Below the pieces are notes generated by a model. It saw only the letters and a program-made list of their open reading frames with translations. It had not been told where the DNA came from and did no database searches. A DNA stretch of 58,376 nt. Source: Nitrospirota bacterium (GTDB lineage: Bacteria > Nitrospinota_A > UBA7883 > JACRGQ01). The stretch is from positions 1 to 58,376 of the forward strand of contig JAJRYD010000010.1 of NCBI GenBank assembly GCA_024275955.1, read 5' to 3'. Below are positions 1 to 58,376 of this stretch, piece by piece; the first letter of the stretch is position 1; each line of letters begins with the position of its first letter. The position numbers were made by a program, and so were the translations under genes.

Positions 1-128
1 GACTGTAATTCCTCGTTTACCGCTTCCAGCACTATCGGAATCAGCATCTGGATAAGCGCGGCACGGCTGTCCACGTCACTTTCAATTCTACTATTGGCAT
101 CAATCTTCTTTCCGTTTACTCTGTCCAT
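1..128 (-). CDS. IS256-family (mutator) transposase, N-terminal part only
   Basis: An open frame of 42 codons starts at ATG 128 and runs off the left edge of the window. A strong Shine-Dalgarno sequence (GGGAGGT) lies 5 bases upstream of the ATG. The visible residues include RAALIQMLIPIVLEAVNEEL (about residues 22-41), which resembles from memory the N-terminal helical region of bacterial IS256/mutator transposases. The DDE catalytic core would lie outside the window. The 129-348 stretch would then hold the left end of the element, but I could not define a terminal inverted repeat there. A non-transposase helical protein remains possible. Confidence 0.55.
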   Translation of the reverse strand, partial: MDRVNGKKIDANSRIESDVDSRAALIQMLIPIVLEAVNEELQ

Positions 129-348
129 GTTGACCTCCCTGCTATTTTTTGTTCTTTCTCAAACATATCTTAGCAGGTGAGGTCATACCTTAATTTCAAC
201 TAACTTTAGGCCAATTTCAAACCAGCAAACAGCGATACCTTAGCGTCAAAGCGATAGCGGCTTTGGCATTATTCCTCTTGCTCTCTCCACGCTATGGGCC
301 TGCCATGGCGGCCGGACCGGCGGACGGCTATGATGGGGCTTTCGAAGT

Positions 349-708
349 TTATAGCGATTCTATCGCCTCTTCGACACTATCAACAATATTTAAAACTTTA
401 TCCAGTTGAACGACTTTGAGGGTTTTTAATACATCCTCCCGCAAGCCTGTATAAATAATAAAAAGATTTTTCTTTGACAGTTGTTTTGTCAAGAATACGA
501 TTGTTCCGATTCCGTAAGAATCAATACGGGTTATTTGATTCATGCTAAAGATTATTCTTTTCCCGCTATGTATATGAAATATATTTTCAATATTTTTTTT
601 AAACGCCATATTGTATCCCATAGAAAACTCATTCGGGTTTTCAAACCTCAGGATTACATATTCTTTTTCCGATTTAATATCAATCATAATGTCGGCACAT
701 AGTCGCAT
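349..708 (-). CDS. STAS-domain protein (anti-sigma factor antagonist-like)
   Basis: A protein of about 119 residues that looks like one STAS domain, the fold of anti-sigma factor antagonists such as SpoIIAA/RsbV, which bind kinase-type anti-sigma factors. The motif IDSYGIGTIVFL matches the DSSGLG-type loop of the family. The second position, usually the phosphorylated serine, is Tyr here, so control by phosphorylation may be lost or changed. The frame extends upstream to a GTG at 765, but that codon lies inside a CRP-type operator. I therefore prefer ATG 708, with ATG 687 as an alternative; neither has a strong Shine-Dalgarno. It diverges from the CRP/FNR gene and shares its upstream region. 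No anti-sigma factor is adjacent, although a REC/HATPase gene of the RsbW type lies at 56.2 kb. Confidence 0.75.
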   Translation of the reverse strand: MRLCADIMIDIKSEKEYVILRFENPNEFSMGYNMAFKKNIENIFHIHSGKRIIFSMNQITRIDSYGIGTIVFLTKQLSKKNLFIIYTGLREDVLKTLKVVQLDKVLNIVDSVEEAIESL

Positions 709-725
709 TTCGACGTTTCTTTTTC

Positions 726-741
726 TGTGATAATAGTCACA
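726..741. promoter_or_regulatory. CRP-type operator, box 1 (TGTGA-N6-TCACA)
   Basis: TGTGATAATAGTCACA is a perfect 5-bp inverted repeat with a 6-bp spacer, the E. coli CRP consensus architecture. It lies 18 bp upstream of the preferred STAS start and 148 bp upstream of the CRP/FNR start. It is exactly 25 bp from the second box, so the two sites are within a few bases of the same helix face. Confidence 0.75.
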
Positions 742-750
742 AAATTTATA

Positions 751-766
751 TGTGATAATAATCACA
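751..766. promoter_or_regulatory. CRP-type operator, box 2 (TGTGA-N6-TCACA)
   Basis: TGTGATAATAATCACA is the second perfect box and differs from box 1 by one spacer base. The neighbouring regulator has the Arg-Glu-x3-Arg recognition-helix pattern that in E. coli CRP reads TGTGA, so it is the natural candidate to bind here. Confidence 0.75.
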
Positions 767-888
767 TTATTACTGATGTTGCCTATGATATAAGAGCATA
801 AGTTCTTGTGATTAATCTTGTGGGAGAGAGGGGGCGCTTCCCGCTGGCCGGGAAATGCTAATAAGCAGAGCGCTTAATCAAAGTATCA

Positions 889-1563
889 ATGGAATATGTA
901 AGCCTAAAAAATATCCCGCTTTTTTCAGGACTGGGCGGCAAAACAGGCCGGAAGCTGGTATCCATTGCCAATGAAAAGAGTTTCAAAAAGGGCGAGACGG
1001 TTTTTAACGTCTGGGATAGGGGCAGTACCCTGTTTTTCCTGCTATCCGGCTCGGTAAAGTTTTCACTTGTAGACGAAAGAGGCAGAGAGGTAATTTTAAA
1101 AATCCTTTATGGAGGAGATTTTTTCGGAGAGATGTCGCTTTTTAACGGCGGTTTCCGCTCTGCCAGCGTTGTCGCTATTGAAGAAAGCAGAGCATTAATA
1201 ATTCATCAAAAAGAATTTTACAGCCTGATAAAGCATCCAGAGATCGCGATGCAGATAGTGATAAACCTCAGCATGAGAATTCGAAAACTGGATGAGAAAG
1301 TTGCCAACCTTGCTCTTTCAGATTCAATAGGAAAAGTAGCCAGCCTGCTTCTTGAGCTGTATAAAGAGATAGGAGAGAAAAAAAACGGTGAGGCGTATTT
1401 TAAGACCAATCTGACACGTCAGGAAATGGCCAATATGATCGGCATAACAAGAGAGACGTTTATCCGCTGTCTTCATACTTTTCAGGAGCGTGGGCTGATA
1501 GCCGTTTCCGGTAAAAGAATAACGATAAAAAGAGAAGTAGATTTGAAACGCGAAATATCCTGA
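889..1563 (+). CDS. CRP/FNR-family transcriptional regulator
   Basis: A 224-residue protein with the usual CRP/FNR layout: an N-terminal cyclic-nucleotide-binding beta-barrel (about 8-125), a dimerisation helix (about 128-165) and a C-terminal winged helix (about 165-220). The barrel carries the phosphate-binding-cassette pattern FGEMSLF..GFRSASV. The recognition helix reads ITRETFIRCL, with R188, E189 and R193 at the spacing of E. coli CRP R180/E181/R185, which contact TGTGA. No FNR-type N-terminal Cys cluster is present, so it is not an oxygen-sensing FNR. The ligand is unknown. Two perfect TGTGA-N6-TCACA boxes lie upstream at 726-766, so autoregulation or control of the divergent STAS gene is likely. 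No clear Shine-Dalgarno precedes ATG 889. Confidence 0.9.
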   Translation: MEYVSLKNIPLFSGLGGKTGRKLVSIANEKSFKKGETVFNVWDRGSTLFFLLSGSVKFSLVDERGREVILKILYGGDFFGEMSLFNGGFRSASVVAIEESRALIIHQKEFYSLIKHPEIAMQIVINLSMRIRKLDEKVANLALSDSIGKVASLLLELYKEIGEKKNGEAYFKTNLTRQEMANMIGITRETFIRCLHTFQERGLIAVSGKRITIKREVDLKREIS

Positions 1564-1813
1564 AACAAAGAGTTGTGGAGGTCAGGCTTTAAATCGTAAA
1601 GTCCCTCATTTCCACATTAGCAACTAAGGTCAGGAAGCCAAAACTACAACCACCTTCTGCTACCAAGCGTCACTAAACAGCCCTATCTAGTCCACCCTGA
1701 AAAAGTCGTTTATTGTTTAAACGATTATAAAAACCTTTCCCTCTTTAAGAAGGGAAGGTGGCGCAAAGCGCCGGAAGGGTTACTAATAAAAACCACCCCC
1801 GCCCTTCGGGCGA

Positions 1814-1848
1814 CCCCTCCTTGCCGCTTCGCTAAGGAGGGGATTTTT
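1814..1848 (+). terminator. Probable Rho-independent terminator
   Basis: A 9-bp perfect stem (CCCCTCCTT / AAGGAGGGG) with an 11-base loop is followed by ATTTTT. It lies in the 398-bp stretch 1564-1961 downstream of the CRP/FNR gene. Two smaller hairpins precede it: GGCGC-AAA-GCGCC at 1760-1772 and CGCCC-TTC-GGGCG near 1800-1812. I see no gene in this stretch. Confidence 0.55.
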
Positions 1849-1961
1849 GTAAATAACCATGTTTTTGATTGCTTCTTCATTTTTCTTGCGATTGCCAAAG
1901 AGCTAAAAACCGATATTAACCTTTATTTGCAGTATGAAACAACTTTCTCAGGGACGACTAT

Positions 1962-3827
1962 CTACCGCGTGGCGGCACCGTGCTGAGGCTGTCCCCCGCT
2001 CGCTCCATGCCGTAGAGCGGCCCAGATACCGTCAACGCTTTTCTTTGTCTCATCGTCCATCTCTATCTCGTCCGGCCATTCTCTTTTGTGTCCTTCTCCG
2101 GGGAGCTTCCTTGTCGCGTCTACTATCACCCTATCACCCCTAACGGTGATATCTCTTTTGGGGTCTGTATTATTAAAAAACTTCCACGCGACAACCGAAT
2201 GGTCGCTCGGGTCTATATCGCCGTCTACTATCACCAAAATGTTAGCCATACCGCCGGCTATACCGCTTAATAGGTTTCCGCCTTTTTCAAACGCCTCCCC
2301 AGCGCGCTTTTTATCAATAGAGCAGACAACTATCCTGTTTTTACATTCAGCCCCTATAACACTAAAACTCTTAATGCCGTGAGACCTACACTCCCTGCCT
2401 ATCGCATCTTCATCAACATCAGAAAGCACTGGAAACTTTCTATCAGCTTCCATCGGCAGACGGGCTGTGGCATCAAGCCCAAGCTTGGAGCCGCGCAGAG
2501 GTTTTGGGGCGGAATGATCCAGCACGTCTAAAACCCCTTGGGAGAGAAAGATATCTTCGCTAGCGTCAAAGTTATTTAGAAATGTTTTGAGTACCGTTTT
2601 GTAGTCGGTAACATCGGTATCTTCATCGACTGCCAAAATCATCTTCGCAAAGCTCATCTGCCCTGTACCCCACATAGCGTTCATCACTCTTTGCGCCCCT
2701 GCTGGAAACTCTTTTTCCACAGCGGTTATAACGCAGTTATGAAAGACACCTTCCCACGGGAGGTCGTAATCCTTCACCTCCGGCAAAACCTTTTGGAGCA
2801 TCGGCAGGAATATGCGTGCCGTGGCATGCGCCATGTAGCAATCTTCCATCGGCGGTTTGCCTACTATGGTGGTAAAGTATGTGGGGGTTTTTCTGTGCGT
2901 AACCGCCGTAACATGGAAAACAGGATAATCGCTCGCAAGCGAATAGTAGCCTGTATGGTCGCCGAACGGCCCTTCTGTTCTTAAACTCTCACTAGGGTCT
3001 ACATAGCCTTCTAGCACAAACTCCGCGTCGGCAGGCACAAAGAGGTCTACCGTTTTGCATTTGGCTAGTGTTACAGGTTTTTTGCGTATTAGCCCAGCGA
3101 GCAGTAGCTCGTCCACCCCTCTTGGCAAAGGCGCGGTCGCGGCGTAGGTTACGACAGGGTCGGACCCTATGCAGACAGCGACCTCCATCCTCTTACCTGC
3201 TTTGCGGTATTCGTGGAACTGGTGCGCGCCGTCTTTATGGATATGCCAGTGCATCCCTGTTTCGTTTTTATTGAAAATCTGCATACGGTACATGCCAAGA
3301 TTAGTAACGCCGCTCAAACTTTTTGTAAAAACAAGCGGAAAGGTAATGAACCGCCCTGCGTCTTCCGGCCAGCATTTAAGCGCCGGCAAAATAGATAAAT
3401 CTACATCGTCCCCCTCGCAGACAACCTCCTGACACGGCGCAAAACCGCCGGACTTTTTCGGCGGGAACTTTGCCATCTCAAAAAGAACCGGCAACATCTT
3501 CATTTTGTCGGCGAGCGATTCCGGCGGGGCGATATTAAGGAGCTTTTCTACCTGCTCTTTTATCTCTTCTACATCGTCAACGCCAAGAGCTAATGCCATC
3601 CTTTTAGCGCTTCCAAACCCGTTTATTAGAAGCGGAAACCTGCTTCCTACTACGTTTTCAAAAAGAAGCGCCTTGCCGCCATTTGGCAATTTGGACATCC
3701 TGTCGGCGATTTCGGTTATATGCAGTATAGGGTCAACAACATCCTTAACACGCAAAAGCTCTCCGTCAGCTTCGAGCCTTTGGATAAACTCGCTCAAGTT
3801 TTTATAGGTGCACCTGCCAGTTCCCAT
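1962..3827 (-). CDS. ubiD: UbiD-family prenylated-FMN decarboxylase
   Basis: A 621-residue member of the UbiD family, which uses prenylated FMN for reversible decarboxylation of aromatic or unsaturated acids. The signature LRTEGPFGDHTGYY is at about 282-295. E285 and D290 occupy the positions of the catalytic acidic residues (E277/E282 in fungal Fdc1; E and D in E. coli UbiD). The protein is about 120 residues longer than E. coli UbiD, with the extra length at the C-terminus. That is typical of the long bacterial branch often annotated as menaquinone-biosynthesis decarboxylase. Its ATG overlaps the gpmI stop by one base (TAATG), so the two are probably translationally coupled. No UbiX flavin prenyltransferase or quinone gene is in the window, so the substrate is open. 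Confidence 0.9.
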   Translation of the reverse strand: MGTGRCTYKNLSEFIQRLEADGELLRVKDVVDPILHITEIADRMSKLPNGGKALLFENVVGSRFPLLINGFGSAKRMALALGVDDVEEIKEQVEKLLNIAPPESLADKMKMLPVLFEMAKFPPKKSGGFAPCQEVVCEGDDVDLSILPALKCWPEDAGRFITFPLVFTKSLSGVTNLGMYRMQIFNKNETGMHWHIHKDGAHQFHEYRKAGKRMEVAVCIGSDPVVTYAATAPLPRGVDELLLAGLIRKKPVTLAKCKTVDLFVPADAEFVLEGYVDPSESLRTEGPFGDHTGYYSLASDYPVFHVTAVTHRKTPTYFTTIVGKPPMEDCYMAHATARIFLPMLQKVLPEVKDYDLPWEGVFHNCVITAVEKEFPAGAQRVMNAMWGTGQMSFAKMILAVDEDTDVTDYKTVLKTFLNNFDASEDIFLSQGVLDVLDHSAPKPLRGSKLGLDATARLPMEADRKFPVLSDVDEDAIGRECRSHGIKSFSVIGAECKNRIVVCSIDKKRAGEAFEKGGNLLSGIAGGMANILVIVDGDIDPSDHSVVAWKFFNNTDPKRDITVRGDRVIVDATRKLPGEGHKREWPDEIEMDDETKKSVDGIWAALRHGASGGQPQHGAATR

Positions 3828-5371
3828 TACGAGATGATAAGCGATTTGCCGGTCATTTCATCAGGCTTGTTTATTTTCATAATTTCAAGAAGTGTCGGCG
3901 CGACATCGCACAGCGCTCCGCCATTATGGTTCAGCTTAGCTTCATGCCCCAAAAGGTAGAAAGGAACAAGGTTCGTGGTGTGGGATGTGAGAGGCTTATC
4001 ATCTTTTGTCAGCATCTTTTCTATATTCCCGTGGTCGGCCGTAATGACGATAGAACCGCCAACAGCTTTTACCGCCTTCGCCACTTTTGCCACGCACAAG
4101 TCTACAACGGCGACAGCTTTTAGGGCCGCCTCAAAAACAGCTGTATGCCCGACCATATCTCCGTTGGCAAAGTTGACCACTATCAGCCTGTGCAGGCCAG
4201 ATTTTACCGCTCCTACCACAGTATCTGTTACCTCTCCGGCGCTCATTTCGGGCTGTAGGTCGTAGGTTGCCACTTTGGGAGATTCGATAAGCACCCTCTC
4301 TTCGCCTTTGAAAGGTTCTTCCCGCCCGCCGTTAAAGAAGTATGTGACATGCGCGTACTTTTCGGTCTCCGCCGTGCGAAACTGCGAAATGCCGAGGTTC
4401 GAGACTATTTCTCCAAGAGTGTTTTTTGGAGATTCTGTTTCGAAAGCTACCGGCAGTTCAAAACTGCTCGCGTATTTTGTAAGACAATATACCAAAACCT
4501 TCGGCAGGTCGCCCCTATCTATCTCGTCAAAACAGCTCTCTGTGAGGGCGCGCGTAACCTGCCTTACCCTATCTGCCCGAAAATTAAAAATCTGCACCAC
4601 ATCGCCGTCTTTCATCCGTGCCAGCGGTTCGCCGTTATCATCTACAATTACAATCGGCTCTATAAACTCGTCGGTAACGCCGTTTTCGTACGATTGAAGT
4701 ATCGCAGTCAGAGGTTCTTTTGCCGTCGGCTCCGCCTTTCCATGAACAACGGCGTTAAAACCTTTTTCCACCCTCTCCCATCTATTGTCGCGGTCCATCG
4801 CCCAGTAACGGCCGGAGACGGTAGCTACCTGCCCCACGCCTACATCTTCGGTCATCTTTATAAGCTTTCGCATATAGCCGATTCCGCTTGTCGGCGAGGT
4901 ATCGCGGCCATCCATAAGAGCATGGATGAAGAGGTTTTTAAGGCCCACCTGTTTCGCTTTTTCCAGAAACGCTTTTATATGGTTTATATCGCTATGCACC
5001 CCGCCGTCCGACACAAGGCCGAAAAGATGATAACTGCTATCACCTTCAAGTGCTTTTCTCATCCCTTCGTCTATTACCTTATTTTCAAAAAAAGTTCTAT
5101 TTTCTATCGCCTTGGTGATTTTGGGTAAATCCTGAAAAACTACCCTGCCGGCTCCAATATTCAGGTGTCCCACCTCGGAATTACCCATCTGCCCCTCCGG
5201 CAGGCCGACATAACCGGACGAGGCGTTTATAAGAATATGAGGGAACTCTTCCCCTATTTTGTCTAAAAATGGTGTATTCCCCTGCAAAACCGCGTTTCCA
5301 AGCCGGCTCTCACCGCTACCCCACCCATCAAGGATGCACAAAACCACCGGAGCGATACCATTTTCTGCCAT
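3827..5371 (-). CDS. gpmI: 2,3-bisphosphoglycerate-independent phosphoglycerate mutase
   Basis: A 514-residue, full-length iPGM that interconverts 3- and 2-phosphoglycerate in glycolysis and gluconeogenesis. The N-terminal metal motif LDGWG (D15) is present. The phosphoserine nucleophile sits in QMGNSEVGHLNIGAGR (S65). Downstream are DGRDTSP, SGRYWAMDRDNRW and VNFANGDMVGHTA, and the C-terminal metal site includes TADHGN. The length and motif order match GpmI exactly, so I am confident this is the housekeeping enzyme. This matters for the second alkaline-phosphatase-superfamily gene at 24975, which need not be a mutase. Upstream is 149 bp to rpsT on the other strand. Confidence 0.96.
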   Translation of the reverse strand: MAENGIAPVVLCILDGWGSGESRLGNAVLQGNTPFLDKIGEEFPHILINASSGYVGLPEGQMGNSEVGHLNIGAGRVVFQDLPKITKAIENRTFFENKVIDEGMRKALEGDSSYHLFGLVSDGGVHSDINHIKAFLEKAKQVGLKNLFIHALMDGRDTSPTSGIGYMRKLIKMTEDVGVGQVATVSGRYWAMDRDNRWERVEKGFNAVVHGKAEPTAKEPLTAILQSYENGVTDEFIEPIVIVDDNGEPLARMKDGDVVQIFNFRADRVRQVTRALTESCFDEIDRGDLPKVLVYCLTKYASSFELPVAFETESPKNTLGEIVSNLGISQFRTAETEKYAHVTYFFNGGREEPFKGEERVLIESPKVATYDLQPEMSAGEVTDTVVGAVKSGLHRLIVVNFANGDMVGHTAVFEAALKAVAVVDLCVAKVAKAVKAVGGSIVITADHGNIEKMLTKDDKPLTSHTTNLVPFYLLGHEAKLNHNGGALCDVAPTLLEIMKINKPDEMTGKSLIIS

Positions 5372-5520
5372 ATAACAATTCTACTTGCTGAAATTGAGTT
5401 CTACAACCAGACCGTCTAAACTTGCCGACAAAAACCGCCTTTTGCCGGTAAGCGGTTTGACATTTACCAGATTTTGGCTATAATCTCACGTTTTATTAAT
5501 TGGGAATTGAAGAATTTTAT

Positions 5521-5781
5521 ATGAAACATAAATCACCGAAGAAAAGAGCGAAACAGGACGAAGGCCGCCATCTGCGAAACCACTCATACAAAAGCAGAAT
5601 AGCGACCGCGACAAAAAGTATTCTGGCGCTTGTGGAAGCTGGCGACAAGGAAAAGGCAAAAGCCGAGCTTTTAAAAGCACAGTCTCTGATAGATGCCGCC
5701 GCTACGAAAGGGATTCTAAAAAAGAATACCGTAGGCAACCGTATAAGCCGCATTATGCGCCGCGTCAACTCTATCGCTTAA
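5521..5781 (+). CDS. rpsT: 30S ribosomal protein S20
   Basis: An 86-residue basic protein of S20 type. It has the N-terminal MKHKSPKKRAKQ, the helix RNHSYKSRI and the C-terminal KNTVGNRISRIMRRVNS, all matching the three-helix 16S rRNA-binding family. The open frame continues upstream to a TTG at 5500, but ATG 5521 fits the family N-terminus. GAAG 7 bases before it can serve as a weak Shine-Dalgarno. It is a single gene, divergent from gpmI. Confidence 0.95.
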   Translation: MKHKSPKKRAKQDEGRHLRNHSYKSRIATATKSILALVEAGDKEKAKAELLKAQSLIDAAATKGILKKNTVGNRISRIMRRVNSIA

Positions 5782-5920
5782 GCGCTCCCTTTAAGGCGGG
5801 AACCAGCAACCGCCGCGCGGCCACACGGGGGGTGTGGGGCCAGTAGTCGTACACGATGATAAGTGTTGTCTGAGTTCAGCTCTTTTCTCAAACGCACCGC
5901 TGTCGCCTAACGGCAGGATA

Positions 5921-6012
5921 GTGAGCCATCTGGCGTATATCCATTCTGTATATATGATCGCCGCCGAACACGCATACCTGTGAAGGGTTTTCATCGCGTA
6001 TGAGGTTTAGGT
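5921..6012 (-). pseudogene. Inverted 92-bp fragment of glgC
   Basis: Read on the minus strand, this segment matches glgC coding bases at about 9827-9918 with a single mismatch (C for T). It encodes the piece from NLIRDENP through [14 protein letters not shown]. Similarity stops abruptly at both ends. It lies in the 495-bp gap between rpsT and the NtrY-like gene, 70 bp from a copy of the 129-bp mobile repeat. The near identity implies a recent local duplication, not an old paralogue. The rest of 5782-6276 holds a hairpin (CCACAC...GTGTGG, 5821-5837) and the mobile repeat, but no intact gene. Confidence 0.85.
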
Positions 6013-6081
6013 TACTGTAAATTGCCAATTTCTAAAATACCTCTTTTGAAAAAATTATAGAATCGGTTTTTTTCGTTTTAT

Positions 6082-6210
6082 GGGGCTGTTGCCGAATGAG
6101 ATAAATTTGATTTTTCTACAAATTACCAATCTCTAAAGGCTCTATTTTTAAGAAGTTGGAAAATGAACTTTTCCTTAAAATTCTCAAAAAACTTTTTCGG
6201 AAACAGCCCC
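6082..6210 (+). repeat. 129-bp MITE-like element, copy 1
   Basis: The best-preserved copy. The ends GGGGCTGTTGCCGAA and TTCGGAAACAGCCCC form a 15-bp terminal inverted repeat with one mismatch. Inside, GAAGTT...AACTTT-type sequence can form a hairpin. Flanking pentamers TTTAT and TTTAG resemble a 5-bp target duplication (4 of 5). No open frame is conserved. Plus is used here for the orientation that starts GGGGCTGTTGCC. Confidence 0.85.
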
Positions 6211-6276
6211 TTTAGGGCCTTTCCTGTAATTTTGTGCGCCTTCCAGCCTTCCAGCCTGCCGGCGCGCAACGCGAAA

Positions 6277-8568
6277 TCAGGTGGCTGGTAGCTCTATAGC
6301 TACCTCGACCCCTCTTGGCGAAAGATTTTTGATTTTCACATCGCCTTCATGGTCGGCTACTATCCTATTAACTATCGCAAGCCCCAACCCAGACCCTTTT
6401 GGCTTGCCTGAAAAATAAGGCAGAAAAACCTTATCTATATCTTTTTCGCTTATACCCGGCCCATCGTCACGCACGTTTATCAGAATTTTTTTCCTATCTT
6501 CATCGCGAATAGTAACTATCTCCACTTCTCCGCTAGAGCCTATAGCATCGATAGCGTTTTCGATCAGGTTTCTAAACACCCGCCTTATCTGTTCCGCGTC
6601 AAGCATTACAAGGCTTATAGAGCTGTCGAAGGTAGTTTTAACCGTTATATCTTTTTTGATATCTTTAAACATATCTACCACACTGTTGATAATGTTGTGC
6701 AACGATGCCATTGACGGCTTTGGCTCCGGCAACTGGGCAAACTTCCTGAACTCGTCCAGCAATGTTCTAAGGGCATTCACCTCTTGTATTATCATCCTCG
6801 TGGAGTTTTCAAAAATCTTGTCAAAAGTCTTTCTATCTTGCCCAAAGTGACGTATCAGTCTTTCGGTATTCAGCTGTATCGGCGTTAGCGGGTTTTTAAT
6901 TTCGTGCGCCATATACTGGGCTATGTCGCGCCACGCCGATGTTTTTTGCGCGTTAATCATCGTCGTAAGGTCGTCAAACACGACAGCGAGTCCCTGAAAT
7001 TTCCCGCCGACATCTTTCAGGTTAGACACATGAACCAATAGCGTGCGCCGCACATCGTCGATAACTACCTTTACCTCTTTTTCATACGACTCTTCATCGC
7101 TTTTAGACATTTCGCGTATAAGCGCGCGGATAGGCTCTAGATGAACAGGGTCGAACAGATCTTCATAATAAGCACCACGAGGGTCATCCACTTTTATTTT
7201 AAGAATTTTTCGGGCGGACGGGTTAAAGGTAGTGATACGCCCTCTACTGTCTACCGAAATTACACCTGTAGCTATCTTGGCAAAAACTGTTTCTATATAC
7301 TGCCTTCTTCTGTCCAGCTCTAGGTTTACCTCCAACAGCTCCTTGTTGCTCGCCTCGATGCTGGAGCGTGAAGTCCCAAGCTCTTCTATCATCCGGTTGA
7401 AGGAATTTATCAAAACGCCTATCTCATCGCTGGAGTTAGATTCAAGCTTAACGGTAAGGTCGCCCTCCGAAACTTTCTCGGTCGCCTCTGCGAGGTTTCG
7501 TATAGGAACAGTAATTTCACGCGCCAGATAAAGCCCGTACCAGATAGACGCTAAAAAAATCAATAATGTTACGAGCAAAAGCGTTACCTCGTAAACAGCC
7601 TTTATCGGAAATTTCTGAAGTTTAAGCTGTTTATAATCGTCAAAGGTTTTGGTAATCGCGCTTATTTTTTCCACGATAGGCCTATCTAGCGAATCTGTAA
7701 TAAAGACCGTGCCGGCAAGAATCTTCCCCGCACCACCCCCCCCCGCTCCTAGAACCGGTGCCATTGAAAACGCTCTCGAACTACCCTTTAAAATCTCCGA
7801 CTCTGTGATAGTCTCCCCTTCTTGAAGTCTTGCTAGCCTCGCGTCATCCACAAACCTTGGAAGGTTTATGTCGAATCCTTCTACCGAAACACTCACAAGC
7901 TCTTCCATATTGTTGTCGTACACTATTATCTGATCCACCGCGTACTCATCCATCGTCCGGTCCACTGTGTTGCGCAAAAATACAAGATTGTTCTCGTCGA
8001 GCATTCTCTTTTCCTTGATTAACTGCGCAAGTTTAGACGCTTTTATAGAGACTGCCTGCTCCGAACTTTCGTAAAGGCTCTCCGCCACCTCTAGAGAATC
8101 TTTGAGCGACTTTTCTACCGTTTCATTAAACCAGTTGTCGATGGCGAAGGTGATAAGCCCGCTTGCCACGAAGAAAAGCAATATAGACGGTATCGCGGTG
8201 AATGTCGCGAACGAAATAACAAGTTTGGTCTGAAACTTTTTCACTCCAGCTGTCTTAGGTCTTTCAAAAAACAGCTTTATTACGTTGCGACCGACCAGCG
8301 TGCCGACAACAAGAAGAAGAATGATATTTATATTTACAAGAAAGAGAATGACAAGGTTGTTCGCTATCGGGATATTTGCCCGAGGGCCGTAAAAAACAAG
8401 CTGGAAACTACTTCCAAGTATGAACGCGCCGGCGAGAAGCGCTAGGATTATTCTGTTTCTACGTTTTCGCTCAGGTGCTGTAGAAAAATCTAACTGCTCA
8501 CGCAAAAAGGAGGCAAACCGCGCGAGCTTTGGAAATCGGGATTTTATGGCTTCGAGGAGCCGGTTCAT
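6277..8568 (-). CDS. NtrY-like membrane sensor histidine kinase
   Basis: A 763-residue sensor kinase of the NtrY type. Order: N-terminal membrane segments (about 40-60, 70-95, 115-145), an extracytoplasmic region to about 325, a further membrane segment (about 330-350), HAMP (about 350-405), PAS (about 425-530), HisKA with AHEIKNPLTP (H555), then HATPase with NLIENAIDA, DDGPGI and GSGLGLAIV. It probably autophosphorylates and signals to a sigma-54-type or other response regulator; NtrY partners are usually NtrX. No response regulator follows: the next feature downstream is a mobile repeat. It overlaps the DUF4390 gene by 4 bp (ATGA), an order seen in other deltaproteobacteria-like genomes. 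The ligand is unknown. Confidence 0.9.
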   Translation of the reverse strand: MNRLLEAIKSRFPKLARFASFLREQLDFSTAPERKRRNRIILALLAGAFILGSSFQLVFYGPRANIPIANNLVILFLVNINIILLLVVGTLVGRNVIKLFFERPKTAGVKKFQTKLVISFATFTAIPSILLFFVASGLITFAIDNWFNETVEKSLKDSLEVAESLYESSEQAVSIKASKLAQLIKEKRMLDENNLVFLRNTVDRTMDEYAVDQIIVYDNNMEELVSVSVEGFDINLPRFVDDARLARLQEGETITESEILKGSSRAFSMAPVLGAGGGGAGKILAGTVFITDSLDRPIVEKISAITKTFDDYKQLKLQKFPIKAVYEVTLLLVTLLIFLASIWYGLYLAREITVPIRNLAEATEKVSEGDLTVKLESNSSDEIGVLINSFNRMIEELGTSRSSIEASNKELLEVNLELDRRRQYIETVFAKIATGVISVDSRGRITTFNPSARKILKIKVDDPRGAYYEDLFDPVHLEPIRALIREMSKSDEESYEKEVKVVIDDVRRTLLVHVSNLKDVGGKFQGLAVVFDDLTTMINAQKTSAWRDIAQYMAHEIKNPLTPIQLNTERLIRHFGQDRKTFDKIFENSTRMIIQEVNALRTLLDEFRKFAQLPEPKPSMASLHNIINSVVDMFKDIKKDITVKTTFDSSISLVMLDAEQIRRVFRNLIENAIDAIGSSGEVEIVTIRDEDRKKILINVRDDGPGISEKDIDKVFLPYFSGKPKGSGLGLAIVNRIVADHEGDVKIKNLSPRGVEVAIELPAT

Positions 8569-9344
8569 CTACCGTTTTTGCCGAACATCCGTTCAAGAGG
8601 CAGACCTGGTTTTTCAACCACGAATGCTGTTGAATCTTCCCATTCAGTTTGGAACTCAAGAGACGATAGAAAAAAGAGTATATAGTTAAACGGTACGGAA
8701 AGGCTTGGAGATTTCATTTCTGCCTTTACCTGCGCGTAGTAGGTTTTGTTCTTTTGAAAACCGCGGGTATCGCCGACCGGAACATCCTTAAGGACAGACA
8801 TCCATCCTTCCAAAGCGTTCATATCGTTTAAAACGAGATGGCGTTTATTAATTTCTATAAACGGCTCCTTATCTTCCGAAAAAAGAGTCTCACGGTTTTT
8901 AAGCTTTATAGCTTCAAGCTCTTTTTCAAAGTTTTCAGGGTCGGGCGGGGTTTCTGAAATAACTTCGATACCGTTAAACTCTTTGGTAAGGGAATCGTAC
9001 TTTACAACTTTGTGAACCTTTATGTCAGCTTCTCTTTTATCCCAGATTACAGAGCGGTCTCTGCGAAGGTTGATAGAATAGGTAAAAGTAACCGGCATGC
9101 CGGACATCAAGGCTTCACGCACGTCTTTGGTAAAAACATGTTCGAGATTAGCCGATACAAGAACTTTCGCGTAACGTTTCTTGACATGGACATCGACGAT
9201 ATGAGCATCGTCAGCGTAGGACGATCCTGCCGGTAGGCCAACGGAAAAAACCGATACCATCAAAAATAGGGTCGAACTCCTCAAAAAGGTTCTCCTAACT
9301 CCAGATGTTAAATAATAGCGAAACCCTACTCTGGAATGTATCAT
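8565..9344 (-). CDS. DUF4390-family exported protein
   Basis: A 259-residue protein with an N-terminal signal sequence (hydrophobic SSTLFLMVSVFSVGLPAGSS, with likely cleavage near YADD) followed by a mostly beta-type region. It resembles DUF4390 proteins, which are typically encoded directly upstream of NtrY-like kinases, as here with a 4-bp overlap. The function of the family is unknown. Location and co-transcription suggest an extracytoplasmic partner of the kinase, but that is inference. A late hydrophobic stretch (about 220-232) could contact the membrane. It is divergent from glgC with 169 bp between them. Confidence 0.75.
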   Translation of the reverse strand: MIHSRVGFRYYLTSGVRRTFLRSSTLFLMVSVFSVGLPAGSSYADDAHIVDVHVKKRYAKVLVSANLEHVFTKDVREALMSGMPVTFTYSINLRRDRSVIWDKREADIKVHKVVKYDSLTKEFNGIEVISETPPDPENFEKELEAIKLKNRETLFSEDKEPFIEINKRHLVLNDMNALEGWMSVLKDVPVGDTRGFQKNKTYYAQVKAEMKSPSLSVPFNYILFFLSSLEFQTEWEDSTAFVVEKPGLPLERMFGKNGR

Positions 9345-9513
9345 TTTCAGGCATAAAATTCAAGAAAATCAAGCCTTTTCAGAATTTTATCCGTTTATTA
9401 GCTAGAAAAGAGCATCTAAGGCACCTATTGAAAGATAGAAATAGCAATTAAACATCAATGCCATATAATGAACGAGCAGTTTCGTCTTAGAAAATTTTCA
9501 TTGGGGCTATATT

Positions 9514-10734
9514 GTGCATATTCTGGCTATGATTCTCGCGGGTGGACAGGGTGAGAGGCTTCGGCCGCTGACCGACGACCGTACCAAGCCTGCCGTGCCG
9601 TTTGGCGGAAGATACCGGATTGTAGACTTTGTCCTTAGCAACTTTATAAACTCGAAAATACTGAGGATAAAAATCCTTACACAGTTCAAGTCAGACTCGC
9701 TGAACCGCCACCTAGCGAGAGGCTGGCAACTGGCGCCGCAACTCGGGTTTTATATCGACCCTGTACCGGCACAAATGCGGACGGGAAAAGTCTGGTACCG
9801 TGGAACTGCCGACGCGATATATCAAAACCTAAACCTCATACGCGATGAAAACCCTTCACAGGTATGCGTGTTCGGCGGCGATCATATATACAGAATGGAT
9901 ATACGCCAGATGGTTCACTTTCACGAAAAAAAAGATGCCGACCTAACGATAGCGGCAATACCAAAACCTATCTCTATTGCCAGTCAGTTCGGCGTAATTG
10001 AAGTTAATAAAGAGTGGAGGATAACAGGTTTTCAGGAAAAACCGAAAAACCCGACCCCAATGCCGGGAAGGCCGGATATGGCGCTGGTCTCTATGGGAAA
10101 TTATATTTTTAAAAGAGAGAAGCTTGTCGGCTGGCTGGAGGAAGATGCCTCAAACGACAGCTCCCATGATTTTGGCAAAGATATAATTCCAAGCAAGGTT
10201 AAGAGTGACAAACTCTACGTCTACGATTTCTCCCAAAATAATGTTCCGGGCCAAGAGAAAAAGGAAAACGGCTACTGGCACGATGTAGGAACCTTGCAGC
10301 AATATTTTGAAGCATCAATGGAGCTACTGGAAGTCTCACCGGTGATGAACCTCTACAACAACGACTGGCCTCTACACACCTTCACCGGCAACAACCCTCC
10401 GGCAAAATTCGTTTTTGCCGACGATGAAAACCAAAGGATAGGCATAGCGACCGACTCTCTGGTGTCGGAAGGATGTATAATATCCGGCGGCAGACTGCAT
10501 AGGTGCATTCTTTCTCCCGGCGTTAAGATAAACTCCTACTCACACCTAGAAGAGTCGATAATTTTGGAAGGAGTAAACATAGGCAGGCATTGCAGAATAC
10601 GAAAAACGATAATAGACAAACGGATTCAGGTACCGCCAAAGACGGAAATCGGGTTCGATATAAAAGCCGATAAAAAAAGGTTTCATGTTTCCGGTTCTGG
10701 AATAGTAGTCGTTTCTAAAACGGCGAAATTCTAA
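9514..10734 (+). CDS. glgC: Glucose-1-phosphate adenylyltransferase (ADP-glucose pyrophosphorylase)
   Basis: A 406-residue GlgC, which makes ADP-glucose from glucose-1-phosphate and ATP for glycogen synthesis. The N-terminal nucleotidyltransferase motif is [17 protein letters not shown], with [17 protein letters not shown] next. [12 protein letters not shown] and [10 protein letters not shown] follow, and the C-terminal third is the left-handed beta-helix ([15 protein letters not shown]). The start is GTG 9514, preceded by TTGGGGC. The GH57 gene follows after 15 bp, forming a glycogen/maltodextrin operon. A 92-bp segment of this gene is duplicated in inverted orientation at 5921-6012. Confidence 0.95.
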
Positions 10735-10749
10735 CAGCAAAACAGCTTT

Positions 10750-12894
10750 ATGGGCAAAATATATTTTCTCTTCGGCATACATAACCACCAGCCGGTCGGC
10801 AACTTTGAGCATGTTTTTAGCGAAGCTTACGACAAATGCTATTCCCCCCTGCTTGAAACGCTTGCGAAGTTCCCGAAAGTACGTTTCTCAATACACCATT
10901 CCGGCCCGCTTATCGAATGGATAGAAACAAACAAGCCTGAATATATGAAAAAGCTTAAAAAGCTTGTAGACGAAGGGCAGACAGAAATAATGAGCGGCGG
11001 TTTTTACGAACCTATACTCTCCATTATTCCAGAAAGCGACGCCAGCGGACAGCTGGAGATGATGAACCAGTGGGCGGAAAAAAAGTTTGCAAAAAAGCCG
11101 AGAGGCGCATGGCTGGCAGAGCGGATATGGGACCCTGCCTTGCCCCGCATACTGAGCGACGCCGGCATGGAGTATACCCTGCTCGACGATACGCACTTTA
11201 ATTACGCAGGGCTATCGGAAGACGACATGCACGGCTACTACGTTACCGAAAGGCATGGCTCGGCAACGGCTCTCTTCCCTATAGATAAGTTCCTTCGCGA
11301 CTCCCTGCCTTTCAGACAGCCGGAAGAAACGCTTCACTACTTTCGAGAGCTGATAAAAAAATTTGGAACCACCTGCGTTACCTACGGCGACGACGGCGAG
11401 AAGTTCGGCCTATGGCCGGAGACTTACGACTGGGTCTATAACAAAAAATGGCTGGAAAGATTCCTTAAAATGCTTTCGGACAACCGTGACGTTGTGAAAA
11501 CTATAACCTACTCCGAATATATAGACCGCTTCCCGGCCAGAGGAAGAATATACCTGCCGATGGCATCGTACGAAGAGATGATGCACTGGACTCTGCCGAA
11601 AGACTCTGCTGTTACGCATACATCCATATTAGAAGAGCTTAAAAACGAAGACCGGATGGAGAGATACAAACCTTTTCTGCGTGGAGCGATGTGGGACAAC
11701 TTTCTAGTAAAGTACGAAGAGAGCAACAACCTTCATAAAAGAATGCTGTACGCTTCTAAAAGAGTTAAAGAGGCTACCGCCAAAACCAAAAGCATAAAAA
11801 AGCGTGAAGAGATGCTACGCGAACTTTATAAGGGACAATGCAACTGCCCTTACTGGCACGGCCTTTTCGGCGGGCTTTACCTTAGCAACCTGCGCCACGA
11901 GGTATATAGAGGCCTTATAAACTCCGGCAAATCGGCCGATGAAATACTGCACAACAAAAAAGAGTGGATAGAAATAAACGAAACCGATTTTCACAAAGAC
12001 AATATAAAAAAGACCGTGACAGAAACCAAAGACCTCTTTGTGCTTATAGACCCTAGCTACGGCGGAAGCGTGGCGGAGATAGATTACAAACCGGCCTCTT
12101 TCAATATAACTAATATAATTACAAGAACGGAGGAGGAGTACCACCAGAAGATAAGAGACGCAGGCGCAGATGAAAGCTCGCGAGACGAAAGCAAGATACT
12201 CTCCCCCCACGACAGAGTGGCGATGAAAGACGGCGACCTAGGCTATAAACTTGTTTTCGATAAATATATAAGACGCTCCTTTTTTAATTATTTTACCGAG
12301 TCGATGCCAAGTGTCGAAACATTCCGCCAAGCATCGGCAGTAGAGGCCGGCTTGGCTCCCGACCAGCCGTACAAGGTTACGCAAGTCTCTAAAAAAGGCG
12401 ATAACGGCATACTGGAACTCTCGCACGACGGACACCTAAACCTCAACGGACAGCCTATGCCTGTATGGGTGAAAAAACTTTTTAAGGTAAACGCCAAAAA
12501 ACCGGAGATTGTCTGCGAAATGAATGTCAAGAATAATGGCGATACCCCTATAAGCTTTTATCTTGGGATGGAATGGAACTTTACCCTTTTGGCGGCAGAC
12601 GCACTCGACAGACATATAACCATAAACAGCGAGCAGTATAAGATGAACTCTACCGGCGAACATGCCGGAATAAAAAGCTGGAAAATGACAGACGAATATT
12701 TCCGTTTTTCTGTCGGCTTTTCGCTAAAAGAACCTGCCACGCTACTGCACTACCCTATCGAAACTGTCTCGCAGTCGGAAGGCGGGTTCGAGGCGAATTA
12801 TCAAGGCACCTGTTTCATCGCCGTCACCAAGATGGAAATAGCCCCCGGCAAAACCGGCAAAGCTGTCTACAGGCTGAATATAAAAAGCGTTTAG
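10750..12894 (+). CDS. GH57 4-alpha-glucanotransferase / alpha-amylase
   Basis: A 714-residue glycoside hydrolase family 57 protein of the Thermococcus 4-alpha-glucanotransferase type. The N-terminal barrel starts FGIHNHQPVGNF. The catalytic nucleophile is E124 in WLAERIWDP and the acid/base is D214 in TYGDDGEKFGLWPET, almost the same numbers as the archaeal enzyme (E123/D214). The C-terminal half is beta-rich, as in the DUF1925/DUF1926 domains. It probably disproportionates maltodextrins or trims glycogen. It lies 15 bp after glgC, consistent with glycogen turnover. No signal peptide is seen, so it is cytoplasmic. Transferase versus hydrolase activity cannot be settled by sequence. Confidence 0.9.
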   Translation: MGKIYFLFGIHNHQPVGNFEHVFSEAYDKCYSPLLETLAKFPKVRFSIHHSGPLIEWIETNKPEYMKKLKKLVDEGQTEIMSGGFYEPILSIIPESDASGQLEMMNQWAEKKFAKKPRGAWLAERIWDPALPRILSDAGMEYTLLDDTHFNYAGLSEDDMHGYYVTERHGSATALFPIDKFLRDSLPFRQPEETLHYFRELIKKFGTTCVTYGDDGEKFGLWPETYDWVYNKKWLERFLKMLSDNRDVVKTITYSEYIDRFPARGRIYLPMASYEEMMHWTLPKDSAVTHTSILEELKNEDRMERYKPFLRGAMWDNFLVKYEESNNLHKRMLYASKRVKEATAKTKSIKKREEMLRELYKGQCNCPYWHGLFGGLYLSNLRHEVYRGLINSGKSADEILHNKKEWIEINETDFHKDNIKKTVTETKDLFVLIDPSYGGSVAEIDYKPASFNITNIITRTEEEYHQKIRDAGADESSRDESKILSPHDRVAMKDGDLGYKLVFDKYIRRSFFNYFTESMPSVETFRQASAVEAGLAPDQPYKVTQVSKKGDNGILELSHDGHLNLNGQPMPVWVKKLFKVNAKKPEIVCEMNVKNNGDTPISFYLGMEWNFTLLAADALDRHITINSEQYKMNSTGEHAGIKSWKMTDEYFRFSVGFSLKEPATLLHYPIETVSQSEGGFEANYQGTCFIAVTKMEIAPGKTGKAVYRLNIKSV

Positions 12895-12910
12895 TGTTGA
12901 TTATTGTTTA

Positions 12911-13138
12911 ATGGCAAGAGGAGGGATGCCGTACAAAGAATACAAAATCGTTTCAACCTTCGAAGAAAGGCTTGGCACCATATTTCTAGGGGCATCCGGC
13001 ATACCAGTCAAGGAACTGGAAAGTACCCTAAATCAGGAAGCTTCAAGCGGCTGGCAGATGATATTTCAAATTATCAAACAAAAACGGATGTTCCTATTCT
13101 GGACAAGAGAAACGGTATTGCTAACCTTAGGCCGTTAG
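12911..13138 (+). CDS. DUF4177-like small protein
   Basis: A 75-residue protein with the pattern of DUF4177: an N-terminal beta strand YKIVST, a central helix with L...LNQEASSGWQM (matching the LN..GA.GWE core) and a terminal strand. The function of the family is unknown. The start is unclear. ATG 12911 has no Shine-Dalgarno, while ATG 12926 (MPYKEY) fits the family N-terminus but has AGGAGG almost touching it. It follows the GH57 gene by 16 bp and may be read through from that operon. Confidence 0.6.
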   Translation: MARGGMPYKEYKIVSTFEERLGTIFLGASGIPVKELESTLNQEASSGWQMIFQIIKQKRMFLFWTRETVLLTLGR

Positions 13139-13163
13139 GCATTTTAGAAAAGACGAAGCTACC

Positions 13164-13235
13164 TGTTTTGATTACTGCCGAATAAGGCTAGAATATTCCT
13201 TATGGAAACGCTTTATACTAAACCGAAAGATTTTT
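13164..13235 (+). pseudogene. Duplicated 5' end of hisD (upstream region plus 11 codons)
   Basis: This 72-bp segment matches the hisD upstream region and first codons at 14301-14372, including the block CTGCCGAATAAGGCTAGAAT. The copied start at 13202 encodes METLYTKPKDF and then a stop, against MKTLDTKSKDF in hisD. The two copies are direct repeats flanking mgsA and a mobile repeat. Identity is moderate (roughly 80%), so the event is older than the glgC fragment. The matched promoter-proximal part may still act as a promoter for mgsA. Confidence 0.75.
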
Positions 13236-13311
13236 AGACAGACGCTAAACCAGACGGCGTGAAACGGCACAGGCATCTATCGGCACAGATATTTAAAGAA
13301 AGGTTGAACCA

Positions 13312-13788
13312 ATGAAGGATGAAGTCTCCATCAAGATAAAACTCCCCGCTAAAAAACGTATCGCTCTTATCGCACACGATTCGCGTAAAAAAGATATGCT
13401 CGACTGGGCGCGCTACAACAAAGATTTACTCTCTAAAAGAGAGCTGTACGCCACAGGAACAACCGGAACGATACTAGAAAGGGAGCTTGGCCTAGCTATA
13501 AGTAAGTTTAAAAGCGGCCCTTTGGGCGGTGACCAGCAGATAGGCGCGAAGATTTCCGAGCATAAAATAGATATCGTTATATTCCTCTGGGATCCACTGC
13601 AATCTCACCCGCATGAGCCGGACATTCATGCCTTGCAAAGAATCGCGACCGTATACAACATCGTTCTGGCGTGCGACAGATCGACGGCAGATTTTATTAT
13701 CTCCAGCCCTCTTATGGATGAGCCGTACGAAAAGCTGATACTCGATTACGAAAAAAAACGTATGGGCCAGATAGACAGCCTCTTGTAG
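13312..13788 (+). CDS. mgsA: Methylglyoxal synthase
   Basis: A 158-residue methylglyoxal synthase, which converts dihydroxyacetone phosphate to methylglyoxal and phosphate. The phosphate-binding ATGTTG is at about 47-52. SGPLGGDQQIGA holds the catalytic Asp (D74, E. coli D71). FLWDPLQSHPHEPDIHAL contains the active-site His region, and TAD is near the end. Shine-Dalgarno AAAGG lies 9 bases before ATG 13312. It stands alone between two direct repeats derived from the hisD start. A GC-rich hairpin (CCGCCT-AGC-AGGCGG, about 13870-13885) follows and may end the transcript. Confidence 0.95.
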   Translation: MKDEVSIKIKLPAKKRIALIAHDSRKKDMLDWARYNKDLLSKRELYATGTTGTILERELGLAISKFKSGPLGGDQQIGAKISEHKIDIVIFLWDPLQSHPHEPDIHALQRIATVYNIVLACDRSTADFIISSPLMDEPYEKLILDYEKKRMGQIDSLL

Positions 13789-13980
13789 CGCCGGTTTGGG
13801 AAATACCGTCTCGCCTAGTACCGGCACCGCGCCTATCGACGCGGCCGATGCGAAATGCCGGATAACCTCCGCCTAGCAGGCGGGGGCGGTAGCGGCGCGA
13901 TAGATTCATTTTTTTGTCATCACAAAAATTCAACGAAATTGACGATGCGGTAATCTAAAGGGGTTAGACTCCATCTTCAT

Positions 13981-14110
13981 GGGACTGTTTCCAAAAGAGT
14001 TTTTTTGAGCGCTTTAAGGGGAAGTTCGTTTCTAAACTTCTTTTAAATAGAGTCTTTAGAAATTGGTAATTTATAGAAAAATCAAATTTATCTCATTCGG
14101 CAACAGCCCG
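13981..14110 (-). repeat. 129-bp MITE-like element, copy 2
   Basis: Runs from GGGACTGTTTCC to GGCAACAGCCCG in minus orientation. It is flanked on both sides by TTCAT (13976-13980 and 14111-14115), a perfect 5-bp target-site duplication. It lies in the 551-bp gap between mgsA and hisD, immediately before a decayed copy. Confidence 0.85.
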
Positions 14111-14126
14111 TTCATAGCTTTAACCA

Positions 14127-14250
14127 TGCTGTTGCCGAAACAGTTTTTGGGGCATTTGGAGAAAAGGCTCCTCTTTTAACTTTTTTAAATAGATGTTTTG
14201 GCGGTTGGTTGTTTTAAATAAAATCAAATTTATAGAATTTGCCAACAGAC
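14127..14250 (-). repeat. Decayed MITE-like element, copy 10
   Basis: Same orientation as copy 2, 16 bp after it. It aligns along most of its length (GCTGTTGCCGAAACAG at the left, AAATCAAATTTAT...TTGCCAACAG at the right) but carries many substitutions. This is an older insertion, showing that the family has been active over time. The rest of the gap up to 14339 is the hisD promoter region and shows no gene. Confidence 0.65.
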
Positions 14251-14339
14251 TATTAATGCCGGCTCGCAACCAAACGGATTAACTGCCATTTTGCCGGACA
14301 GGTTTTCATTACCTGCCGAATAAGGCTAGAATATCAACC

Positions 14340-15623
14340 ATGAAAACTCTTGATACAAAATCGAAAGATTTTAGAAAAAGCTTTGCTCCTGTACTAAACA
14401 GAACTACTGGAAGTTCTGGCAGGGTAACCGCCAAAACTGTTGCCGATATCGTTGCGAAAGTGCGAAAGAACGGCGATAAGGCGCTCTTTGCGTACACAAA
14501 AAAGTTCGACAAGGTAAGCTTTACGCCTAGAACCATCCGCGTATCGCCTGCTAGGATGAAAACGGCAGAAAAAGATATTCCGCCAAAACTAAAGTCGGCA
14601 ATAAAAACAGCTCTCGCCAACATAAAACGGTTCCACAAAATGCAGGTAGAAAAAGGATTCACGATAAAAACCGGCAAAAGCTCTAAGGTCGGCCAAAAAG
14701 TTACCCCGCTTAAGCGGGTAGGGCTGTATGTCCCGGGCGGTAGTGCATCGTACCCATCATCGGTACTGATGAACGCAATCCCCGCTATAGTAGCCGGCGT
14801 TAAAGATATCGTTATCTGCTCCCCTGCGCCGAACGGCATTACCAACCCTGCGGTAATATATGCGGCGGCACTTTGCGGCATAACCGAGTTTTACAAAGTG
14901 GGCGGAGCGCAGGCGATAGCCGCTATGGCGTACGGCACCAAAACTATAAAACAGGTAGATAAAATTACAGGCCCCGGCAACGCCTATGTGGCGGAAGCCA
15001 AACGGCAGGTTTTCGGGCAGGTAGATATAGATATGATTGCAGGCCCAAGCGAACTGCTTGTAATAGCCGATTCATCCGCCAACCCTGCTTGGGCGGCGGC
15101 AGACCTCTTGGCACAGGCAGAGCATGATATTCTTGCATGGCCTATACTTTTAGCCACTTCAACATCGTTCATAAAGAAAACCGTGGCGGAACTTTTAAGA
15201 CAGGTGGAACAGCTTGACAGAAAAAATATAGCCAAAAAGTGCCTCGCCAAACGCTTTTACGCCGTCAAAACAGCTTCTATAAACGAAGCTATTAGCTTAG
15301 CTAACGAAGTGGCGATAGAACACCTTGAACTCGCCTTCAACGGCGCGGAGAAGGCTGTTAATAAGATAACAAACGCCGGAGCGATATTTGTTGGGCATTA
15401 CTCCGCCGAAGTGCTGGGCGACTATATAGCAGGGCCGAACCATGTTCTGCCTACATCCGGCTCGGCACGGTTCTTCTCGCCTTTAGGTGTTTACGATTTC
15501 GTGAAGCGAACCTCGATAATCAATTATTCCAAAGCCGATTTTGCGAAACTGGCCGAAAAGACGGCAGTCTTTGCCGATTCCGAAGGGCTTGACGGCCATG
15601 CCCGCGCGTCAAGAATTCGGTAG
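14340..15623 (+). CDS. hisD: Histidinol dehydrogenase
   Basis: A 427-residue HisD, catalysing the last two NAD-dependent oxidations of histidine synthesis. Family motifs are in order: VGLYVPGGSASYPSSVLM, GGAQAIAAMAYGT, ITGPGNAYVAEAKRQV, DMIAGPSELLVIAD, the zinc-ligand region LLAQAEHD, then IAGPNHVLPTSGSARF and FSPLGVYDFVKRTS. The length is normal and no other his gene is near. Its 5' end and upstream region are duplicated at 13164-13235. No clear Shine-Dalgarno precedes ATG 14340. Confidence 0.96.
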   Translation: MKTLDTKSKDFRKSFAPVLNRTTGSSGRVTAKTVADIVAKVRKNGDKALFAYTKKFDKVSFTPRTIRVSPARMKTAEKDIPPKLKSAIKTALANIKRFHKMQVEKGFTIKTGKSSKVGQKVTPLKRVGLYVPGGSASYPSSVLMNAIPAIVAGVKDIVICSPAPNGITNPAVIYAAALCGITEFYKVGGAQAIAAMAYGTKTIKQVDKITGPGNAYVAEAKRQVFGQVDIDMIAGPSELLVIADSSANPAWAAADLLAQAEHDILAWPILLATSTSFIKKTVAELLRQVEQLDRKNIAKKCLAKRFYAVKTASINEAISLANEVAIEHLELAFNGAEKAVNKITNAGAIFVGHYSAEVLGDYIAGPNHVLPTSGSARFFSPLGVYDFVKRTSIINYSKADFAKLAEKTAVFADSEGLDGHARASRIR

Positions 15624-15629
15624 ATAAGC

Positions 15630-15743
15630 CTACATAAGGTTCCAGCTCTTATCTAAAGCACCCGCTACCGCCTGCGGCGATACGCTTACCTGCAAAAACT
15701 CTATGGAGTTTTCATAAATTATCTTTTCCGCGCGGGGCGACCA
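15630..15743 (-). pseudogene. C-terminal remnant of an unidentified gene
   Basis: On the minus strand a frame without start codon reads EKIIYENSIEFLQ followed by VSVSPQAVAGALDKSWNLM and a stop at 15630. The composition looks protein-coding, unlike the surrounding DNA, and the upstream part becomes GC-rich junk (about 15744-15790). I do not recognise the family, and no matching gene exists in this window. It converges on hisD. The remaining DNA to 15872 shows no gene. Confidence 0.4.
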
Positions 15744-15872
15744 TTGCCCCCGCCTGCAAGGTGGTTGCACAGGAGAAGCGAGCAATGCTAAGGAGGGCAA
15801 ACAAAAAGCGAGGGAGCGTACGGTCAGTATGTGAGCAAGTTTTTTGTGAAACCCGACGACGCTTATCTAAAA

Positions 15873-16001
15873 GGGGCTGTTGCCCAATGAGATAAATTCG
15901 ATTTTTCTACAAATTACCAATCGCTAACGGCTCTATTTTTAAGAAGTTAGAAAATGAACTTCCCCTTAAAATGCTCAAAAAACTCTTTTGGAAACAGTCC
16001 C
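15873..16001 (+). repeat. 129-bp MITE-like element, copy 3
   Basis: Runs from GGGGCTGTTGCCCAATG to GGAAACAGTCCC. It is flanked by TAAAA on both sides (15868-15872 and 16002-16006), a perfect 5-bp target-site duplication. It inserted directly upstream of the rpsF leader region. Confidence 0.88.
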
Positions 16002-16006
16002 TAAAA

Positions 16007-16065
16007 GCAAGGTTGCATCGGGTACTGTGGGTATGGTAAATTCCTCGCTTACAATCTAACCTTGC
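16007..16065 (+). promoter_or_regulatory. Possible structured leader of the rpsF operon
   Basis: GCAAGGTT (16007-16014) pairs with AACCTTGC (16058-16065), enclosing a 43-base G-rich region, about 45 bases before rpsF. Autoregulatory leaders bound by S6-S18 are known upstream of rpsF in many bacteria. I could not match the specific conserved bases of that motif, so this is only a candidate. Confidence 0.3.
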
Positions 16066-16111
16066 TCTGGGCAAAAGGCACAGGGCTTAACAACCGTAAG
16101 GAGGATTCGAT

Positions 16112-16498
16112 ATGGCTGTAAAGCCTAGAAAGTACGAACTTGTCTATATAGCCGAGCCTGACCGTTCCGAAACTCAGATAGGGGAACTCACCACAGAAAT
16201 CAAGAGCTTCATCGAGAACGAAGGCGGAACCATTGAGCATGTAGAGCAGTGGGGCAAGAAAAAGCTAGCTTATCTGGTAAAAAAGCACCGCTACGGCCAT
16301 TTTACGATGGTAATTTTTGACGCTCCGCCGGAAATTGTAGCAAAGCTTGAGCGTATGCTTAAACACCACGATAACGTAATTAAATATATCTCTCTTTTGC
16401 GCGACGCTCGTTCGACGCTTATGAAACCGCCTGCCGGGGATTCTTCTACCTTCTACAGCCACGACAGGTTCGGCGGCGGCGGAAGAGATAGGCATTAA
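16112..16498 (+). CDS. rpsF: 30S ribosomal protein S6
   Basis: A 128-residue S6. It has the start RKYELVYIAEPD, the central EQWGKKKLAYLVKKHRYGHF and the strand FDAPPEIVAKLERMLKHHDNVIKYI of the ferredoxin-like fold. The C-terminus ends in a Gly/Arg/His-rich tail. A strong Shine-Dalgarno (TAAGGAGG) lies 7 bases before the ATG. It is the first gene of the conserved rpsF-ssb-rpsR-rplI cluster. S6 binds S18 on the 30S platform. Confidence 0.96.
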   Translation: MAVKPRKYELVYIAEPDRSETQIGELTTEIKSFIENEGGTIEHVEQWGKKKLAYLVKKHRYGHFTMVIFDAPPEIVAKLERMLKHHDNVIKYISLLRDARSTLMKPPAGDSSTFYSHDRFGGGGRDRH

Positions 16499-16500
16499 CG

Positions 16501-16914
16501 ATGGCAAATCTTAACAAAGTATTCCTTATGGGCAACCTTACCCGCGACCCGGAGTTAAGATATATCCCTTCCGGTCAGGCTGTAAGCACGTTAGGGCTTG
16601 CGGTAAACAACAAGTTCGGCAAAGACCAAAAAGAGGATGTTCTTTTTATTGATGTAGATGTGTGGGGCAAAACCGCCGAAAACTGCACGCAGTACCTGCA
16701 TAAAGGCTCTCCAGTATTCATTGAGGGGCGTTTGCGCCTGCAACAGTGGGACGATAAAACATCCGGCCAGAAGCGGAGCAAGGTGTCGGTAACAGCTAAT
16801 TCTGTGCAGTTCCTCTCTTCTGGCAAATCCGGCGGTGGCGCTGGAGAAAGGTTCCCCGACAGCCAGCACGAGAGCGACTCACCCGCGGGCGGCGATGACG
16901 ACGTTCCGTTTTAA
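16501..16914 (+). CDS. ssb: Single-stranded DNA-binding protein
   Basis: A 137-residue SSB with one OB fold (about 1-108): LNKVFLMGNLTRDPELRYIPSG, then FIDVDVWGKTAENC and VFIEGRLRLQQW. A flexible Gly/Ser/Asp linker follows, ending in the DDDVPF tip that recruits partner proteins. It starts 2 bp after rpsF and shares its transcript. Confidence 0.96.
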   Translation: MANLNKVFLMGNLTRDPELRYIPSGQAVSTLGLAVNNKFGKDQKEDVLFIDVDVWGKTAENCTQYLHKGSPVFIEGRLRLQQWDDKTSGQKRSKVSVTANSVQFLSSGKSGGGAGERFPDSQHESDSPAGGDDDVPF

Positions 16915-16944
16915 ACGATATGAAATTTAGGAGTTTTTAAAAAA

Positions 16945-17214
16945 GTGGCAAGATTTAGAAATAACGACGACGATGGCGGCGGCGGCAGAAAGAAAAAGTT
17001 TTTTACAGGCAAAAAAATATGCCGTTTTTGCGCCGATAAAATAAATTTTATTGATTACAAAGATACCAAAACCCTGCGCAACCTTATTACGGAACGCGGG
17101 AAGATTATTCCAAGCCGTGTGTCGGGAAACTGTGCCAAACACCAAAGGGCGCTTACGTTTGCCATTAAACAGGCGAGGAACATCGCCCTGCTTCCGTTCA
17201 CCATAGAGCTGTAG
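16945..17214 (+). CDS. rpsR: 30S ribosomal protein S18
   Basis: An 89-residue S18 starting at GTG 16945, with TTAGGAG upstream. An N-terminal basic and Gly-rich extension leads into [10 protein letters not shown]. The pairs CRFC and NCAKH form a zinc-binding-type (C+) S18. [13 protein letters not shown] and the RNA-binding end [10 protein letters not shown] are conserved. It is the third gene in the cluster. Confidence 0.96.
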
Positions 17215-17271
17215 CATTTCAGAAAAAAGCCCAAAAGGTTTTAGCATGGTTTTTCGGCTGGCGGAAGATAA

Positions 17272-18261
17272 ATGACAGCACCACAAGAGCCTATAATCAG
17301 CAGGCCAGGCTTTAAGCAGGTCGCCCCTCCGCTGTTAAGCCTTCTCCTGTTTTTGGGGATATTTTATATCCCCTTTTTCGGGCTTATGCTCAATTTCTTC
17401 GCTCCGCTTCCGCTTATCTACTGTTTTTTTACATCGGGCCGGAAATCTTGGTTTTTTGCCTCTATCGCCGTTGCCGCTGTTATATCTCTGTTTTTAGGGC
17501 CGAAAATCGGAATCTTTTACTTATTTACCTACTCCGTGATGGCGCTGGTGATGGCAGAAACGATACTGCGGAAAAACGATATGTCGTACGTTATCGGGCT
17601 TGGTGCTATAGTTCCTTTTTTGGCGACAGGATTCTTTTTTCTTATATCTTCGCCGGTGCCGATAAACGGGCTGTACCCCGCCATGCTCGAACAGGCGAGT
17701 ATTATGATAGCCGAAACTATCCAAAACTCACAAAAAGCCGGCATGCCAAAAGAGCAGACAGCGTTTATAGCTGAGAACAGTGTAGAGCTGGCCGGATGGG
17801 TAATCAAACTGCTTCCAGTGATGTTCGCGGTAGCTTATCTGAGCATCTCATTCTGCAATTTTTTCTTCTACAGGAGAATACAGAGAAAATATACTTTTTT
17901 ACCTATGGCAGACCCTATGCCGCTAAAGCTCTGGATACCGCAAGATAAATTTGTTTACGGGTTTATAGGGTCGCTCGCGCTTTTGCTTTTAGGGACAGGT
18001 ATTTTTAATGTTATAGGTGTAAATATCTTCATGTTCTTTGGATTTATCTACCTTATTGCCGGTGTTTCGGTGCTTTCGTTCTTTATGGATAAATTCAATG
18101 TTCCATTTTTGTTGCGAACGGTGGTCTATATGTTGATAATAATACAACCGTTTTTTCTTTCGATGGTATCTGGGTTGGGCCTTTTTGACCTATGGTTCGA
18201 CTTTAGGCAGATTCGCGGTAACGGGAAAGAGAAAACCGATAAGAACAGTAAGGAGGAATAA
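17272..18261 (+). CDS. DUF2232 (YybS-like) membrane protein
   Basis: A 329-residue integral membrane protein with about eight hydrophobic segments, the first at about 20-55 and the last at about 285-310, and a short charged C-terminal tail (KEKTDKNSKEE). Position between rpsR and rplI and overall layout match the DUF2232/YybS family, often found in this ribosomal cluster. The function is unknown, although the family is sometimes likened to transporter S-components. Its stop overlaps the rplI ATG by one base. Shine-Dalgarno GGCGGAAG precedes the ATG. Confidence 0.8.
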   Translation: MTAPQEPIISRPGFKQVAPPLLSLLLFLGIFYIPFFGLMLNFFAPLPLIYCFFTSGRKSWFFASIAVAAVISLFLGPKIGIFYLFTYSVMALVMAETILRKNDMSYVIGLGAIVPFLATGFFFLISSPVPINGLYPAMLEQASIMIAETIQNSQKAGMPKEQTAFIAENSVELAGWVIKLLPVMFAVAYLSISFCNFFFYRRIQRKYTFLPMADPMPLKLWIPQDKFVYGFIGSLALLLLGTGIFNVIGVNIFMFFGFIYLIAGVSVLSFFMDKFNVPFLLRTVVYMLIIIQPFFLSMVSGLGLFDLWFDFRQIRGNGKEKTDKNSKEE

Positions 18262-18779
18262 TGGACGTAATTCTAAAAGAAGATGTAGAAAAAGTAGGTA
18301 AAGCCGGCGAAAAGGCTAGCGTATCTAACGGTTATGGACGCAACTACCTTATCCCGCAGGGGTTTGCCATAAAGGCTACACCGGCGGCACTGAAGGTGAT
18401 TGAAGACCATATGAGAAAGAGGGCCAAAAGGCTGGCGGCGCAAAAGGCCGATGCCGAGAAGCAGGCTGTAGAGCTTGGTAAGCTGTGCCTCTCGTTTATC
18501 CGCAGATCCGGAGAAGACGGAAAACTTTTCGGCTCTGTTACCGCCCACGAAATAGGCGCAGGAGTAATAGCCAAAGGGTTCGAGATAGACAAACGCAAAG
18601 TAAGCATGGATACACCGCTGAAATCTCTTGGAGAACACAAGGTCAAGATAAAACTGCATCCTGAAGTTGCCGCCGAAATAACTGTCGAAGTAAAAGCGGA
18701 AGCTGTGGAAGCATTGCCGGAGAAGGAAAAAGCCTCCGAAGATGAAACCTCAGAGGACACCGCGGAAAAGACTGAATAA
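18261..18779 (+). CDS. rplI: 50S ribosomal protein L9
   Basis: A 172-residue L9. The N-terminal domain reads MDVILKEDVEKVGKAGE and then VSNGYGRNYLIPQGFA. The long connecting helix is at about 45-75, and the C-terminal domain contains LFGSVTAHEI. About 20 extra residues at the end are acidic (Glu/Asp/Ala-rich), beyond the usual 148-150 residue form. Shine-Dalgarno AAGGAGG lies before the ATG, inside the preceding gene. Confidence 0.95.
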   Translation: MDVILKEDVEKVGKAGEKASVSNGYGRNYLIPQGFAIKATPAALKVIEDHMRKRAKRLAAQKADAEKQAVELGKLCLSFIRRSGEDGKLFGSVTAHEIGAGVIAKGFEIDKRKVSMDTPLKSLGEHKVKIKLHPEVAAEITVEVKAEAVEALPEKEKASEDETSEDTAEKTE

Positions 18780-18784
18780 TATAG

Positions 18785-20170
18785 ATGGTAACGGAACTTC
18801 AACCTAAACGGCAACCGCTACAGGGAAGAGTTCCACCGCACAATATCGAAGCTGAGCAGTCGGTGCTTGGCGGAATACTTTTTGACAATTCCGCCCTGCC
18901 CCGCGCGCTTGAGTCGCTTGGCACAGGCGAAGAATTCTACAAACCTTCGCACAAGATTATCTTCAACGCCTTTATAGACCTTTTCGAAAAAGGCGAGCCT
19001 ATCGACATGATGACCACCAACGAATCTTTAAAAAAGAAAAAACAGGTAGAGCAGGCAGGCGGGCTGGACTACCTTGCCGAGCTGATGACCCTCTACCCGA
19101 CGGCGGCTAATGTAGGAATACATGCCAAGATAGTAAAAGAAAAGGCTCTCCTTAGGAGGCTTATAAGCACCGCCGGAGACCTTGTAAACCTCGGGTTCGA
19201 AGATACCGAAAGCGTCGACGAGGTTATAGACAGGGCCGAGCAGATGATATTCGAGCTGGCTGAAGACAGGATACAAAAAGGCTTCAACGATATGAAGAAG
19301 CTGATACACGACACGAACGAGCATATAGATATGCTCGCGAAGAAAAAAGAGCATATCACCGGCATCCCGTCCGGTTTTTCAGATATCGACAGCAAAACCG
19401 CAGGGTTCCAAAAAGGCGAGCTTATCGTAGTAGCCGGACGCCCGTCGATGGGTAAAACCGCGCTCTGCATCAATATCGCCGAAAATGTGGCGGTAGATTC
19501 CGACAGAGTTATCGCTTTCTTCTCGCTTGAGATGTCGGCACAGCAGTTAATTATCAGGATGATATCGTCCCTTAGCCAAGTTCCTATGCAAAAGATAAGA
19601 ACCGGCTTCGTGCCGCATTCTGATTGGTCGAAAATCACCCGCGCGTCAAGCCAGCTTTACGAATCTAGCATACATATTGACGACGCGCCGATGCAGACGG
19701 TTCTCGACATCCGCTCCAAATGCAGAAGACTAAAAGCAGAAAAAGGGCTGGACCTGATAATCATCGACTACCTCCAGCTTCTTCACTCGAGAGGACGCTC
19801 GGAAAACAGGGTGCTGGAAATAGGCGAGATGACACGCTCGCTTAAAGGGCTTGCCCGTGAGATGGATGTTCCTGTCATTCTTCTTTCACAGCTTTCCCGA
19901 AAAGTGGAAGAAAGGCCGAACAAAAGACCGCAACTCTCCGACCTTCGTGAATCGGGAACTATAGAGCAAGATGCAGATGTTGTCGGCTTTGTTTACCGTG
20001 AGGAGTACTATTACCCCGATAAGATTGAAGTGCAGAATCAGGCCGAGTTCGTAATAGGCAAACAGCGTAACGGCCCGACAGGAATATCAAAACTCCAGTT
20101 CCAAAAAGAGTGCGCGCGGTTTCACAATCTTGCCCATGGAGATGTGGTCTTTGACAAGGAAGATGACTAG
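18785..20170 (+). CDS. dnaB: Replicative DNA helicase DnaB
   Basis: A 461-residue replicative helicase. The N-terminal domain (about 15-120) contains HNIEAEQSVLGGILFD. The RecA-like domain has Walker A GRPSMGKTA (218-226), FFSLEMS, Walker B LIIIDYLQLL, and SQLSRKVEERPNKRPQLSDL with the arginine-finger region near the end. No intein interrupts it. It follows rplI by 5 bp. No clear Shine-Dalgarno is visible, so it may rely on coupling with rplI. Confidence 0.96.
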   Translation: MVTELQPKRQPLQGRVPPHNIEAEQSVLGGILFDNSALPRALESLGTGEEFYKPSHKIIFNAFIDLFEKGEPIDMMTTNESLKKKKQVEQAGGLDYLAELMTLYPTAANVGIHAKIVKEKALLRRLISTAGDLVNLGFEDTESVDEVIDRAEQMIFELAEDRIQKGFNDMKKLIHDTNEHIDMLAKKKEHITGIPSGFSDIDSKTAGFQKGELIVVAGRPSMGKTALCINIAENVAVDSDRVIAFFSLEMSAQQLIIRMISSLSQVPMQKIRTGFVPHSDWSKITRASSQLYESSIHIDDAPMQTVLDIRSKCRRLKAEKGLDLIIIDYLQLLHSRGRSENRVLEIGEMTRSLKGLAREMDVPVILLSQLSRKVEERPNKRPQLSDLRESGTIEQDADVVGFVYREEYYYPDKIEVQNQAEFVIGKQRNGPTGISKLQFQKECARFHNLAHGDVVFDKEDD

Positions 20171-20220
20171 CATCATATCTATTCGCGGAAAAGTTCCATG
20201 CCGGCAGGCAGTAGCGGAAA

Positions 20221-21336
20221 ATGGCTGACCTCTTCTCCATTTTAAAAGCGACGATAGACCTCTTAGCGTTCCGCCATAACTTCCGTGAGGTGCGCAAAAT
20301 CGTCGGCAAAAAACCGGCGATTCTCCCTATCATAAAAGCAGATGGGTACGGACATGGGCTAGTACCGCTTGCGAAGGAATCTTTAAAGCTTGGTGCGCCT
20401 ATGCTTGGTATCGGCACGGTAGCGGAGGGTATAGAGCTTAGGCACGCGAAGATAGCTTCTCCCATTCTCGTTATAGATGGAATATTTAAAGACGAAGCGA
20501 GGGAAATTTTAAAACACCATCTTACTCCGGTAATCTTTTCGCACGATATAGCTTTGGAACTAAACCGTATAGCCGGAAAAGCGGGAAAAACCGTCTCCGT
20601 ACACCTTAAGTTCGATACCGGCATGTCGAGGCTTGGGTTTTTGTTTGGCGAGAGCGGAAAAGCTCTTAAAAAAATAAGAAAGCTTAAAAACCTGCATGTC
20701 GAAGGGGTAATGACCCACCTAGCCTCTTCGCCAGACAGCTCGTCTCCGCAGACCGAAATACAGCTGGCAAGGTTTAACAAAATTATCGAGATGGCGAGGA
20801 ACGAAGGTTTTAACCCGAAGTGGATACATGCCGCCAATAGTGGCGCTATTATCAATTTCCCATCTTCACGCTACAACATGGTCAGGCCAGGCATAATCCT
20901 ATATGGCGCGCCGCCATGCCCTGCGCGGGGGGTTGCCTTTAAACAGGTTATGACTGTTTCCAGCAGGCTTATTTCGGTAAAAAATATTCCGCATGGCGAG
21001 GGAGTAGGCTACAACGCTACTTATGTTACCCCAAGAACCAAAAAGGTAGGTCTGGTGGTCGGCGGCTATGCCCACGGGGTAAACCGGCTCCTATCCAACA
21101 ACGGTTTTGTGCTGTGGAAAAAGAAAAGCCTCTTGCCGATGCTTGGAAACATCTGCATGGATAACTTTATGGTAGACCTAAGCAAAGTGCCGACAGCAAA
21201 AGCGGGAGACGAGGTAATACTTATGGGGCCGCAAAACGACAAGGTATCGGCAAAGGGATGGGCCGACCTTACAAACAGCATCCCTTACGAAATTTTCTGC
21301 TCTTTGGGAAAATCGGCGAAAAAAGTTTGGAAATAA
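20221..21336 (+). CDS. alr: Alanine racemase
   Basis: A 371-residue PLP-dependent alanine racemase, which makes D-alanine for peptidoglycan. The PLP lysine is K39 in IIKADGYGHG. The catalytic tyrosine is Y264 in GVGYNATY. FDTGMSRLG and the C-terminal LGNICMDNFMVDLS are typical. It follows dnaB by 50 bp and is probably the last gene of the rpsF transcript. The next 308 bp (21337-21644) contain no gene, only the terminator of the opposite-strand lipoprotein gene. Confidence 0.94.
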   Translation: MADLFSILKATIDLLAFRHNFREVRKIVGKKPAILPIIKADGYGHGLVPLAKESLKLGAPMLGIGTVAEGIELRHAKIASPILVIDGIFKDEAREILKHHLTPVIFSHDIALELNRIAGKAGKTVSVHLKFDTGMSRLGFLFGESGKALKKIRKLKNLHVEGVMTHLASSPDSSSPQTEIQLARFNKIIEMARNEGFNPKWIHAANSGAIINFPSSRYNMVRPGIILYGAPPCPARGVAFKQVMTVSSRLISVKNIPHGEGVGYNATYVTPRTKKVGLVVGGYAHGVNRLLSNNGFVLWKKKSLLPMLGNICMDNFMVDLSKVPTAKAGDEVILMGPQNDKVSAKGWADLTNSIPYEIFCSLGKSAKKVWK

Positions 21337-21581
21337 AAAGCTACGTTAAAGAGCTATCCAGCCTTAGCGAAATGTCGGTACTGCTTCGGTTTTAAATTAT
21401 AAGTCTGCTCTAATCTCATAACGAAAAGCTAAGGAAGCTGATAATCTGCTGGCCCGCTAGGTTGTTCACGGAATACTAGTAGATTCTTAGCAATGACAAC
21501 TTTGCGGGCAAAAACAACTTTTTGTCAAACTAGCGCACCGCCAAAGGGTCTGCCAGCTGAAACAGACTGATAAAAAGCACC

Positions 21582-21619
21582 AAAATAAAAAAGCGGGTTA
21601 TGTTTTACCAAAAACCCGC
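21582..21619 (-). terminator. Rho-independent terminator of the lipoprotein gene
   Basis: On the minus strand GCGGGTT pairs with AACCCGC across a 13-base loop and is followed directly by TTTTTTATTTT. It begins 26 bp after the lipoprotein stop. Confidence 0.8.
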
Positions 21620-21644
21620 CTTAAAGACTCTAAAGAAGATAAGC

Positions 21645-22091
21645 TTACTTGGCCCGCATTACCTCTATATTAATGTCGAGACTTCCGCCATTATCGGCAG
21701 AGAAGTTGACACGGTGTAGCCCTACATCAGGCTCTGTGGTAGCCCATCCAAAAACTGCCGAAGAGTCGGCATTATCGAAAGTGGCATACGACGATGCGCC
21801 GTTAACCTCGATAGATGTAGCACCAGGAGCATCGACGCTGATAGTGACACTGTTGCCGGCCAGAACAGATATAGTGTTTCCGCGTGCCGGCGGAGTGCTG
21901 ACAAAGCTTATCTCTCCGGTCTGTTTGATGGAAGAAACGCCTGTTGATTCTGACGAGCCGCTACCAGACGAAGTAGACGAACCAGACGATTCCCCCCCAT
22001 TCGCTCCATCCTTCTTTCCGGCTGTCTGGCAAGCAGTAAGCCCAAAGACCAAGACTAAAGAGAGCAACAACCCTAATTGCTTGAAATGCAT
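21645..22091 (-). CDS. Lipoprotein with Ser/Gly linker and beta-sandwich-like domain
   Basis: A 148-residue exported lipoprotein. The signal peptide (1-20) ends in the lipobox LTAC, with Cys21 as the lipidation site. Residues about 25-55 are a Ser/Gly/Glu-rich linker. The rest (about 58-148) alternates hydrophobic and polar residues like an Ig-type beta-sandwich, with Ser/Thr-rich strands. I do not recognise a family. Shine-Dalgarno TTAGGAGG lies 8 bases before the ATG. It is a single-gene transcript with its own terminator. With no charged residue after the Cys to retain it, outer-membrane anchoring is plausible. Confidence 0.75.
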   Translation of the reverse strand: MHFKQLGLLLSLVLVFGLTACQTAGKKDGANGGESSGSSTSSGSGSSESTGVSSIKQTGEISFVSTPPARGNTISVLAGNSVTISVDAPGATSIEVNGASSYATFDNADSSAVFGWATTEPDVGLHRVNFSADNGGSLDINIEVMRAK

Positions 22092-22201
22092 ATAATTAAC
22101 CTCCTAATTTTCGTTTCCAAACAGTATATCAGCCTTTACGACCAATTTACAATAAAAATCAATAAGATAGGCAGTGCCTCAAATATCGGGATACCGAAAT
22201 A

Positions 22202-22990
22202 CTACCGTTTTCGGTATCGGTCTACCCTTGCTCTAGAATAGCCTTCCGTTTTCAGCCTTTCATATACCTCCTCAGCGGCATCGCGCTCTATGTAGCCTCC
22301 GATATTTACCAAATGCCATGTCCGCCTAGAGGAGGTATCTTTAAAAACGTAGGCATGATACCCCTTGTTTAGCAGTTCTGCTTTTAATTTCTCGGCATCG
22401 TCGTTCATAGGAAAAGTTTTCACCCTGATAGTGAATTTGGCATTTTTAGGTATCGAGGCAGATGAAAGAGGCTCTATCTTTTTTACTTTTGGCAATGGTT
22501 TGCTTTCAAGCTTTGCCTGCTGGCCGTTTTTAATTTTGGCTCCCTTTGGCAGTGGCGGCAGAACCGGCGCACTTACCGTTGTCTCCTCCATTTTTTCAGC
22601 TTTTGCAGTTTGTACAGGTTTGGCCTTCCTCTTAATCCTTTTTTTTCTTATATCTACCTTTTTATCGACAGGTATGAAGGTTTTCCCCCTCTCATCAAAC
22701 GATTTGATTACCAGAGGTATATCGCTTTTTACTTCTTCACCTTCGGCTGGCGGTTCATCGAGCGAAAGAGCTACCACTTTGCTATCTTCTTCCTCTACTA
22801 CAGGAGGCTCCTCTATTATCTCCAGCCCGCTCGCATCGCTCTCGGCTTTTGTTGACGACGATAAGCCGGCCTCCATATCTGCAAGCTCGTCTATCACATT
22901 TTCCGCGCTATCAGCGTCATCCGGCATCTCCTCCGCTATTTCGGATGACGGAGTGTTACTGCTGACGAGATGTCCAAGAGAAAACGACAA
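22202..22990 (-). CDS. SPOR-domain cell-envelope protein
   Basis: The open frame gives 262 residues from TTG 22990. The C-terminal SPOR domain (about 185-260) includes FTIRVKTFPMNDDAEKLKAE and WHLVNIGGYIERDAAEEVYERL, the repeat that binds denuded septal glycans. The middle is acidic, then Lys/Pro-rich. The TTG start falls inside a transmembrane helix (QVYLILGCIVAIAVLSFSLG), so translation must begin earlier. Upstream, ATG 23096 gives MVSSK and then TAA at 23079-23081. Removing one base there gives MVSSKKRGYKLEEES leading straight into the membrane helix. This is either a real frameshift or a sequence error. It is encoded next to argS, as SPOR proteins often are. Confidence 0.8.
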   Translation of the reverse strand: MSFSLGHLVSSNTPSSEIAEEMPDDADSAENVIDELADMEAGLSSSTKAESDASGLEIIEEPPVVEEEDSKVVALSLDEPPAEGEEVKSDIPLVIKSFDERGKTFIPVDKKVDIRKKRIKRKAKPVQTAKAEKMEETTVSAPVLPPLPKGAKIKNGQQAKLESKPLPKVKKIEPLSSASIPKNAKFTIRVKTFPMNDDAEKLKAELLNKGYHAYVFKDTSSRRTWHLVNIGGYIERDAAEEVYERLKTEGYSRARVDRYRKR

Positions 22991-23136
22991 AACCGCTATG
23001 GCGACAATACAGCCAAGAATCAGGTAAACCTGAGTTTTCGTGAACGTTAGACTTTCTTCTTCCAGCTTATAGCCCCTTTTATTTACTGCTGACCATTCTA
23101 GCCTACTTTAAGCCAGGGTAAAGACGAACTTTTTAT

Positions 23137-24807
23137 TTACATTCTGTCGGGAGCCGACACTCCCAAAAGGTCAAGCCCGTTGCTTATTACCGTTTGGAGC
23201 CTGGCGATAAGCGCGAGACGCGCGTCTGTAACTTTCTTATCATCCGTAACCACTCTATGCATGTTGTAATATTTGTGAAACATCGACGCAAGGTCGGTAA
23301 GATAATGCGTAATATGATGCGGGGCGAGAGCTTCTGCCCAGTTAGAGACCATCTCTGGAAACTGGAGACTCTTTTTCATTATCCTAAGTTCCGCTTCCTC
23401 AATCAAAACCGACCAATCGACATCAGTTGGTATATTGCCAATCCCGCTCATCGCCTCTTTTTCCACCGCCGTACGGAATATATTGCTTATTCTGGCATGC
23501 GCGTACTGGACATAGTAGACAGGGTTTTCGCTCGACTGCTCTTTTGCAAGGTCAAGATCAAAATCGAAATGCGATTCGTAGCTCCTAGTCATAAAGAAAA
23601 ACCGCGCCGCATCTTCCCCCACCTCGTCTAGAACCTCTTCCAACGTAACAAAGGTAGCGCCCCTCGTAGACATCGAAACTGTCTTACCTCCCCTTTTAAG
23701 GGCGACCAGCTGGATAAGCAGGGTTTCAAGCGAGTCCGGCTCTTGCCCAAGAGCCTTTACGGCAGATTTCATTCTCGCCACATAGCCATGATGGTCTGCT
23801 CCCCATATATCTATAAGCTTTGTAAAACCTCTCTCGTATTTATCTTTGTGATACGCGATATCGGCGGCGAGGTAGGTAACAACGCCGTTGGCTCTTTTCA
23901 CCACGCGGTCCTTTGTGTCGCCGTCGGCACTGCTGTTAAGCCACAACGCCCCGTCTTTCTCAAAAATCGCTCCAGATTTTTTAAGGTCGTCTATCCCCTT
24001 TTGCACTTTGCCGGACTGATGAAAACTCTTTTCGCTCGTCCATATATCAAAGTGAACCCTAAACCGCTTCAGGTTGTCTTTAATGCCGTTAAGGATCGTA
24101 TCGGCGGAATACTTTACAAAAAACGGCAGAGACTCCTCTTCCGGCATATCAAGATATTTATCGCCATCTTTATCGACAACCTCCTGCGCAATATCTTTTA
24201 TGTAATCGCCTTTGTAACCGCTTTCGGGAAATTCTCCGCCTTTGCCTAAAAGTTTGCGGTAGCGTGCCAGTGTAGACCTGCCGAGGTTTTCCATCTGCAA
24301 TCCGGCATCGTTGATGTAATACTCGCTCGTAACGTCGTACCCAGCCTTTGAAAGAAGCCGGCAGAGAACATCGCCGACAGCCGCGCCGCGTCCATGCCCT
24401 ATATGCAGTGGCCCTGTGGGGTTCGCACTTACAAACTCTATCAGTATCTTTTCCCCCTCTCTTTTGGGGTGATTGCCGTAGCCAGAGCTGTCGTCGGGGA
24501 TGGCGCTGAAATCTTCCGCCCATTTTTGGGGCTTAATATTGAAATTTATGAAACCGGGGCCGGCGAGAGAAATAGAGCTAAAAAGGTCGTCTTTTTTAAG
24601 CTCCTCCAAAAGACTCTGAGCAATTTTACGAGGAGCGCTCTTCAAAGGCTTCGCGCAGGTCATAGCGGCGTTGGTAGAAAAATCGCCAAACTTTTCGTCC
24701 GCCGGCACCTCCACTTTGATGGGAGGCAGTAACTCTGTGTCTGCGCCTGCGTTTTCCAGCATAGACTTTAAAGCTTTTAAAACGCAATCTCGCACTCTTT
24801 CTTTCAT
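23137..24807 (-). CDS. argS: Arginyl-tRNA synthetase
   Basis: A class I synthetase of about 556 residues. The N-terminal Add1 domain starts MKERVRDCVLKAL. The catalytic domain has SANPTGPLHIGHGRGAAVGD, with the HIGH motif. The signature loop is GGKTVSMSTRGATF, the usual ArgRS replacement for KMSK. The C-terminal DALR anticodon-binding helices end at APDRM. The frame opens at 24843, but ATG 24807 (or 24816) fits the family N-terminus; no Shine-Dalgarno is evident. Confidence 0.95.
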   Translation of the reverse strand: MKERVRDCVLKALKSMLENAGADTELLPPIKVEVPADEKFGDFSTNAAMTCAKPLKSAPRKIAQSLLEELKKDDLFSSISLAGPGFINFNIKPQKWAEDFSAIPDDSSGYGNHPKREGEKILIEFVSANPTGPLHIGHGRGAAVGDVLCRLLSKAGYDVTSEYYINDAGLQMENLGRSTLARYRKLLGKGGEFPESGYKGDYIKDIAQEVVDKDGDKYLDMPEEESLPFFVKYSADTILNGIKDNLKRFRVHFDIWTSEKSFHQSGKVQKGIDDLKKSGAIFEKDGALWLNSSADGDTKDRVVKRANGVVTYLAADIAYHKDKYERGFTKLIDIWGADHHGYVARMKSAVKALGQEPDSLETLLIQLVALKRGGKTVSMSTRGATFVTLEEVLDEVGEDAARFFFMTRSYESHFDFDLDLAKEQSSENPVYYVQYAHARISNIFRTAVEKEAMSGIGNIPTDVDWSVLIEEAELRIMKKSLQFPEMVSNWAEALAPHHITHYLTDLASMFHKYYNMHRVVTDDKKVTDARLALIARLQTVISNGLDLLGVSAPDRM

Positions 24808-24974
24808 GGCAGGCATTATAAGGGGGCACAGAGCGACGACCAACCATTAGTTTTTTTAAAAAGCAGGTTTTAGAAAAGTAGAGCATCTTAACAGTTGAGG
24901 AACGGCTATATATGGCAAAAGTTTTTAGAGCTTAAGAACAAAGCGGAGCGTAAAACTAAAGGGAAAAAAGCAGA

Positions 24975-26186
24975 CTACTTCAAGAACCTTTCGAACAAAA
25001 GATAGCCTTCGCCAAAATGCTGGTTTTTGTCAGATATTATCGACTCGTCAAAGCTCTTGCCGGCGAGGCCGTCGTCGAAAGCGGGCCAGACGGCGAACGG
25101 CACAGGGTCGGTAGTATGCGTCATTAGTGCCGTAGGGGTAGCATGGTCGGACAGCACTATAGCCATGCCGTCAATCCGCTTCATCTCTTCCAACAGCGGG
25201 CCGACTATTTTGGCATCAAAATCTTCTATCGCCTGCGTTTTGTTTTTCAGCGACCCTTCGTGACCAGATTCATCCGGCGACTCTACATGAAGGTAAACAA
25301 GGTCGACTTCCTTTAGAGCGTTTATAGCCGCCTTAGCCTTTCCTTCGTAGTTGGTATCTATATATCCGGTAGCTCCTTCCACATTTATCACCTTCATACC
25401 GGCAAGCTCCGCTATCCCTCTCATAAGGTCTACGGCAGATATCATCGCTCCGGTAATGCCGCGCAGTTCTTTAAGCGTAGGCATCTTGGGTGCTTTGCCT
25501 TCTCCCCAAAGCCAGATAGAGTTCGCCATAGGCTTCCCATCCTTTTTTCTTTTAACATTTACAGGGTGATTTTTGAGAACTATCTGCGCTTCGCCGGTAA
25601 GATGCCACAACTGCTTGCCTGCGTCTGCCTTCCCATTTGTCCCCGGCAGGTACGGCTGTACATTTTTTCCTATGATATCGTGCGGAGGGGTACAGCCGAT
25701 ATCATCTATCCCGTTTTTCCATATCATCAGGTGCCGGTAGCTTACCCCTGGGTGAAAGAGAAACTCTTTCCCGCCGAAATACCTGTTAAGCGCGGTTATA
25801 AGCTCTAAAGCTTCTTCGCTGGTAATATGTCCGGCGGTAAACTCCTCCATCAAAAGCCCTTCGGGGCCGGCGGCGAGAGTAACTAGGTTACAGCGAAAAG
25901 CTACATCGCTTTTTTTCATCTCTATATGCATACCGGCCGCCTCTAGCGGCGAACGGCCTGTGTAGTATTTCTTCGGGTCGTAGCCCAAAAGCCCCATATT
26001 GGTAACATCCGACCCCGGCTCAAAGCCATTCGGCACGGTATTTACATAACCAACGCTTCCTTCCCCCGCCATTTTGTCCATGTTCGGAGTTTTGGCCGCC
26101 ATCAGCACAGTTTTGCCGCCAAGCGAATCTATAGGATGATCCGGCATACCATCGCCGAGGAGTATCACCCGTTTTTTACCGGCCAT
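24975..26186 (-). CDS. ApgM-family alkaline-phosphatase-superfamily protein, probable homoserine kinase
   Basis: A 403-residue protein of the archaeal-type cofactor-independent phosphoglycerate mutase family. LLGDGMPDHP gives the first metal Asp. Then come TPNMDKMA, PGSDVTNMGLLGYDP with the nucleophile region, and LSDHATPTALMTHT at the C-terminal metal site. A subset of this family near threonine genes is annotated as proposed homoserine kinase (TIGR02535). Here it sits 3 bp after hom, and a complete gpmI occurs at 3827. Both facts favour homoserine phosphorylation over mutase activity. No ThrB of the GHMP type is seen. Shine-Dalgarno CGGAG precedes the ATG. The function is inferred from context. 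Confidence 0.8.
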   Translation of the reverse strand: MAGKKRVILLGDGMPDHPIDSLGGKTVLMAAKTPNMDKMAGEGSVGYVNTVPNGFEPGSDVTNMGLLGYDPKKYYTGRSPLEAAGMHIEMKKSDVAFRCNLVTLAAGPEGLLMEEFTAGHITSEEALELITALNRYFGGKEFLFHPGVSYRHLMIWKNGIDDIGCTPPHDIIGKNVQPYLPGTNGKADAGKQLWHLTGEAQIVLKNHPVNVKRKKDGKPMANSIWLWGEGKAPKMPTLKELRGITGAMISAVDLMRGIAELAGMKVINVEGATGYIDTNYEGKAKAAINALKEVDLVYLHVESPDESGHEGSLKNKTQAIEDFDAKIVGPLLEEMKRIDGMAIVLSDHATPTALMTHTTDPVPFAVWPAFDDGLAGKSFDESIISDKNQHFGEGYLLFERFLK

Positions 26187-26189
26187 TTT

Positions 26190-27497
26190 TTATTCTCCGT
26201 TTTCCAGACGGACTATAACTGTCTTCTCTCTCGTAGTAGGCAGTTCGTCTATCTTTTCTACCGCCTGTCTAACGCTCTTTTCTCTGGCGGTATGTGTAAA
26301 TATCACAAGCGGCACCACACTCTCGTTCACATTTTTCTGCAAGGCAGATTCCACGCTTATACCGTTATCCCCAAGTATGCCGGTTATTTTAGAAAGCACT
26401 CCGGGCCTATCCTCTACATGAAAACGGAGGTAGTAGCCGGTTTCGATATTGTCCATCGCTTTTACAGGCAGGCTTAACCGAGCATCGAGACCAAAAGCGA
26501 CAGGCGATACCCTGCCGACAGAACCAGACGCTATGTTGCGCGCAATCTCTACGATATCGGCAATTACAGCGCTTGAGGTTGGGTCGCCCCCGGCGCCGGG
26601 GCCTACCAGCATAAGGTCGTGTGCGTGGGATACCTCCAGCTTTACCGCGTTAGTAACGCCGTTTATCTGCGCCAAAGGCTCACTGCATGGCAACATAGCT
26701 GGGTGTACCCGCAGGTCAACCTCTCCGTTATCAAGACGGGCAATCGCCAAAAGCTTTATCACCTTGCCGAACTGCTTCGCGAAATCGAAGTCCTCCGGCT
26801 TTAGGCCGATAATCCCTTCCATATAAACCGAACCTAGAGCTACAGGAGTGTTGAACCCAAGAGAAGCGATTATCGCTATCTTATGCGCCGCGTCGTTGCC
26901 CTCTATGTCGTATGTCGGGTCGGCCTCCGCGTAGCCAAGCTTTTGCGCCTGCCCAAGTACCTCTGCAAAATCGGCATCCGATTCGGTCATCTTAGTAAGG
27001 ATATAGTTTGCCGTGCCGTTTATTATTCCTTTAATAGACTTTATCTCTCCGCCGGCTATTCCTTCTTTAAGGGTGCGAATAATCGGCACCGCCCCAGCCA
27101 CACTCGCTTCAAAGCCTATCTCTACTCCGTTATCGACAGCGATTTTGTATATGCCTTCGCCATGTTTCGCAAGCAGATATTTATTGGCGGTCACTACATG
27201 CTTGCCGTTTTTAAGAGCAGATTCTACAGCTTTTAGAGCTATCGTGTCTCCGCCTATAAGCTCGACAATTATATCTATATCGTCAGAAGCTATCACCTCG
27301 TCCAGCCTGTCGGTAAAAAGCGCGGAAGCTGGCTCCGGCACCGCCTTTTTTCTTTCAGGGTTTAATTCCGCTATAGCTTTTATCTCTATCTCTATGCCGG
27401 AACGAGCCGTAATATCACCAGCGCCTTTTATAAGGTTATTTACGGTTGCGGCGCCTATTACGCCGCAACCGAGAATTCCAACGCCTATCTTTTTCAT
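26190..27497 (-). CDS. hom: Homoserine dehydrogenase
   Basis: A 435-residue monofunctional homoserine dehydrogenase, reducing aspartate semialdehyde to homoserine. The NAD(P)-binding start is [14 protein letters not shown]. The catalytic domain has [24 protein letters not shown] and [17 protein letters not shown]. The C-terminal ACT domain (about 355-430) starts [17 protein letters not shown], consistent with threonine feedback. Shine-Dalgarno AAAGGAG is 6 bases before the ATG. It overlaps the upstream aminotransferase by 4 bp and is followed 3 bp later by the ApgM-like gene. Confidence 0.95.
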
Positions 27498-28666
27498 GAA
27501 AGCACTCCTTTAATTCCACGAACCGCCTGCTTTATCCTCTGCTCGTTTTCCACAAGAGCGAACCGGACAAACTCGTCGCCCTCCTTGCCGAAACCGATAC
27601 CGGGCGAAACCGCCACCTTCGCTTTAGCCAAAAGCCTTTTGCTAAATTCCATAGAGCCAAGCTTGCGAAGGTTTTCTGGTAGCCTTGCCCATACGAACAT
27701 CGTAGCTTTGGGCGGCTCCACTTCCCATCCTATGCGGGAAAGCCCTTCTATAAGAACATCCCGCCTGTTTTTGTATATCCCGACAGTTTCATCTACCACC
27801 GAGTCGTCGCTTTCAAGCGCTATGATACTCGCTATCTGTATAGGCTGGAACATCCCGTAATCGAGGTACCCTTTAATCCGTGTAAGCGCCTGCACCATCT
27901 CACGGTTGCCGCAACAAAAGCCTACCCGCCATCCCGGCATATTGTAGCTTTTGGAAAGGCTGTACATTTCGACCCCGACATCTTTAGCACCCGGAACAGA
28001 TAGAAAGCTGACAGGCTTATAACCGTCGAACGCTATATCGGCGTAGGCGAAATCGTGTACCACCATTATGTTGTACTCTTTGGCAAACGCAACCACCTTT
28101 TCAAAAAACGGCCTGTCGGCGCATATAGTGGTCGGGTTGTGCGGAAAGTTGAGCAAAAGCATTTTCGGCCTCGGCCAGCTGTTTTCAAACGCTTCCAAAA
28201 GGTTATCGAAAAACGAATCTTCGCTGGTAAGCGGCACATTTATAACATCGCCGTTGGCTATTACCACGGCGTAGGTATGTATAGGGTATGTAGGTGTAGG
28301 CACCAGCACAGTATCGCCAGGCCCTATAGTAGCTAGAGCCAAGTGCGATATACCTTCCTTAGAGCCGATAGTGACGCAGGTCTCCAAATCAGGGTCAAGC
28401 TCTACGGCGTGCTTCCTTAAGTACCAATCGCATATCCTTTGTCTTAGCTTCGTAATACCTCGCGACACCGAGTAACGATGGTTAGAAGGCTTTTGCGCCG
28501 CTTCTACCATTTTATCCACTATATGTTTTGGTGTCGGCATATCTGGGTTACCCATACCGAAATCTATAAGATCTTCGCCACGCCTTCGCGCTTCGGTCTT
28601 TAGCTTTGTAACCTCCGCTAAAACGTACGGCGGAAGCCTGTCTATACGCTGAAAATTAAATTTCAT
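27494..28666 (-). CDS. Class I/II aminotransferase, AlaC-like
   Basis: A 390-residue fold-type I PLP aminotransferase. The PLP lysine is in [16 protein letters not shown], the Asn of NFPHNPTT and the Asp/Tyr of VHDFAYADI contact PLP, and the C-terminal Arg is in [12 protein letters not shown]. Sequence and length match the AlaC/glutamate-pyruvate group, often found just upstream of hom in this order. The substrate could be alanine, aspartate-family keto acids or LL-diaminopimelate. It overlaps hom and lipA by 4 bp each (ATGA). Confidence 0.85.
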
Positions 28667-29523
28667 AATAGTGCCACCTCTTTAGCCATATAGGAGCTGC
28701 GGACAAACGGCCCTGCAAAAACTTTTGGTATCCCTATATCCTTGCCCTTCCCTGCAATATTTTCAAACCACTCTTCGCTGAAATATTCCCTCACCGGAAA
28801 GTGGCGCTTAGAAGGAGCAAGGTACTGACCGATAGTCAATATTTCTACTCCGCAGTCGTTCAGCTTTTTCATAGTCTCTACAAGTTCCTTTTCCGTTTCC
28901 CCAAAGCCCACCATAATACCCGATTTAACCGTTATATTGCATCCGGCCGACGCTCTTAAGAGCCGGCACGAACGGTCGAAAGAGGCTTGCGGCCTAACTT
29001 GCGGATATAGAGATGGAACCGTCTCGATGTTATGGTTTAAAACATCCGGTTTAGCTAGAAGCACTGTTTCCAACGCCTCACTGCTACCGCCAAAGTCCGG
29101 CACCAAAAGCTCTATTGTAGTTTTGGGAGTTTTCTTTCTTATAGCACGGACGGTATCGGCAAAATGTCCGGCACCTCCGTCCGGCAGATCGTCTCTTGTG
29201 ACAGAGGTTATAACGGCATAGCTAAGGCAAAGCTCTTTTACCATCGTTGCTACGTTTTCCGGCTCCCTAGCGTCTGCGACAGACGGAATACCGCTCTTGA
29301 CAGCGCAAAAAGCGCATGTACGGTTGCAGGTTTCGCCAAGTATCATCAAGGTCGCCGTACCGCTAGAAAAGCATTCGCCCATATTCGGGCATCTGGCCGA
29401 CTCGCAGACAGTATGGAGCTGTTTTTCCCTTAGTACTTTCTTTATCGAAGCGGTAGCGCCAAGCGAAAGGCTTTTCCTGAGCCATAGAGGTTTTCTAGTT
29501 GGAACAGAGCTTCGCTCAGGCAC
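28663..29523 (-). CDS. lipA: Lipoyl synthase
   Basis: A radical-SAM lipoyl synthase of 286 residues when started at GTG 29523. The auxiliary cluster motif is [12 protein letters not shown] (C40, C45, C51). The SAM cluster is CNRTCAFC (C66, C70, C73). The RSSY-type end is present as VRSSYMAKE, where the Ser ligates the auxiliary cluster. The frame stays open to 29568, but that part lies inside metF. GTG 29523 has AAGAGGG upstream and overlaps the metF stop by 8 bp, which fits a coupled start. It sulphurates protein-bound octanoyl groups. No lipB is nearby. Confidence 0.94.
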
Positions 29524-30397
29524 CGTTTCCCTCTTCCACCATGTCAAGCAGTAACGGCAGGCTGGCAACCTGATTTATCGGCATTATATGCGCGCCGTCC
29601 ACCCTATCCCTTATGCCGTTTATAAACTCAGCAGAGATTTTAAGCCCTTCCATCATCTGGTCGGAAGCAAACTCTATACGTTTCGACACACCGTCCGGTA
29701 TCGGCTTGGTAAGCACGTTTTCATTAAGAAATTTCAGCATCTTCATCGACTTTATAGGGGTAACGCCTATCAGCATTTTCGCTCCCGAAGGTTTTGCCTG
29801 TTCCAGAAAAGTATCGACAGATTCGATATCAAAAAACGGCTGTGTCTGGAAAAACTTCGCCCCGGCGTTCACCTTTTTTTGCAGTTTCAAAAGTTCAAGC
29901 TCTATAGGCTCATAAAACGGGTTCACCACACCGCCGACAAAAAAATCGGGGTGGTTCTTCATCACGCCGCCCCGTATATCTTTTCCGTTGGAAAAACCAT
30001 CGGTCAGTTTCATAAGCTGTACCGCGTCAAGGTCGTAAACCGCTTTTGCGCCCGGGTTATCGCCAAGTGTCGGATAGTCGCCGGTCATTACGCATACGTT
30101 TTTTATCCCAAGAGCTGATGCTCCCAAAAGGTCAGACTGGAGTGCCAGCCTATTGCGGTCGCGACAACATATCTGCCATACAGGATCGCACCCAACACCA
30201 AGTAGTATGTGCGAGAATGCCATAGACGACATCCTCATCATCCCCCTCTGGTTGTCGGTAACATTCAGACCGGCTACCTTGCCGGCAACCTTCTTTGCTA
30301 CCTCTATACTTTTGGGAAACGAAACCGATTTGGGGGGCGGAATCTCTGCCGTGATGGTAAACCCGGCTTCCAGAGAGTCCCTAAACGATTTTGCCAT
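29516..30397 (-). CDS. metF: 5,10-methylenetetrahydrofolate reductase
   Basis: A 293-residue MTHFR with the TIM-barrel pattern. The catalytic Glu is in TITAEIPPPKS, followed by GLNVTDNQRG, CVMTGDYPTLGDNP (FAD contact), FFQTQPFFDIE and ITPIKS-type VTPIKSMKML. It reduces methylene- to methyl-tetrahydrofolate. It starts 5 bp after the metV-like gene, with GGGGAG upstream. The pairing suggests a MetFV complex with an iron-sulphur partner instead of direct NADH use. Confidence 0.94.
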   Translation of the reverse strand: MAKSFRDSLEAGFTITAEIPPPKSVSFPKSIEVAKKVAGKVAGLNVTDNQRGMMRMSSMAFSHILLGVGCDPVWQICCRDRNRLALQSDLLGASALGIKNVCVMTGDYPTLGDNPGAKAVYDLDAVQLMKLTDGFSNGKDIRGGVMKNHPDFFVGGVVNPFYEPIELELLKLQKKVNAGAKFFQTQPFFDIESVDTFLEQAKPSGAKMLIGVTPIKSMKMLKFLNENVLTKPIPDGVSKRIEFASDQMMEGLKISAEFINGIRDRVDGAHIMPINQVASLPLLLDMVEEGNGA

Positions 30398-30402
30398 TTT
30401 GG

Positions 30403-31065
30403 CTATCTCCCCGGCTCACGCTTTAATTCAAGCTTTTGCGGTTTTGCCAAGCCGGAATTATCTTTAGGGGCGGAAATTTTCAATAATAAATTCTCAAGCT
30501 TGCCGGCTTTCTTAAGGCGATTATATATATCTATCCATACACACAGGTTTTCGCTGTTCACCTCGCATTTTCCACCGACGGCACCGCCGCAAGGCCCATT
30601 AAGGAGCGATTTTGGGCATCTCGTCTCCGGGCAGAGTCCTGCTGTGTCGTTAAGCACGCACTCCCCGCAGGCGGAACATTTTTCGTAATAGTGTAGCTGT
30701 CTTTTGGAGTTGCCTATAAACAGCGAGTCGCACCCGCTGTAGGCAGGTTTGTCTGTATTATCGCCGACAGACTGCACCCCAGCACCGCATATAAGTGCCA
30801 AAACCGCTTGCGCCTTATCTACTTCATCTTTGTGCTTCCTTAATACCCTTTTGGTATCAAGCTCGTGGCAGGCGGCAGGAACAACCGCCGTGCCGGTAAC
30901 CGCTATCCCTTTGGCGACAAGCTTTTGAGACATCTCCTTAAGCTCCGGCTCGCCGCCCGTTTTGCAGAGGGTCGCGCAATCGCCGCATCCAAGAAGAAAC
31001 AACGATCTTGTATCGCCGATGGCAAAAAGTATCTCCTCAAAATCTTTCTTCTTCGTAATAATCAT
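30403..31065 (-). CDS. metV: MetV-like iron-sulphur protein (methylenetetrahydrofolate reductase C-terminal family)
   Basis: About 220 residues from ATG 31065. The frame opens further, to 31242, but that part has no family look and runs into repeat DNA. The protein has C27/C30/C34 in GCGDCATLCKTGG and a second cluster, C130/C133/C136 with C145/C150 and C159, in CSACGECVLND and LCPETRCPKSLLNGPCGG. This matches the MTHFR C-terminal-like proteins (MetV) that partner MetF in acetogens and related anaerobes. Likely role: passing electrons to MetF through Fe-S clusters. It is the first gene of metV-metF-lipA-aminotransferase-hom-apgM, all closely spaced. No Shine-Dalgarno is obvious. Confidence 0.85.
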   Translation of the reverse strand: MIITKKKDFEEILFAIGDTRSLFLLGCGDCATLCKTGGEPELKEMSQKLVAKGIAVTGTAVVPAACHELDTKRVLRKHKDEVDKAQAVLALICGAGVQSVGDNTDKPAYSGCDSLFIGNSKRQLHYYEKCSACGECVLNDTAGLCPETRCPKSLLNGPCGGAVGGKCEVNSENLCVWIDIYNRLKKAGKLENLLLKISAPKDNSGLAKPQKLELKREPGR

Positions 31066-31262
31066 AGCCGGCGCATTATACACCACGCAACAGCGTGGAA
31101 CCTGTGTGGCTGGTGAAAAAGGCTCTCTTTTGAAACTCAAAATGCCAACCGCATGGCTGTATGGCGGGGGTGCCTGCCTGCAACGGCGACAGCCGACGGT
31201 AGACAGATAATTTTTTAGGTTTTTTAAACAATCTAGCCCCAAAGAGAGCTACCGCCTCTCTA

Positions 31263-31391
31263 GGAGCTGTTGCCGAATAAGACAATCTTGATTTTGCTAC
31301 AAATTGCCACTCTCTAACGGTTCTGTTTTAAAGAAGCTAGAAAATGAACTTCTCCTTAAAATGCTCAAAAAACTCTTTTGGAAACAGTCCT
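31263..31391 (+). repeat. 129-bp MITE-like element, copy 4
   Basis: Runs from GGAGCTGTTGCCGAAT to GGAAACAGTCCT. It is flanked by CTCTA on both sides (31258-31262 and 31392-31396), a perfect 5-bp target-site duplication. It lies in the 438-bp divergent gap between metV and the CBS gene. The rest of that gap has a small palindrome (CCACGC..GCGTGG, about 31082-31098) and no gene. Confidence 0.88.
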
Positions 31392-31503
31392 CTCTAGGCG
31401 ATACTGCCGCTTGTCTATACGTTTTTAGATGTTAGTATGTTAAATGTTACTGGGGGGGCTTGCCGGACTCTGTTTTGCGATTTCATGGTTTAGTGGAGAT
31501 TTT

Positions 31504-32268
31504 GTGAAGATTAAATCAATAATGACAAAACCTGTCATTTCTATAAAGAGAACAAGCAGTATCAAAGAGGTCGTCAAAAAGATGACCGCCAAAAAAATAG
31601 GCAGTATCATAGTGGTTGAAAAGAAAATACCTATCGGCATTTTTACCAAAAATGACTTGGTGCGCGCACTTGCGGACGATATTGATTTCAGCAAAACCAC
31701 CGTAGAGACGGTAATGCGCACGCCGGTACTCCCTGTAAACGAAAACGAGAAGTTTCTTCATGCCGCGCGCCGTATGCGTCAGTTCGACATACGGCACTTC
31801 ATAGTCGTCAACAACGCTGGAGCACTTGTCGGCGTAGTTACCGATATGGATATAGTAAAAAACTACGCGCTTACCTACCTCAGCTATCAGACAACGATTG
31901 TCGCTTCGGGCTTTGACGGGCTTTCGGCCCCGCCGTCGACACAGTTAAAAAAAATAGCCCAAATGATGCTGGACGGCAGAAAAGCCTCCGTAGTAATCGT
32001 AAAAAATAAAAAACCTATAGGGATAATAAACGAAGCTCTTTTGGTGAAGCTTGGAGCCCGTTACAAAGACCCGCTAAAATTCAGGGCTGTCGACAAAATG
32101 GTAAAAAAATTCTGCGGAGCGAAGCCGGAAGACTCGATGAGGGGGGCGGTTTTAAACATGATAAAAAAAGATCTTCGCAATATAGTTCTTACCGACGAAA
32201 AAGGACGGTTCGACGGAGTAGTCTCTCTAAGAGAGCTTGTTACCTACATTATCAACCAACAGCTTTAA
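31504..32268 (+). CDS. Four-CBS-domain protein
   Basis: A 254-residue protein made of four CBS motifs in two Bateman pairs (about 1-120 and 125-254): VKIKSIMTKPVISIKRTSS, VETVMRTPVLPVNENE, then two more diverged repeats with KKPIGIINEALL and RFDGVVSLREL. CBS pairs usually bind adenosyl nucleotides and regulate a partner. The frame extends upstream to 31444, but GTG 31504 has TGGAG 5 bases before it and matches the domain start. It lies 23 bp before the degenerate ATPase gene, a likely partner. Confidence 0.85.
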   Translation: MKIKSIMTKPVISIKRTSSIKEVVKKMTAKKIGSIIVVEKKIPIGIFTKNDLVRALADDIDFSKTTVETVMRTPVLPVNENEKFLHAARRMRQFDIRHFIVVNNAGALVGVVTDMDIVKNYALTYLSYQTTIVASGFDGLSAPPSTQLKKIAQMMLDGRKASVVIVKNKKPIGIINEALLVKLGARYKDPLKFRAVDKMVKKFCGAKPEDSMRGAVLNMIKKDLRNIVLTDEKGRFDGVVSLRELVTYIINQQL

Positions 32269-32291
32269 GCATGACACCCTAAAACAGCTCT

Positions 32292-33401
32292 ATGGCAAAC
32301 CTGCTTTCCAGCGAAATTTTCGATTCGATACTTCCCCATGATGAATTTGAAAAAATAGTCGACCGCCTGAAACAAAATAAACATTCCGCGTTCGACTTTA
32401 TGCCGTTTTGCGGTGAACCGCTTTTTGCTAAAACAATTTCAAAAAAACTAGAGGGAGCGGAGTTCATAGTCTTCCATCTGGACCTGCGCATGATTACCGC
32501 CCCGTGGCATTTTTCGATAGAGCTTGCCAGAGCGCTTGCTTCTGTCTTTGAAGAACCTTCAAAAAAAGCGGCAATGATTAAAAGACTCGCTGTCGCCGGC
32601 CCTATCCGCGTGGGAAGGGATGACAAAGGAAAAATGTCGCTTGATATATCGTCAAGAGCCGATATCACCCGCTTCATCTCCACGCTGTTCGACATACCCG
32701 AAGTAACCGGCATGGAGGAAAACAGCAGGTCGATAATGCTGATATCCGGCTTTGAGAGGATCGAAAAAATTCTCGGCACGAAAGGCATAAAAGCTTTCTA
32801 TCAAAAAGTGGGAAGGCAGGCGGTAACTTCGTACGTCGTTACCGGCATCGGGCTTGAAAAGCAGGCAAAAAAAATGGAGGAGAACATAAGCAATCAGGTA
32901 GAAACTGTTTTTGCGAAAAACCTTTTCCCAGATAAAAGCATAGCCGGCTTTATTAAAAACCTGTTCAGTGAAAAAGGAAAAAGCCTGACAGAAAATATGC
33001 TCTCCTCGATAATGGAAATTTCCAAAGGGCGGGTGGAGCTTTCGCTTCAGCTGGCCGGCAGACTGCTTGGCTCCGGCAACGAACCGGACGATGAACTTCT
33101 GCAAACAGCGCTGAGCGAAACAATAGAATCGTCCTCCCATCCCTATAGCGTGCTATGGAACATGCTCAACAGCAGGCAGAAGTCTCTCCTTTTCGGGTTG
33201 AGCAGAGACGACGGAAAGTCGCTTTACTCCGAGGAGTTTATTACAAAATATGGTTTCGGCACGGCGACCAACCTTCAGGCGGCCCTAAGGGGCCTGAATA
33301 CAAAATCAATCGTAATCAAAATTGACGGTAAGTGGTGTTTTGCCGACCCGTTTTTAAAACTATGGATACAACGCGCCAACAAAATGTCGCTACACGGTTA
33401 A
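32292..33401 (+). CDS. Degenerate archaeal-type (STAND-like) ATPase family protein
   Basis: A 369-residue protein with the layout of prokaryotic AAA/archaeal ATPase-type proteins: a core to about 215 and a C-terminal winged-helix region with VLWNMLNSRQKSLLFGLSRD, FGTATNLQAALRGLNTKSIV and WCFADPFLKLWI, the family's closing motif. At the Walker A position there is only FCGEPLFAKTISKKL, without GxxxxGKT, so nucleotide hydrolysis is probably lost. A hydrophobic strand (RSIMLISGFERI) stands where Walker B would be, without the usual acidic pair. It is co-transcribed with the CBS protein and followed 7 bp later by rimO. The role is unknown; a structural or signalling adaptor is possible. Confidence 0.55.
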   Translation: MANLLSSEIFDSILPHDEFEKIVDRLKQNKHSAFDFMPFCGEPLFAKTISKKLEGAEFIVFHLDLRMITAPWHFSIELARALASVFEEPSKKAAMIKRLAVAGPIRVGRDDKGKMSLDISSRADITRFISTLFDIPEVTGMEENSRSIMLISGFERIEKILGTKGIKAFYQKVGRQAVTSYVVTGIGLEKQAKKMEENISNQVETVFAKNLFPDKSIAGFIKNLFSEKGKSLTENMLSSIMEISKGRVELSLQLAGRLLGSGNEPDDELLQTALSETIESSSHPYSVLWNMLNSRQKSLLFGLSRDDGKSLYSEEFITKYGFGTATNLQAALRGLNTKSIVIKIDGKWCFADPFLKLWIQRANKMSLHG

Positions 33402-33408
33402 CGGTTAA

Positions 33409-34686
33409 TTGAAAAAAATAGAAAATCTCTCCATATATCTCGTTTCGCTTGGCTGTGCCAAAAACAGGGTAGACAGCGAAAAGACATTGGCTCTACTTTT
33501 GCGGCAGGGATGCGTAGTAGTCGACAGCCCCAAAGAGGCGCAATGCGTAATTATAAACAGCTGTGGGTTTATAAACGACGCTCGGGCTGAAACAGTGGAA
33601 ACGATACTGGAACTAGCGGAAATTAAAAAAAGGAAGCCTTCCCTCAAGCTCGCTGTTATGGGATGCATGGTGGAGCTGTTTAAAGGCGAGATGGCGGCCG
33701 AGATGCCGGAGATAGACTACCTTCTGTCGCTTTCCGACGAGTCGCTCTCGGCTGTCTACCAAACCGACAACCCCGAAAGAGTGCTGGAAACCGGTGCTGT
33801 TTCTGCCTACTTGAAGATTGCCGAAGGTTGCGGCAACTCCTGTAGCTTTTGTTCCATACCTGCAATCCGCGGCCCTCTTAAAAGCAGAACGGTAGAGAGC
33901 ATAATAAAAGAGGCCGAAATTCTGATAGACAAAGGGGTTAAAGAGCTTTGCCTCGTTTCGCAGGATACTACGCGCTACGGCGCCGACCTTAAAATGAAAA
34001 ACGGGCTTGTTGCTCTCGCAAACGAAATAGTAAAACTAAAGCCCGAATGGATAAGAATACTCTACGCCTACCCCACCCTCATAACCGACGAACTACTTCG
34101 GCTTATCGCTTTTGAGGAGCGCGTTTGCAAATATGTCGATGTCCCTTTTCAGCATATCGAAACTTCGGTTCTCAAAAGAATGGGACGCAGGGAAACTAAA
34201 GGCGATATACTCTCCCTTATCGAAAAGATAAGAAAGCTGATGCCAAATGGAGCTATACGCACAAGCTTTATCGTAGGCTTTCCGGGCGAAACGGAGAAAG
34301 AGTTCGAACAGCTCGAAAGCTTTCTTATAGAAGCAAAGCTTGATCATGTCGGAGTATTTACCTACTCGCCGGAAGCTGGAACAAAAGCGTTTGAGCTAAA
34401 CGACGACGTGGAACAGGCGGTAAAAGAGGAAAGAAGGGGCAGGCTGATGGAAATACAGCGTCAGGTATCTTCCGAAATAACGGCAAAAAAAGTCGGCACT
34501 GTTCTGCCGGCAATTATCGAGCGTTACGATGACGGCGAGTCACTGCTTATTGGACGGCTCTCTACGCAGGCGCCGGATGTCGACGGCGAACTTATCTTAA
34601 CAGAGTGCGAATCTTTGCCGGGCGATATCATCGACGTGAAGATAATAAAAAGTCTCGAATACGATCTGGTTGGTAAACCTGCGTGA
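33409..34686 (+). CDS. rimO: Ribosomal protein S12 methylthiotransferase
   Basis: A 425-residue radical-SAM methylthiotransferase acting on Asp of S12. The MTTase N-terminal domain has C16, C52 and C86 (SLGCAKNRVDSE, INSCGF, MGCM). The radical-SAM cluster is C141/C145/C148 (GCGNSCSFC). RIPxIRG-type IPAIRGPLKSR, PFQHIE and FIVGFPGETE follow, and a C-terminal TRAM domain closes it. The RimO-specific SxExxxxL(V)SLGC pattern favours RimO over MiaB. It starts at TTG, immediately after an in-frame TAA, with no good Shine-Dalgarno, so it is probably coupled to the gene before. Confidence 0.93.
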   Translation: MKKIENLSIYLVSLGCAKNRVDSEKTLALLLRQGCVVVDSPKEAQCVIINSCGFINDARAETVETILELAEIKKRKPSLKLAVMGCMVELFKGEMAAEMPEIDYLLSLSDESLSAVYQTDNPERVLETGAVSAYLKIAEGCGNSCSFCSIPAIRGPLKSRTVESIIKEAEILIDKGVKELCLVSQDTTRYGADLKMKNGLVALANEIVKLKPEWIRILYAYPTLITDELLRLIAFEERVCKYVDVPFQHIETSVLKRMGRRETKGDILSLIEKIRKLMPNGAIRTSFIVGFPGETEKEFEQLESFLIEAKLDHVGVFTYSPEAGTKAFELNDDVEQAVKEERRGRLMEIQRQVSSEITAKKVGTVLPAIIERYDDGESLLIGRLSTQAPDVDGELILTECESLPGDIIDVKIIKSLEYDLVGKPA

Positions 34687-34889
34687 AGGGGTACCTCTAC
34701 TATGCCGGAAAAGCGTTCCAGATACTTGGAATGGGTACCGTTGTCGTAGCTTTCATCTCTTTTTTTGCCGAACCGCTCAAAGGCGATATGTTCAAGCTTA
34801 CCTTTCTCGGGCTTATAGAGTTCTACATCGGCTACCTTGTTGTCGCTTACACAGGACAAAAGGTAGAAGAGGAAAGAAACGATGGCTAA
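34683..34889 (+). CDS. Small membrane protein of unknown function
   Basis: 68 residues from GTG 34683, overlapping the rimO stop by 4 bp (GTGA). Two hydrophobic helices (about 11-28 and 40-58) are separated by the charged AEPLKGDMFK, with a short charged tail. I do not recognise a family, but tight coupling on both sides (8-bp overlap with cutA) argues that it is real. Confidence 0.7.
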   Translation: MKGYLYYAGKAFQILGMGTVVVAFISFFAEPLKGDMFKLTFLGLIEFYIGYLVVAYTGQKVEEERNDG

Positions 34890-35220
34890 AAACCTTGACG
34901 AGAAATATATAGCTGTTCTTATTACCGCCGCTACCGCCGAAGAAGCGGAAAAAATAGCCGGCGAACTTATACGCCTAAAGCTTGCCGCCTGCTGCAATAT
35001 TATCGATGGCATCAGCTCTATTTACGAGTGGGAGGGCAGAATCGAAAAAAGCGGTGAGGCGATGATAATAGCCAAAAGCCGAGCGGAGCTTTTTCCTGAG
35101 CTGGAAAAAAAGGTAAAGGAGCTACACAGCTACGACCTGCCGGAAATCATCGCCATACCGATAGTTAAAGGCTCTGCCGATTATCTGGGCTGGATAACAA
35201 AAAGTACCACCCAAAGCTGA
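34882..35220 (+). CDS. cutA: CutA1-family divalent-ion tolerance protein
   Basis: A 112-residue CutA1. VLITAATAEEAEKIAGELI, LAACCNIIDGISSIYEWEGRI and HSYDLPEIIAIPI are the conserved parts of this trimeric PII-like fold. The family is linked to copper tolerance in E. coli, but its biochemical role is unclear. It overlaps the small membrane gene by 8 bp. It is the last gene of the CBS-to-cutA run. Confidence 0.94.
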   Translation: MAKNLDEKYIAVLITAATAEEAEKIAGELIRLKLAACCNIIDGISSIYEWEGRIEKSGEAMIIAKSRAELFPELEKKVKELHSYDLPEIIAIPIVKGSADYLGWITKSTTQS

Positions 35221-35356
35221 CTTAAAAAGTAAAAAAGCATTACGGCTGGCTACTGCCCATTCGGCTACCTATACCGCCAGGGATAAACAGGCTCAATAAC
35301 CCTAACCGCTTTCTCACTTTTGAACCTCTGCCGTTCTTAACACCAAGCCTGCCTAT

Positions 35357-35484
35357 GGGGCTGTTGCCGAATGGTATAAATTGAATTTCGTGTAAATTGC
35401 CAAGCTCTAAAGCCTCTGTTTTTATGAAGTTAGAAAATGAGCTTTTCTTTAAAATGCTCAAAAAACTCTTTTGGAAACAGTCCC
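35357..35484 (+). repeat. 129-bp MITE-like element, copy 5
   Basis: Runs from GGGGCTGTTGCCGAATG to GGAAACAGTCCC, 128 bp. Flanking CCTAT and TCTAT match in 4 of 5 bases. It lies between cutA and lexA in the 420-bp gap, which otherwise shows no gene. Confidence 0.85.
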
Positions 35485-35640
35485 TCTATAGCTATTTAAA
35501 AACTCTCGTACCGATGCTTTTGACCCGATAGATGCTATATAAACAGCTAAAATAAGCCCCAAAATGCTTATATACAGGCATCTGGAATAGAGCGATAAAT
35601 TCGGCTTGATTTTCGTTATTTTTTCGGTTAGTCTTGTTTC

Positions 35641-36246
35641 ATGGGTTTGAGCAAAAGACAAAAAGAGCTTTACGACTTTATAAATTCCTTCATGAAAAGC
35701 GAAGGATACGCCCCAAGTATCGCCGAAATCCAAAAAGAGTTTTCCCTCAACTCGCCTGCTACGGTTCATCAGCACCTCAAAAACCTTGAAGAAAAAGGGC
35801 TTATACGAAGAGAAGCAAACCGGCACCGCTCTATCGAGGTAGTCCCAGCGTCGGGCGAGCGGCAGAGAGCTGTTATGGTGCCTATTTTGGGTTCTATCGC
35901 GGCTGGAAGCCCTATCGAATCATATTCAGATATAGAAACGATAGCTCTGCCGGAAGGAATGGTAGCCAACGACAATACATACGTCCTAAAGGTGAGAGGC
36001 GATTCAATGATCGACGATCATATTCTCGACGACGATATGGTTGTCGTAAGAAAAGCGAGTAGCGCCAACAAAGGCAACACCGTAGTGGCGCTGGTAGATG
36101 GAAGAGAATCTACCCTTAAGCGGTATTACCCCGAAAACGGAAAAGTCCGCCTACAGCCAGCCAATCCGGCGATGCAGGCTATGATCTTCAATCCAGATCA
36201 GGTAGAAATACAGGGCATCGTAGTAGGCGTTTTACGCAAATACTAG
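35641..36246 (+). CDS. lexA: SOS repressor LexA
   Basis: A 201-residue LexA. The N-terminal winged helix (about 1-65) includes PSIAEIQKEFSLNSPATVHQHL. The self-cleavage site is A88-G89 in GSIAAGSP. The catalytic Ser is S122 (VRGDSMID) and the Lys is K160 (ESTLKRYY). I looked for a LexA box upstream and did not find CTGT-N8-ACAG or GAAC-N4-GTTC, so its operator may be of a lineage-specific type. No strong Shine-Dalgarno is present. Confidence 0.95.
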   Translation: MGLSKRQKELYDFINSFMKSEGYAPSIAEIQKEFSLNSPATVHQHLKNLEEKGLIRREANRHRSIEVVPASGERQRAVMVPILGSIAAGSPIESYSDIETIALPEGMVANDNTYVLKVRGDSMIDDHILDDDMVVVRKASSANKGNTVVALVDGRESTLKRYYPENGKVRLQPANPAMQAMIFNPDQVEIQGIVVGVLRKY

Positions 36247-36288
36247 CTCTATCCATCGGCACGGTTTCAGGTTCTGCAAGTTTCCCTT

Positions 36289-36294
36289 TATAAT
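36289..36294 (+). promoter_or_regulatory. Candidate -10 box for the REC-HD-GYP gene
   Basis: A perfect TATAAT lies 44 bp before the TTG start. The -35 position (about 36266) is weak, so the assignment is tentative. Confidence 0.3.
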
Positions 36295-36337
36295 ACCTAC
36301 TGTAGCCTTGTTCATTTTTTTCGTGTAGGAGAGAGTC

Positions 36338-37441
36338 TTGAAAAACATTCTTGTCGTAGATGACGACGCAGATACAAGAACACTCCTGAAAAAAAGCCTC
36401 GAAAAGCTTTCCTACAAGATAGATCTTGCCGCGAACGGCCTAGAGGCGATGGAAAAAGTGAAGCTGATACCTTACGATCTTATACTGCTTGACGCTGTAA
36501 TGCCGATGATGGACGGATTTACCGTGCTAAAAAAATTAAGAACCGGCGGTGGCATCAACACAAGTTCGCAGGTGATGATGATAAGCGCCAAAAAAGATAG
36601 GAAGTCGGTTTTCCACGCTCTAAAGCTTGGAGCCTGCGACTTCATCGTAAAACCTTTCGATACAGGAACACTGCTACATAAGGTTTGCCGGTGGGCAAAC
36701 AAAAGTTCGGAGGATGGCTGGAAATATCTGGGTCAGGAAGGGGAAAGAGCGTTAAGGCTGACGATAGCGACTCTAGACAAAGCGCATGAAGCGGTTCTAA
36801 GCGGGGGAAAGCTTCCGTATGAGGACATAAGCAACGCAAGCGGACAGATAGTCAACGTAATAAAAAAAGGCGGGATAAAAAAGGTACTAGACGCACTACA
36901 AGAGCATGACAGCTACACATTCGTTCATTCGATGAGGGTTGGAATCTTTCTCTCGGTTTTCTCGAAAAGTATAGATGGGTTTATAGATGAAGATGTCAAA
37001 ACGATTACCGAGGGCGGCATAATTCACGATGTAGGCAAAGCCAAAACCCCGTTAAGGATTCTTAACAAGCCAGGCAGTTTCGTTCCCGAAGAGTGGGAAG
37101 AGATGAAAAACCATGTAAACCATGGCGTAGAGGCACTGCAAAAGACACCTGAAGTTCCAGCCGCGGTTCTTGAAATCGCCTGGTGCCACCACGAAAAGCT
37201 GGATGGCTCCGGCTATCCTCGCGGGCTTAAAGCAGACGAGATAGGCACTCTTGCTAGGATGGCGGCGATAGTCGATATATATGTCGCCCTTACCGACCGG
37301 AGGGTTTACAAACCTGGCTTTCCGCACGAAAAAAGCATGAAAATCATAAGGGAAAAACCGGATCATTTCGACATGACGCTGGTTGATGACTTTGAAGAGG
37401 TTATCAAAACCGGCAGGCTCGACCAAAGCTCTACGATATAA
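36338..37441 (+). CDS. Response regulator with HD-GYP output (c-di-GMP phosphodiesterase)
   Basis: A 367-residue protein. The receiver domain (1-120) has phospho-acceptor D52 (LLDAVMPMMDG) and K105 (VKPFD). A linker leads to an HD-GYP domain (about 190-350): HSMRVGIFL, IIHDVGKAKTP (H230-D231), the His pair HH at 284-285 and GYPRG (292-296), then VALTDRRVYKPG. All metal ligands seem present, so active hydrolysis of cyclic di-GMP is expected. The start is TTG with TAGGAG 6 bases upstream. It converges on the hybrid kinase, overlapping by 11 bp at the 3' ends. The kinase could be its partner. Confidence 0.92.
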   Translation: MKNILVVDDDADTRTLLKKSLEKLSYKIDLAANGLEAMEKVKLIPYDLILLDAVMPMMDGFTVLKKLRTGGGINTSSQVMMISAKKDRKSVFHALKLGACDFIVKPFDTGTLLHKVCRWANKSSEDGWKYLGQEGERALRLTIATLDKAHEAVLSGGKLPYEDISNASGQIVNVIKKGGIKKVLDALQEHDSYTFVHSMRVGIFLSVFSKSIDGFIDEDVKTITEGGIIHDVGKAKTPLRILNKPGSFVPEEWEEMKNHVNHGVEALQKTPEVPAAVLEIAWCHHEKLDGSGYPRGLKADEIGTLARMAAIVDIYVALTDRRVYKPGFPHEKSMKIIREKPDHFDMTLVDDFEEVIKTGRLDQSSTI

Positions 37442-39779
37442 ACCTTTTCACCCTCGGCGTAAATTCTGACAAATCTATCGGTTTTTTGATAAAATCGTCC
37501 GCGCCGAGCCTCAACACCTTTTCCCTCATTTCCATTTCATTATTAGCGGTTATCACGACAATAGGTATCGACTCTATCCCCGCGTTACTCCTTACCGCTT
37601 CGATAAGCTCACAGCCGTTAAGACGCGGCATCTTGATGTCGGTAAGAATCAGATGAGGAGGCTGTTCTTTAATTTTCTTTAACGCTTCTTCTCCATCCTG
37701 CGCACCTACTATGACGACATCAAGCTGTCTAAGGTACGCTTCCAAAAGTATCCTCATATCTTCCTCGTCATCAACTATGAGAACCCGAGGCTTTACCATA
37801 GGCAGGTTAATCAAAAAAACACTCCCTTTTCCATCGGTCGATTTAACTTCTATGCTCCCTCCATGAGCTTCGACAATATCCTTTGAAAGCGGAAGCCCAA
37901 ACCCCGTTCCGGTCTCACCTCCTGTGCCGACAGTGGAGGTTTTCTCCTCGTAGCTGAAAATCGTCTTAAGAAGTTCAGGCTTCACGCCTGGCCCGGTATC
38001 CGAGACGACTATACTTGCCGGATTATCCGAAGCTGTGGAGATTGTGACGGTGTCTCCTTTTCCGCAAAATTTAACAGCGTTCGATACAAGATTTTGGAGA
38101 ACTTCGTAAAGCAAAGTAGAGTCGGCGTAAATGCGCGCACCCTCTTTTATATTGTTAAGAAGGTTTATCCCCTTTCTATCCGCCATAAACTGAAAATCGA
38201 GCATAGCGTTTAAAGCAAGGTAATGAGCATCGAAAAAAGAAAGCTCTGTCACCATCCTGCCGCTCTTAAGCCTGCTTATACTCAGCAGTTCGTCTATAAG
38301 CTTCGCCATATTCTTTCCCGACTTTATGGCAGAACTGAGAAACACCTTACCCTCTTCGCTGATGGTGCCGGAAACATCTTCACTAAGAAGCTGTAAAAAA
38401 CCTAGCATTGTAGATAGAGGGCTTTTAAGATCGTGCGATACCAGTGATACGAATTTGTCTTTTAGTTTCGTAGCACTCTCTGCTTCGTCACGGGCATGCT
38501 GCGCCTCCATCGTAAGGTTCGCGGAAACATCGAGTGTCTTTTTCAGCTCTTTTAGGACCTCACCCTTCTCAACGTATGACCTTTTTAATTCTTCCTCGGC
38601 TTTTTTCCGTTCGGTTACATCCTGCACCTGAGCAATCATAAACAGCGGCTCATCGTTATTGTCTTTCACTGTGGATACATCCAACAAGGCCCAAACGAGT
38701 CTTTCACTTTTATGGAGATATCTCTTGGTGAACTGAAAAGATTCAACCTCCCCGGCGATAAGCTGTTCTATATTTTCAAGCCCCTCTTCGACATCTTCCG
38801 GGTGCGTGATTTCTGTAAATGTTTTCTCCAAAAGCTCTTCGCTCGTGTAGCCGGTCATCTGGCAAAAGGCTTTGTTTATCTGGATGAAACCTGTATCGAG
38901 CCTCATTAGAGTCATGCCTACTGACGCATGCTCAAAAGCATTTCTAAACTTTTCCTCGCTTTCAGTCAGCTTTTGCTCAACCTTTTCCCTCTCGGTGATA
39001 TCACGGCCGACGACCAATAACGCTTTTCGTGTTCCGTCTTCGTTGTAAAAAGGCACCTTTATCACATCGAATACTTTTGGATCATCATTCGGCTGGGGTA
39101 GCACCTCCTTGCCCCTGAAAACCACACCCCCATCCCAAGTTTTCATGTCGGATCGCTCGCAATAAAGCAACGCCTCTTTGAAAAATGGAACGCAGTCAGC
39201 CAGCTCGGAATTACTCTTGCCTTTAAACGAAACATCCTGCAGATTGAAAACCTTGATGCTAAAATCGTTAGCTTCCATCCACCTGCCGTTTTCATCCTTA
39301 AAGATTACGATGTCCGGCATAAAGTCTATAAGAGAGCGCAACCTGTTTTCGCTTTCACGCAGTGCCTCCTCTGCCTTTTTGCGCTCGGTGATATCGGTAC
39401 GGACGGCAAGATATATCGCCCCATACTTGTGGTGTTCATAAATAGAAGCCGTGGCTAAAGACCAAAACGGTGTGCCATCTTTTTTGATGCTGTAAAACTC
39501 GCCGGTCCATGACCCATTTTCGGTAACAGCCTGCCGTACCTCATCAGCCGTAGCGGCATGGTCGGTACCGGGCATATTCAATATTGATATATGCACCCCC
39601 ACAAGCTCGCCGCTATCATAGCCGAACATCTCTTCACATTTGGGATTGGCGTAAACTATCGTCAAGTTGCTTACTCTGGCAAGAAAAATACCCTCCGCCA
39701 TGTTCGATATAATCTGAGAGACAGGGTGCAACTCCTCGCCAGAATCACTGCAGATAGAATCATCCTTCATATCGCTCAT
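37431..39779 (-). CDS. Hybrid sensor histidine kinase (PAS-PAS-PAS-HisKA-HATPase-REC)
   Basis: A 782-residue soluble sensor with no membrane segment. PAS 1 is about 20-135, PAS 2 about 145-270 and PAS 3 about 275-395, each ending in a PAC-type D(I/V)TER. A coiled linker precedes HisKA with VSHDLKSPLSTMLG (H449). HATPase carries NLVSNAVKF, VSDTGPG and GTGFGLPLS. The C-terminal receiver (663-782) has D714 in LTDIKMPRLNG. PAS domains suggest a cytoplasmic redox or small-molecule signal. It faces the REC-HD-GYP gene tail to tail. Confidence 0.93.
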   Translation of the reverse strand: MSDMKDDSICSDSGEELHPVSQIISNMAEGIFLARVSNLTIVYANPKCEEMFGYDSGELVGVHISILNMPGTDHAATADEVRQAVTENGSWTGEFYSIKKDGTPFWSLATASIYEHHKYGAIYLAVRTDITERKKAEEALRESENRLRSLIDFMPDIVIFKDENGRWMEANDFSIKVFNLQDVSFKGKSNSELADCVPFFKEALLYCERSDMKTWDGGVVFRGKEVLPQPNDDPKVFDVIKVPFYNEDGTRKALLVVGRDITEREKVEQKLTESEEKFRNAFEHASVGMTLMRLDTGFIQINKAFCQMTGYTSEELLEKTFTEITHPEDVEEGLENIEQLIAGEVESFQFTKRYLHKSERLVWALLDVSTVKDNNDEPLFMIAQVQDVTERKKAEEELKRSYVEKGEVLKELKKTLDVSANLTMEAQHARDEAESATKLKDKFVSLVSHDLKSPLSTMLGFLQLLSEDVSGTISEEGKVFLSSAIKSGKNMAKLIDELLSISRLKSGRMVTELSFFDAHYLALNAMLDFQFMADRKGINLLNNIKEGARIYADSTLLYEVLQNLVSNAVKFCGKGDTVTISTASDNPASIVVSDTGPGVKPELLKTIFSYEEKTSTVGTGGETGTGFGLPLSKDIVEAHGGSIEVKSTDGKGSVFLINLPMVKPRVLIVDDEEDMRILLEAYLRQLDVVIVGAQDGEEALKKIKEQPPHLILTDIKMPRLNGCELIEAVRSNAGIESIPIVVITANNEMEMREKVLRLGADDFIKKPIDLSEFTPRVKRFIS

Positions 39780-40021
39780 TTTACCAGCCTATCCGGCAGG
39801 GCCAAAAAGCTACAGCACCAAAAGAATCAATAGAGACGGTAGAAACAATATAGAAAAAGATGTGCCGATGGTTGCTGTATATTCTCGCCCCGTTTTTAAA
39901 TTTTTCAAAATTATAACGCCTGTGCCGGCAAAGAGCAAAGAAAATATTACCGGCACCCATTAATATTGCAACCTCTTTTTAGCTGAAGGTAAATATCCAA
40001 GCTGGGTCCGACACCGACAAA

Positions 40022-40150
40022 GGGGCTGTTGCCGAATAAGACAATCTTGGTTTTGCTACAAATTGCCAATCTCTAACGGTTCTATTTTAAAGAAGTTAGA
40101 AAATAAACTTTCCCTTAAAATGCCAAAAAAACTCTTTTGGCAACAGGCCC
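40022..40150 (+). repeat. 129-bp MITE-like element, copy 6
   Basis: Runs from GGGGCTGTTGCCGAAT to GGCAACAGGCCC. It is flanked by ACAAA on both sides (40017-40021 and 40151-40155), a perfect 5-bp target-site duplication. It lies in the 421-bp gap between the kinase and PAP2 genes, which otherwise holds no gene. Confidence 0.88.
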
Positions 40151-40200
40151 ACAAAAGCAAAATTGCATAACCTCCGGCAAAATGGCAAAATCGAACAGAT

Positions 40201-40752
40201 ATGGACATCACCCTTTTCTACGCGGTAAACCAGAGCCTTAGCAACAGCTTTTTCGACTGGCTGATGCCGATAGCAAGCAACTACCGAGCATGGTCGCCTG
40301 TCGGTATCGCCCTTATCGCCTACCTTGTATGGAAAGAGCCAAAACGCGGAATACTTATAATCTTACTTCTGCTTACAGCTGTAGCAGTAAGCGACCTTAT
40401 AAACCACCGCCTGCTTAAAGAGCTTTTCGCCCGTATAAGGCCGTGCAACGCCTTGCCGGACGTAAACATCCTCACCGGCTGTAGCGGTTCCTACAGCTTC
40501 CCATCCTCCCACGCAGTAAACTCGTTTACCATCGCCGTTGTCATTGGTCTTTTCGAGCGCAAACTGCTTATAGCCGCCATTCTGGCGGCGGCTACTGTCG
40601 CTTTTTCCCGTGTTTACTTGGGGGTGCATTACCCATCCGATGTGATTGTGGGGGCATTGGTCGGTAGCGGCATAGGCTACCTCGCTTACCGGATGACCTT
40701 AGGCAAAATAGAGCCAAAAGAAGAAACAGAAAAAGAGCTAACAGCCAAATAG
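40201..40752 (+). CDS. PAP2-family membrane phosphatase
   Basis: A 183-residue integral membrane protein with about five helices. The three phosphatase motifs are KELFARIRP (73-81), PSSHA (101-105) and SRVYLGVHYPSDV (about 139-151), with His104 and His147-type catalytic residues. It could be an undecaprenyl-diphosphate phosphatase (PgpB/BcrC type) or another lipid phosphatase. The end overlaps the 3' end of the opposite MfnB-like gene by 15 bp. Confidence 0.9.
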   Translation: MDITLFYAVNQSLSNSFFDWLMPIASNYRAWSPVGIALIAYLVWKEPKRGILIILLLLTAVAVSDLINHRLLKELFARIRPCNALPDVNILTGCSGSYSFPSSHAVNSFTIAVVIGLFERKLLIAAILAAATVAFSRVYLGVHYPSDVIVGALVGSGIGYLAYRMTLGKIEPKEETEKELTAK

Positions 40753-41487
40753 CTCCATAAGCGAAAAAAGCTTACTCTCATCTAGGCCAGATTCGCCACG
40801 CTCCCCCTTCGCTACCGCCCCCCTAAAACCGGCTATCGAAGGAGCTACACCGTCCAACCAGCCAACATCATCGGCCAAAAGAGAACCGGCGATAGCCGAC
40901 AAAAGGCCAAGCTTGTCGCACTCCTCTTTAAAAGTGAACAATTCTCTGGCTGTTAAATGGTTAATAATATTGCCATTTTCTTTATCAAAAGTATCTATAA
41001 GTGCCGCGTAAGAGCCAGACTCCGCGGCGATATATGGGAGTTCGAGAGGTTTTGAGCTTTTATCAATATCTGCGTAAACGGCTGGCACCAGCAAAACCGC
41101 CGGCGGCAATGCCCCCCTTATAGCCGATAGAAACGAGACCGCCTCCTCTTTCAGCTTGAAATCAAAAAGGCCTACCTTGACGATATCGGCGCCAGCGCGT
41201 GCCGCTTTTAAAGCAAGAGAGGCAAAATGGTTTGGCCTGTTATCGGCATCGCCTATCGCCACCGAAACCGGAACGTAGGAAGGCGTTTTTCGCCGTATCT
41301 CCATCACAGCGGCGGTATCTGGCATTCCAAGCGAGCCGACGGCAGGGTTTTTGACATCGAGAAAATCTGGAAACCGGCAGTTCCTGAGCTGGTCTACCTC
41401 GCTTGGGTCTATAACACTTATAAGAAGCCGAGTGCTATTCAGAAGGCGGGGCCGGCGTACCGACGATATGGTAACCGGAATCGACAT
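40738..41487 (-). CDS. DUF556 protein, (5-formylfuran-3-yl)methyl phosphate synthase-like
   Basis: About 249 residues of the DUF556/MfnB family, which condenses two glyceraldehyde-3-phosphates to the furan precursor of methanofuran. Typical features: LLISVIDPSEV, the Schiff-base Lys in DVKNPAVGSLG, PVSVAIGD and ADIVKVGLFD. The start is uncertain. ATG 41487 lies inside fabI and gives a 16-residue leader before the usual N-terminus, where no ATG/GTG/TTG exists. The C-terminal third is more diverged than the core. No other methanofuran or tetrahydromethanopterin gene is visible, so the product may feed another pathway. Confidence 0.8.
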   Translation of the reverse strand: MSIPVTISSVRRPRLLNSTRLLISVIDPSEVDQLRNCRFPDFLDVKNPAVGSLGMPDTAAVMEIRRKTPSYVPVSVAIGDADNRPNHFASLALKAARAGADIVKVGLFDFKLKEEAVSFLSAIRGALPPAVLLVPAVYADIDKSSKPLELPYIAAESGSYAALIDTFDKENGNIINHLTARELFTFKEECDKLGLLSAIAGSLLADDVGWLDGVAPSIAGFRGAVAKGERGESGLDESKLFSLMELFGC

Positions 41488-42226
41488 GAAGAACCTCTCC
41501 CGTAACACCTGTAGCCATCTCGGAACAAAGATACAATGCCGACCTTCCTACTTCCTCTTGAGTTACGTTTCTGTTCAGGGGTGAAACATCGCAGTGGTGT
41601 TTTAGCATCGCCCGCATATAGTTGATTCCACTCGAAGCAAGCGTTTTTATAGGACCGGCAGAAATGGCGTTGACCCTTATCCTGTCGTGTCCGAGGTCCG
41701 ACGCAAGGTAGCGGACGGAACATTCTAAGCCGGCTTTCGCCACACCCATCACGTTGTACCCTTTGACAACTTTCTCCGCGCCGTAATAGCTAAGGGTTAG
41801 TATGTTCGGGTCTTTGCGCCCCTGCATAAGAGGCACCGCTCTTTTGGTTAAGGCTACAAGCGAAAAAACAGATGTCTCCATAGCCATCTGAAAACCGGCT
41901 CTACTGGTATTATAGAAAGCTCCCTTAAGGTCGTTCCTATCGGCATACGCTACCGCGTGAATAAGAATATCCATGCCGCCGAATTTTTCCTTGTAGGCGT
42001 TGAACACTCCGTCAATCTGGGAGTCTTCGTTAACATTGAGTTCCTCTACAAAAGTGGAATCGAGAGATTTGGCAAGCGGCCTGACTCTTTTTTCTATAGC
42101 GTCGCCAACATATGTAAAGCCGAGTTCGCACCCAGCTTTTCGAAGATTTTGAGCTATCGACCAAGCGATACTTCTGTCATTGGCTACGCCTACTATGAGA
42201 GCGTTTTTACCTGCAAGCTGTGTCAT
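41435..42226 (-). CDS. fabI: Enoyl-[acyl-carrier-protein] reductase (NADH)
   Basis: A 263-residue FabI of type II fatty-acid synthesis. The cofactor motif IVGVANDRSIAW is the FabI form of GxxxxxSxA. The active site is Y147 or Y157 with K164 (YNVMGVAKA, Y-x6-K). NAISAGPIKTLAS and the end GEVLHVDSGYHI are conserved. Shine-Dalgarno AGAGGG lies upstream. It overlaps the MfnB-like gene. Confidence 0.96.
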   Translation of the reverse strand: MTQLAGKNALIVGVANDRSIAWSIAQNLRKAGCELGFTYVGDAIEKRVRPLAKSLDSTFVEELNVNEDSQIDGVFNAYKEKFGGMDILIHAVAYADRNDLKGAFYNTSRAGFQMAMETSVFSLVALTKRAVPLMQGRKDPNILTLSYYGAEKVVKGYNVMGVAKAGLECSVRYLASDLGHDRIRVNAISAGPIKTLASSGINYMRAMLKHHCDVSPLNRNVTQEEVGRSALYLCSEMATGVTGEVLHVDSGYHIVGTPAPPSE

Positions 42227-42309
42227 TAAATATAAAACCCTCTAAAAAAAACAACAAGTTAATGTCGAAAACATGATATCTCCGACGCAGACCACTCTAA
42301 CATAGCAGA

Positions 42310-42810
42310 TTAGCGGTAGTTCGTGAACTGTAAATCAACCCCAAAGTCTTTCGATTTCAGCTCGGTCATGACACTTTGCAGTTCATCCTTTTTCTTTCCG
42401 GTAACCCTTATCTCATCTTCCTTAATCTGGGCCTGTACCTTAAGCTTCATGCTTTTTATAATTTTTACCATCTCTTTCGCTTTGTCCTGCGGAATACCTT
42501 GCTGTAGCGTAACAACCTGCCTCGCCGTTCCCCCGCCGGCCGACTCTACCTTTCCGTACTCAAGGTTTTTTATAGGGACAGACCTCTTAATCAGTTTGTT
42601 TTGAAGCACGTCGACGACCTGTTTTAGTTTAAGCTCGTCATCGGAGGTAAGGGTCAGCTTCCCTTCCTTCTGGTCGAGTTCGATTTTGCTGTTTTTACTG
42701 CCCCGAAAATCATACCTCTGCCCTATCTCTTTATTAGCCTGATCTACAGCGTTCAATACCTCCGGCATTTCAACTTTAGATACCACGTCAAAAGAACTAT
42801 CGCTTGCCAT
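42310..42810 (-). CDS. yajQ: YajQ-family nucleotide-binding protein
   Basis: A 166-residue Yaj[49 protein letters not shown] and the C-terminal LQFTNYR. The family has two RNP-like folds and binds nucleotides; a Xanthomonas member binds cyclic di-GMP. The window has a c-di-GMP phosphodiesterase and PilZ-like protein, so such a role is possible but unproven. GGGGGG lies upstream of the ATG. Confidence 0.94.
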
Positions 42811-42839
42811 CTATAACATCCCCCCAGATATACAAAAAT

Positions 42840-44237
42840 TTAATCGGACGCGGCGGCGATTTCCGCCTGTATGTCTGGCTTTACCACAACCAACGGAACA
42901 TGCTTCCTGACAATATCAAGATTATCGACCGCTTTTAGTTTTCTGAAAAGAAAATCGAACTTCGCTTCCAGTTCACCGCCTATACCGTTTCTTATATCTT
43001 CCGGCAATGTCCAAAACTCTTTTTTATAAGCTCCAAACCCTTTTTTACGGGTTTTGTAGATGAACTGATCTTCGGTCTGGCCGTCCTTTTTTTCTCCCGC
43101 GCAGTTTTCTCTTAGCCAGTTGTAAACCTTTTCCTTTAGGCCAGCGGGCAGATGCTCGCTATCGTAAATCATATTCTGAAAGCCGGTAGCAAGGTGGATT
43201 TCGGATGTAGCCGTTTCCGGAAACTTGTGGAACAGCTCGTCCGGTAAAGTGGAAGCGCCATGCTGGACAGCTCCCGAAAGATTGTATTTCTCCACAGCTG
43301 TCCTCGATATCGCCTCAAGCGTTCCAAAGTCGAGGTTCACCTCCGCTACGCTTCCGTCCGGTAAAGGAACACCGCCGTGGCTGGTTCCGGTCTGAACCGA
43401 CATTTTGGAAATCCCTTTCATCCCTTCGGGAAGAATCTTTATGTAGTTATCCATATAAGCTTCCAGCTCCTCCACTGTGGAGTTCTTTTCGCCTACCTCC
43501 CCTATCTCGCCGCCGACCGATACCGTTATCCCTTCAGGCTCAAGTTCACGGATATATTCCGTAAGGATAGCCGCCTGCTCGTAGTTATCTTTCTGCTGGG
43601 AATCAAGGTTCGGCTTGCTCAAATCGACAAGCGTGGATGAATCTATATCAATATTATAAAACCCTGCCGCGATAGCCTTTTTGATAAGCGCCTTTACATT
43701 GTCGACTTCCTTTTCTCTATCTTCGCGAAAGTTTGTAGCCTTAAGCTGAAAATGATCGCCCTGTACGAACACAGGCCCTTCCCAGCCCTCTTTGATAGCG
43801 GCCGCCAAAATGACAACCGCGTACTCGGCAGGCTCTTGAAACGTGTAGCCTATCTCCGATTTGGCAATCTCGAAAATAAACGTACCCGAACTGTTTTTAA
43901 TGCCTGCTCTAAAAAGCGCTCTGGCAACATCGTAGGTCATGCCGCGTATATTCACGGCCGGCACGGTAAAGCCGGATACTTCGCCAGCACCCATAGCGTC
44001 GTAAAGCCCCTGTATGGAAGAGAGAACAGCCCCTGTCTCAATTCCTATCTCCTTTATCAACGCCCTTGCAATGCCTCTTTGCTCGGCATTTTCGTGAAAT
44101 ACAGCGTTATATATCAAACGGTCAATCGGCTCGCCTCTTAGTCCGTTCCTATCTAGGACATTCACTTCCCCTGCTGTCTCGACATACGGTTTTAGGTATA
44201 GCTCCATATCTTCCACAGAGACAAATCTCATAACCAT
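42840..44237 (-). CDS. Class II fructose-bisphosphate aldolase (long form)
   Basis: About 465 residues, of the long class II aldolase group. Metal and substrate motifs include QGDHFQLK, NIDIDSSTLVDLS, VGGEIGEVGEKNS, QTGTSHGG and VNLDFGTLEAI. The length is about 120 above E. coli FbaA, with extra N-terminal and C-terminal segments. Glycolytic aldolase is the best guess, but members of this long group are less studied. The first ATG (44243) overlaps the Shine-Dalgarno GGAG; ATG 44237 has the right spacing. Confidence 0.85.
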   Translation of the reverse strand: MVMRFVSVEDMELYLKPYVETAGEVNVLDRNGLRGEPIDRLIYNAVFHENAEQRGIARALIKEIGIETGAVLSSIQGLYDAMGAGEVSGFTVPAVNIRGMTYDVARALFRAGIKNSSGTFIFEIAKSEIGYTFQEPAEYAVVILAAAIKEGWEGPVFVQGDHFQLKATNFREDREKEVDNVKALIKKAIAAGFYNIDIDSSTLVDLSKPNLDSQQKDNYEQAAILTEYIRELEPEGITVSVGGEIGEVGEKNSTVEELEAYMDNYIKILPEGMKGISKMSVQTGTSHGGVPLPDGSVAEVNLDFGTLEAISRTAVEKYNLSGAVQHGASTLPDELFHKFPETATSEIHLATGFQNMIYDSEHLPAGLKEKVYNWLRENCAGEKKDGQTEDQFIYKTRKKGFGAYKKEFWTLPEDIRNGIGGELEAKFDFLFRKLKAVDNLDIVRKHVPLVVVKPDIQAEIAAASD

Positions 44238-44340
44238 CGGCATCTCCTATTTTTAAGCAGGTTAAAACAAAACAAACCAAAGCCGCAAACGGGCGCTACA
44301 CCCGGTGCGTCATTCTACATCTTAATGTGAAAATGGTGAA

Positions 44341-45243
44341 CTAGTGAAATTTACCGTTTCCAAGAACCCTTTGAATATCGACAATCGAGTTCCTGTCGAG
44401 CCCGGCATCAAGAGACAAAAGCGACTGGTTCTTTTTAATAGATTTTTGAAGCTCCTCCCCTTTCAGCACCGTACACAAATGACGCACCTCCACCTTAAGG
44501 TACTGCCTAGCCATCAAGTGCACAGCCTTAAAATACCTCTCTGCTTCGGCAGGGTCATTTGCCATATTCACCACTATATACGGCTGAAAAAGCTGTAATG
44601 TCTCCCTTATTTCATTCGCCATCCCTTTACTCCTAGATGAAACCTTGTTAAGAAGCTCTCCAAGCGTGGCGATAGCGTTCCTGCGGTTAGGAATTACAAA
44701 CCTGTCTAGAAAAGATTTCACTTTTTCATTTTTTGAAAAACGAAGGTAAAGGAGCCTCGCTACGCAAAACTTCATAAACTCGTTAAGATTTTGCAGTGAT
44801 GTCGGCTCGGGGCTTAACACCAAGAGATGGCGGCCGGCATAAAGAAAAATATCCAAAACACTAAAAGACGACCCAGCGCCGAGGTCTATCACGATTTTTT
44901 CAGAATCAATCCTCTTGATATGGCTGATAAGCTTTTTCTTTACCGCCCATTTCAGGTTAGCCATACCAAGAACCTCGCCGGCACCGCTTATAAGGCTTAC
45001 GTTTTTATCGGGAGTTCTCATCAAAATATCGTCGAGCTTCTCGCTTCTTTTAGAAATAAAATCTACAAGGCCGTACCGTGGAAATTCCATTCCGAGAAGA
45101 GTATGCAGGTTGGCACCTCCCAGATCCGCGTCCACAAGCACCGTTTTTTTTCCTTCCATCGAAAACGCCTTGGCAAGCATTATCGAAACAACGCTCTTGC
45201 CAACGCCGCCTTTACCGCCTGCTACCGCGTATATTTCAGACAT
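44341..45243 (-). CDS. ParA/MinD-type ATPase
   Basis: A 300-residue deviant Walker ATPase. It has GGKGGVGKSVVSIML with the signature first Lys, VLVDADLGGANLHTLLG, a Walker B region VIDLGAGSSFSVLD, and VLSPEPTSLQNLNEF. The sequence is closest to the FlhG/MinD-like proteins of deltaproteobacteria. It carries a C-terminal helical region without a clear membrane-targeting amphipathic helix. It overlaps the cNMP/PilZ gene by 1 bp (TGATG), so the two probably act together, perhaps in positioning or motility control. No flagellar gene is near. Confidence 0.85.
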   Translation of the reverse strand: MSEIYAVAGGKGGVGKSVVSIMLAKAFSMEGKKTVLVDADLGGANLHTLLGMEFPRYGLVDFISKRSEKLDDILMRTPDKNVSLISGAGEVLGMANLKWAVKKKLISHIKRIDSEKIVIDLGAGSSFSVLDIFLYAGRHLLVLSPEPTSLQNLNEFMKFCVARLLYLRFSKNEKVKSFLDRFVIPNRRNAIATLGELLNKVSSRSKGMANEIRETLQLFQPYIVVNMANDPAEAERYFKAVHLMARQYLKVEVRHLCTVLKGEELQKSIKKNQSLLSLDAGLDRNSIVDIQRVLGNGKFH

Positions 45244-46103
45244 CAATAATTATCCTTAGCCGCGAGAGATCTATTTTTGCAGAAATCTTTCAAAACATCT
45301 TCCCCGCCTTTTAAAAATTTTTCGAACGTAAGCCCAAATTTGTAGCGGTAGCCAAAAACCTCTATGCCGGTAGCCTGCCGAAACCAAGCAACCTTGCCGA
45401 TAGCCAAAACCGGACTGTCCATCCCTCTTGCCTTCAGGTTTATAGGAACCTCTCTGGCAAGAATGCCTTTTTGATGTTCAAGGAAAATATCACCATCCAT
45501 TTCAACCTTACACCCTTCCATAGAAAGATTTTTAAGAATACCGAACTGGGCCTCAACTCCACTCACCTTGCCATCCTCTAGGTGAAACTTCGCTTCTCCG
45601 TCTATATCGGGAAGAGAGTCGCGCATCAGGTGGGGCGATATTTCATTCAGCATCTCATCGAAAGTTTCGGCCTTCTCCTCGTACCTTCCATAAAGGAATT
45701 CGTAAAGGTCGCGGTTTTTCTTTAAAATAACTTCGAGATAATCGACACCGATCTCTATCAGCATCGAATCGGCAGTGGCCGAAATAGAGGCGTTTCTTAT
45801 TCCGTCTGTAAAGTAGGCCGACTCGCCGAATATCACCCCTTTTTTAAACTTCGCTAGGTAACGGCGGTTCCCATCGGAGTCGTTCGTGTGGGCCGCCGCC
45901 TTTCCGGAAAGAATAACAAAAAGCGAATTGCCGTACTCTCCTTCATTAAGAATTGCCTCATCCGTAGAATACTCGGCAACAGGTACCGAATCATAAATAT
46001 CCCGAAGGTCTTTCACGCTTAAAAATTCTAAGATTTCCATCGAAGCAGAGATATCCCTAAACTCTTCAAACGTAAACTTTTCTTCGCAATCCATAATTTC
46101 CAT
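45243..46103 (-). CDS. Cyclic-nucleotide-binding plus PilZ-like domain protein
   Basis: A 286-residue protein. The N-terminal cNMP-binding barrel (about 22-145) has EGEYGNSLFVILSGKAAA and FGESAYFTDGIRNASISA. The C-terminal region (about 180-280) has LKNLSMEGCKVEM and IGKVAWFRQATGIEVFGYRYKFGLTF, resembling PilZ c-di-GMP-binding domains (NxSxxG-like and W-type motifs). The N-terminal PilZ RxxxR motif is not clear, so c-di-GMP binding is uncertain. No DNA-binding domain is present. GGAGAAGG precedes the ATG. It heads the two-gene unit with the MinD-like ATPase. Confidence 0.8.
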   Translation of the reverse strand: MEIMDCEEKFTFEEFRDISASMEILEFLSVKDLRDIYDSVPVAEYSTDEAILNEGEYGNSLFVILSGKAAAHTNDSDGNRRYLAKFKKGVIFGESAYFTDGIRNASISATADSMLIEIGVDYLEVILKKNRDLYEFLYGRYEEKAETFDEMLNEISPHLMRDSLPDIDGEAKFHLEDGKVSGVEAQFGILKNLSMEGCKVEMDGDIFLEHQKGILAREVPINLKARGMDSPVLAIGKVAWFRQATGIEVFGYRYKFGLTFEKFLKGGEDVLKDFCKNRSLAAKDNY

Positions 46104-46814
46104 TACGGTACCTTCTCCATATGAAACACGGTGTTCATGCCGCTTGGATAATTTCTGAAAGCGGTATTCTCAAAAATATAACGGAGATATCCCTTGCCGA
46201 GAAAAGACAAAAATTTCGAGCCTTTAGGCAATTTTGGAAAATGGCTAGAACCAACAACGCCAAAAGAAGGCCTGCCGCCGGCAAATAAATCGCCACTGCC
46301 TACATGGTATTTTGCCACAAAACTCCTCCAACAGCCGGCAATAGCCCGAAAGCCGATAAAAGCCGGCCCGACACTTCGATAAAAAAACAGGCTCCGCCTA
46401 CCACCTGCCATCCAAACAGGCCCATTTTATCTGTTTTTCCTTCCAAATTCCAAAATTTTTGCATACTCCCAATTCACCTTAACGGCTAAAAAGAGTAGAA
46501 ATTTAGCCCCAAACCATTATTTAACACCGCCAAATATAACAACTTGCGATAAAGAGCTATCTGCTAAAAAAACGGCAGTGTATCAGTTTGAAAATTACAG
46601 TCATTATTCTCCTCCCCTCGCGAAGCTAGAGGTGAGGGTGTCCCCCGCGAGTGCGGGACGGAGGGGCTACCTTAAGGGGTACCGCCCCTCAGCCTCCTCC
46701 TTTCTCAAAGGAGGGGAACCACTGAAATTTAAACTGACACACTACCAAAAAAACAGACCAAAAAACCGTAATTCCGCAAAATCAACAGCCGGAGCATAGG
46801 TGTAGAATAAAACG
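46104..46814. other. 711-bp stretch without a secure gene
   Basis: A minus-strand frame (46103-46411) ends with TAATG overlap onto the cNMP gene, but its low-complexity composition makes it unconvincing. Around 46610-46730 there is a cluster of GC-rich palindromes (CCCGCGAGTGCGGG, CCTCCTTT..AAAGGAGG) like those at 1740-1850. Nothing else is recognisable. Confidence 0.5.
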
Positions 46815-48500
46815 ATGCGGGAACTTTCACTCTTAGCCGGAATAAAAAGCAAAATCATAAAAAACCAGCTCATCTTCCGTACAAAAAACCAGACAAGGGG
46901 ATGGATGCTTTTGGGGATATTGTCGATTCTGTTTTTTATAGGAGATTACCTTTTTTTCAAAAAAATGTTCGTCTACATAAAAAGCCTTCCAGACACCTTA
47001 TGGGATATCTTGCTTCCTCAGTTTCTTAATGTAATCTGCCTTACATTTTTTTCGATGCTCATCTTTTCAAATATCATCGCGTCAATCAGCACCCTCTACC
47101 TTTCAAAAGATCTCGAACTGCTTATATCATCCCCTTTAAAAACAAGAAATATCTACATCTCAAGATTTCTACAGACAACCATAAACAGTTCGTGGATGTT
47201 TCTTATTTTCGGGATACCGATATTCATAGCACTTGGAACAGTATGGAACGCTACGCCGGAGTATTTTCTCGGAATGATTCTTGCCATAATTCCATTCATA
47301 CTAATACCGGCGGGAGCTGGAGTATTGATCACAACCTTGCTTATGCGCTACTTCCCTGCCAGAAAAACCTATCAGTTCCTCTCTACCATCGCCATTCTTT
47401 TCATCGGCGGTCTTGTAATGTTCCTAAGATTCCTAGAGCCTGAAAAAATACTCGGCAAAAAAGAGATACCGCTGGAGCTTATAGAACAGTATCTCGAAGC
47501 TCTTAAAGTTCCTTCATACTGGTTTTTACCAAGCAGATGGATATCGGGAGCGCTGGAAACTGCAACAAGAAGCGACCATTCGGAAATGTGGTTATGGGTA
47601 GCGGTATCATGGGCAGGCGCGGTAGCCATTCTTGCCGTATGCCTCTTTGCCGCGTCACGGCTCTACTATTCAGGATGGTCGATAGCTTACTCCGGCAGAA
47701 GCAGTTCGCGCTTCCATCCGAAAAGCGGTAGCTGGAAGATAATCGAAAAGCTTCTCTGGTTCGTAAAAAGCCCGCTTAGAGCGATCCTCTTAAAAGATAT
47801 GAAAATATTTTTCCGCGACCCTTCCCAATGGACGCAGGTTTTCATACTTGCCGCGCTGGTAATCATTTACATATTCAACATACGAAACCTTCCTATAAAC
47901 TCTCTTTTTATTAAAAACTTCGTCTCGGTGATGAACATAGCATTAGCGGCGGTAGTAATTTCCGCCATAGGGGTGAGGTTCGTCTTCCCCACTACATCGG
48001 TAGAAGGAAAATCGTTCTGGCTCATAAAATCTGCGCCGATAAATTTCGACAGATACCTATGGGGTAAATTCTTCTTCTACCTCTTCCCTCTCATCTTCCT
48101 GTCAGAACTGCTGATAATAGTCTCCAACCTGTTTTTAGATGTCGATTCGTACCTAATGCTTATATCTGCCTTTGGCATCTTCTTTCTAACAATAGGGCTT
48201 ACCGGGCTTGGAATAGGGCTTGGAGCTATCTACCCTATCTTTAACCACGACAACATAGCCGAACTCGCCACATCGACAGGCGCTATCTACTACATGATAG
48301 TAGGACTTGCGTATATAGGCATCACGGTAATGTTCGGCCTGCGCCCCGTTTGGGCGCATTTCTCGCAGAAGTTTTTAGATAAAAGTGTCGGAGGAGTAGA
48401 AATCTATATCTGCTACGCGGTGGTGCTTATTCTAACGGCGGCGGTTACATACATACCGATAAAGATGGGTGCAAAATCGCTAAGAGAAGCCGAAGCATAA
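46815..48500 (+). CDS. ABC-exporter-type membrane permease
   Basis: A 561-residue membrane protein with about 12-14 hydrophobic segments in two halves separated by a cytoplasmic loop (about 290-330). FSNIIASISTLYLSKDLELLISSPL resembles the cytoplasmic signature of ABC-2/ABC_export permeases. KDMKIFFRDPSQWTQVF in the second half is typical too. No ATP-binding subunit lies next to it, so its partner must be elsewhere. The substrate is unknown. No clear Shine-Dalgarno is seen. Confidence 0.75.
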   Translation: MRELSLLAGIKSKIIKNQLIFRTKNQTRGWMLLGILSILFFIGDYLFFKKMFVYIKSLPDTLWDILLPQFLNVICLTFFSMLIFSNIIASISTLYLSKDLELLISSPLKTRNIYISRFLQTTINSSWMFLIFGIPIFIALGTVWNATPEYFLGMILAIIPFILIPAGAGVLITTLLMRYFPARKTYQFLSTIAILFIGGLVMFLRFLEPEKILGKKEIPLELIEQYLEALKVPSYWFLPSRWISGALETATRSDHSEMWLWVAVSWAGAVAILAVCLFAASRLYYSGWSIAYSGRSSSRFHPKSGSWKIIEKLLWFVKSPLRAILLKDMKIFFRDPSQWTQVFILAALVIIYIFNIRNLPINSLFIKNFVSVMNIALAAVVISAIGVRFVFPTTSVEGKSFWLIKSAPINFDRYLWGKFFFYLFPLIFLSELLIIVSNLFLDVDSYLMLISAFGIFFLTIGLTGLGIGLGAIYPIFNHDNIAELATSTGAIYYMIVGLAYIGITVMFGLRPVWAHFSQKFLDKSVGGVEIYICYAVVLILTAAVTYIPIKMGAKSLREAEA

Positions 48501-48572
48501 CGCATGCAACGCCTGCTAGTGGCTGTCGCCGTGCAATCACACAACGACGTAGAGACCGCAACAGAGCCGCGT

Positions 48573-48588
48573 AGCGCTAGCTAGCGCT
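48573..48588. repeat. 16-bp perfect palindrome
   Basis: AGCGCTAGCTAGCGCT is a perfect palindrome 73 bp after the permease stop. It could be a short hairpin or a protein-binding site. No T-run follows. Confidence 0.4.
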
Positions 48589-48667
48589 GAAACATCTATA
48601 TGCCCTGCCAAAATTGTCAGACAACTACGCCGCTACCGCCTACGGCAAGACGCTAGCAGTAAAAGAG

Positions 48668-48797
48668 GGGGACTGTTTCCAAAAGAGTTTTTTGAGCATT
48701 TTAAGGGGAAGTTCATTTTCTAACTTCTTAAAAATAGAGTCTTCAGGAATTGGTAATTTGTAGAAAAATCGAATTTATCTCATTGGGCAACAGCCCC
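48668..48797 (-). repeat. 129-bp MITE-like element, copy 7
   Basis: Runs from GGGGACTGTTTCC to GGGCAACAGCCCC. It is flanked by AAGAG on both sides (48663-48667 and 48798-48802). It lies left of the arsenic operon, in the same orientation as copy 8 on its right. The rest of 48501-49011 shows no gene. Confidence 0.87.
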
Positions 48798-49011
48798 AAG
48801 AGGTATTTCCCCCCGCGACACAAGCGTAGCGGCCAAGCCTTCGCAAGCGGTAAACAGTCGTCCCTCTTTTCTCAGGCTATAGCCCCAATTCTTGTGGTAG
48901 TTAAAAAAGGATCGACGATAATCAGAAAGACCGGAAGCAAAGCTGTTCATAAGAATATCTCATTTTTTAGCGGCAAGTGCGAAAACCAGATAGACACACT
49001 TTCTTTACATT

Positions 49012-50145
49012 TCAATGCTCAGCATAAACGTTGACGGAAGGAGGACAGCATTTCTCATGCGGAACCACACCGTCCCGCTTTTCGTACCAACCCCGTGTTC
49101 TGCCTATCACCGCAACGGCAACAAGCATGACCGGCACTTCTATTAATACCCCTACCACAGTGGCTAGGGCCGCTCCCGATTCAAAACCAAACAATGATAT
49201 GGCGACAGCAACTGCCAATTCAAAAAAATTACTCGCCCCAATAAGGGCAGATGGCCCAGCTACGCAGTGCGGCGACCGCACGACGCGGTTTAAAAAATAG
49301 GCGAGGCCGGAGTTTAGAAAAACCTGAATTAGAATCGGCACGGCGAGAAAAGCTATAACCATAGGCTGCCGCAAAATCTGCTCTCCCTGAAAACCGAACA
49401 AGAGAATAAGCGTTACCAAAAGCGCTCCGAGCGAGATGGGGTGAAGAACCTGTAGCGTCCGCTCAAAAAGTTCTTTGCCCGAACCGCCTTTAAGAAGCGA
49501 TGCCCGCCAGACGTTGGCCACGATTAGAGGAACTACAATATAAAGAACGACCGAGAGAAAAAGCGTGTCCCACGGCACGGTGATTGACGAAAGCCCAAGG
49601 AGAAGCCCGACAATAGGAGCGAAAGCAAATATCATGATTGTGTCATTCAAGGCAACTTGGGTCAGCGTGAAATGCGGTTCACCTTCCGATAGATTGCTCC
49701 ATACAAATACCATGGCGGTGCAGGGGGCGGCGGCAAGAATGATAAGGCCGGCGACATAGGAATCTATCTGATCTGCCGGAAGCCACGGCCGAAAAAGACT
49801 ATCAATGAAAAACCATGCCAAAAGCGCCATCGAAAATGGTTTTACCGCCCAGTTGACAAAGAGCGTAACACTCACCCCGCGCCAGTGCGCCGCAACGCCC
49901 TTCAGAGCCTGAAGGTCTACTTTGAGCAACATCGGAATGATCATCACCCAAATAAGCAGAGCGACCGGAATATTCACCTTGGCATATTCCATAGTACCGA
50001 TCGCGTGAAAAGGAGCTGGCACAAAATGCCCCGCACCAATTCCGATTACGATGCAGATTCCTACCCACAAGGTAAGATAACGTTCAAAAAAACCGATATC
50101 TTCTTTAGCCGCTTTCTTGGCGATATCTTTAGCTTTTTCGTTCAT
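49012..50145 (-). CDS. acr3: Arsenite efflux transporter Acr3
   Basis: A 377-residue ten-helix transporter of the ACR3 family, exporting arsenite. The conserved Cys is C142 in AAAPCTAMVFVWS, followed by LTQVALND. PSALIGASNFFELAVAVAIS late in the sequence is also characteristic. The C-terminal tail has a Cys pair (EKCCPP), which may be incidental. It follows arsC by 2 bp. Confidence 0.95.
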   Translation of the reverse strand: MNEKAKDIAKKAAKEDIGFFERYLTLWVGICIVIGIGAGHFVPAPFHAIGTMEYAKVNIPVALLIWVMIIPMLLKVDLQALKGVAAHWRGVSVTLFVNWAVKPFSMALLAWFFIDSLFRPWLPADQIDSYVAGLIILAAAPCTAMVFVWSNLSEGEPHFTLTQVALNDTIMIFAFAPIVGLLLGLSSITVPWDTLFLSVVLYIVVPLIVANVWRASLLKGGSGKELFERTLQVLHPISLGALLVTLILLFGFQGEQILRQPMVIAFLAVPILIQVFLNSGLAYFLNRVVRSPHCVAGPSALIGASNFFELAVAVAISLFGFESGAALATVVGVLIEVPVMLVAVAVIGRTRGWYEKRDGVVPHEKCCPPSVNVYAEH

Positions 50146-50147
50146 AA

Positions 50148-50591
50148 TTATAAGGTTCCTTCAACTTCCTGTTTCACCCGCTGTATTAACCCAGCGACTC
50201 TATGCCGAATCTCATCTCGTGTTGCCCGAAAAACATCCATGATATATTCCTCGCTTCCATCGGCCTTGGCTGGATCCGCAAGAGGCCAATGTTCTTTACG
50301 GACCCCATGCGGGAGGATGGGACACTGCTCGTCGGCATCCCCGCAGACGGTAACGACATAATCGGCCCGTCCCAGCATTTCATCAGTCAGTTTTGTCGAT
50401 TCCTGACGCGCTATATCAATCCCAACTTCGGCCATAACCTTGACGGCGCGGGGATTCTTTCCGTGGGCTTCAATTCCGGCCGACTCGATGCTGAGCGATG
50501 AACCGCCTAGGCTTTTCGCCCATCCTTCGGCCATCTGTGACCGGCAGGAATTTCCGGTGCAAAGGAAAAGTATTTTCAGACTATCGCCCAT
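50148..50591 (-). CDS. arsC: Arsenate reductase, thioredoxin-coupled (LMW-phosphatase type)
   Basis: A 147-residue ArsC. The P-loop is CTGNSCRS (C11, C16, R17). The redox relay cysteines are C83 and C90 in VTVCGDADEQC, matching the thioredoxin-linked ArsC of S. aureus and B. subtilis. WPLADPAKADGSEE is also typical. It reduces arsenate to arsenite for Acr3. It lies between arsR and acr3 with gaps of 12 and 2 bp. Confidence 0.95.
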   Translation of the reverse strand: MGDSLKILFLCTGNSCRSQMAEGWAKSLGGSSLSIESAGIEAHGKNPRAVKVMAEVGIDIARQESTKLTDEMLGRADYVVTVCGDADEQCPILPHGVRKEHWPLADPAKADGSEEYIMDVFRATRDEIRHRVAGLIQRVKQEVEGTL

Positions 50592-50603
50592 ACCAATGTT
50601 CCC

Positions 50604-50981
50604 CTATTTTTTCGAACAGCATCTTTCGCCTCTTTGTTTCCGGCAAATTTCTTCGGGATTAAGCTTCATTATTTTCTTCAATATCTGCCTATCCGCGTTC
50701 GCAGTGTCCGATGCTACCAGTCCGCGTTTAACCCATCCGAGAAGTGAACGATATTCATTGCCTTTCTTGAGCCGGTAGTATACCCAACGCCCCTCTTTAC
50801 GGCTTGCCACGATATCGCTTTGAACAAGGAGTGAAAGATGGCGCGACGCAGTGGCTCCGCTGACCTTTAATAATTCGGTAATCTGACAGGCACACATCTC
50901 TTCCCAGTCCAAAAGTGCCGCCACAATCCTCAGCCTGTTCCTATCGGCAAGGGACTTAGCCGCGTTTAATATTTTATCCAT
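50604..50981 (-). CDS. arsR: ArsR-family arsenic-responsive repressor
   Basis: A 125-residue winged-helix repressor. The arsenic site is C30-x-C32 in EEMCACQITELL at the start of the recognition helix-turn-helix, as in E. coli ArsR. ASRHLSLLVQSDIVASRKEGRWVYYRL is the wing. Near the C-terminus are further Cys (EICRKQRGERCCSKK) that could add to binding. A perfect dyad operator lies just upstream at 50996-51019. It heads arsR-arsC-acr3. Confidence 0.94.
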   Translation of the reverse strand: MDKILNAAKSLADRNRLRIVAALLDWEEMCACQITELLKVSGATASRHLSLLVQSDIVASRKEGRWVYYRLKKGNEYRSLLGWVKRGLVASDTANADRQILKKIMKLNPEEICRKQRGERCCSKK

Positions 50982-50995
50982 ATATTTATATTTGC

Positions 50996-51019
50996 ATATT
51001 TAGCTATTTAACTAAATAT
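50996..51019. promoter_or_regulatory. Probable ArsR operator
   Basis: ATATTTAG and CTAAATAT form a perfect 8-bp inverted repeat with an 8-bp spacer (CTATTTAA), 15 bp before the arsR start. The AT-rich region around it (TATATTTATA) can hold the -10 box, so binding would block transcription. Confidence 0.65.
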
Positions 51020-51066
51020 ACCTGCCAGTGGCCCTGCTGTCAAGAGTGTAGAAATGGAGCTTTTAC

Positions 51067-51196
51067 GGGGCTGTTCCCAAAAGAGTTTTTTGAGCATTTT
51101 AAGGAGAAGTTAATTTTCTAACTTTTTTAAAATAGAGCCTTTAGAGATTGGCAACTTTGTAGAAAAATCAAACTTATCTCATTCGGCAACAGCCCC
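51067..51196 (-). repeat. 129-bp MITE-like element, copy 8
   Basis: Runs from GGGGCTGTTCCCAAAAG to TTCGGCAACAGCCCC. Flanks TTTAC and TTTAT match in 4 of 5. It lies on the right of the arsenic operon, in direct orientation relative to copy 7. Confidence 0.85.
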
Positions 51197-51323
51197 TTTA
51201 TCACCTTCTCAGAAACTGGCCACGACGATAGCTGACAGCCTGAATCTGTCGAGAAAGCGGGAAACCCTACTTTCATATAACAGCCTTGTGAAAAACACTC
51301 AAGCCTTGCCCCCTGTTTATTCT

Positions 51324-51544
51324 TTAGGGTTCCTCTAAAAATAAGTGATTTTCTTCATCGGTTTCGACAATAGCACTAAATCCCCATCTATAATTCGACC
51401 AACCAAAAGTCAGAACTTCAAAAATAGATTTTAGAGCCTCCCTTAAAAGAAAAGGTGCCGTTTCTGCCCCCCATCTTCCCTTATCGTATTTAATAGAACT
51501 ACCCCAATGAAAATGGTAGAATGTAACGATATGGAAAATATCAG
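51324..51544 (-). pseudogene. 5'-truncated gene remnant, unidentified
   Basis: On the minus strand a stop-free frame of about 73 codons ends at 51324 and has no ATG, GTG or TTG start. It reads FYHFHWGSSIKYDKGRWGAE, then TAPFLLREALKSIFEVLTFG, WSNYRWGFSAIVETDEENHL and FLEEP. The composition (Trp, Phe, Tyr, balanced charges) looks like real protein. Upstream it runs into the start of the opposite-strand gene at 51545, so its N-terminus is missing. I do not recognise the family. Confidence 0.45.
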
Positions 51545-51853
51545 ATGAATATAAAAAATCTTTTTCTCTTAGTCTTTATACTGGCAATGTTTTTTAACTT
51601 CGAGGCGAAAGCGGAAGAACCGCCAGCTGGTAAAAACGGGGCGAATACTGTTTCAGCCGTTTCAGAAAAAGTTAATGACAGTATCGGCAACGGCGGTGAG
51701 CTAGGCCTTAAAGGCTCGGAGAAAGAAGAAAAAAACCAAAAACATGAGAACAGAAAAATGCACGGCATGATGATGCATGGCGATGGGGGATGGGGAATGA
51801 CTATTGTAGCAGTAATGCTTGTAATGATGGGAGCCCACCTCCTGCTTCTCTAA
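51545..51853 (+). CDS. Small exported His/Met-rich protein
   Basis: 102 residues. The signal peptide is about 1-23 (LFLLVFILAMFF, cleavage after KAEA-type AKA). A polar, Gly/Glu/Lys-rich middle follows, then the HENRKMHGMMMHGDG segment (His/Met-rich, possibly metal-binding), and a hydrophobic C-terminal helix ending in LLLL. I do not recognise a family. The His/Met cluster next to a membrane anchor suggests metal binding in the periplasm, an inference only. It lies between two gene remnants. Confidence 0.55.
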   Translation: MNIKNLFLLVFILAMFFNFEAKAEEPPAGKNGANTVSAVSEKVNDSIGNGGELGLKGSEKEEKNQKHENRKMHGMMMHGDGGWGMTIVAVMLVMMGAHLLLL

Positions 51854-51926
51854 AAGCAGATGCCATAACACCTCTCTACGGCGAGGCGTTTTCCTTAAGC
51901 ATCACAGACACTCTCCCTGTCTTGCG

Positions 51927-52154
51927 ATGGCAAGCCGTCTTTTAAAACAGAAGCGAAATGATAAGAATAAACTCTGCTCTCTTCATGCGCCTGAGGTTGA
52001 GTGCATCTCAAAGGGCAAAGCTCATAAAAAGTATGAGTTCGGGTGCAAGGTTGGCGTGGCGACAACTTCTAAAGATAACTTTGTTGTTGGTGCTATGGTG
52101 TTTCATGGCAACCTGTATGATGGCCATACCGCCTGTGAGAAGCAGACCGGCTAA
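51927..52154 (+). pseudogene. Internal fragment of an IS5-type transposase
   Basis: 76 codons read LHAPEVECISKGKAHKKYEF, then GCKVGVATTSKDNFVVG and HGNLYDGHT. This matches the central catalytic region of IS5-superfamily DDE transposases (the HAPEVECI and NPYDGHTL blocks). After GHT the sequence leaves the family, and the N-terminal part is missing, so it is a dead remnant. It is the only DDE transposase remnant near the short mobile repeats. Flanking DNA (51854-52317) shows no other gene. Confidence 0.75.
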
Positions 52155-52317
52155 GGACGGTTTTGGTAGTTTTTATCGGATTTGCTAGGATCACGCCAAT
52201 GGAGAGCAGTAGAATAAAGTCATCTGGGAAATAGTTACTGCTTCATATCTTTTGGAAAATTTAAATTATGCCATCTTAAAAAGGTAGCCCAAAATAGCGA
52301 TTGGATAAGCCGACTTT

Positions 52318-53595
52318 TTAGTATAGAAAATCTACAAGGGCAAGGCTTACGAAAGGAAAATAAGTAACAAAGATAAGCGCGACAATCATCACCAGCATCC
52401 ACGGAAGAGCGGCGCGCATAACAGCGGTAAGACCAAGCCCAGATATCCCTGCCGCTACGTAAAGGTTTAGCCCTACAGGCGGTGTTATCATCCCTACCTC
52501 CATATTCATCGTCATAATAATGCCGAAATGTATAGGGTCTATCTGCATCTGCTCCAGAAGAGGAAGAAATATCGGCGCGAGAATAAGAATAATGGAACTT
52601 GGCTCCATAAAGTCGCCGGCAAACCATAAAAGAATGTTCACCAAAGCTAAGAATGCCCACGATGGAAGCTCCTTGCCTATTATAAAGTCGGCAAACTGTT
52701 GCGGAACATCCTCTGCCGTAAGCACGAAAGCAAATATCATCGCGTTGGCGATTATGAACATCAGCATAGCCGACATTGATGCCGACTCCCGTAGCACCAA
52801 AGGCAAATCCCCCCACTCCAATTCCCTATAGGCGAACTTTGCTATTAAGAATGAATAGACCGCCGCCACTGCCGCCGCCTCTGTGGGGGTAAAAACGCCG
52901 GAGTATATCCCCCCCATTATAATGACAATAAGAATAAGGCCCCATACAGCATCCAGCCCCGATTCGACAAGCTCCTTTACCGAAAAAGGGGTGGTACTGC
53001 CGATACCTTTTCTTCTTACCACTATGTAGGTAACCGCCATCAATGTGATGCCAAGAAGCAATCCCGGCACGATACCGGCTATAAAAAGTTTGCCGATCGA
53101 CTGCTGGGTAGAGACTCCATAAATAATCATTATTATACTTGGCGGAATAAGTATCCCCAGAGAACCAGAGCATGCCATAAGGCCTGTGGCAAACCGTATG
53201 TCGTAGCCGTTTCTAACCAGTGCCGGTATCATTATCGAACCGATAGCGACAACTGTAGCTGGAGACGAACCGGAAACCGCCGAGAAAAAAATGCAGGCAA
53301 GTATCCCAGCCATCGGCAGACCGCCTCTTATCCAGCCTACCATAGCGTTGGCAAAGCGTATCATCCGTCCAGCCACCCCGCCACTTGAAAGAAAATTACT
53401 GGCCAAAATAAAAAACGGAATAGCCATCAGCGGAAACGAATCAAGACTTGTAAAAATCTTTTGCGCTATCACCATGTCCGGCATGTCGGTAAGGAATACG
53501 ATGTAAATCATCGAGCTAAGACCAAGCGATATAGCTACAGGAACCCCAAGCAGTAAAAAAACCAACAGTGAACCAAAGACTACGAGGGCGGTCAT
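52318..53595 (-). CDS. dctM: TRAP transporter large permease subunit (DctM)
   Basis: A 425-residue membrane protein with about 11-13 helices, the large TRAP permease. GVPVAISLGLSSMIYI, GMARAMAKG-like SGGVAGRMIRFANA, AVSGSSPATVVAIGSIMIP and MNMEVGMITPPVGLNLYV are family blocks. It imports organic acids or other solutes using the sodium gradient. It overlaps dctQ by 4 bp. No periplasmic DctP is in the window. Confidence 0.94.
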   Translation of the reverse strand: MTALVVFGSLLVFLLLGVPVAISLGLSSMIYIVFLTDMPDMVIAQKIFTSLDSFPLMAIPFFILASNFLSSGGVAGRMIRFANAMVGWIRGGLPMAGILACIFFSAVSGSSPATVVAIGSIMIPALVRNGYDIRFATGLMACSGSLGILIPPSIIMIIYGVSTQQSIGKLFIAGIVPGLLLGITLMAVTYIVVRRKGIGSTTPFSVKELVESGLDAVWGLILIVIIMGGIYSGVFTPTEAAAVAAVYSFLIAKFAYRELEWGDLPLVLRESASMSAMLMFIIANAMIFAFVLTAEDVPQQFADFIIGKELPSWAFLALVNILLWFAGDFMEPSSIILILAPIFLPLLEQMQIDPIHFGIIMTMNMEVGMITPPVGLNLYVAAGISGLGLTAVMRAALPWMLVMIVALIFVTYFPFVSLALVDFLY

Positions 53596-54143
53596 TCCAC
53601 TCTCCCCTTTTCCTCAATTACTTTGCGAAGGAGGGGCGGCATCTCTCCGCTTTCACTCCTTCCCCTCTTTAGCGAGCTGTTTTGCATCTCCGCGATAAAC
53701 TGCTGAACAAAGCGGACAGTCATCATCGCGTTGCTAAGCGGGACGATGATAAAAACTGTCCAGATAGGCCATTCAAGGTCTGGCGACAACTGCCCTATAT
53801 CAATAAGAAAACCTACAAAAAGAATACCGAACCAGCAAAGACCGGCGGTATAGACGATGCTTACCAATATGGATAAAAGCAAAGAGTAACGGTAAAGCCT
53901 GTCCGGCAGCATATTGATAAATGTATCGACACCTATATGCACCTTGCGGCGGATTCCATACGAAGCGCCTATGAACACAGCCCATATAAGAAGAAAGGTA
54001 GAAGCCTCTGCCGCCCATGTTATCGAAAAGGAAAAGCCATACCGCAACACCACCTGCAAAAAGCTTATCAGCGTGGCAAGCGACAGGAAGATAGAGATTA
54101 CAATCTCCTCGAACCTGCTTAAGATGCTATCAAGTTTTTTCAT
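53592..54143 (-). CDS. dctQ: TRAP transporter small permease subunit (DctQ)
   Basis: A 183-residue protein with four helices. The N-terminal ISIFLSLATLISFLQVVLRYGF and WAAEASTFLLIWAVFIGASYGIRRKVHIGVD match the DctQ signature. The C-terminal tail is charged. It pairs with DctM. It is divergent from the CaCA exchanger with 46 bp between them. Confidence 0.93.
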   Translation of the reverse strand: MKKLDSILSRFEEIVISIFLSLATLISFLQVVLRYGFSFSITWAAEASTFLLIWAVFIGASYGIRRKVHIGVDTFINMLPDRLYRYSLLLSILVSIVYTAGLCWFGILFVGFLIDIGQLSPDLEWPIWTVFIIVPLSNAMMTVRFVQQFIAEMQNSSLKRGRSESGEMPPLLRKVIEEKGRVE

Positions 54144-54189
54144 ATTCCGGCTTAAAGAATATTACATAAATCAACTCTCCGTTGCTATT

Positions 54190-55167
54190 ATGTTCGGGAT
54201 GGTCTGGATAAAACTTATTGCGGCGGCAGGGTTAATCACTGCGTCGGGCGTGGTGCTTACTATTTTCGCCGACAGGCTTGGAGACAAGCTCAAAATTTCC
54301 GGCGCTTTTATAGGGCTACTGATACTTTCTACCGTAAGCTCGCTACCAGAGCTTGGAGCTACCGTATCGGTCGTAAGCTACATAGGCAAGCCGGATCTAG
54401 CCGCCGGCAATATTTTCGGCTCTAACACCTTTAATATGCTTATCCTCGCCATTCTCGATTTCATACTTATCGGCTCCGCCTCGATATTTTCCATCTCCAA
54501 AGTTTCGCACAACAAGTCGATAATGCTGGCGGTACTTATGACCGCTGTGGCGGTGATCGCTATCTGGCTTAATGGGCTTGGTGCGCTTGGCTCGCTAACG
54601 CTTGAGATGCCGCTATTGATAGCTGTATATTTCATCGGGATTTTTTACCTCTGGCTGGAAGAAAAAAAAGTGTTCCACCCGTCAGCAGGGGGCGAGAAGG
54701 AAAGCGCTTGGCTAGAGCTTATTGTAATTATCACCAGCGGCGTGGTGGTCGTCGCTTCCGGGTACTGGCTCGCGAACATATCGGATGAAATAGCAATCTT
54801 AACCGGCTGGGGAGAATCTTTCATCGGCTACTTATTTCTTGCTATAGCTACAAGCCTGCCGGAACTTGTCATCACCATATCGTCGCTTAAACTCAAAGCG
54901 TACGATATGGCTATAGCCAACACCATCGGAAGCTGTTTTTTCAATATCCTGATGTTCGCCATAGCAGACCCGTTCTACGATGGGGATCTGTTAAGAGACA
55001 CCTCTGCCCCCAACATATACCTAGCCCTGACATCTATAGCTATGTTACTGCTTACCGCTTTCGCGCTCTTCTTGGGGAAAAGAGGCAAAGAGACAAGGTT
55101 TGCCAAATATGCGTTGCTAGCGCTCTACCTTATCGGGAGCTTGGCGGTTTTCTCGCCCTCTGGATAA
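54190..55167 (+). CDS. CaCA-family sodium/calcium exchanger-like protein
   Basis: About 325 residues from ATG 54190; the frame opens further at 53914 but that part overlaps dctQ. It has ten-odd helices with two inverted alpha-repeats: LSTVSSLPELGATVSVV with GNIFGSNTFNMLIL, and AIATSLPELVITISSLK with NTIGSCFFNILMFA. This is the YrbG-like branch. The usual acidic ion ligand is Glu in SLPE of both repeats. The middle loop (LEEKKVFHPSAGGEKES) is charged. Ion specificity is not known. Confidence 0.85.
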   Translation: MFGMVWIKLIAAAGLITASGVVLTIFADRLGDKLKISGAFIGLLILSTVSSLPELGATVSVVSYIGKPDLAAGNIFGSNTFNMLILAILDFILIGSASIFSISKVSHNKSIMLAVLMTAVAVIAIWLNGLGALGSLTLEMPLLIAVYFIGIFYLWLEEKKVFHPSAGGEKESAWLELIVIITSGVVVVASGYWLANISDEIAILTGWGESFIGYLFLAIATSLPELVITISSLKLKAYDMAIANTIGSCFFNILMFAIADPFYDGDLLRDTSAPNIYLALTSIAMLLLTAFALFLGKRGKETRFAKYALLALYLIGSLAVFSPSG

Positions 55168-55185
55168 ATTGTATAAGATACAAGT

Positions 55186-55644
55186 ATGAAACTGTTTACA
55201 ACCGCATCCGCCTGCATCGCCATCTTGCTTCTTTCACCGTTTAACAGTAGTGCCGGTATCGGCATCGCAAAGCAATACCGCCAACAGTCTAAGGCAGATT
55301 CACGAATCGCCGCGAACGAGGAAGGCAAAAAGAAAAAGAGCGAAGAGGAAGAGCTCGATATCGACCCCGCGGAAGTAGAAAAAGAAAAAGAGCAAAAAGT
55401 AGAAAAAGAACCAGAAAGAGTAGGCGAAGCAGAAATATCTACCGAAGAGCAGGTAGACAGTGCTCTAAAAGGGATAGACTTCACCGACAAACAAAAACTA
55501 CTCAAAGCGCGAAGGCTGGTTGTAAAAGGGATGCGGGACATCGGTGAAAAAGCGAAACACGACATCGAAGATGAAGAAAAAGACCACAAAGAACGGGAAG
55601 AACTAAATAGATCTGTCAACGAATGGATGAAACGGACAAAGTAG
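55186..55644 (+). CDS. Exported highly charged, probably coiled-coil protein
   Basis: 152 residues: signal peptide about 1-23 (ends NSSAG), then a very Glu/Lys-rich middle (about 40-85, repeats of EKEKEQKVEKE type), then helical segments predicted to coil (about 90-150). I do not recognise a family. It starts 18 bp after the exchanger and may be co-transcribed. It is soluble in the periplasm or outside. Confidence 0.65.
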   Translation: MKLFTTASACIAILLLSPFNSSAGIGIAKQYRQQSKADSRIAANEEGKKKKSEEEELDIDPAEVEKEKEQKVEKEPERVGEAEISTEEQVDSALKGIDFTDKQKLLKARRLVVKGMRDIGEKAKHDIEDEEKDHKEREELNRSVNEWMKRTK

Positions 55645-55657
55645 ATTTAAAAAACTT

Positions 55658-55852
55658 TTATCGCCTCTCTTTTACTCCCAGCTTTTTAAGCATAAACACC
55701 ATCGGACATCTGTTGGTAAAGCCGAACTGCAAGAGGTTAAGCCCCACAAACATCGTAAAAAAAAGCCACCGCTCGCTATGAAGGTACCCAAGCAAAGCAG
55801 AGGAAAAAACAAACGTGCCGGCTATCGACCTTAAATAATTTTCCATTTTCAT
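55658..55852 (-). CDS. DUF2892-type small inner-membrane protein, intact copy
   Basis: 64 residues from ATG 55852 (MKMENYLRSIAG), with AAAGGA 8 bases upstream; earlier in-frame ATGs are too close to that site. The segment YLRSIAGTFVFSSALLGYLH, then LFFTMFVGLNLLQFGFTNRCP with a conserved Cys-Pro and MVFMLKKLGV, is the DUF2892 fold of two helices, found in rhodanese-linked YgaP. The function is unknown. A direct repeat of this locus lies at 57112-57373. Confidence 0.8.
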   Translation of the reverse strand: MKMENYLRSIAGTFVFSSALLGYLHSERWLFFTMFVGLNLLQFGFTNRCPMVFMLKKLGVKERR

Positions 55853-55928
55853 ATTAGCCATCCTTTTAAATGTTGTCCGCTGAATTTTAAGAGACAACAG
55901 AAACAAAAAGGATTCAACATTTCATCGC
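55669..55928. repeat. Direct repeat A (DUF2892 locus)
   Basis: About 260 bp almost identical to 57112-57373 (mostly single substitutions), same orientation. Covers most of the DUF2892 gene, its Shine-Dalgarno and about 65 bp upstream. Together the two copies bracket the REC/anti-sigma gene. Confidence 0.85.
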
Positions 55929-56201
55929 AAAGGCCGGCAAGCTGGTTTTCCGTAGCCTTTAGGCATCAGTTTAGACCAAATAAAGTTCGTCCCAGGCCGC
56001 GCCATTGCGCAGGTGTGTATCGTTTTGCATACCAAATGTCTGAAATAGTTCATATCAATTAAACCATATCAATCTAACACATTGCTTTCACTATCTTTAT
56101 ACTTGGCATGTTATGTGCGACACAGTGTAATACCGAGGTATAGTAATTATACTGAAGTCTAAAAAGCAAGGCGTTGATTTGAGCAAGAGGAGGAGTGCAA
56201 A

Positions 56202-57139
56202 TTGAATAAAAAACTTAAGGTTCTTCTAATCGAAGATAATTGGGCGGAACTTAAAATTTATCAAAAGATGCTAAGGGATGCCGGTTTTATGGTTGTTCCC
56301 GCGCGAAACGGTCAGGAGGCTATAGATATTCTTGACGAAGGCGATAAGCTTGATGCCATTGTGACAAACCTTTTTATGCCTAAGGTAGATGGCCGAGCTC
56401 TTGCTAAGTACAACTTCAAAAACCATCATCTTCCTTTCATAGTTTTGCCGAAAGAGCAAACTCTGAAACCGCCTTGGATATGCTCGGGTATGGCGTGAAG
56501 GATTTCATAATAAAACCGCTGATAAAAGAGACGTTCATCGAGGTTCTAAAAAGCGCGATTATGAGGCAGATATTCCATACGCACGGAATAGAGGAGCATG
56601 GCCGGCTTACCGGAAATGTCGGCTCTAAAACCATAAATGCCTGCGCCAATGAGCTTGCAATGATGCGCGGGTGGGTAGAGGGCGCGGTGGAGCCTGTTTT
56701 AGGCAGAGATGAATCTGCGAATTTCGCCAACAGCGTTAACGAATTTTTACAAAACTCGTTTGAGCATGGAAGCCTTGGAATAACTGAAGAGACCAAGACC
56801 GAGCTTTTGGAAGCAGATACATTCGACGAAGAACTCCACAAGCTTGAAGCTAACTGCAAGGCAAAAATAGACCTAAAAATTTCTGTGCTTGAAAACGAGA
56901 TTACCGCCAGAGTGACAGACGAAGGCAAAGGTTTTGATTATGAAAAGTACTTAAAGAAAACAGAAAAAGATATTTCTAACATGACATTACTGCCGAACGG
57001 CCGAGGGATATACATAGCAACATTGTATTTTGACTCGGTCAAATATTCCAAGGGGGGGGCCTCTGTCATTTTAAAGAAATCGCTGGCGGGAAAGGCTACT
57101 AGCAATAGTCCTTTTTCACTCCAAGTTTCTCAAGCATAA
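56202..57139 (+). pseudogene. Receiver-like plus RsbW-type HATPase gene, frameshifted
   Basis: Starts at TTG 56202 with a strong AGAGGAGGAG. The N-terminal part is receiver-like: KVLLIEDNWAELKIYQKML, but the phospho-acceptor position is Asn (VTNLFMPKVDG, N56). Around 56450-56465 the frame breaks. The first frame ends at 56498, while the second frame picks up with ANSETALDMLGYGVKDFIIKPL, the proper end of a receiver. A one-base indel explains it. The second half has an RsbW-like kinase fold: VNEFLQNSFEHGSLGI (N box), VTDEGKGFDYEKYL and NGRGIYIATLYFD. The last residues run into direct repeat B, so the true C-terminus may be lost. Role: possibly a partner-switching anti-sigma factor. Confidence 0.75.
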
Positions 57140-57373
57140 AATGCCATCGGGCATCTGTTGGTAAAGCCGAACTGCAAGAGGTTAAGCCCCACAAACATCG
57201 TAAAAAAAAGCCACCGCTCGCTATGAAGGTACCCAAGCAAAGCAGAGGAGAAAACAAGCGTACCGGCTATCGACCTTAAATAATTTCCCATTTTCATATC
57301 AGCCATTCTTTTAAATGTTGTCCGCTGAATTTTAAGAGACAACAGAAACAAAAAGGATTCAACATTTCATCGC
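57112..57373. repeat. Direct repeat B (DUF2892 locus)
   Basis: The second copy of the 260-bp repeat, in direct orientation, 1.44 kb from copy A (start to start). Confidence 0.85.
57130..57297 (-). pseudogene. DUF2892-type gene, frameshifted second copy
   Basis: From ATG 57297 the protein is as in the first copy up to TNRCPMA, then one extra base shifts the frame to FYA and a stop, after 55 residues. Removing that base restores FMLEKLGVKK, as in copy A. It is probably a degenerating duplicate. Confidence 0.75.
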
Positions 57374-57414
57374 CACGCAGAGCGTGGAACCAGCAACTGC
57401 ATGCGGTAGATAAA

Positions 57415-57543
57415 GGGACTGTTTCCAAAAGAGTTTTTAAGCGTTTTAAAGGAGAAGTTCATTTTCTAACTTCGTAAAAACAGAGGCTTTAGAGATTGGC
57501 GATTAACAACAAAATCAAATTTATGCCATTCGGCAACAGCCCC
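57415..57543 (-). repeat. 129-bp MITE-like element, copy 9
   Basis: Runs from GGGACTGTTTCC to CGGCAACAGCCCC. Flanks AAAG and CTTT extend the inverted repeat, and no 5-bp target duplication is visible. It lies after direct repeat B. Confidence 0.8.
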
Positions 57544-57704
57544 TTTGGTAAGACCAACTCTCTTGCCTGTGTGAACCACTGTCATCTGATGCCGCACCTT
57601 GCAGGTGAGGCAATAGTCGCACGCTCCAAATCTAATCTATCGTTTGCGGTGGAATAGGTGGCAATCGTCTGTTGGTCGTGCGTAAGCATGACGGCTTGAA
57701 CTCT

Positions 57705-57745
57705 ATTGTCCCGTAGGGACAATCCACAGGCAAAAGGTGCCTGTG
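57705..57745. repeat. Two adjacent perfect hairpins
   Basis: ATTGTCCC-GTA-GGGACAAT (57705-57723) and CACAGGCA-AAAGG-TGCCTGTG (57725-57745), each with an 8-bp stem. They lie in the 437-bp stretch 57374-57810, which also holds copy 9 but no gene. Possibly a repeat unit found elsewhere in the genome. Confidence 0.5.
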
Positions 57746-57810
57746 CCACCAAAAAACTTTCCCTCCTTCACTTAAATGCAAAAGCTATCTTTTTGAAGTA
57801 TCATTAACAA

Positions 57811-58212
57811 ATGGCAAAAGACAAAGACGACAGCAAAGAGCTTAAGGCTTCGCTGGTTCCATCCATCAGCGAAATGTAAAAACGCCTAAAAGAAAACCCT
57901 TGGATGGCTTATACATTCGAATCGTTCCGCTTAATAGAAATGTGCGCCCCAGTCGTAGGAGGCTCTCTCGGCGAGCTTATGAAACAAGTGATGCCAAGCA
58001 CTGAAATGAATTTGCTCATTGAACACTATAAAGATTTGAGTAAAAAAATAGATGTGTTAAGCATAAAGATCGATAGTGAGGTTAACAAACCTCAAAACCT
58101 GCTCTTAATCCATAAAACAATAAAAGACTCCACAGAGGATGAGATTGGCGGAAAGTGGAAGTTCTACCGAAATGTTCTACTGCATGGGTTTAGTGGCAGT
58201 ATTCAAATGTAA
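57811..58212 (+). pseudogene. Hypothetical gene with an in-frame stop
   Basis: ATG 57811 starts MAKDKDDSKELKASLVPSIS, then EM and TAA at 57877-57879. The same frame continues with KRLKENPWMAYTFESFRLIE up to the stop at 58210-58212. The coherent sequence on both sides of the TAA suggests a broken gene. A restart at ATG 57904 (102 residues) is also possible. The body is helical, and I do not recognise a family. Confidence 0.5.
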
Positions 58213-58247
58213 CATGTTGCATACTATAAAGAGCAAATGAAGCTCCC

Positions 58248-58261
58248 CGCGGCAAGCCGCG
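58248..58261. repeat. Short perfect hairpin near the right edge
   Basis: CGCGGC-AA-GCCGCG, followed by a further imperfect GGTCAGGGCT...AGCC..TGACC dyad (about 58272-58300). This palindromic style is common near transposon ends, but the rest is cut off by the window edge. Confidence 0.4.
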
Positions 58262-58376
58262 AGGTATCAGGGGTCAGGGCTTGAAGAGCCTCAATTGACC
58301 GGCTTCGCTCCGCTCCTTCTTCCCTTGCCCTGCAACATATTTCAAAATTATATCTCGACTGCCGCCCTCTCCTACA

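Follow-up and report, generated by a model that had tools for sequence, protein, structure and literature searches.

Twin CRP-type boxes between a Crp-family regulator gene and a divergent STAS gene in a Nitrospirota bacterium are probable tandem operators

The closest described case is CgrA of Rhodospirillum centenum, a cGMP-responsive CRP homolog that binds a 16-bp TGTGA-N6-TCACA site at its own operon; this site is also listed for the opposite-strand gene RC1_3784 (PMC4681086). Among the direct targets of CgrA are sigma factors and the anti-sigma gene chrR; its regulon is broad (28 ChIP peaks), and cgrA lies beside guanylyl cyclase subunit genes (PMC4681086). In CAP, the CRP of E. coli, cAMP contacts the C-helix pair T127/S128 (PMC10127613).

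We analyzed contig JAJRYD010000010.1 of the Nitrospirota bacterium assembly GCA_024275955.1 (58,376 nucleotides, hereafter the window). Two copies of the same box were found between a STAS gene and a Crp-family regulator gene. The locus presents the same kind of case as CgrA, with the STAS neighbor as its own feature; unlike cgrA, the regulator gene has no adjacent cyclase, and no other good boxes were seen in the genome. The features are as follows.

349 to 687, minus strand: STAS protein with a single domain; 112 aa if translation starts at the ATG at 687, 119 aa if at the ATG at 708
726 to 741, no strand: box 1, TGTGATAATAGTCACA, a perfect TGTGA-N6-TCACA palindrome
730 to 758, minus strand: candidate STAS promoter, TTATCA-17-TATTAT, a consensus match only
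751 to 766, no strand: box 2, TGTGATAATAATCACA, a perfect TGTGA-N6-TCACA, with the extended palindrome ATGTGATAATAATCACAT
761 to 789, plus strand: candidate regulator promoter, ATCACA-17-TATGAT, a weak consensus match only
889 to 1563, plus strand: Crp/Fnr-family regulator, 224 aa, with a cNMP-binding domain and a Crp helix-turn-helix

The initial annotation had reported two perfect boxes between positions 726 and 766, and inspection of the sequence verified both the coordinates and the intact half-sites. Both boxes retain the arms of the CRP operator (TGTGA-N6-TCACA), they are identical in 15 of 16 bases, and both are located upstream of both genes, inside the divergent intergenic region. The distance of 25 bp given earlier is correct for the box centers (733.5 and 758.5), not for the actual gap, which is 9 bp. 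In shuffled windows 0.03 boxes per window were expected by chance, and two boxes were reached in none of 100 shuffles; given the base composition of the 201 intergenic base pairs, the expectation of one box in them is 2e-4. The box pair is real and beyond chance.

A scan of the genome for the same box, which the initial annotation had suggested, returned these two as the only exact copies; there is no third exact TGTGA-N6-TCACA in the 2,452,406 bases of the whole genome. Sites with at most one mismatch number 30 genome-wide, including the two exact ones, as against 32 for the reversed control pattern, and nearly all of the one-mismatch sites are intragenic. A spacer-specific pattern (up to three mismatches) showed a mild excess of 44 versus 18 matches, counted by strand and with the self-matches of the boxes included; nearly all the matches examined were again intragenic. 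A global regulon of the CRP type was rejected on the comparison of the one-mismatch sites with the reversed control. Because exact sites occur only here, and the one-mismatch sites do not exceed the control and are mostly intragenic, the boxes look like a local operator pair. We conclude that the visible target is the STAS/regulator intergenic region only, in a pattern scan that weak sites would escape. Upstream of the genome's other STAS genes (four genes checked), no box with fewer than three mismatches was found.

The regulator contains the domains of the Crp/Fnr superfamily, with matches to PF00027 at 78.5 bits (cut-off 27.5) and to PF13545 at 64.5 bits (cut-off 27). With E. coli CRP the locus has in common the consensus site, the two-domain Crp-family architecture, and the residues that read the site. 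The alignment agrees with the earlier claim that R188, E189, and R193 are retained; these numbers are the protein's own, and the residues correspond to R180, E181, and R185 in E. coli (TRETFIRC aligned with SRETVGRI). The phosphate-binding cassette (FGE, R82-S83) is kept as FGEMSLF...RSA (FGEMSLFNGGFRSA). In contrast to E. coli CRP, the C-helix contacts T127/S128 are absent, with Leu-Asp in their place in the alignment, the score against the NCBIfam CRP equivalog PRK11753 is below the cut-off (116.4 bits versus 266), and the sites are local rather than global. Judged from its sequence, the protein belongs to the Crp family, with a DNA specificity like that of CRP and with altered C-helix ligand contacts. 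Encoded in the genome are 13 cNMP-binding domains; a class III cyclase domain is present in four proteins, two of which match it strongly. A cyclic-nucleotide signal, as proposed earlier, is plausible because the regulator keeps its phosphate cassette and there are two to four class III cyclases in the genome, though no more than plausible given the replacement of T127/S128.

We compared the regulator to 27 homologous regulators, which are mostly from Eremiobacterota, mostly contain a TRETVNR helix, and show about 33-39% identity to it. Within 250 bp upstream of their genes are five TGTGA-N6-TCACA sites with no more than one mismatch, versus an expectation of 0.22 derived from the DNA flanking these loci. 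The sites are located in four loci (L050, L061, L064, and L065), and L065 has two boxes that are 26 bp apart; 23 of the 27 homologs have no box at this threshold within 250 bp. When control motifs were tried (nine half-sites with five spacings each), only TGTGA-N6 and the overlapping GTGAC-N4 gave at least three sites upstream. For the homolog boxes the Poisson probability is about 4e-6; it becomes 7e-4 when a broader homolog set and 350-bp upstream regions are used. Both values are somewhat optimistic, as the loci are related. These results lend independent support to the prediction that regulators with the RE-x3-R contact residues bind TGTGA-N6-TCACA at their own genes. The Eremiobacterota regulators (RETVNR helix), at most 39% identical, share these residues with the regulator described here, and a box is likewise present upstream of the gene in four of the 27 homologs, in tandem in one. 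They differ from it in that most have no recognizable box; furthermore, no STAS neighbor was found in the flanking DNA examined for the homologous regulators. The nearest homolog (L004, 43% identical) belongs to another phylum, represented by one genome, and has no box upstream of its gene. A perfect TGTGACCGGGATCACA does occur at L004:1469-1484, where it overlaps the 3' end of the homolog's gene, between convergent genes.

The STAS protein matches PF01740 with 42-43 bits. Among its candidate starts the ATG at 687 is the best, since in the alignment the first residue of a paralog on contig C54 (34% identical) falls exactly on it; the ATG at 708 could also serve, and the GTG at 765, which gives the longest frame and lies inside box 2, is an unlikely start. 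With antagonists of the SpoIIAA/RsbV type the protein shares a single STAS domain and an Asp-Ser-x-Gly motif with a phosphorylatable serine (RIDSYGIG); we take its Asp-Ser-Tyr-Gly to be at the position of the SpoIIAA phospho-serine. It differs from them in scoring below the cut-offs of TIGR00377 (41.2 versus 53.45 bits) and of the SpoIIAA family TIGR02886 (29 versus 115), and in that no RsbW-like kinase or other anti-sigma partner adjoins the gene. HATPase_c_2 proteins exist elsewhere in the genome, the nearest above the cut-off within the window being at 56.7 kb. A role of the STAS protein in partner switching, to which the boxes had been linked, is plausible from the motif, while an adjacent anti-sigma partner is lacking.

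Elsewhere in the window, the frame at 56474-57139 (plus strand) encodes a HATPase_c_2 (RsbW-like) domain preceded by the apparent end of a receiver domain, and is possibly a partner-switching component on the same contig. The STAS paralog (L144, G000:C54:1-9000) is located downstream of a tandem array of three paralogs, each of which, by eye, apparently consists of a receiver-like part and a part with TPR-like repeats.

In the reading we favor, with a probability of roughly 0.72, the twin boxes are tandem operators through which the regulator acts on its own promoter and, most likely, on that of the divergent STAS gene as well. A ligand-bound dimer would read each TGTGA half-site through Arg188, Glu189, and Arg193, like E. 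coli CRP. The first hexamer of the candidate regulator promoter overlaps the right arm of box 2, and relative to this promoter the box is at about -38 to -42, a class-II-like position; by this geometry, occupancy of box 2 (about -41.5) would activate the regulator's own promoter. Both hexamers of the candidate STAS promoter are inside the boxes, so the bound regulator would block it, and box 1, which covers the -10 region, would bring about repression of the STAS gene, whose product would be an anti-sigma antagonist. The promoter consensus matches are weak (four found, 1.2 expected). Of the two targets named by the initial annotation, the regulator's recognition of the boxes and control of itself are well supported by the recognition-helix residues, the genome-unique boxes, and the presence of this box ahead of the genes of distant homologs with the RE-x3-R residues. 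The STAS gene is probably controlled by the regulator, as position and divergent geometry suggest; no other genome is known to keep both genes, and the homologs have no STAS neighbor in the flanking DNA examined.

We considered whether the boxes serve the regulator gene only, the STAS gene being a passive neighbor with its own or read-through transcription. Homologous regulators do carry the box without a STAS neighbor, and STAS control is argued from position. Nevertheless, we regard this alternative as unlikely: box 1 ends about 18 bp before the STAS start at ATG 708, or 39 bp before ATG 687, so near that the STAS promoter would almost certainly be contacted by regulator bound there, and two boxes fit two promoters. 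It is far less probable that the reader of the boxes is some other DNA-binding protein. A candidate would be the second Crp-type regulator of the same genome, on contig C3 (L031, G000:C3:7508-8158, minus strand), which also has a cNMP domain and a Crp-type helix-turn-helix. Its helix is SFEVAVR, with no Arg-Glu pair, and the box upstream of its gene is TATGA-N6-TCATA-like (one mismatch), not TGTGA. An exact TATGA-N6-TCATA is present upstream of class-level homologs (L016, L018, and L019) whose helix is SFEVAVR or SFEVVER, and this box, with its different code, likely serves conserved autoregulation. The box thus changes along with the helix, and this covariation speaks against confusion of one regulator with the other.

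The least credible alternative is that the palindromes are RNA hairpins (an attenuator, a terminator, or an RNA stability element) rather than operators. A 91-nt stretch on the STAS strand does fold better than its shuffles (z = -3.3); however, any DNA palindrome folds, and the z-score follows from two perfect inverted repeats. The stems and loops are A+T-rich, the terminator scan was empty at the boxes, and the exact CRP consensus lies beside a CRP-like gene. A hairpin or terminator was rejected, as the boxes have no terminator signature.

We also searched for the pair of genes in 60 relatives and in 24 genomes of the phylum (23 besides this one). No conserved CRP-STAS pair was present in either set, and neither contained a convincing ortholog of the regulator; the best regulator hits within the phylum are 25-32% identical, and those whose helix was read have helices of the C3 type or others. 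Nor was a STAS ortholog found there, the next best match being the genome's own paralog, followed by hits with E values of 4e-9 or worse. The G+C content is 31% around 401-800, with an A+T-rich intergenic region, and 31-46% over positions 1-1600 of the window, below the about 49% of the next kilobases; low G+C at the contig start is consistent with acquisition of the STAS/regulator pair. The frame at 3-128 (minus strand) is cut by the contig break, and its 42-aa fragment had no Pfam match. The pair looks like a lineage-specific insertion and was probably acquired. A further step is to view the locus as a horizontally acquired, self-contained cyclic-nucleotide switch, in which the regulator, with its ligand pocket altered, would act only on itself and on the divergent STAS antagonist via the twin operators, and a second messenger would be fed into partner switching via the transcription of one gene. 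We offer this reading tentatively and consider it rather doubtful.

The arrangement is real but fairly ordinary, and so far known from a single genome. CRP-like control of a STAS protein had been called unusual. Full-text searches of the open literature found no paper in which CRP directly controls STAS proteins or anti-sigma antagonists; control of sigma and anti-sigma genes, on the other hand, has a precedent in CgrA. The general picture is unchanged, because CgrA already links this box with self-regulation as well as with genes for sigma and anti-sigma factors. If our reading is correct, the locus would be a compact case of a CRP-type signal entering a STAS (partner-switching) pathway, and the operator code of E. 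coli CRP would be in use in a phylum whose more widely conserved Crp-type regulator has another box.
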